From a virus, in IMG/VR virus record IMGVR_UViG_3300025128_000449, positions 1 to 20,387 of that record: a stretch of 20,387 bases of DNA; one strand, written 5' to 3'. The position numbers and the translations under genes were made by a program. Shown one piece after another: positions 1 to 20,387 of this stretch. Below the pieces are notes generated by a model. The model saw nothing but the letters and a program-made list of their open reading frames with translations. It was not told where the DNA came from and did not search any database. Each line of letters opens with the position of its first letter. Position 1 is the stretch's first letter.

Positions 1-385
1 TTACGACTATGTGGGCGTCAAGTTCAACGGCACTTCTGGCGACTGGGACAACCTCGCCGCCTACGCTTTAGATACGACGCTGGCCGGTGACAACGAGTTG
101 AACAACGCACAGGGCAAGGTGCGGCCAGCAGCGTGCGATCCGATGAACGCCGCCGCCTTTGGTGTCATCGAGGTGGTGATCCCGAACTACCAGTCCACGA
201 ACCAGTACCACGGGTTCAACTCAATCGGCGGCAAGGCCGGATCGACTTCTGGCTTCACCCAGTTCAACGGTTCGACATGGCACGCATCCACCGCAGCGGT
301 CACCTCGGTCACGTTGGAACCGGGTGGTGGCACGAACTTCGTATCCGGCTGCATCTTCACAATGTACGGACTGAGGGGTTCCTGA
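1..385 (+). CDS. Tail appendage/fibre protein, C-terminal part (partial at left edge)
   Basis: The reading frame is open to the left edge, so the N-terminus lies outside the window. The visible ~128 residues are rich in Gly, Ser, Thr and Asn with alternating hydrophobics, typical of a beta-rich tail fibre or tail-tip C-terminal domain. It ends with a module (STWHASTAAVTSVTLEPG...FVSGCIFTMYGL) that recurs at the end of the next gene, so the two are paralogues. The stop overlaps the next ATG (TGATG), indicating translational coupling. Such C-terminal modules are common in phage host-contact proteins. The receptor-binding role is inferred from position and composition, with no catalytic motif visible. 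Confidence 0.7.
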   Translation, partial: YDYVGVKFNGTSGDWDNLAAYALDTTLAGDNELNNAQGKVRPAACDPMNAAAFGVIEVVIPNYQSTNQYHGFNSIGGKAGSTSGFTQFNGSTWHASTAAVTSVTLEPGGGTNFVSGCIFTMYGLRGS

Positions 386-933
386 TGGCTGCTTTGGAAC
401 TGATTGAACAGATCGTCGTTGACGGGTCGTCGCCTTCCAGCGTGACGTTCTCGTCGCTGGGCGCCTACCAGCATTTGATGATCGTGTCTTCGGCTCGGTC
501 GTTGCGGAGTGGCAACGAATACGACGGCTCCAACACGAGGTTCAACGGCGAGACATCAGGCAACAACCAGTCCCACTACGCCCTCATTCAGGCCGCTGTC
601 GATTCTCCGACCGGCGGCAACATCCTTGGGGCGTCAGGAGCGAGCGAGAACCGTGTCGCATACCTGTTCGACTCGGCAGCAGCAGGCGCTCCCGCCAACT
701 ACTTCGGTTACAACATCGTCTACTTCCCGAACTACCGGTGGGGCGAATACAAGAAGGTCATCGGACGGTCGTCGGTCCCGAACGACGAGTTGGACGCATG
801 GTCGTACCAGCAGACAGTCGCTACCGGTTCGTGGCGGTCAACGTCTGCGGTGACCTCCATCCAGATCGCCGCCGGTGTGACCGGCTGGGCAGAGCACAGC
901 ACCTTCACCCTGTACGGGATCAACTCGGCATAA
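385..933 (+). CDS. Tail appendage/fibre protein, paralogue of upstream gene
   Basis: This is a 182-residue protein starting at the ATG that overlaps the previous stop. An upstream in-frame extension exists but would run through the coding region of the previous gene. It shares with the upstream protein an FNG(E)TSG segment, a (I/F)PNY segment and the ending TSAVTSIQI-AAG-...-STFTLYGI. It therefore looks like a tandem duplication of a beta-sandwich C-terminal module used in phage tail proteins. It has no signal peptide, membrane segment or enzyme motif. It probably forms a host-recognition or decoration part of the tail tip, a role inferred from family resemblance and neighbours. Confidence 0.7.
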   Translation: MAALELIEQIVVDGSSPSSVTFSSLGAYQHLMIVSSARSLRSGNEYDGSNTRFNGETSGNNQSHYALIQAAVDSPTGGNILGASGASENRVAYLFDSAAAGAPANYFGYNIVYFPNYRWGEYKKVIGRSSVPNDELDAWSYQQTVATGSWRSTSAVTSIQIAAGVTGWAEHSTFTLYGINSA

Positions 934-942
934 GGAGCAAAC

Positions 943-1221
943 ATGCCACTCACGAAGATAGTAGACAACGTGGTCATTGAGTTGACCGCTGAAGAAGTAG
1001 CAGAGTTGGAGGCTCGTCAAGAAGCCTACGATCTGGACCTTGGTCAAGTGCGAGCGCAGCGTAATGCGATGTTGTCTGGCTGCGACTGGACACAGATCGG
1101 TGACTCGCCGCTGACCGACGAGAAGAAGGCAGAGTGGGTGACGTACCGTCAGTCGTTGCGGGATCTGCCTGCGGCGTACAGTCGTGTGTCTGAGGTTGTT
1201 TGGCCTACACCGCCTGGCTAA
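943..1221 (+). CDS. Phage tail assembly chaperone-like protein (Phage_tail_APC type)
   Basis: The 92-residue protein has a charged helical N-terminus (LTAEEVAELEARQEAYD) followed by the hallmark of this family. That hallmark is an RAQRNAMLSGCDWTQIGDSPLT segment (residues ~38-59), an EWVTYRQSLRDLP segment (~66-78) and a terminal WP-PP. These small proteins are encoded next to tail fibre genes in many tailed phages and are thought to assist tail or fibre assembly. The start is preceded by GGAG (ATAAGGAGCAAAC-ATG). The family assignment is by motif pattern, and the precise function of the family remains weakly established. Confidence 0.75.
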   Translation: MPLTKIVDNVVIELTAEEVAELEARQEAYDLDLGQVRAQRNAMLSGCDWTQIGDSPLTDEKKAEWVTYRQSLRDLPAAYSRVSEVVWPTPPG

Positions 1222-1224
1222 CCG

Positions 1225-2049
1225 ATGGCTTACCGGTCAGCACTTCTCTATCGGAACCCTGGCCACTACCAGCCCGGTGTATTCGATCTTCCATACCGGA
1301 ATATCAGGGCGTACCGGAACGAGGCCAGGTACCGGTTAGGGATAGATGATCCGATTGGGGACACTGGTTCTGGGGCAGATACCCAGAGCCTGTCCGTTGT
1401 CCTCACATCGACCGATACGGGTTCTGGGGCGGAAGGAACCCCATCCTCCATCTCAGTTACCCTGGAGGGTGGCGGCCCGGTCCTGGAGTGGGTTACCGGG
1501 ATCACGGATTCCCATTCTGTGGGTGTCAGTAGTACCGATACCGGGTCTGGGACTTCTACCCAGATCAGTGGTATTGCTGCCAGTAGCGCAGACACTGGGT
1601 CTGGTGCTGACGCCCATGGCGTTTCGTTGTCGCAAACCGAATCGGGGGACTTTGTTGACACATTGTTGTCAATTGCTATGGCAGCCACCCAGGCCGATAC
1701 CGGGACGGGGTCGGATGCCAGCGCCCCCGGTATCGACTTGTCTTCTTCCGATGTCGCAGTCGTCAGTATGGGTGGTATGCCGTACCGGTCGAACGAGGAT
1801 TACCGCACTTACGGCAACTACCGCCAACTAGGGGAGCAGACAAACGTAGATATCGGGGTGGAGGAACTCATAACGGCCCTGGAGGCCCTGGGGGATCGGG
1901 TCTTTAGCGATGAAGAGACCGCTGCTATCATGGAACTTACTAATGGCCCGATTGGAACTGTTGCGGGACCATTGAGTCTGCGTGTCGATATGCACTACAG
2001 AACCAACAGGGCAGGGAGATTCCCGGGAAGAATGAGGTCTAGAAGGTAG
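1225..2049 (+). CDS. Repeat-rich structural protein with YR and DTGSG motifs
   Basis: This 274-residue protein has three parts. The N-terminal ~40 residues carry repeated tyrosine-arginine motifs (AYRSALLYRN, PYRN, AYRN, RYR). A middle region (~43-175) carries five spaced copies of DTGSG or DTGTG within Ser/Thr/Ala-rich spacers of about 17-40 residues. A third part brings back YR motifs (PYRSNEDYRTYGNYRQ) before an acidic helical stretch and a basic C-terminus (MRSRR). The repeats suggest an extended fibrous or adhesive virion component. The start is four bases after the previous stop, without a clear SD. The last base of its stop is shared with the next gene's GTG. I do not recognise a named family. 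Confidence 0.65.
   Translation: MAYRSALLYRNPGHYQPGVFDLPYRNIRAYRNEARYRLGIDDPIGDTGSGADTQSLSVVLTSTDTGSGAEGTPSSISVTLEGGGPVLEWVTGITDSHSVGVSSTDTGSGTSTQISGIAASSADTGSGADAHGVSLSQTESGDFVDTLLSIAMAATQADTGTGSDASAPGIDLSSSDVAVVSMGGMPYRSNEDYRTYGNYRQLGEQTNVDIGVEELITALEALGDRVFSDEETAAIMELTNGPIGTVAGPLSLRVDMHYRTNRAGRFPGRMRSRR
1655..1672. promoter_or_regulatory. TTGACA-N6-TGTCAA palindrome, perfect (intragenic)
   Basis: Perfect half-sites (spacer CATTGT) lie inside the repeat-rich structural gene. It matches the sites found in the early region, so the same protein could bind within the late operon. This is the leftmost member of the set. Confidence 0.7.
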
Positions 2050-2963
2050 TGGCTACCACAGTCTCAACGTCCCTGGGCGCTCTTATTGACGAGGCACTGT
2101 CAAGGCTGTACCGGCATTCTGAACGGCCTTTGCAGGTCACGATGACCGGTGCTTTCAGCAGTACGTCCGATACGACTATGAACCTGGCCACTGGCGACGC
2201 TTCCAAGGTGGCGGTAACGGACGTTATCGAATTGGAGCAGGAGGCGCTGCTGGTCACGGATGTGAACACCACGACTGACGTTGTAACTGTGGCCCGGGGC
2301 TATGCGGGAACAACCGCTGCCGATCACACTGGTTTGACAGTGCTGATTCAACCTGGCCATTTGCGTGCCGACATCGCTCGGTTTGTGCAGCGTTGCGTGT
2401 CTGGCCCTATGAATGTCTACCTGCCCTATGTGACATCGTCTACGGCCCTCAAGTACCGTGAAGCGGGAAAGCAGTATGTCCTGATGGACGCTGATACCCA
2501 GCGGGTGCTTAGTGTCAGGCATTACATCGGGACCACCGGCAGGATCATAGATGTCGGGGGGTGGCAGTTTGAAGAGGACATGCCGACCGGGCTGGTTTCC
2601 ACGGGTAAGGCGCTAAGAGTTCCTTCCACCGTGGAGAACGATGACGGTTTGATCGTCACCTGGGTGGCCCCCTGGTCGTGGACGGGGTCCGGTGAAGCGG
2701 CCACTATCAGTTTGCCGTTGGCTTCGGAGGATTTGCCGTCGTTGTGGGCTGCCGCCTATGCGACTACGGGGCATGAGATTACTCGCCTGGACTTGGATCA
2801 GATCGAAGAGTGGAATCAGGACGCTGCGGTGAGGCAGGGGTTCAACGTGCGCCTTATGCGTGAGTTGTGGGGCGAGTTCTACCGTAGGGTCGATGAGGCC
2901 CGGCGGGTTCAGAACCTGCCCAGGAACAGAACATTCCGTAAGATGCCGAAAGTGATCGTGTGA
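2049..2963 (+). CDS. Virion structural protein (tail/connector associated)
   Basis: The 304-residue protein begins at a GTG overlapping the previous stop. Residues ~8-23 (LGALIDEALSRLYRHS) form an amphipathic helix. Residues ~30-100 form a beta-rich segment with a TVARGYAGTTAADH turn, a kind of domain seen in small phage structural proteins and echoed in the next gene (LTIARGGTEAETG). The remainder is mixed, with Trp-rich segments (WVAPWSWTGSG) and a basic C-terminus (RNRTFRKMPKV). No enzymatic motif is visible. Its position among tail genes supports a structural role; whether it is a connector, completion or baseplate protein cannot be told from the sequence. Confidence 0.6.
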   Translation: MATTVSTSLGALIDEALSRLYRHSERPLQVTMTGAFSSTSDTTMNLATGDASKVAVTDVIELEQEALLVTDVNTTTDVVTVARGYAGTTAADHTGLTVLIQPGHLRADIARFVQRCVSGPMNVYLPYVTSSTALKYREAGKQYVLMDADTQRVLSVRHYIGTTGRIIDVGGWQFEEDMPTGLVSTGKALRVPSTVENDDGLIVTWVAPWSWTGSGEAATISLPLASEDLPSLWAAAYATTGHEITRLDLDQIEEWNQDAAVRQGFNVRLMRELWGEFYRRVDEARRVQNLPRNRTFRKMPKVIV

Positions 2964-2974
2964 GGTGAAAGACT

Positions 2975-3322
2975 ATGGCTAGGAAATACATCAACTTCTG
3001 TGAGGGGACGTTGAACGCTGGCATAACCGACAGCGCCACTACGGCCTACGTCAACTTCGCTACGAATTCTGCGATCCCTGATGACACTTCTTGGGGTGGT
3101 TCTGACTACATGGTCATGGCTATCGACCCGGAGGCGGCTGAACATCAGCCGGAACTGGTGAAGGTGACCGCTATCAGCGGGAGTTCCAATCCTTACACCC
3201 TGACGATTGCTCGTGGCGGGACGGAAGCGGAGACTGGTTCCAACCTGGGCGGTGGGGCTGCGGCGGCTTGGGACAGTGGCCGCAAGGTTGTGTTTCCGGC
3301 CACGGCCCTGAGTTATGCGTAA
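2975..3322 (+). CDS. Small beta-rich structural protein
   Basis: This 115-residue protein starts after a GAGGTGAAAG ribosome binding site. It has no charged helices and is dominated by Gly, Ala, Thr and Ser. A VKVTAISGSSNPYTLTIARGG segment (~68-88) resembles the beta domain near the N-terminus of the preceding protein, suggesting the two share a fold or interact in the particle. The stop overlaps the next start as TAATG. No known enzyme motif is seen; a minor virion or head-tail decoration protein is the likely role, by context only. Confidence 0.6.
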   Translation: MARKYINFCEGTLNAGITDSATTAYVNFATNSAIPDDTSWGGSDYMVMAIDPEAAEHQPELVKVTAISGSSNPYTLTIARGGTEAETGSNLGGGAAAAWDSGRKVVFPATALSYA

Positions 3323-4032
3323 TGATGCACAAGGTTGGTGGCGGGAAGTTAGGCGCAGACGGGATCGCAGGCGGGCCCTTGCACGACACCCCTACGGTGG
3401 TCGTGACAAGCATCGGCACGGTCACATCGAACCCCCATACCGTTGCTTGGACCTTTGCTCAGGCCCAGGGGGATTCCCAAGAGTCCTACCAGGTTCGATA
3501 CATCAACGACGCTGGTTCTACTGAGTATCTAAACACCGGCTGGGTCACGGGGGCTGCCTCCTCGCACCAAACCGACCTGTCTACTATCTCCGGCCTGGAT
3601 CTACATGGCAACACGGACCTGACGGCTGAGGTCACTGTTCGTGGCCCCGCCGACATCGGTGTGGGTGACGCCGATAATTACACCAGTGCCCCGGATACGG
3701 AAGATTTCACAGCCTTGAATTTGGGGGAACCTACGTTGGTTCCGGGCGATGTGGTGTTTGGGTCGACAAACAAGGGAACTGCTTCTACCTATGTGATGAA
3801 CTCTCTGTCTACTGTGACCCTGAATTGGACTTACGCTCACGGTGGTACCGGGGAAGCCCAGCAGGCGTACCGGGTGAAACTCTTGGAGTTTGAGACAGAT
3901 GTGGAGTTGTTCGATACCGGGTGGGTCACCGGGACAGCGTCGTCTTATGTCTTGAACTATGCGTTCCTGGATGACTTCAAATATACGATTTCGATGCAGG
4001 CCAGGAATGCGAACCTGGCACCCACGACGTAA
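3322..4032 (+). CDS. Structural protein with two fibronectin/Ig-like repeats
   Basis: The 236-residue protein begins at ATGATG overlapping the previous stop; a longer in-frame reading back to 3268 is unlikely because it runs inside the upstream gene. Two related repeats are visible. The first is around HTVAWTFAQAQGDSQESYQVRYI...TGWVTGAASSHQ and the second around VTLNWTYAHGGTGEAQQAYRVKLLE...TGWVTGTASSYV. The W-x-Y/F followed ~15 residues later by a YxVR/K strand and a TGWVTG turn is typical of fibronectin type III or Ig-like sandwiches in phage tail proteins, which often mediate weak carbohydrate contact. The stop couples to the next gene by TAATG. Confidence 0.65.
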   Translation: MMHKVGGGKLGADGIAGGPLHDTPTVVVTSIGTVTSNPHTVAWTFAQAQGDSQESYQVRYINDAGSTEYLNTGWVTGAASSHQTDLSTISGLDLHGNTDLTAEVTVRGPADIGVGDADNYTSAPDTEDFTALNLGEPTLVPGDVVFGSTNKGTASTYVMNSLSTVTLNWTYAHGGTGEAQQAYRVKLLEFETDVELFDTGWVTGTASSYVLNYAFLDDFKYTISMQARNANLAPTT

Positions 4033-5984
4033 TGGCTGCCGACACCATTGTCCTGGAAACGGACTTCACGGAACCTGCTGACATTGCAGCGTTGGACACT
4101 GTGGGAACGGTGTATGACGTAGCCATTGACGGCACCGGGTACATCCTGGCGGAGACCCAGGAGCAGGGTGCCGGGTATGAGAAGACCACTATCCCTTTGA
4201 TCCCCGACCGGTTGGCGACGGGGGACACCCCGTTCGACCAGGCGGTGGAGCGGTATTCGTTTGGGTCGGGGGACTCTTGGGTGGGCGGCCAGGGTCAGAC
4301 GTTCCTGAATCGCCAGGACAGCGACTCTACGATGTTTCTGTCCAGCGAAGGCCTGGACCCTTTCTCTGAGCCGGGCTCCATCAAGTTGCTCCCGTCGACC
4401 CCGGAGATGTTCAATACCACCTTCGCTACACCCAGGCTGGTGGTGGTGGGGACCACCCTGTATGTGCAGACCGCCGCCGATCAACTCACTCACTTCACCG
4501 ATGTGGGGACACCTGGTAGCGGGTCAGCAATCGACCATGAACACGGTGGCGCTGCGGTAACAATTACAGATTTGACAACTGACGGTCAATTTTGGTATGC
4601 GGCCTGTGGGACCAAGGGGATTCTGAGAGGGACGACTTCCGCTATCACCACCCAGTGGAACGCTGCGGTGGCCCATAGCATCGCTTTCGCAGCGGGCCGG
4701 ATCTGTGCCGGGGTGATCGCCAACAGTTCGGCTACTCCGAATAGGTTTACCACCTACTCCATCGGAGGTGGCAGCGATGCGGGGACAGAGGAGCGTTCTG
4801 GTGGGCACCTGACGCTAGGCCAGGGGTGGACTGTGGGGAGTTTCACGGAAGCCAACGGGCACATCTACTTCTGCGCCTACAAGGGCAACAGGGGGATGGT
4901 TTACGCCTGGCCCCTGGGCCTGGACAGCAGCGGTAACACCCAGTATCCGTTTGTGGCCTGGGACCTGCCACCTGGGCTGTGCCCCAGGGAAGTTTTTTCC
5001 GCTGGCGGTTCAATCTTTGTGAGGGCTTACCGGCAAAGTACCGGTAGCACCGGTACCGCATACATCTACAGGGGCCTCCCGGACCCGCAGACCGGGGCCC
5101 TGACCCCGTTCTTTATCACCGAACTGGCGGCCAAGGCCACCACCGACGACCATGCCGTAGGCGAGTTCACTGCCAGAGACAACCAGGTGTTCTGGGGGTG
5201 GAAGAAGATGACCTCGGGGAACAAGACGGGCCTGGGGTGTTATGACCTGGAGACCGGCGGGTACGCCAAGTTCTTTGAGTCGGACGATTCGACTGCCGGA
5301 GATGTCTACGGGGCGGATGTGTGGCAGGGCCGTGTGGTCTATTCGGTGGCTGGGACAGGCATCAAGAAGGAGTCGACTACTGCATTTCTGACTGCCGGGA
5401 ATCTGATTGGGTCCCGTATCGACGGCGGCAGTGCCCTGGCTAAGGGCTGGGACGAGATAGTAGTCCTGACTACCCCGATTGCGACGGGCTGTTCGGTGAC
5501 TCCCCATGTGTCGATTGACGGGGGGTCAACCTATACGGCGTTGTCGACCCTGGACACGGTGGGTGGTGTCTCTCAAAGCACGAGGCTGTCGTCGTCGTCC
5601 CGGTCGATCCAATACAAGGTCGTGTTTGTCGGCAGTGGTTCGGCCACTACGACACTGAACTTCGTGCAGGTCAAGTACCACGCCATCGGCTTGCGTGACA
5701 CAGTGGTGTCAATCATTGTAGATTGCGGGGACAATGTGCGGGGGGTGAACGGTCGCCCTTTGCCTGAGAACGCACCAGGGGCCGGGACATTACGGGCCAG
5801 GACTTTGGCGGCGTTGACACAGAGAAGAGTGAACTATCAAGACATTGACTGGCCTATCACTAAGGCCGCAGAGGTTTACGAGGTTCTTCAGGTCCAAACT
5901 AGCGCCCTGGGGGTCTACGACAGGTCGCAGGCGCTCAAGCGCCATCGACTCCTGGCTACCGTGGTCCTAAGGAAGGCGGACTGA
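4032..5984 (+). CDS. Large propeller-like minor tail protein
   Basis: At 650 residues this is the largest gene in the window. Most of it (about residues 60-470) consists of repeated beta segments of the kind seen in propellers (RLVVVGTTLYVQTAADQL, GQFWYAACGTKGILRG, GHIYFCAYKGNRGMVYAW, GSIFVRAYRQSTGSTGTAYIY, NQVFWGWKKMTSGNKTGLGCYDL, GRVVYSVAGTG). A C-terminal ~180 residues form a separate beta-sandwich-like domain (SVTPHVSIDGGSTYTAL...SIQYKVVFVGSGSATTTLNFVQVKY) plus a helical end. This fits an actinophage minor tail or baseplate host-contact protein. Function is inferred from architecture and location. Confidence 0.65.
   Translation: MAADTIVLETDFTEPADIAALDTVGTVYDVAIDGTGYILAETQEQGAGYEKTTIPLIPDRLATGDTPFDQAVERYSFGSGDSWVGGQGQTFLNRQDSDSTMFLSSEGLDPFSEPGSIKLLPSTPEMFNTTFATPRLVVVGTTLYVQTAADQLTHFTDVGTPGSGSAIDHEHGGAAVTITDLTTDGQFWYAACGTKGILRGTTSAITTQWNAAVAHSIAFAAGRICAGVIANSSATPNRFTTYSIGGGSDAGTEERSGGHLTLGQGWTVGSFTEANGHIYFCAYKGNRGMVYAWPLGLDSSGNTQYPFVAWDLPPGLCPREVFSAGGSIFVRAYRQSTGSTGTAYIYRGLPDPQTGALTPFFITELAAKATTDDHAVGEFTARDNQVFWGWKKMTSGNKTGLGCYDLETGGYAKFFESDDSTAGDVYGADVWQGRVVYSVAGTGIKKESTTAFLTAGNLIGSRIDGGSALAKGWDEIVVLTTPIATGCSVTPHVSIDGGSTYTALSTLDTVGGVSQSTRLSSSSRSIQYKVVFVGSGSATTTLNFVQVKYHAIGLRDTVVSIIVDCGDNVRGVNGRPLPENAPGAGTLRARTLAALTQRRVNYQDIDWPITKAAEVYEVLQVQTSALGVYDRSQALKRHRLLATVVLRKAD
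4572..4589. promoter_or_regulatory. TTGACA-N6-GGTCAA palindrome, one mismatch (intragenic)
   Basis: The site (spacer ACTGAC) lies within the propeller-like tail gene. One base of the right half-site differs from the consensus. Lower confidence because it is isolated and imperfect. Confidence 0.4.
5695..5712. promoter_or_regulatory. GTGACA-N6-TGTCAA palindrome, one mismatch (intragenic)
   Basis: The spacer is CAGTGG, and the inner dinucleotides CA/TG extend the symmetry. The first base of the left half-site deviates. It lies near the 3' end of the propeller-like gene. Confidence 0.45.
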
Positions 5985-6505
5985 TGGCCGACGGCGTAGT
6001 AGACGACCTCAAACAGGTACGGATTTCCAAGGTCACCCTCGGGTTGATCCTCGGTGTGGTCACGTTCAGCGCCGTAATCACCTGGAATGCCGCTTCGGTC
6101 AGCAACCGAATCATGTCCCTGGAGCGGTCTGTCGCCATTATTGAACAGAACACGGGTACCGACAGTGCGGTGCTGGCCCGACTGGACGCCATCGAAGAGG
6201 GGATCTCCACGAACGCCACTTCACTGGAGAACTTGAGGCTGGCACGGGTGGAGGACTCCCGGAACTTTGCTTCCTCGGTGATGGTTGAACTCATTGCGGG
6301 GGACCTGGAGTCTTTGACCCGTAAGGTTGACGCTCTGGCAGAGGGTTCTTCCGATACGTTGAAGACACTTGAGTCCATAGAACAACGCCAAGAAGAAATA
6401 GGCTGGGAACTGGGCGACCTTTGGTGGCGCTCCGACCTGGCCATAGAGGCTTGTCGTACCAGGAACTGGTGCGACGAGTGGTACAAGGAAAACTCATACC
6501 GATAA
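5984..6505 (+). CDS. Membrane-anchored coiled-coil protein in lysis region
   Basis: The 173-residue protein has a short charged N-terminus (DDLKQVRISK) followed by one hydrophobic segment at ~17-37 (TLGLILGVVTFSAVITWNAAS). A long heptad-like region (~45-145; SLERSVAIIEQNTG, LARLDAIEEGI, LESLTRKVDALAEG, LKTLESIEQRQEEIGWEL) follows. The C-terminus has two cysteines (EACRTRNWCDEW). The N-in topology with an external coiled coil, directly upstream of the holin, resembles accessory lysis or spanin-like envelope proteins. A true spanin would be unexpected in a host lacking an outer membrane, so I call it only a membrane coiled-coil protein. The start overlaps the preceding stop (TGATGG). Confidence 0.65.
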   Translation: MADGVVDDLKQVRISKVTLGLILGVVTFSAVITWNAASVSNRIMSLERSVAIIEQNTGTDSAVLARLDAIEEGISTNATSLENLRLARVEDSRNFASSVMVELIAGDLESLTRKVDALAEGSSDTLKTLESIEQRQEEIGWELGDLWWRSDLAIEACRTRNWCDEWYKENSYR

Positions 6506-6517
6506 AGGGGTATACCA

Positions 6518-6724
6518 ATGTTTACGAAGGATCTTTTCGAGAGACTCGCTGCCACGTTCGTGCAGGCCGCCCTGGGAGCCCAGGTTTCCAACTCAATGTT
6601 TGACCTCGGGGTCAACGAGTGGAAGGTAATGGCAGGGGCGGGATTTGCTGCTGCGTTTGCTGTCCTGAAGGGCGTGCTGGCTCAGAAGATCGGCACCAAG
6701 GGAACTTCTTCTCTGATTGACTGA
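6518..6724 (+). CDS. Holin, r1t-like
   Basis: This 68-residue protein has the pattern of the phage r1t holin family. A short N-terminus with an FTKDLFERLAATFVQAALGA amphipathic/hydrophobic segment (2-21) is followed by the characteristic DLGVNEWKVMAGAGFAAAFAVLKGVLA block (~29-55), which forms the membrane helix, and then a short charged tail. Holins accumulate in the cytoplasmic membrane and open at a set time to release or activate the endolysin. The start follows AAAGGGGTATACCA. The matching endolysin is not adjacent but lies on the opposite strand at 13501-14253. Confidence 0.8.
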   Translation: MFTKDLFERLAATFVQAALGAQVSNSMFDLGVNEWKVMAGAGFAAAFAVLKGVLAQKIGTKGTSSLID

Positions 6725-6734
6725 ACGATGTCAA
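6717..6734. promoter_or_regulatory. TTGACT-N6-TGTCAA palindrome spanning a stop/start junction
   Basis: One mismatch from the consensus, spacer GAACGA. It covers the holin stop codon and the ATG of the next gene. Overlap with stop and start codons is a known trait of cluster A phage stoperators. Confidence 0.5.
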
Positions 6735-6979
6735 AAAAGGTTTGCGAGAACTGTGGGTTTGAGCCAGATCCGAAGGAACGTCCTACTATCTGGTGCCCGG
6801 AATGCGGGAAGTCAATCGACCCAGCGGAAACGTCTGCGGCGTTGAGGTCGATTTCTGTAAATGGCTTCATAGGCGGTGCGAGCCTCAGTCCAAAGATGGA
6901 GAAGTTCAATGAGACTGGCGATCCAGCCGTCTTTGCGAAGCCTGGTGCCCTTGACTACGACCCGTCGCTTGCTGGTTGA
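6728..6979 (+). CDS. Zinc-ribbon protein
   Basis: The 83-residue protein opens with MSKKVCENCGFEPDP and continues to WCPECGKS. This gives a CxxC...CxxC zinc-ribbon knuckle pair within the first 28 residues. The rest is low in structure, with a Gly/Ala/Pro-rich end and no further motif. It is the last rightward gene before the convergent leftward block. Small zinc ribbons of this sort are frequent phage hypotheticals, possibly nucleic-acid or protein binding. No clear SD is visible, so translation may depend on coupling from the holin gene whose stop lies three bases upstream of the ATG. Confidence 0.6.
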   Translation: MSKKVCENCGFEPDPKERPTIWCPECGKSIDPAETSAALRSISVNGFIGGASLSPKMEKFNETGDPAVFAKPGALDYDPSLAG

Positions 6980-6993
6980 CACCGGAGCGTCAG
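6976..6993. promoter_or_regulatory. Degenerate palindrome at the convergence of the two arms
   Basis: TTGACA-CCGGAG-CGTCAG has two deviations in the right half. It overlaps the stop codons of both convergent genes (6977-6979 on plus, 6990-6992 on minus). No intrinsic terminator is visible between the arms, so a bound protein here could act as the roadblock. That role is speculative. Confidence 0.35.
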
Positions 6994-7259
6994 TCGCCAT
7001 GTTCCCCGAACTCTTCGAACTCGTCTTCGTAGAAGACGGCGTCTAGGGCCTGGTGCCGGTAGTGGGGGAGGAACATTTCCCCGTCCGGGGTCTCATGCCA
7101 TACGTCTATCCGCTGGGGGCCGCAGGGGCACTCCCCTGTCGGGTGTACCTCATGGATAAACACCGGTTCCGAAGGGGCATAGTGAAACGAGGTAGGTAGT
7201 CCTTCCCCCGTTTGGGAGGTCCAGACAGCCCAGGTTTCACTGCCTGCTATTAGGCCCAT
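6990..7259 (-). CDS. Hypothetical acidic protein
   Basis: This 89-residue product starts at an ATG with a good SD (GGAGGCTGAC-ATG); an upstream in-frame extension runs through the next gene and lacks an SD. It contains a CPCGP motif (residues ~45-49), several histidines (HYAPSEPVFIHEVHP, PHYRHQAL) and a strongly acidic C-terminus (FYEDEFEEFGEHGD). The repeated Cys/His could bind metal, but no named family is recognised. It is the last gene of the leftward block and ends 11 bases from the converging plus-strand gene. Confidence 0.55.
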   Translation of the reverse strand: MGLIAGSETWAVWTSQTGEGLPTSFHYAPSEPVFIHEVHPTGECPCGPQRIDVWHETPDGEMFLPHYRHQALDAVFYEDEFEEFGEHGD

Positions 7260-7260
7260 G

Positions 7261-7443
7261 TCAGCCTCCTGCTGGGTGGTTGGAAAGGAAGTCTTCGTAG
7301 GCCTCCGGCGAGTTGAGGACAATCGTGATACCGGCTGGGGCATCCGGTCCCTTGCCGATGGTCATGGAAATTGTGCCGACTAGCGTGCCAACAGCCACTA
7401 AAAGTGCTGTGATGGCTGCGATCAGTTTGGTGGCCCGGCCCAT
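7261..7443 (-). CDS. Small single-pass membrane protein
   Basis: The 60-residue protein has a basic start (MGRATK), one hydrophobic segment (~7-29, LIAAITALLVAVGTLVGTISMTI) and a short hydrophilic tail. The topology is N-in with the C-terminal ~30 residues outside. Size and shape would suit a small antiholin, a second holin or another envelope-acting phage peptide, but there is no specific motif. It sits immediately after the dNMP kinase gene, and its stop lies just before the next gene's ATG, within that gene's SD. Confidence 0.55.
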   Translation of the reverse strand: MGRATKLIAAITALLVAVGTLVGTISMTIGKGPDAPAGITIVLNSPEAYEDFLSNHPAGG

Positions 7444-7447
7444 TCGG

Positions 7448-8008
7448 TCAATCTACATCCAAGGTGTAGTCCATCACCAGGTCCTGGACCTGGCGATATA
7501 GGTTTTCAGTTGACCCGTTGTTGTCAATGACTCCGTCCCAATCCTGGAACTCGTCCAACTGTTCTTCCCCGGCGTGTCGGAGAGACTGGACTGCCCTGTC
7601 AACACGGTAGACCCGTCCCCCGGCGAGCCTGATGCCCATGACTTCGTTGAGGTACCGGACATCAGTGATGACGACGTTTATGCCGTCCTCGTCCAGGTCT
7701 TCTGCCCGCTTGATGATCGGGCGGCACCATACGTCGGGGTCCAGGATCTCCCGGAGGCCATGGCCCAACTTCTGTAGAAGGCCCCGAACTTCCGTATTGT
7801 TCTTGGCCATTTCCCAGCCCATGGTGTCGACCATGGCTTTGAGGGTGAAGTAATACTCGGTCGATACGGGGTCGACCACGGGGTCCATCTGGTATAGAAC
7901 GTCCCTGACCAGGTCTGCGAACGCTAGACGCTCCCAGCCGTGTTCTACTAGCCACGCTCCTGCGGTGTCTTTACCTACTTGCGCCCGATGGCCGAACCCT
8001 ACGATCAC
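7448..8008 (-). CDS. Deoxynucleoside monophosphate kinase-like protein
   Basis: The 186-residue P-loop protein has Walker A GHRAQVGKDT at residues 6-15 (K13). A VVITDVRYLNEVMGI segment (112-126) is characteristic of phage dNMP kinases, and an IDNNGSTENLYRQV segment (161-174) corresponds to the family's C-terminal I-N-(D/N)-G-S signature. These enzymes phosphorylate dNMPs to dNDPs in the cytoplasm to feed phage DNA synthesis, in keeping with the downstream primase/helicase set. The GTG start overlaps the previous stop (GTGA). The product is shorter than the T4 enzyme but normal for siphoviral members. Substrate preference cannot be read from the sequence. Confidence 0.8.
   Translation of the reverse strand: MIVGFGHRAQVGKDTAGAWLVEHGWERLAFADLVRDVLYQMDPVVDPVSTEYYFTLKAMVDTMGWEMAKNNTEVRGLLQKLGHGLREILDPDVWCRPIIKRAEDLDEDGINVVITDVRYLNEVMGIRLAGGRVYRVDRAVQSLRHAGEEQLDEFQDWDGVIDNNGSTENLYRQVQDLVMDYTLDVD
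7510..7527. promoter_or_regulatory. TTGACC-N6-TGTCAA palindrome, one mismatch (intragenic)
   Basis: The spacer is CGTTGT. It lies in the 3' part of the dNMP kinase gene. Confidence 0.45.
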
Positions 8009-8130
8009 GAATCTTTATCGTCCTTCTCTTTGGCCCACTTCTCCCGCAGTCTCCGTTCGTCGGCCTCCCGTATCTGTAGTAGTTGCTTCCGGGTAAGCGT
8101 CGTGTCTTCACCCAACGATCTGATCGCCAT
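8005..8130 (-). CDS. Small charged hypothetical protein
   Basis: A 41-codon reading frame starts at an ATG preceded by AGGAGAGAC, and its stop overlaps the GTG of the dNMP kinase gene. The product is almost entirely charged helix (LLQIREADERRLREKWAKEKDDKDS), a likely coiled coil with no recognised family. The strong SD, tight packing on both sides and consistent strand support it as a real gene. Confidence 0.5.
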   Translation of the reverse strand: MAIRSLGEDTTLTRKQLLQIREADERRLREKWAKEKDDKDS

Positions 8131-8137
8131 GTCTCTC

Positions 8138-8287
8138 CTAGTTCCATTCTCGGTTCTTTGCGAAATACTTCAGCCAGGCCGTTCGTTCGTCCAGTGCGGC
8201 TTCCATGCGTCGCACTTTGACCTGGCGGTAAATGAGGCTACAGAAGAGCGAGCCGTTGCAGATCGCCAGGAAGGCGTTGAAACTCAT
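8138..8287 (-). CDS. Small hypothetical protein with hydrophobic N-terminus
   Basis: The reading frame encodes 49 residues and its ATG overlaps the stop of the upstream nuclease gene (ATGA), implying coupled translation. The N-terminal ~20 residues (FNAFLAICNGSLFCSLIYRQV) are hydrophobic with two cysteines and could be a short membrane segment. The remainder is basic and helical. No family is recognised. The next small gene begins eight bases after its stop. Confidence 0.45.
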   Translation of the reverse strand: MSFNAFLAICNGSLFCSLIYRQVKVRRMEAALDERTAWLKYFAKNREWN

Positions 8288-8817
8288 ATCTCCGGTACTT
8301 CCAACATGGTTTGACAGTTTGATGTCAACCAGAGTTGGTTCACCAAAGCGTTGACGGCGAAAGCCGGTATGTCGGCTTCATCGGCCAGGCGAGTGAAGTT
8401 CTCTATGTCGATGATCCACTTGCCCTTGCCGTTCCTGTCCCTGCGGACCCGTTCCACCGCTATCAGTTCCCATATGGGGGCTATGAACAGTCGTGGATCG
8501 TCAGCCCCGACGTTGTCCCTGAGGAGGAAGAAGACATGCGGGTACTTGGTGCAGGCCCGTCGAACCGTTAGTTCGTCTATTACGAACAGGTTGCGTTCGG
8601 GGAGCCCGTCGATCAGGTGCCAGCGTTGGGTGTAGTTCTGGTTCTTCTCTTTGATTTCGACGTAGTAGCCGGGCACCCAGATGTCCAGGTCATCGGTAGC
8701 GTCGAAACGGGTGATGACCGGCAACCCCATGGATGTGGCCACATATTCCTCGTAATGCCTGGCATTGGAGAAGTCGTGGATCTTTTGTTCTTTGGTCCGC
8801 CTATAAGGTTCGTTCAT
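8284..8817 (-). CDS. PD-(D/E)XK-like nuclease, phage type
   Basis: The start chosen is the ATG at 8817 (AGAGGAACTGGAAA-ATG). A longer in-frame extension would overlap the whole neighbouring nuclease gene and is rejected. The 177-residue product carries DATDDLDIWVPGYYVEIKEKNQNY (39-62). Here D43/D45 followed by E54-I-K56 matches the D-X(n)-EXK core of PD-(D/E)XK nucleases. A preceding helix (HYEEYVATSMGLPVITRF) and a following beta-alpha segment (RNLFVIDELTVRRA) complete the fold. It probably acts on phage or host DNA during replication or recombination; the substrate is not inferable. Confidence 0.6.
   Translation of the reverse strand: MNEPYRRTKEQKIHDFSNARHYEEYVATSMGLPVITRFDATDDLDIWVPGYYVEIKEKNQNYTQRWHLIDGLPERNLFVIDELTVRRACTKYPHVFFLLRDNVGADDPRLFIAPIWELIAVERVRRDRNGKGKWIIDIENFTRLADEADIPAFAVNALVNQLWLTSNCQTMLEVPEI
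8311..8328. promoter_or_regulatory. TTGACA-N6-TGTCAA palindrome, perfect (3' end of nuclease gene)
   Basis: Spacer GTTTGA. It lies ~25 bases upstream of the ATG at 8287, in a position similar to the intergenic sites, although here the DNA is still coding. Confidence 0.65.
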
Positions 8818-9163
8818 TTTCCAGTTCCTCTGGCAGGCCCAGCAAACTCCAGGCCTCCAGTAACTCGTAGAGGAACTCCGCATCCACAATGGCAACTGTT
8901 CCGGGCGATTTTGACAGTCTCCTGTCACCGTCCGCTGCCACGATGGCCCATTGGTAACTGCTAGACACTTCTCGGATCTTCCGAACCCATTCCCGTATGT
9001 CCCACTGCTTCCGGTGCTTGGCCTCCACAGGAAACGGCACCCCGGAAAAGTCGTCGGACTTGTTGTTGGCCTTGGCCCGATCCGCTTCAGGCCAAATCTC
9101 CTGCAAGGCGACAAGCACTTCGTTCTCAAAGGCGGTGCCTTTGGCCTTGGAAGGATTCGACAT
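8801..9163 (-). CDS. Holliday-junction-resolvase-like PD-(D/E)XK nuclease
   Basis: This 120-residue protein has the order of motifs seen in small phage resolvase-like nucleases. These are a KGTAFENEVLVAL helix with E13, a SDDFSGVPFPVEAKHRK core where D37/D38 and E47-A-K49 form the metal site, and an SYQWAIVAADGDRR strand (69-82) after it. These enzymes cut branched DNA formed during replication and recombination and help resolve concatemers before packaging. The gene follows the primase and overlaps the next nuclease by 17 bases. The ATG at 9163 is chosen; an ATG five bases upstream is in another frame. Confidence 0.75.
   Translation of the reverse strand: MSNPSKAKGTAFENEVLVALQEIWPEADRAKANNKSDDFSGVPFPVEAKHRKQWDIREWVRKIREVSSSYQWAIVAADGDRRLSKSPGTVAIVDAEFLYELLEAWSLLGLPEELENERTL
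8911..8928. promoter_or_regulatory. TTGACA-N6-TGTCAC palindrome, one mismatch (intragenic)
   Basis: Spacer GTCTCC. It lies in the resolvase-like nuclease gene, about 95 bases upstream of the start of the second nuclease gene. Confidence 0.5.
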
Positions 9164-9169
9164 CGCATC

Positions 9170-10060
9170 TCAGTTTACTACGGGAGGCACCCAGCCTCCG
9201 GCCAATGCCTCCGCCAGGCGTCCGCCAGGCAGAAGAATGCCCTGGACATCGAAGCCGTCCAAAGTCTCCTTGATCTTGGTGGCGGCCTTCCGGCCTGCCG
9301 TGTCATCGTCCAGCACAAGGAACGTCGACTCGTAGGGCCACCCATTGAACCAGCGGGCCTGCACAGCCCCGGCCCCTGCCGGGAGACCATAAACAACATG
9401 TCTCTCGTCGTGCCGTAGGGCCTTCGTCAGGCACCATGTGTCTGATTCCCCTTCACAGATCCAGGCGTGGGTAGCGTCGGGCCTGTATAGGACGCTGTAT
9501 AAGGCCACGGTAAATCGGCTCCCTTTGATGCTGAGTTTGGTGTCTGCACCAATGGTACTCCTGGTCTTTATCCCCACAATCTTGCCCTCGTGCCAGAACG
9601 GCACCCACAGGGCGTACTTGGTTACCTTGACTCCGAACGATTCGATGTCTTCCAGGGTCAGGTAGGGCCATTTCTTTTCTACCCTGGCCATGGCATCTGT
9701 ACGAGATGATGCACAGCCATCTGGTTCATCGTTGAATCTGCCAGTCAGGTCCGTGAGGGGCTTGGGAACTATCGGGTCCCGCTTACCGTCCATGCCTTCC
9801 GCTTGACACAGAAATGTCAAAGCACGCCAGAAGTTGCAGCCCAAAACCATCTTCACGAACTCAATCTGGTCTCCGCCCTGGCCTGTAGAGAAGTCGTAGA
9901 AGTCGTACTCGTAGATGTGAAGGCTGGGAACATTCTCTTCGGGGTTGTGGACCGACCTGATCTTATGGGTGCTGTCGGGCGGGTCCAGGGCCAGCAGATC
10001 CAGGACGGTCTCCATGCGGACCTCAGCAGCAATCTCCTTCATTTCTACTAGGTCATCCAC
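9170..10060 (-). CDS. DNA primase with TOPRIM domain, zinc ligands absent
   Basis: The 296-residue protein has two parts. Residues ~37-70 (HNPEENVPSLHIYEYDFYDFSTGQGGDQIEFVKMV) line up with the CHC2 zinc-binding domain of DnaG-type primases (P-x-H-x-E-x-x-PSF...G-x-GGD-x-I-x-F), but the cysteines are replaced and only one histidine remains. A TOPRIM domain follows, with WICEGESD (E203) and FLVLDDDTAG (D251/D253), the acidic residues that bind catalytic metal. It should synthesise RNA primers at the fork with the separate helicase encoded at 10453-11331, like a split T7 gp4. The GTG start overlaps the previous stop by 8 bases; an ATG at 10042 is an alternative. Confidence 0.8.
   Translation of the reverse strand: MDDLVEMKEIAAEVRMETVLDLLALDPPDSTHKIRSVHNPEENVPSLHIYEYDFYDFSTGQGGDQIEFVKMVLGCNFWRALTFLCQAEGMDGKRDPIVPKPLTDLTGRFNDEPDGCASSRTDAMARVEKKWPYLTLEDIESFGVKVTKYALWVPFWHEGKIVGIKTRSTIGADTKLSIKGSRFTVALYSVLYRPDATHAWICEGESDTWCLTKALRHDERHVVYGLPAGAGAVQARWFNGWPYESTFLVLDDDTAGRKAATKIKETLDGFDVQGILLPGGRLAEALAGGWVPPVVN
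9803..9820. promoter_or_regulatory. TTGACA-N6-TGTCAA palindrome, perfect (intragenic)
   Basis: Spacer CAGAAA. It lies within the N-terminal third of the primase gene. Confidence 0.65.
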
Positions 10061-10295
10061 CGAACTCTCTCTTCCGCTCCCCGGTCATGGAATGGTTCTC
10101 TTCGACCGCCGCCTGGGTCTCCTTGTCCTCGTACAGGCGCAGCATGTGGATACAGATGTCGTACTCCTCCTCGTTGATGCGGTCCTCTTCCTCGGAGGTA
10201 GGAATCCCGTCGTGCTGCACGCACACGGGGGGCCCTACAAAGCCTGCTTCCATCCCCTGCCGTAGCCATCCCCGAAAGTCTTCAGGCCCCATCAC
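10053..10295 (-). CDS. Conserved small phage protein (GPPVC-x-HDG motif)
   Basis: The 80-residue product has the pattern WLRQGMEAGFVGPPVCVQHDGIPTSEEED...DICIHMLRLYED. I recognise this as a common uncharacterised small protein in actinophage early regions. Conserved Cys and His residues (GPPVCVQHDG; DICIHML) could bind a metal. A Cys replaced by Val (GFVGPP instead of the usual GFCGPP) is the one deviation I can see. It begins at tandem ATGs within the end of the preceding gene and overlaps the primase start by 8 bases. Function is unknown. Confidence 0.6.
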   Translation of the reverse strand: MMGPEDFRGWLRQGMEAGFVGPPVCVQHDGIPTSEEEDRINEEEYDICIHMLRLYEDKETQAAVEENHSMTGERKREFGG

Positions 10296-10452
10296 GATGC
10301 TCCTTCTGTTCCCGGAGGTTCTCCACCTTCAACTTGGCCTCTAGTTCAGAGAACGCATAGTCGACCATTACCTCGTCGTCGTAGATCCGCCAAGCGGACC
10401 GGACAATCCCGGCCCCCAGGTAGATGGTCTGTGGTTTCACCGTTACTCCCAT
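10282..10452 (-). CDS. Small hypothetical protein downstream of helicase
   Basis: The reading frame begins at an ATG immediately after the helicase stop codon (TAA-ATG) and encodes 56 residues, overlapping the next start by 14 bases. The product has an N-terminal beta-like part (VTVKPQTIYLGAGIVRSAWRIYDDEVMVDYAF) and a charged helical end (LEAKLKVENLREQKEHRDGA). No family is recognised. Zero spacing to the helicase and the same strand support a translated, coupled gene. Confidence 0.55.
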   Translation of the reverse strand: MGVTVKPQTIYLGAGIVRSAWRIYDDEVMVDYAFSELEAKLKVENLREQKEHRDGA

Positions 10453-11331
10453 TTAGAACTCCAGTTGCCCACTGGGCAGGTCGGATGGCATCGGGACAAG
10501 AGAGCCCGTTTGTGTGTCGAAGTAGTGCCTGACGCCATCAGGGTAGATCCCGCCGGATGAGCGTGTCTTGAGGAACTGGAGTCGAAAGTCGTCCTCCATG
10601 GCTACCCGCATGTCCTGGCCCAAGCCGGGGTTCAGGCAAGGTCGGAAGGCCCCAGCGACGTAGTCGGCGGACATCTCCCCGCCGAACCTGGCGTCAGTCA
10701 TTGAGAGGGGCATGTGGCCCTGGTTCCCGTCCCCTCGTTTGACCTGGTGCAGGACCACTAGGGCAATGTCCTCCTTCCGGGCGAAGTCTTTGAGAGCCCA
10801 CCCCAGTTTGTCCACGCTTTCTACCTGGCTCATACCTGGGGACTTGACGAGTTCCATGTAATCGACAACAGCCAACCGGGCCCGCTGGCCAAAGTTGTCT
10901 GCGTACTCTTCCAGGGCCAGGCTCATCGCCCTCACGGACAGGCCCGGTTCGTCCTCTATGGCCAGCATGGGGTAACGCTCCTCCGCCTCTTTGACCCCTG
11001 GGGCTTCCCCGGTCGCTGAAAGTGACCGTTCAATGTCAATCGTCGGCGTGTTGCTGACGATCCCGGCCAGCCGCTGGAGTATGTACCGGGCGTGCATCTC
11101 CAGAGAGAAGAACACCATGGGGGTGGTCTTGTCTTGGTTGGCTATGACGTTCAGGGCCCACCAGGTCTTGCCGACGCTGGTGCGGGCCAAGAACAAGAAG
11201 ACCTCTCCGGGGGCGATGCCCCCGTTTGTTCGGGAGTCGTAGAGGGGGTAGCCGGTGGGGATACGGGTCAAACCCGAAGTCGCCCACCGGCCCAACTCCT
11301 CGCCAACCTCCTCTAGTCGGCGGATAGACAC
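10453..11331 (-). CDS. DnaB-like replicative helicase (RecA-fold domain only)
   Basis: The 292-residue protein matches the C-terminal RecA-like domain of DnaB-family helicases. It has a PTGYPLYDSRTNGGIAPGEVFLFLA entry (25-49), Walker A ARTSVGKT (49-56; K55), the catalytic-Glu strand VFFSLEM (73-79; E78), Walker B LAVVDYMEL (153-161; D157), the H4/sensor strand LVVLHQVKRG (191-200) and an FLKTRSSG segment (253-260) near the arginine-finger region. The N-terminal DnaB domain is absent, as in many phage helicases. It is predicted to form a hexamer unwinding the fork with the primase encoded two genes downstream. The start is GTG, six bases from the SSB gene. Confidence 0.85.
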   Translation of the reverse strand: MSIRRLEEVGEELGRWATSGLTRIPTGYPLYDSRTNGGIAPGEVFLFLARTSVGKTWWALNVIANQDKTTPMVFFSLEMHARYILQRLAGIVSNTPTIDIERSLSATGEAPGVKEAEERYPMLAIEDEPGLSVRAMSLALEEYADNFGQRARLAVVDYMELVKSPGMSQVESVDKLGWALKDFARKEDIALVVLHQVKRGDGNQGHMPLSMTDARFGGEMSADYVAGAFRPCLNPGLGQDMRVAMEDDFRLQFLKTRSSGGIYPDGVRHYFDTQTGSLVPMPSDLPSGQLEF

Positions 11332-11336
11332 TGCCG

Positions 11337-11873
11337 TCAGGCGACCTTGAACCCGGCGGGGATGTCTAGGTTTAGTTGCTGGAACACCCAGTCAGGGGCC
11401 CGGGTCTGGAACCTGTCGGACTTGACCCACAGGCCCACCTTGTATTCGCCGCCCTTGTCCAGCAGGTTCTTGTGGCGGAAGTCGGGCGCCGATGGGTTGC
11501 GCTTGTCGTTGAGGTTGTTGAACCAGTCGTTGGGGTTGGTGACGAGAGCGTCCTTCCACTTGTCCTCGTCGCTGGAACCGGCATGGATCGGACCCGCAAG
11601 AGGCCCTGGCGCTGGTGCCGGTGCCGGTGCCGGTGCTGGTGCCGGTGCCGGTGCTGGTGCCGGTGCTGGTGCCGGTGCCGGTGCCACCGGAGCCGCTGCC
11701 GGGATCGCCTGGGTCACGACGCCAACTGCGATCCGGTCCTTCAGGTCGTTGTGGACAGTCTCCACCATTGCCAGGTACTTCTCGCCATCACCTGTTCCGC
11801 AACAGATCGAACCCGCCACCTTGGCGGCCACCTGTGCGAGGATGGCATCTTTCTCTTCTGGGCTGTAAGCCAA
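11337..11873 (-). CDS. Single-stranded-DNA-binding protein with PDF motif and (AP)n linker
   Basis: The 178-residue protein starts at TTG after AAGGAGAAAATACA. Residues 1-55 form a helical head, 57-90 a proline-alanine repeat, and 104-152 a segment reading KWKDALVTNPNDWFNNLNDK then RNPSAPDFRHK...VGLWVK. That last segment fits the ~50-residue PDF motif (W...NP-x-x-W(W/F)-(D/N)N-x-x-x-KR-x-P-x-x-PDF-(K/R)HK...LW) known from plant organellar OSB proteins and bacterial or phage SSB-like proteins. The location next to the helicase supports ssDNA binding at the fork. The AP tract probably serves as a rigid tether between head and binding domain. No classical OB-fold is evident in this length. Confidence 0.65.
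   Translation of the reverse strand: MAYSPEEKDAILAQVAAKVAGSICCGTGDGEKYLAMVETVHNDLKDRIAVGVVTQAIPAAAPVAPAPAPAPAPAPAPAPAPAPAPAPAPGPLAGPIHAGSSDEDKWKDALVTNPNDWFNNLNDKRNPSAPDFRHKNLLDKGGEYKVGLWVKSDRFQTRAPDWVFQQLNLDIPAGFKVA
11610..11686 (+). repeat. GGTGCC/GGTGCT hexamer tandem repeat encoding (AP)n
   Basis: About 12 consecutive copies of a six-base unit encode Ala-Pro dipeptides on the minus strand within the SSB-like gene. The two unit types alternate irregularly, so this is a short-period array prone to length variation by slippage. Confidence 0.85.
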
Positions 11874-11885
11874 TGTATTTTCTCC

Positions 11886-12791
11886 TTAGGAGTTGGTTCG
11901 TTCCAGGGCCTCACCGAATGGGCACTGCAACCAGTAGTCACAGAACCTTTCGGAGCAAAGAAACGAGGTTGTATTCGGCATAAAGGTATTACCCTCAATG
12001 AGCCCCGTCGTTATCAGGGCTTTTGACTTCACAGCGTCAATCTGCTCCACGGTGCGTGGTGCGTCGATCCGCTGAAAGTCCCCCTTCCATGATGCAATGT
12101 CATAAGTGAATGTGACTTTGTCATCTTGAAGGATCTCTCGCAGGGCTCCGATGTAGAACCCCGGCTGCGGCGTGTTGCGGTGGCTTTCCTTGTTCTTCTG
12201 CCACTTCTTCTTAGCGGTCTTGTGATCGACAATCCGGTGCCAGCCGTCCGGTCCCTGGAGGACCAGATCGACGGTCCCCTTCCTGACCCACATATTCTCC
12301 TCGTGGGGGGTGTCGTCGGTCAGGGGCAGCATGACGGACTTCTCCACCATCTTGACTTCGTACTCGTCCGGCCAGACACGGCCCTGGTCGAAGTAGGCCA
12401 CGATCAGGGCAGACAGCATGTTCTCTGCGTCCTTGAGGTCCAGGTCGACCCGCTGTTCCCGGGCGGTCTCCTGCTGGTAGTTCCAGGAGAAGATTTCTGG
12501 GTCCGACCGGGCGATCTCGTTGTTGAGTTCGGCCAGGGCTTCTGCGATCACATCGCCCTTCTCTACGAGGTTCCCCTCCATCCGCTGGACGTAGTAGAGC
12601 GCAAGGCCAGCGTGGTAGCCGGTGCCCATGGCCCGGTTGATGTCGGAGGTATAGACCCTGTCGGGGGCCTTGGAGTAGGACAGCCTCAGGTGGCAGATTT
12701 CTGCGGTGTTGATGTCCGACTGGTGGATTTCCCGTGGACGGAACTGGTTGAGTTCCTGGGGGTCCAGCAGTCCTGTGGTCTTGGGGCTCAA
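11886..12791 (-). CDS. Cas4/RecB-like Fe-S PD-(D/E)XK exonuclease
   Basis: The 301-residue protein has a nuclease core: H60 in GTGYHAGL, E150 in VEKS, the KGTVDLVL strand (171-178; D175), and RIVDHKTAKKK (186-196; D189-H-K191), followed by the TPQPGFYIGAL helix (207-217). Four cysteines, C33 near the N-terminus and C279, C284, C290 at the C-terminus (LCSERFCDYWLQC), match the split 4Fe-4S cluster of AddB/Cas4-type nucleases. It probably processes DNA ends in phage recombination or degrades host DNA. The TTG start overlaps the preceding stop (TTGA) and has AAGGA seven bases upstream. The gene stands between the HTH protein and the SSB. Confidence 0.8.
   Translation of the reverse strand: MSPKTTGLLDPQELNQFRPREIHQSDINTAEICHLRLSYSKAPDRVYTSDINRAMGTGYHAGLALYYVQRMEGNLVEKGDVIAEALAELNNEIARSDPEIFSWNYQQETAREQRVDLDLKDAENMLSALIVAYFDQGRVWPDEYEVKMVEKSVMLPLTDDTPHEENMWVRKGTVDLVLQGPDGWHRIVDHKTAKKKWQKNKESHRNTPQPGFYIGALREILQDDKVTFTYDIASWKGDFQRIDAPRTVEQIDAVKSKALITTGLIEGNTFMPNTTSFLCSERFCDYWLQCPFGEALERTNS
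12023..12040. promoter_or_regulatory. Degenerate TTGACT-N6-CGTCAA palindrome (intragenic)
   Basis: Five-base arms TTGAC/GTCAA are perfect, but each half deviates in the inner position. It lies near the 3' end of the Fe-S nuclease gene. It could be coincidental. Confidence 0.3.
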
Positions 12792-13393
12792 GTTCTGATC
12801 CTTTGTCCGTCCATGCGTGCTTTAGCAACCGCCCAGTAGACCTGGTGGGGTTCCAGGTTCAGGTCGGAGGCGATGGACTTCGCATCGTCCCCCATGTCGT
12901 AGCGCCTGATGATCTCTCGCTTCTGGGACCGGTTGGTTGAGGTCCTATTCTTGCGGTTGGGTGTGACATTGTGGATGTCGAAGATGTAGTAGACCCAGCC
13001 ACGGGTCTTCTCCAGGCTCTCGCTGATTTCTTTAGGGGTCAGTCCCTGGATGTGTAGGAGGATTGCCCGGGCCTCCGCACCGTTCCAGCGGGAGTCTTTG
13101 AACGCCTGCCTCACGGTCTCAGGCGTCACTGACAACACGCCAGCGATGTCTTGAACAGACACACCGAAGGCCCACAGGTGCCTGACACCATCTGATATTT
13201 CTTCCCCGAAATAGCCCGCCAGCCGGGCGTTCTCACAGGCCTGGCGGATCTTGGGGGCGTTGATACCGAAACGGTTCAACTGGATACTCACAGGGCTAAC
13301 CTCATGTTCTCCCTGGTCAGCACAGTAATCTCGCATCAACACGGAGACCCAATCAGGGTCGGGAGCGTCGATAGCCTCAGCGATTGTTTGCAA
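12788..13393 (-). CDS. DNA-binding protein with three helix-turn-helix units
   Basis: The start is TTG at 13393, directly after a strong SD (ACAGGAGGAACACT-TTG). A longer in-frame reading into the endolysin gene is rejected. The 201-residue product has a helical N-terminus (1-65) and three similar HTH-like units: VRHLWAFGVSVQDIAGVLSV (70-89), ILLHIQGLTPKEISESLEKT (111-130) and EIIRRYDMGDDAKSIASDLN (160-179). Each has the shape G-x-(S/T/D)-x-x-(E/D/S)-I-A/S-x-x-L. Proteins with tandem small HTHs act as transcription factors or resolvase-like DNA binders. Because it lies among replication genes it could be a regulator, possibly of the dispersed TTGACA palindromes, but nothing in the sequence proves that link. 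Confidence 0.65.
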   Translation of the reverse strand: MQTIAEAIDAPDPDWVSVLMRDYCADQGEHEVSPVSIQLNRFGINAPKIRQACENARLAGYFGEEISDGVRHLWAFGVSVQDIAGVLSVTPETVRQAFKDSRWNGAEARAILLHIQGLTPKEISESLEKTRGWVYYIFDIHNVTPNRKNRTSTNRSQKREIIRRYDMGDDAKSIASDLNLEPHQVYWAVAKARMDGQRIRT

Positions 13394-13414
13394 AGTGTTC
13401 CTCCTGTTCCAGGC

Positions 13415-13435
13415 GGGCCCGCTTGAGGCGGGCCC
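13415..13435 (-). promoter_or_regulatory. GC-rich hairpin just upstream of the HTH gene start
   Basis: An 8-bp perfect stem GGGCCCGC/GCGGGCCC has a 5-nt loop and sits about 11 bases upstream of the SD of the TTG-initiated HTH gene. There is no U-run after it, so it is not a standard terminator. It may shield the mRNA or modulate initiation. Confidence 0.5.
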
Positions 13436-13500
13436 TCCAGTACCTGGTGACTGGTCAGTGGCAGTTAGCCTATCAGGTGTTTTGGAGGAAGTGGTGGACC

Positions 13501-14253
13501 CTAAAACAGGGAGTCCTGGGAGTCGTCCTTGTCGGCTCCTGGGGCCATGAGATTGTCCCAGGTCACAAGCCCAATCACCCCATCCTTTGTCAGCCCCGAC
13601 GCCCGCTGAAACCGGATCGTTTCTCGGCGTGTGCGCCACCCGAACCTGCCGTCCGGTGGGCCAGCGTCGTAGCCCTTCGCCCCCAACTGGCGTTGAGCAA
13701 TCTCCACGGCCTTGCCTTTAGACCGTCGAAATCGGAGGGGCTTTCGTGAGACCTCTATGCGGAGACCCTGGACAAAGAGCGCAATAGCCGCAAAGTCGAT
13801 CTTGGGGGTGGGAGGGGAGTCGAAGGCCACGGTGGGGAACCAGCCGTCGGCATCCCTGGGTTGATGATGCCACCACTCACCCCTCACGGTTGGCCTCAGG
13901 CCAAACGTCTGCGCCAGTTCGTTCGCCCGGCCAGTTGACAGTCGCTTGTCAGTAATGCGGAAGTCGACAGCGTAGCCGTATCCGTCGGGCTGGGCCTGAT
14001 GGAACGACCCGAAAAAATAGCCGTCGGGTCTCTGCCAGTCCGGGTTGGCTGCCAGGTTGAAACCCTTCTTCCCGGCCCGGTAGCCGTCGTATAGCCGCTT
14101 CTGTTCGGCGTAGGAACGGACGCCACTACAAACAACCATGCGCCCTTTGATTTCGGGGTGCCTGAACAGGGCCACGAGCCGGTGCTTGAGCGTGGGGTGC
14201 AATAGGTCGACCTGGACCCACTTGCTGCTTACGGGGATTTCTTCTTTATCCAT
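13501..14253 (-). CDS. Endolysin: M15 (VanY-type) peptidase with C-terminal peptidoglycan-binding domain
   Basis: In this 250-residue enzyme, residues ~10-140 form a D-Ala-D-Ala carboxypeptidase/L-Ala-D-Glu peptidase domain. VVCSGVRSYAEQKRLYDGY (40-58) is the usual RS-x-x-EQ segment, GSFHQ...GYGYAVDFRI carries zinc ligands H85 and D97, and GEWWHH (125-130) gives the catalytic Glu and third His ligand. Residues ~178-236 (AVEIAQRQLGAKGYDAGPPDGRFG...TIRFQRASGLTKDGVIGLVTWDNL) form a PG_binding_1 domain. There is no signal peptide, so export would depend on the holin at 6518-6724. Unusually, the gene sits in the leftward early-type block away from the holin. Confidence 0.88.
   Translation of the reverse strand: MDKEEIPVSSKWVQVDLLHPTLKHRLVALFRHPEIKGRMVVCSGVRSYAEQKRLYDGYRAGKKGFNLAANPDWQRPDGYFFGSFHQAQPDGYGYAVDFRITDKRLSTGRANELAQTFGLRPTVRGEWWHHQPRDADGWFPTVAFDSPPTPKIDFAAIALFVQGLRIEVSRKPLRFRRSKGKAVEIAQRQLGAKGYDAGPPDGRFGWRTRRETIRFQRASGLTKDGVIGLVTWDNLMAPGADKDDSQDSLF
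13935..13952. promoter_or_regulatory. TTGACA-N6-TGTCAG palindrome, one mismatch (intragenic)
   Basis: Spacer GTCGCT. It lies within the endolysin gene. Confidence 0.45.
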
Positions 14254-14259
14254 GAATCT

Positions 14260-14475
14260 CTAGTCGTCCCAGTCGGCGGTGACATGCTCAACGTCGGCCT
14301 GTGTCTCAATCCAGACACGGGCACCGCAATGATCCGGTGTTTGTGAATGAATAATCTCGCAAGGGCCGTTGATTCTTATTCTGGTCAAATGAGTAGATCC
14401 CTTGTAGGTGCGGTCGATGATCGCAGGTTCACCCTTCCTAACCTTTTGTTGGTGAACATGGATGACATGCTTCAC
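14260..14475 (-). CDS. Small hypothetical protein upstream of endolysin
   Basis: The 71-residue product starts at GTG with GGGAGAGATAGAAC upstream. It is beta-rich (HVIHVHQQKV, HLTRIRINGPCEIIHS, ARVWIETQAD) with many histidines and two cysteines (GPCE, DHCGA), so metal binding is possible. No family is recognised. It is the first gene after the strong terminator at 14586-14644, and a palindrome lies ~80 bases upstream, so it may head the transcription unit that includes the endolysin. Confidence 0.55.
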   Translation of the reverse strand: MKHVIHVHQQKVRKGEPAIIDRTYKGSTHLTRIRINGPCEIIHSQTPDHCGARVWIETQADVEHVTADWDD

Positions 14476-14552
14476 GTTCTATCTCTCCCTTTCCCGGTTC
14501 GGCATCGCAGCAGACTTCGGTAGTGACTGCATAGGCCAGGAAAGGATCAGAT

Positions 14553-14570
14553 TTGACAAAGTTGTGTCAA
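14553..14570. promoter_or_regulatory. TTGACA-N6-TGTCAA palindrome, perfect, downstream of the terminator
   Basis: Spacer AAGTTG. It lies between the minus-strand intrinsic terminator and the gene at 14475. Reading the minus strand, a -35-like TTGTCA/TTGACA is followed by CCTATG at a loose distance. This is the most promoter-like context of any copy, so operator plus promoter is possible, but the -10 is weak. Confidence 0.6.
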
Positions 14571-14585
14571 GTGGGGGTACACGAG

Positions 14586-14644
14586 AAAAGGCCCCGTCCC
14601 GGCCTACCAGAGAGGAGGAACTCCTGGTAAGCGGGGACGGGGCC
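14586..14644 (-). terminator. Strong intrinsic terminator with anti-SD apical loop
   Basis: On the minus strand an 11-bp stem (GGCCCCGTCCC/GGGACGGGGCC) with an inner TACCAG/CTGGTA stem is followed by TTTTC, a standard Rho-independent terminator. It would end transcription of the accessory operon after the 14735-14974 gene. The apical part contains GTTCCTCCTC (14612-14621), the exact complement of the GAGGAGGAAC that follows several starts of the upstream genes, so the terminated RNA end could pair with those SDs. Confidence 0.75.
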
Positions 14645-14734
14645 AGGGCGGGGCCGTAGGGAGCCTCCACCCTGGGGACCGCTGGGGCCGGACCGACGAG
14701 GGGGAAAGTCGGTGCGGCGCCATGGTCCCAGTCC
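14645..14734 (-). other. GC-rich untranslated stretch before the terminator
   Basis: There is no credible gene here. On the minus strand it contains a CCGAC/GTCGG hairpin with a 10-nt pyrimidine loop and further GC-rich complementary blocks. It may be a structured 3' UTR or a small RNA ending at the adjacent terminator. No promoter for a separate RNA is evident. Confidence 0.35.
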
Positions 14735-14974
14735 TTAGGTCGTGAACTTCTCCACGACACGATTGCGATATGCGGTTCCATCACCAGAGCAAACTACCAC
14801 GGTGCTGGGCAAAGACTGACGCTCCAGGGCGAGGTGTAGGTCGTGGGCAGCGTCGGAAACGATTTGCTTCACGGCGCCGTTCACCACCTGGTGTGAATCT
14901 GTTAGTTGACACGAAACTGTCAAAACCATGTCATTGGCCTGGTTCATGTCGACTGCTTTGAAGATTGTAGTGAT
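14735..14974 (-). CDS. Small hypothetical protein, possible AUC start
   Basis: The reading frame is clear but its start is not. A good SD (AAGGAGGA) is followed six bases later by ATC-ACT-ACA-ATC, and the first ATG (14947) is ~38 bases past the SD with no SD of its own. I place the start at the AUC, giving 79 residues. A longer reading from a GTG at 15061 would translate the tmRNA-like RNA and is rejected. The product is mostly helical (MNQANDMVLTVSCQLTDSHQVVNGAVKQIVSDAAHDLHLALE) and ends SGDGTAYRNRVVEKF. No family is recognised. It lies between the tmRNA-like RNA and the terminator. Confidence 0.5.
   Translation of the reverse strand: MTTIFKAVDMNQANDMVLTVSCQLTDSHQVVNGAVKQIVSDAAHDLHLALERQSLPSTVVVCSGDGTAYRNRVVEKFTT
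14907..14924. promoter_or_regulatory. TTGACA-N6-TGTCAA palindrome, perfect (intragenic)
   Basis: Spacer CGAAAC. It lies near the 5' end of the small gene at 14735-14974, about 80 bases downstream (minus strand) of the tmRNA-like RNA. Confidence 0.65.
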
Positions 14975-15006
14975 GGGGATTCCTCCTTGGTTGTCTATTC
15001 GATTAG

Positions 15007-15084
15007 TGGAGTAGCGGGGAATCGAACCCCGGTACCCGTGCGTCCGACATGCGGTTTTCACACGGGTCGATACCTTTCTACCCC
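15007..15084 (-). ncRNA. tmRNA-like mini RNA (tRNA-like domain only)
   Basis: The 78-nt minus-strand segment has a 7-bp acceptor stem GGGGTAG/CTACTCC with a G-U at the third pair and A as discriminator, the determinants for alanine charging. A stemless AAAGGTATCGA segment corresponds to the conserved GG-UUCGAC D-loop of bacterial tmRNA. A perfect 7-bp stem ACCCGTG/CACGGGT stands where tmRNA has P2, closed by only 20 nt. A canonical T-arm CGGGG-TTCGATT-CCCCG abuts the acceptor strand. No cloverleaf with a proper D-arm and anticodon (T33) fits better. The messenger domain and tag reading frame are missing, and CCA is not encoded (A-CTA follows). It begins 8 nt after the upstream stop codon. Confidence 0.65.
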
Positions 15085-15091
15085 GGTTTAT

Positions 15092-15379
15092 TCAGAGTCG
15101 CTGTGACGACTGGTCTTCTGACGCCCACGATGCGACGTAGGCCCTTCCGAAGGTGCTGGCTGCGTCATGTTCAATCATGGTGAACACTTCACGCACATAC
15201 GCTGCCGCCCTTCCTGGCAGACCGACGAAAGCGTCGTCCACCAGTTGCTTGGCCGCATGGAACAGGACAGGTTCAAAGGACACCGTTACCGGTACCTGCG
15301 TCGCCTGCTCTGGGGGCAGTGTTGCTGCCTGGGCCGCTCTCAAATGTGAGTCGAGATCGTCCATTACCGGTTGCGTCAC
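15092..15379 (-). CDS. Hypothetical helical protein
   Basis: The 95-residue product starts at GTG overlapping the upstream stop (GTGA), with AGGAG nine bases upstream. It is largely helical and Ala/Gln-rich (HLRAAQAATLPPEQATQ, LFHAAKQLVDDAFVGLPGRAAAYVREVFTMIEHDAASTFGRAYVASW) with no cysteines or metal motifs. No family is recognised. The SD itself sits inside the TTGACA-type palindrome at 15381-15398. The tmRNA-like RNA lies immediately downstream. Confidence 0.55.
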   Translation of the reverse strand: MTQPVMDDLDSHLRAAQAATLPPEQATQVPVTVSFEPVLFHAAKQLVDDAFVGLPGRAAAYVREVFTMIEHDAASTFGRAYVASWASEDQSSQRL

Positions 15380-15609
15380 TTTGACACACTCCTGTCAGGT
15401 GGGGGAGGTGGTGGCCAGGCGAACGGGTCGTCCTCCTGGATCACCTCACTCTGGTCACTGGCCAGCCTAGTCGACTCCAGGGCCTTTCGAATCATGGCGG
15501 TGTTGGCCGCCTCATTCAGGTCCTCGTGTCTGATCCTCCAGGCGTACCCGATAGTAAAGTTCGAGATACACAAGGCGGCTAGGCACGATACATACAACCA
15601 GGCGCTCAT
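15376..15609 (-). CDS. Small membrane protein with proline-rich tail
   Basis: The 77-residue protein starts at an ATG overlapping the previous stop (TGATG). A hydrophobic N-terminal segment (~3-23, AWLYVSCLAALCISNFTIGYA) is followed by a charged helix (RHEDLNEAANTAMIRKALESTRLASDQSEVIQEDD) and a PPPPPP run near the C-terminus. The likely topology is a single pass with the charged part in the cytoplasm. It has no known family. It is coupled to genes on both sides by overlapping stops and starts, so the three form one translation unit behind the cassette at 15794-15855. Confidence 0.55.
   Translation of the reverse strand: MSAWLYVSCLAALCISNFTIGYAWRIRHEDLNEAANTAMIRKALESTRLASDQSEVIQEDDPFAWPPPPPPDRSVSK
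15381..15398. promoter_or_regulatory. TTGACA-N6-TGTCAG palindrome enclosing an SD
   Basis: One mismatch; on the minus strand the N6 is GGAGTG, so the Shine-Dalgarno of the gene at 15379 lies in the centre of the dyad. In RNA the arms could fold the SD into a hairpin loop. Confidence 0.6.
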
Positions 15610-15761
15610 CAGATGAGCCCCATGGCCAGGAGCGGGCTGCGCTCGCCGTCGGGGGACGTTCCGTCGTATTCGACGGGGTGCCCTTTCGGTGAGATCAGGA
15701 CAGCGTCGTTTTCGACGGTCCACCCGGTTCCCTCCAGGACCTCTTGGAGCATTTCTTCCAT
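15609..15761 (-). CDS. Small acidic hypothetical protein
   Basis: The start is the ATG at 15761 after the shared AACGAGGAGGAA block; an upstream in-frame extension through the SD is rejected. The 50-residue product (MEEMLQEVLEGTGWTVEND... ending LLAMGLI) is acidic, with an N-terminal amphipathic helix and a short beta stretch (DAVLISPKGHPVEYDG). No family is recognised. Its stop overlaps the start of the next gene, a small membrane protein. Confidence 0.55.
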   Translation of the reverse strand: MEEMLQEVLEGTGWTVENDAVLISPKGHPVEYDGTSPDGERSPLLAMGLI

Positions 15762-15793
15762 TGGGTATTCCTCCTCGTTGGTTGGTATTGCGA

Positions 15794-15811
15794 TTGACAC
15801 GGTCGTGTCAG
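15794..15811. promoter_or_regulatory. TTGACA-N6-TGTCAG palindrome in gene-start cassette
   Basis: Spacer CGGTCG; the inner bases extend the dyad to a 7-bp stem (TGACACG/CGTGTCA). It lies 20 bases upstream of the SD block of the 15761 gene. Confidence 0.7.
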
Positions 15812-15815
15812 TCGT

Positions 15816-15855
15816 CCCCGCCAGGGCCTTGCACCCTGGTGGCTGCTAGTCGGGG
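15816..15855 (-). repeat. T-arm-like module A (upstream of 15761 gene)
   Basis: Minus strand: outer stem CCCCG/CGGGG, 11-nt linker with ACTAGCAG, 6-bp arm CCAGGG/CCCTGG with 7-nt loop TGCAAGG, then ACGA. The arm's 3' strand abuts the outer stem with no spacer, as in a tRNA T-arm/acceptor stack. Confidence 0.75.
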
Positions 15856-15862
15856 GTTCTCC

Positions 15863-16204
15863 TTAGAACGCTTCCTGGCGTTCCTTCGCCCACTCCAGGC
15901 GCTCTTCGGCCTGCTGGTTCGGGGAGCCGTACTCCCAGTGGGAGTGTCCGGCCTCGCAGGACCAGCCCTTGGACCCGTTGTCGGCCACCTGGTAGGTGAC
16001 CTGGGCCCCGCACTCAATGACCTTGACCAGGTCCGCTGGGCAGTCCGGCTCAGGGTTCCCGCTGGGTACCTCTACCAGCCAGGTGCAGCGGTTGGGGTCG
16101 GGTTCGGCGTTGGCCAGGGCGTCCTGGCGGTGGCTCTCTTCCATCTCCAACCGATGCTTCTTGCAGCACAGTGGCCAGCGGTCAATGTCACAGTAGGTGC
16201 TCAC
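15863..16204 (-). CDS. Hypothetical Cys-rich protein
   Basis: The 113-residue protein starts at GTG overlapping the previous stop (GTGA). It has several cysteines (TYCDIDRWPLCCKKH, NRCTWLV, PDCPADL, IECGAQ, WSCEAGH), with CxxxxxxCC near the start and spaced single Cys and His residues later, suggesting one or two metal sites. The C-terminus is a charged helix (NQQAEERLEWAKERQEAF). No named family is recognised. It shares its transcript and cassette with the 16201-16440 gene directly upstream. Confidence 0.55.
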   Translation of the reverse strand: MSTYCDIDRWPLCCKKHRLEMEESHRQDALANAEPDPNRCTWLVEVPSGNPEPDCPADLVKVIECGAQVTYQVADNGSKGWSCEAGHSHWEYGSPNQQAEERLEWAKERQEAF

Positions 16205-16440
16205 AGCGCCCCCAGGACTTCGTCGCCGGGGGTGTCCGTGATCTCCTGGACCTCACACTTGACAGTTATATCGTTCCTGTCGTTACCCAGGATGTAATCC
16301 TTCTTGTAGTTCCACTGGTCAAGGAGATCAGCCACGAAGGCCTCCTGGTCGAAAGGCAACCTGGTCTCCTTGGGAGACAGGACAATGTCGACCGTGATTC
16401 GGCCCGTTACCTCTACCCACTTATTTATCTTGTCATTCAT
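16201..16440 (-). CDS. Hypothetical protein with beta-strand-rich core
   Basis: The 79-residue product starts at an ATG just after the conserved AACGAGGAGGAA block. It has alternating strands (WVEVTGRITVDIVLS; DITVKCEVQEITD) around a helix (DQEAFVADLLDQWNYKKDY), a pattern of a small alpha-beta domain. No family or catalytic motif is recognised. It is first in a two-gene unit and its TGA overlaps the following GTG. Confidence 0.55.
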   Translation of the reverse strand: MNDKINKWVEVTGRITVDIVLSPKETRLPFDQEAFVADLLDQWNYKKDYILGNDRNDITVKCEVQEITDTPGDEVLGAL

Positions 16441-16465
16441 AGTTCCTCCTCGTTGGTTATTGCTG

Positions 16466-16483
16466 TTGACACGAAAGTGTCAA
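16466..16483. promoter_or_regulatory. TTGACA-N6-TGTCAA palindrome in gene-start cassette, perfect
   Basis: Spacer CGAAAG; the RNA stem would have 7 bp, and on the plus strand the loop would be GAAA. It lies just upstream of the SD block of the 16440 gene. Confidence 0.75.
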
Positions 16484-16487
16484 TCGT

Positions 16488-16534
16488 CCCCAGCCAGGTC
16501 TCGCTCCTGGTGCCAGCCCTGGGCTGGTCTGGGG
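16488..16534 (-). repeat. T-arm-like module B, extended three-way form
   Basis: Minus strand: outer stem CCCCAG/CTGGGG encloses an extra hairpin (CCAGCC-CAG-GGCTGG) and a 5-bp arm CCAGG/CCTGG with loop AGCGAGA, followed by ACGA. It is nearly identical to module H at 19568-19614 except in the T-loop. Confidence 0.75.
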
Positions 16535-16543
16535 GTTCCTGGA

Positions 16544-16690
16544 TCAGGTTTCGTTGCAGGGCGTGACGCCTGCTACAAAATCGTGCCCGCAGCCGCAATC
16601 GGGCCGCCCGCACCAGCCGTGGTCGATGTGGTCGGCTGACTGATCCACGGGCGCTAGTGGGCGCTTCATGGGGTCAAAGTAGGCGCTCAT
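16544..16690 (-). CDS. Small Cys/His-rich protein, putative zinc binding
   Basis: The reading frame encodes 48 residues and its ATG overlaps the stop of the gene upstream (ATGA). The C-terminal half has HIDHGWCGRPDCGCGHDF...TPCNE. Four cysteines and up to three histidines within ~28 residues could form a zinc site. No family match is recognised. The tight overlap, shared strand and conserved-looking Cys pattern support it as a gene. Confidence 0.5.
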   Translation of the reverse strand: MSAYFDPMKRPLAPVDQSADHIDHGWCGRPDCGCGHDFVAGVTPCNET

Positions 16691-16830
16691 ATCGCTTCGA
16701 CTACTTCGCTCAACCACTTCTTGACGCTGGGCCTGTCCTTGTTCAGCCTGAGTAGGCGGGCCAGGACCTCGGCTTCTACCTTGTTCAGAATGAGGACCGT
16801 TAGGTCCGTTCCGCTGGTTACTTCAGCCAT
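16687..16830 (-). CDS. Small helical hypothetical protein
   Basis: The reading frame encodes 47 residues and starts at an ATG after the conserved AACGAGGAGGAA block (spacing TAGAC). The product is mainly helical and amphipathic (LTVLILNKVEAEVLARLLRLNKDRPSVKKWLSEVVEAI), with a leucine-rich face suited to dimerisation. No DNA-binding motif or family is recognised. It is coupled to the Cys/His-rich gene through an ATGA overlap and stands behind cassette C. Confidence 0.55.
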   Translation of the reverse strand: MAEVTSGTDLTVLILNKVEAEVLARLLRLNKDRPSVKKWLSEVVEAI

Positions 16831-16857
16831 GTCTATTCCTCCTCGTTGTTTCTCTGA

Positions 16858-16875
16858 TTGACACATTTGTGTCAG
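16858..16875. promoter_or_regulatory. TTGACA-N6-TGTCAG palindrome in gene-start cassette
   Basis: Spacer CATTTG; the dyad extends inward (TGACACA/TGTGTCA). It sits about 12 bases upstream of the SD block of the 16830 gene. Confidence 0.7.
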
Positions 16876-16879
16876 TCGT

Positions 16880-16919
16880 CCCTGCCTGGGGCTTGCACCC
16901 AGGAGCCTGCTAGTCAGGG
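16880..16919 (-). repeat. T-arm-like module C (upstream of 16830 gene)
   Basis: Minus strand: outer stem CCCTG/CAGGG, linker ACTAGCAGGCT, arm CCTGGG/CCCAGG with loop TGCAAGC, then ACGA. The arm sequence differs from module A while pairing is kept. Confidence 0.75.
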
Positions 16920-16927
16920 GTATCGGG

Positions 16928-17194
16928 TCAGGCCTTGACTACATGCAGTTCGCTGTCTGCGCCGAAGGGGCCCAGGTCGTCCTGGTAGTCGTGGTCCATG
17001 CACTCAGTGACCAGCCACCAGGTGGCGTTCTGAGTCGGGGTCTCCAGGTGGGTCTGTGTAACGCTGGTCACCTTGAGACTGGTCGGGAACCAGTCGGTGC
17101 CTGTCTCGTCGTTCTTGTTCCAGGCAGTGCCACAGACGATGTCGCCCACCTGGACCGTCGGGACCTTGACCGTAACTATTTCCTTGTAAGCCAT
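16928..17194 (-). CDS. Hypothetical beta-rich protein
   Basis: The 88-residue product starts at an ATG after AACGAGGAGGAA-ATCAA. It is strand-rich (EIVTVKVPTVQVGDIVCGTAW, TSLKVTSVTQTHLE, ATWWLVTECMD, SELHVVKA), consistent with a small barrel. The opening VQVGDIVCGTAW is suggestive of an SH3-like or similar barrel, but I cannot name a family. It is a single-gene unit between cassettes D and C. Confidence 0.55.
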   Translation of the reverse strand: MAYKEIVTVKVPTVQVGDIVCGTAWNKNDETGTDWFPTSLKVTSVTQTHLETPTQNATWWLVTECMDHDYQDDLGPFGADSELHVVKA

Positions 17195-17220
17195 TTGATT
17201 TCCTCCTCGTTGTATTGCTG

Positions 17221-17238
17221 TTGACAGGGTTCTGTCAA
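17221..17238. promoter_or_regulatory. TTGACA-N6-TGTCAA palindrome in gene-start cassette, perfect
   Basis: Spacer GGGTTC; the seventh pair is G-C instead of the usual C-G, a compensatory change. It lies upstream of the 17194 gene. Confidence 0.75.
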
Positions 17239-17242
17239 TCGT

Positions 17243-17282
17243 CCCTGTCCAGGGCTCGCACCTGGATGCCTGCTAGTCAGGG
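17243..17282 (-). repeat. T-arm-like module D (upstream of 17194 gene)
   Basis: Minus strand: outer stem CCCTG/CAGGG, linker ACTAGCAGGCA, arm TCCAGG/CCTGGA with loop TGCGAGC, then ACGA. Confidence 0.75.
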
Positions 17283-17292
17283 GTGGGCCGGG

Positions 17293-17664
17293 TCAGCCCT
17301 TGCGCTGGATCTTCGAGACCCTCACCCGGATGTCTCCAGCCCATGGCATGGATGACACCCGGAGCGGTGGCCCGTCGTCCAGGACGCAGAACACCCTCAT
17401 GGGGGCTCCTTTCAGGGTGCTGCTACCTGGGTGTGGCCCAGTGCAGTCCACTGAGGTGCGGCCCTGGGGGTCGACCTGAGCGGTCCTAAACACCCACCAG
17501 CCCCGCTTGCCCGTGATCCTGAACCTGGTCCCAGGTACCAAGGGGTACCGGTTCCCAGGAATCTTGACCTCGTCAAGGAACTGGTAGCCCTTGGCCTCCT
17601 GGGCCGCCCGTTGGGCCGCCCTGGTGCGTCGGATTTCGTTGGCTGCTCGTGTCTTGGCACTCAT
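17293..17664 (-). CDS. Hypothetical basic protein
   Basis: The ATG at 17664 overlaps the stop of the membrane peptide (TGATG); longer in-frame extensions upstream are rejected because the membrane peptide is better supported. The 123-residue product has a basic Ala/Arg-rich helix (AKTRAANEIRRTRAAQRAAQEAK) followed by beta segments (YPLVPGTRFRITGKRGWWVFRTAQVDPQGRTSVDCTGP). It ends basic (RVRVSKIQRKG). The first part could contact nucleic acid. No family is recognised. Confidence 0.55.
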   Translation of the reverse strand: MSAKTRAANEIRRTRAAQRAAQEAKGYQFLDEVKIPGNRYPLVPGTRFRITGKRGWWVFRTAQVDPQGRTSVDCTGPHPGSSTLKGAPMRVFCVLDDGPPLRVSSMPWAGDIRVRVSKIQRKG

Positions 17665-17750
17665 CACCAGGTCCTCCCCAGCCAGCGTTGGCAGAGTCGG
17701 AAAATGACGAGGGTGGCTGCTAGAGCCATCCAAATAATGAATACAGTCAT
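17664..17750 (-). CDS. 28-residue membrane peptide
   Basis: The short frame starts at the first ATG after cassette E (SD AACGAGGAGGAA, spacing ~11) and reads MTVFIIWMALAATLVIFRL followed by a basic tail. It is a single membrane-spanning helix with a positive C-terminus (CQRWLGRTW). Its stop overlaps the next gene's ATG as TGATG. It is supported by the cassette, by the coupling and by its clear hydrophobic profile. It may modulate the membrane or another protein there; no family is recognisable at this size. Confidence 0.6.
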   Translation of the reverse strand: MTVFIIWMALAATLVIFRLCQRWLGRTW

Positions 17751-17774
17751 TGTCTTGTGGTTCCTCCTCGTTGG

Positions 17775-17792
17775 TTGACACGGATGTGTCAA
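17775..17792. promoter_or_regulatory. TTGACA-N6-TGTCAA palindrome in gene-start cassette, perfect
   Basis: Spacer CGGATG, identical to the copy at 18262. It lies upstream of the 17750 membrane peptide gene. Confidence 0.75.
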
Positions 17793-17796
17793 TCGT

Positions 17797-17836
17797 GCCT
17801 GCCCTGGCCTCGCACCAGGGTGGGTTCTACTCAGGC
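17797..17836 (-). repeat. T-arm-like module E (upstream of 17750 gene)
   Basis: Minus strand: outer stem GCCTG/CAGGC, linker AGTAGAACCCA, arm CCCTGG/CCAGGG with loop TGCGAGG, then ACGA. The outer stem's first pair is G-C here and C-G in modules C, D and F, a compensatory change. Confidence 0.75.
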
Positions 17837-17846
17837 GTGACCGGTG

Positions 17847-18242
17847 CTACCGGCGCTCTTCATTCAGGAAGTGGTCCCGGACCTTGGGCTGTGACGACTG
17901 CTCGCAGTATCGGTTGCGGAGCCGCTGGCCCGTGGTGCGAACCGCAACCTGGTATGCATTCTGGCCGCCCCCGTAGGGCACCACGGCAAGTTCCAGGTGC
18001 TGCACCATGTTCTCCACGACCCGGCGGGTCACAGCCTCTAGTTGTGAGCGTGTGAGCGGGTCCGAACCATGCTGGCCCTGGTACATGCAGTCGACTGCCG
18101 AAAGGATGGCATCCAGGTTGGTCAGTTCAGCAGTGTCCCCCAGGGGGCGCTTGCCACCGCCCCAGGACACCGTGGTGTCTGGCGTCCAGGTCAGGTAGGT
18201 CCTGACCAGGGTGCGGATCTGCATTTCTGTTGTGTTGTTCAC
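17847..18242 (-). CDS. Hypothetical helical protein
   Basis: The 131-residue product starts at GTG after the cassette SD (AACGAGGAGGAACACA-GTG). An N-terminal TEMQIRTLVRTYLTW helix is followed by a Gly-rich turn (SWGGGKRPLGD), a central helical region (LTNLDAILSAVDCMYQGQHGSDPLTRSQLEAVTRRVVENMVQHLELAVV) and a basic, Gln-rich end. No catalytic motif or family is recognised. It is a single-gene unit between cassettes F and E. Confidence 0.55.
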   Translation of the reverse strand: MNNTTEMQIRTLVRTYLTWTPDTTVSWGGGKRPLGDTAELTNLDAILSAVDCMYQGQHGSDPLTRSQLEAVTRRVVENMVQHLELAVVPYGGGQNAYQVAVRTTGQRLRNRYCEQSSQPKVRDHFLNEERR

Positions 18243-18261
18243 TGTGTTCCTCCTCGTTGTG

Positions 18262-18279
18262 TTGACACGGATGTGTCAA
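18262..18279. promoter_or_regulatory. TTGACA-N6-TGTCAA palindrome in gene-start cassette, perfect
   Basis: Spacer CGGATG; 7-bp stem in RNA. It is separated by 2 bases from the SD block of the 18242 gene. Confidence 0.75.
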
Positions 18280-18283
18280 TCGT

Positions 18284-18323
18284 CCCTGCCCAGGGCTTGA
18301 ACCTGGGTGCCTGCCAGTCAGGG
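18284..18323 (-). repeat. T-arm-like module F (upstream of 18242 gene)
   Basis: Minus strand: outer stem CCCTG/CAGGG, linker ACTGGCAGGCA, arm CCCAGG/CCTGGG with loop TTCAAGC, a standard T-loop sequence, then ACGA. Confidence 0.75.
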
Positions 18324-18331
18324 GTAGGGGC

Positions 18332-19195
18332 TTAGAGCCCCTGGTTGGTCTTGGCCCAGGTCGGGGGGTAGTGGTCGACGTAGTCAACCATGTCGCCCTC
18401 GTCCGTGAACCAGAACCCGTTGTTTACATCAGGGTCTTGACCGCCCTTGACACCGACGCCCAGGGCGAAGGTCCACCCGGTGTCCGGGCAGGCCTCCATG
18501 TCCCTGGGGAGGCGCTTGTAGCCACCTTCGCAGGTCCCACACACCAGGGGAGCAACTACGCCCCACTGGGTGTGCCCGAACGTGATCTCCCGGCACCCGC
18601 ACCCGGTCAGGATGCGCTTCGGCCCGGGGGTGATCCTGGCCGCCTGGCGCTGGCCTGTGCAGACCTGGAGCGTGCCCAGGGCCTTCAGGTCATCGTCGTA
18701 GGCGGCGATGGTCTCCTGGGTGAGCCGGACCGACGAGTAGCCGATCCGCTCATCAGGCGGGTATGGGAACCCACTGAAGAGCCCCATCTGGGTGTCGACC
18801 AGGGTCGGCCACTCCAGCCCCATTTCCTCTGCCAGGTTCTTGAACCGCTTGTTGTGGTAGCGGTTCTGCCTGGAGCAGTCCTTGACCTCCCTGACATGAG
18901 CCAGCCCGTGGGCCGCCTCGTGGAGGAGGGTCTGCAGGACCTGCTCTGGACCGCCCTTGAAACACTCTCCTGAGATCATCACCTCTGGTGCCTGGGTCTC
19001 TTCGATGGCCCACTCAGAGTACGAGTAGTGCCCCAATGTGGTGCTGCCTCGCCTGCTTGAACGGCCCGTCGACTTGACGACCAGGAACACATCGGGGACA
19101 TCGGGGTGGTTCGCCTGGATGGTCCTCCAGGTGCTGTTCAGGACGAGTGCGACCTCGTCCGACACCTGGACATTGACTGTTGATTGCTTGTTCAT
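18332..19195 (-). CDS. SprT-like zinc metalloprotease with C-terminal zinc ribbon
   Basis: The ATG at 19195 follows the cassette SD; longer in-frame readings into the upstream gene are rejected. In the 287-residue product, LLHEAAHGLAH (91-100) provides the HExxH zinc site and YHNKRFKNLAEEMGL (113-127) the downstream third histidine (H114), the usual SprT arrangement. C199/C201 and C219/C222 (GCGCRE...VCGTC) form a zinc-ribbon-like site. SprT/Spartan-family proteins cleave proteins on or near DNA in cellular organisms; the phage target is unknown. The N-terminal ~80 residues probably form the domain's strands and the C-terminal ~55 residues are of unknown fold. Confidence 0.75.
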   Translation of the reverse strand: MNKQSTVNVQVSDEVALVLNSTWRTIQANHPDVPDVFLVVKSTGRSSRRGSTTLGHYSYSEWAIEETQAPEVMISGECFKGGPEQVLQTLLHEAAHGLAHVREVKDCSRQNRYHNKRFKNLAEEMGLEWPTLVDTQMGLFSGFPYPPDERIGYSSVRLTQETIAAYDDDLKALGTLQVCTGQRQAARITPGPKRILTGCGCREITFGHTQWGVVAPLVCGTCEGGYKRLPRDMEACPDTGWTFALGVGVKGGQDPDVNNGFWFTDEGDMVDYVDHYPPTWAKTNQGL

Positions 19196-19210
19196 GGTTC
19201 CTCCTCGTTG

Positions 19211-19228
19211 TTGACACCATTGTGTCAA
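19211..19228. promoter_or_regulatory. TTGACA-N6-TGTCAA palindrome in gene-start cassette, perfect
   Basis: Spacer CCATTG. It abuts the SD block of the SprT-like gene. Confidence 0.75.
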
Positions 19229-19232
19229 TCGT

Positions 19233-19272
19233 GCCTGCCCAGGGGTCGAACCTGGGTCCTTGCCAATCAGGC
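19233..19272 (-). repeat. T-arm-like module G (upstream of SprT-like gene)
   Basis: Minus strand: outer stem GCCTG/CAGGC, linker ATTGGCAAGGA, arm CCCAGG/CCTGGG with loop TTCGACC (classic T-loop), then ACGA. Confidence 0.75.
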
Positions 19273-19280
19273 GGTGTGGG

Positions 19281-19529
19281 TTAGTTCTTCCATTCGTACT
19301 GGCCTGGCGTGTTGTCCCAGGTGCGGACCAGGCCACGCTCCAGGAGCCTGACAAGGACAGCGTGGGTGTGCTGTTCGACATCATCGAACGACCATGCCTC
19401 CGACCCACCTGGGCCGTTGGGATGCTGCTCTGCGACCCAGTGGGCAAGTGATGCTTCGGAACACGGCGCCGACGCCTGCAACTCAATGCGAATCAACGTC
19501 TGGATGAATGGTTCTGCGAACTCTCTCAT
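19281..19529 (-). CDS. Hypothetical protein, possible winged-helix-like fold
   Basis: The 82-residue product starts at an ATG following cassette H (SD then CCA-ATG). Helical segments (EPFIQTLIRIELQAS, SEASLAHWVAEQ, WSFDDVEQHTHAVLVRLLERGLVRTWD) end in a short strand-like tail. The last part, helix then L-E-R-G-L-V-R-T followed by a turn, resembles the recognition helix and wing of small winged-helix domains. That is suggestive only. No named family. Confidence 0.5.
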   Translation of the reverse strand: MREFAEPFIQTLIRIELQASAPCSEASLAHWVAEQHPNGPGGSEAWSFDDVEQHTHAVLVRLLERGLVRTWDNTPGQYEWKN

Positions 19530-19545
19530 TGGTTCCTCCTCGTTG

Positions 19546-19563
19546 TTGACACCGATGTGTCAA
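19546..19563. promoter_or_regulatory. TTGACA-N6-TGTCAA palindrome in gene-start cassette, perfect
   Basis: Spacer CCGATG. It abuts the SD block of the 19529 gene. Confidence 0.75.
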
Positions 19564-19567
19564 TCGT

Positions 19568-19614
19568 CCCCAGCCAGGTCGTGAACCTGGTGCCAGCCCT
19601 GGGCTGGTCTGGGG
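19568..19614 (-). repeat. T-arm-like module H, extended three-way form
   Basis: Minus strand: outer stem CCCCAG/CTGGGG, extra hairpin CCAGCC-CAG-GGCTGG, arm CCAGG/CCTGG with loop TTCACGA, then ACGA. 43 of 47 positions match module B; all four differences are in the 7-nt loop. Confidence 0.75.
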
Positions 19615-19620
19615 GGTATT

Positions 19621-19941
19621 TCAGTTCATCATGCCGGTGGCTTCGGCAAGCGAAACCGCCAGCGTCCTGGCCTGGGCAGGCGTCAGGAACACATTCACCC
19701 CGATGCCGCCGCCAATGTCGACGGTGTAGAAGGGGTCGGAATGGTCAGTGAACGACCGGACGACGATCTCAGCCGGTCCCTGGGAGCCCCTGTTGGCATG
19801 GACGCTCACCTGGGTGAAGGGATGCTCCCTGTCACCCCTGAAATCAGCGACCTGGCAGGACCAGGTTTCGTGCTTGATGTCAGACACCTTCACGCCGTCC
19901 TTGTTGCGACGACCGTAGTCAATGGTGCTGTCTTTCCTCAT
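19621..19941 (-). CDS. Hypothetical beta-rich protein, first gene of the accessory operon
   Basis: The 106-residue product starts at an ATG after AACGAGGAGGAACAACC. It has strands (ETWSCQVADF, FTQVSVHANRG, AEIVVRSFTD, FYTVDIGGGIGVNVFLT) followed by a C-terminal helix (PAQARTLAVSLAEATGMM). This resembles a small regulatory or decoration domain seen in many phage hypotheticals, but I cannot name it. It lacks a T-arm module and palindrome upstream; a structured leader with a short upstream ORF stands there instead. Confidence 0.55.
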   Translation of the reverse strand: MRKDSTIDYGRRNKDGVKVSDIKHETWSCQVADFRGDREHPFTQVSVHANRGSQGPAEIVVRSFTDHSDPFYTVDIGGGIGVNVFLTPAQARTLAVSLAEATGMMN

Positions 19942-19946
19942 GGTTG

Positions 19947-20018
19947 TTCCTCCTCGTTTCTTGAGCCCCAGGAGGGGCTCTCATCAGCCTGTCGATTCAG
20001 GGACGAGGAGGAGGAATC
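19947..20018 (-). promoter_or_regulatory. Leader with anti-SD, hairpin and SD ahead of the 19941 gene
   Basis: On the minus strand a pyrimidine block (TTCCTCCTCCTCGT, 20004-20017) can pair with the gene's SD (ACGAGGAGGA, 19948-19957) over 10 bp. A 7-bp hairpin GAGCCCC-TCCT-GGGGCTC (19963-19980) lies between them. The same block can instead pair with the leader ORF's SD at 20072-20082. The two pairings are mutually exclusive, the layout of a translational attenuator. Confidence 0.45.
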
Positions 20019-20071
20019 CTCCGCTCCGACCAACAACCAGCGTCGATCCCTGCTCCGTCGTCCCAGGTCAT
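19997..20071 (-). CDS. 24-residue leader ORF
   Basis: An ATG preceded by AGGAGGAGGAG opens a short frame beginning MTWDDGAGIDAGCW and ending in a proline run (PPPRP). The stop lies ~55 bases upstream of the next start. The SD and ATG sit in the 12-nt loop of an 8-bp hairpin (20060-20087). The last codons overlap the anti-SD block, so a ribosome finishing this frame would unmask the downstream SD. Three closely spaced prolines could slow it there. Function as a regulatory leader peptide is inferred. Confidence 0.45.
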   Translation of the reverse strand: MTWDDGAGIDAGCWSERRIPPPRP

Positions 20072-20087
20072 CTCCTCCTCCTGGGAC
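20060..20087 (-). promoter_or_regulatory. Hairpin presenting the leader SD and AUG in its loop
   Basis: Perfect 8-bp stem GTCCCAGG/CCTGGGAC with 12-nt loop AGGAGGAGATGA containing the SD and start codon of the leader ORF. Confidence 0.55.
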
Positions 20088-20387
20088 CGGTAGCAGAGCC
20101 CCGTGAGGGGGCGCTGGCCTCGTAGTCCATGCGGCAATCCGTTTAGCCCCTGGCTGGGTCGCAGGGCCTCCTCAGGACCGTGGTCCTGGGTAGGAGTGGC
20201 ACCCTCTGCTGGGTGGGTCTCCCCCTGCGTTGAGCCCCGGTAGTGATCGGGACCCCGGTCGGGTCTCTCGCCCTGACCTGGGTGGGCTGCTCTGGGCCCT
20301 TCGAACCGGGAGGCATATGTGCCCGGAACCGAAGGTGACGATAGTGCCCGCCACTGACAGTTCCTCGTCACTCACCCTCCAACCCAC
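20088..20387 (-). other. Structured untranslated leader up to the right edge
   Basis: No convincing gene is present; frames crossing it lack SDs and have unusual composition. It contains several hairpins: CAGGAC-CACG-GTCCTG (20173-20188), a long one with CCTTCG/CGAAGG and CCGGG/CCCGG stems (20298-20335), and GCCCC/GGGGC around 20100. It may be the 5' leader of the leftward operon or the end of a gene outside the window. No promoter was identified. Confidence 0.35.

Follow-up and report, generated by a model that had tools for sequence, protein, structure and literature searches.

A tethered PDF-domain protein in a conserved slot between the nuclease and helicase genes of uncultured phages

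The window, meaning the whole stretch of 20,387 bases that was analysed (IMG/VR virus record IMGVR_UViG_3300025128_000449), carries on its minus strand an open reading frame (ORF) at positions 11337–11873 for a protein of 178 amino acids. The frame starts with TTG, and a GGAG sequence is located 8 bases 5′ of this codon. Among the 15 coding sequences compared, this position is occupied by ATG in nine and by TTG in three (the window, L003 and L005); the regions excised from the other three (L008–L010) do not begin on a start codon. The translated protein, which includes the segment quoted in an earlier note on this DNA (DWFNNLNDKRNPSAPDFRHK...GLWVK), consists of an acidic head, an (Ala-Pro)13 tether and, at the C-terminus, a basic domain rich in aromatic residues that carries the signature PDFRHK...GLW...APDWV (the PDF domain).

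The neighboring genes are on the same strand. A DnaB-like helicase of 292 residues (10453–11331) begins 5 bases downstream of the PDF gene, confirming the helicase neighbor described earlier. It is matched by PF03796 (DnaB_C, E 3e-22) from residue 24, and also by phrog_19 and phrog_243. No Pfam match to an N-terminal DnaB domain was found in this helicase. Further along are a primase-like protein (9170–10060; phrog_239 primase/helicase, E 3e-11; PF01807 and PF13155 at E 0.002–0.003, below their cut-offs) and a RusA-like Holliday junction resolvase (8801–9163; phrog_244, E 1e-10). On the other side, 12 bases upstream of the PDF gene, is a PD-(D/E)XK exonuclease (11886–12791; PF12705, E 4e-11; phrog_1218 exonuclease), preceded by a helix-turn-helix protein (12788–13639; PF13384, E 2e-9) and an endolysin ORF (13501–14253). 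The endolysin ORF and the long-start helix-turn-helix ORF overlap by 139 bases. Since the same two ORFs are free of overlap in L004, the true start of the helix-turn-helix gene is probably further downstream.

Upstream of these genes, between 14553 and 19563, ten copies of an intergenic cassette are located before small minus-strand genes (for example at 15794–15811, 16466–16483, 18262–18279 and 19546–19563; repeat families D1–D6). The cassette combines a TTGACAC-N4-GTGTCAA palindrome with a nearby CGAGGAGGAA ribosome-binding site, and several copies adjoin a conserved hairpin that resembles the T-arm of a tRNA (one copy reads CCCAGGTTCAAGCCCTGGG). Together the copies may form an array of operators or promoters, with hairpins that are tRNA-like or serve in processing. 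A tRNA reported by ARAGORN at 18282–18366 (minus strand; anticodon CTA, labelled Pyl) overlaps one cassette copy; it is either a tRNA that reads amber codons or a hairpin of tRNA-like shape. With the tmRNA model of Rfam, 81 bases at 15004–15084 (minus strand) score 53.6 bits against a gathering score of 47 (evalue mode). A re-run in gathering mode gave no tmRNA in 14850–15150, and ARAGORN gave none.

The head of the PDF protein (residues 1–54; 11712–11873, minus strand) has a pI of 4.7 and a net charge of −3 over residues 1–50. The helical nature proposed for it earlier is reproduced in the structure model, with helices at residues 5–24 and 30–54, but at a pLDDT of just ~52–60 (low confidence).

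The tether is largely encoded by a hexamer array at 11614–11685 (GGTGCC on the plus strand, GCACCG/GCACCA in the gene). Tandem Repeats Finder gives this array a period of 6, 12.0 copies and 90% matches, and reports no other array in the window. A codon listing shows that it encodes most of the 13 Ala-Pro units, in agreement with the earlier description of an (AP)n tract from ~12 hexamers. An antisense ORF on the plus strand (11347–11868) crosses the same repeat. Ala-Pro tracts are stiff, extended tethers, as in TonB and acyltransferase linkers. Across 15 sequences, which include near-identical ones, the longest AP run ranges from 1 to 13 units: L005 is identical to the window protein, and the 13 other family sequences have 1–7 units in a row. 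Repeat length, which the earlier note had singled out for comparison, therefore varies among the relatives, which are not defined by a long (AP)n tract. In the distant relative L078, an acidic linker replaces Ala-Pro. Given this variety, the region looks like a tether rather than a conserved sequence.

The PDF domain (residues 105–178; 11340–11561, minus strand; KW...PDFRHK...GLW...APDWVF) is defined by its conserved columns, and has a pI of 9.5 and 10 aromatic residues. In an alignment of 12 sequences (window included), 37 of the 81 C-terminal residues of the window protein are invariant, beyond what chance would give, including W106, W117, N119-N120, D123-K124, PDFRH (130–134), GLW (147–149) and TRAPDWVF (157–164). 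The PDF triplet is invariant in 12 of 12 rows of the window family and in 12 of 12 rows of a second alignment. A search for relatives also supports the gene, as does the pattern of substitution. In the window–L003 pair, dN/dS is 0.018/0.162 for the head and 0.010/0.109 for the PDF part; the latter is 0.017/0.094 in L007–L021, 0.037/0.589 in L008–L010 and 0.022/0.153 in L012–L015. Hence dN is well below dS in the single head pair and in four of the five PDF-domain pairs, and constraint is undetectable in the fifth (L012–L018, 0.031/0.030, a ratio of ~1). The possibility that the ORF is an artefact of the repeat is ruled out by the conservation of the motif in 12 sequences and by dN < dS in four of five PDF pairs.

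Peptide-based scans of IMG/VR found relatives of the window protein on 3 contigs first and then on 19. Two DNA patterns were also used. The first, PDF[K/R]H..G..LW, matched three viral contigs, and the second, [D/N]N...K.....PDF[K/R]HK, matched 20 viral stretches, every one on contigs with a PDF protein. In a set of 84,980 genomes, each from a different species, the second pattern matched twice, in frames of just 29 and 9 residues, and both matches were rejected; none of 51 stretches found by profile in this set was confirmed. Further scans added L061, L063–L066, L069 and L078. Altogether, 32 records carry a PDF protein (the 19 contigs, L034, L038, L023–L025, L061, L063–L066, L069, L078 and the window). 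A relative seems to have been deposited already, as the uncharacterised viral protein A0A1B1IRI4 (BFVD, 225 aa), judging from a Foldseek match to the window model at E 1.4e-4 with 50% identity over 101 columns; the structural fit is poor (rmsd 19.8), and the match is mainly by sequence.

The PDF domain is joined to three types of head. Type (a) is the acidic head and Ala-Pro tether of the window protein. Type (b), in L034 and L038, is a different short head, followed by the PDF part WWNNINNKKNPKQPDFRHKTEKGVDGYPIGLWI...PAWV. In each of the 14 proteins of types (a) and (b) analysed for charge, the PDF part has a pI of 8.3–9.7 and 9–10 aromatic residues, and the head (first 50 residues) has a pI of 4.1–5.4. 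Type (c), in L023–L025, L061, L063–L066, L069 and L078, has an N-domain with the pattern V.Y.RK..V..YE.AEA..., then a linker that is Ala/Pro-rich or, in L078, strongly acidic, and then the PDF part. The linker of the L078 protein (L078:3989-4630) has an Asp/Glu run in place of Ala/Pro. The type (c) N-domain is modelled as a β hairpin and a long helix (pLDDT ~58–66), and the PDF part as helix–strand–helix–strand, with the middle two elements short (pLDDT 71–81). L069 has PDY in place of PDF. Except for L061 and L078, the type (c) proteins end within three residues after GxW, without the last segment.

The relationship among these lineages was assessed with a window-family HMM (12 domains), run against 6 test proteins, 1,670 stop-to-stop frames from other loci and 30,000 shuffles. 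The scores are 49 bits for L034, 24 for L061, 23 for L025, 19 for L066, 18 for L063, and 14 each for L024 and L023, the last two below the HMMER inclusion threshold; all seven phage contigs rank above the best shuffle (12 bits). The patterns that retrieved L023–L025, L034 and L038 were designed around the PDF motif, so that the scores of these contigs, like the broader profiles, partly reflect selection for it; the operon slot serves as the independent evidence. A broader PDF profile matches three records, G015–G017, which are outside its training set, at E 2e-8 to 8e-13, and has no match at E 1 in seven phage records with similar helicases.

The slot is conserved. A PF12705 nuclease, the PDF domain and a PF03796 helicase are found in this order on one strand in all 18 records tested (the window and 17 others). 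Twelve of the 14 records outside this test (L004, L005, L008–L010, L014–L016, L018, L019, L064, L065, L069 and L078) are contigs of 5–15 kb; the ORFs of L078 follow the same gene order, with its helicase set off by a gap. In L025, another ORF separates the PDF gene from the helicase. The gap between the two genes is 4–5 bases in 15 of 17 window-family loci, and the helicase was missed by the ORF script in the other two. The script saw a nuclease ORF in 8 of the 17 loci. Profiles rescued four of its nine nuclease misses (L011, L017, L020 and L022) and one of its two helicase misses (L012), and the remaining ones (five nuclease, one helicase) are at loci outside the profile searches. Heads and linkers change around a constant PDF domain in a constant slot, a pattern that points to this domain as the part required by the operon.

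We consider it moderately probable that the gene product is a replication-operon protein, built from head, tether and PDF domain, that would bind ssDNA as a non-OB SSB or a helicase-linked ssDNA handler. The gene precedes the helicase gene in each of the 18 records tested, and by just 4–5 bases in 15 of 17 window-family loci, which is also consistent with a helicase loader or adaptor. In that case the head would bind the DnaB-like helicase, the PDF domain would guide it onto ssDNA, and the host SSB would coat the ssDNA. The helicase match starts only at residue 24 of 292, and with no DnaB N-terminal domain the usual collar is seemingly missing. However, no loader-family match is found in Pfam, PHROGs or NCBIfam, and the helicase is not directly adjacent in L025 and L078. 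Moreover, the PDF domain stays constant as the heads vary among lineages, which would place the shared function in this domain. We therefore judge a loader to be unlikely.

One related locus argues against the SSB reading. The hypothetical protein UOF82160.1 (L070:3108-3659, Caudoviricetes MW202803.1) has an N-domain weakly similar to that of type (c), with 30% identity to L066. It can be aligned with the L066/L024/L061 type, and tblastn of L061 matches it just at E 0.7. Its gene is in the slot, between a nuclease and a DnaB-like helicase, with one additional gene preceding it, but its C-terminus differs (VWDQRHTATGKQPLFK...GYW). The PDF profile detects no PDF domain in MW202803.1 at E 1, and its protein P0002 is not among the window-family HMM matches listed.

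Searches with SSB families bear on the claim of the earlier note that this may be the phage's non-OB-fold SSB. The OB-fold SSB family PF00436 has no match in the window protein at E 1 and none in any of 18 records, an absence that is just suggestive as these records are 15–47 kb in length and possibly incomplete. As a positive control, the same search recovered the SSBs of Mycobacterium phage Kumao (one gene before the helicase) and Gordonia phage Rabbitrun (directly after the helicase), two of seven phage records with similar helicases; the other five had no match. The reading given in the earlier note is thus partly supported: the PDF-like motif, tether, head and nearby helicase are present, in a slot found in 18 of 18 records, and the absence of PF00436 matches in these possibly incomplete records fits the SSB claim. 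PF10991 (Enc34-type ssDNA-binding protein) was searched for in 12 of the 32 PDF records and found in none, and the control genomes were silent too. A match to the T7 gp2.5-like SSB family (phrog_7011, E 0.028) is confined to residues 54–98, the Ala-Pro tether, and was set aside.

The RecT and ERF annealases were found in none of the same 12 records. Together with the preceding nuclease gene, present in all 18 records tested, and the RusA-like resolvase nearby, this result would fit a recombination partner, an annealing or ssDNA-handling protein that acts with the adjacent PD-(D/E)XK nuclease, as in exonuclease/annealase pairs. We regard this as quite unlikely, as the PDF protein has no match to an annealase family, the records are possibly incomplete, and the helicase and primase neighbors fit replication equally well.

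Library and fold searches returned little for the PDF domain. Pfam, PHROG and NCBIfam gave no match of note reaching into it, and the weaker ones that do have E values of 0.01 or more; Integrase_2 of Pfam, for instance, is matched at E 0.032 by a single one of 12 members. NCBIfam matches such as internalin K (E 3e-5) and TonB are on the head and tether, end before residue 105, and are far below the curated cut-offs. Ebola GP2, from a PDB profile search (E 0.25–0.85), is a chance match. Among INPHARED phages, the window protein has no match at E 1, and its C-terminal part, that of L034 and the L024 protein have none at E 10; L025 has just E 3–5 matches outside the motif, and L061 has one at E 0.7. 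Plasmids gave a single match, at E 3. Model quality is low, with mean pLDDT values of 52 and 58. The best Foldseek E value is 0.79 in the PDB and 0.015 in the viral library, the latter for the type (c) model, and the best 50 matches of each list indicate no known DNA-binding family. VIA-align gives a best Z of 5.4 (LptE), in the range that the tool calls unspecific, with the PDF part barely covered.

The poor models and the lack of a nucleic-acid annotation in the libraries searched would also be compatible with a protein-interaction or structural motif that has no nucleic-acid role and resembles a plant motif (see below) by convergence. This is highly improbable, as the signature residues are common to proteins with different heads and lie within a replication/recombination operon in every one of the 18 records tested.

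The tethered protein is probably how these uncultured phages handle ssDNA, as far as its sequence and gene context indicate. A basic aromatic domain on an acidic head fits an ssDNA-gripping module held by an oligomerising or docking head. The aromatic and basic residues of the PDF domain would most likely grip ssDNA through stacking and charge, by analogy with the motif of plant OSB1, and the Ala-Pro stretch would be an extended tether tolerant of length change. The acidic head would most likely form oligomers or dock onto a replication protein, for which the neighboring helicase is the prime candidate. Docking on the helicase is plausible, given that the latter shows no N-terminal DnaB domain. 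The head may in this way keep several PDF domains close to the fork, and the whole protein would then act as the phage's non-OB SSB or helicase-linked ssDNA handler.

PDF motifs are described in two reviews (PMC6963530, PMC4166229), according to which OSB proteins have one or more copies of this 50-residue, ssDNA-binding motif besides an SSB-like or OB-fold domain. In PMC6963530, the motif of OSB1 is reported to be sufficient for ssDNA binding, and the motif is listed among proteins unique to plants. The literature searched, which had most subscription journals outside its scope, gave no phage case of the motif.

An all-phage PDF profile scores 60 and 29 bits against two OSB3 stretches whose letters are unverified, while none of 20,000 shuffles exceeds 16 bits. 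With the window-family profile, one of these stretches scores 29 bits and the other <11.4 (not among the matches listed), with shuffles reaching 17. Pfam has no match to one such OSB3 stretch, and its silence on the phage domain therefore means little. The fit to the plant PDF motif noted earlier holds in that a PDF-like motif is present and conserved, but the plant link is a strong lead, scored only against unverified plant letters. Common descent of the phage domain with the plant motif is likely.

A phage family with the PDF signature in a fixed replication-operon slot would offer a possible origin for the plant motif and a small model for DNA binding by it, as well as a candidate ssDNA cover in phages where no OB-fold SSB is found. 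A more far-reaching proposal, which we put forward tentatively and consider doubtful, is that these proteins form a phage SSB class in which a constant PDF domain with interchangeable heads and linkers replaces the OB-fold SSB at the fork, and that the plant OSB motif is phage-derived, like other phage-type organelle replication enzymes.

The PDF protein resembles the OB-fold SSBs (PF00436) in its likely fork role, with a DnaB-like helicase nearby as in Kumao and Rabbitrun, and in having a flexible linker attached to compact parts. In contrast, PF00436 is without a match in the window protein and in the 18 records, and the presumed DNA-binding part is C-terminal. There are also differences from plant OSB proteins. 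OSB proteins are encoded by green plants and targeted to organelles, whereas the window is a virus record with phage genes. The window protein has a single motif, a long low-complexity tether and a short acidic head, and the type (c) proteins have a different N-domain. The protein most likely functions like the PDF module of an OSB or like an SSB, but it is not classed as an OSB protein because no OB/SSB-like domain is detected in it; the ~58 residues before the tether have helices predicted at low confidence. What the two appear to share is a C-terminal stretch of ~50 residues with the PDF signature, in a context of DNA metabolism.
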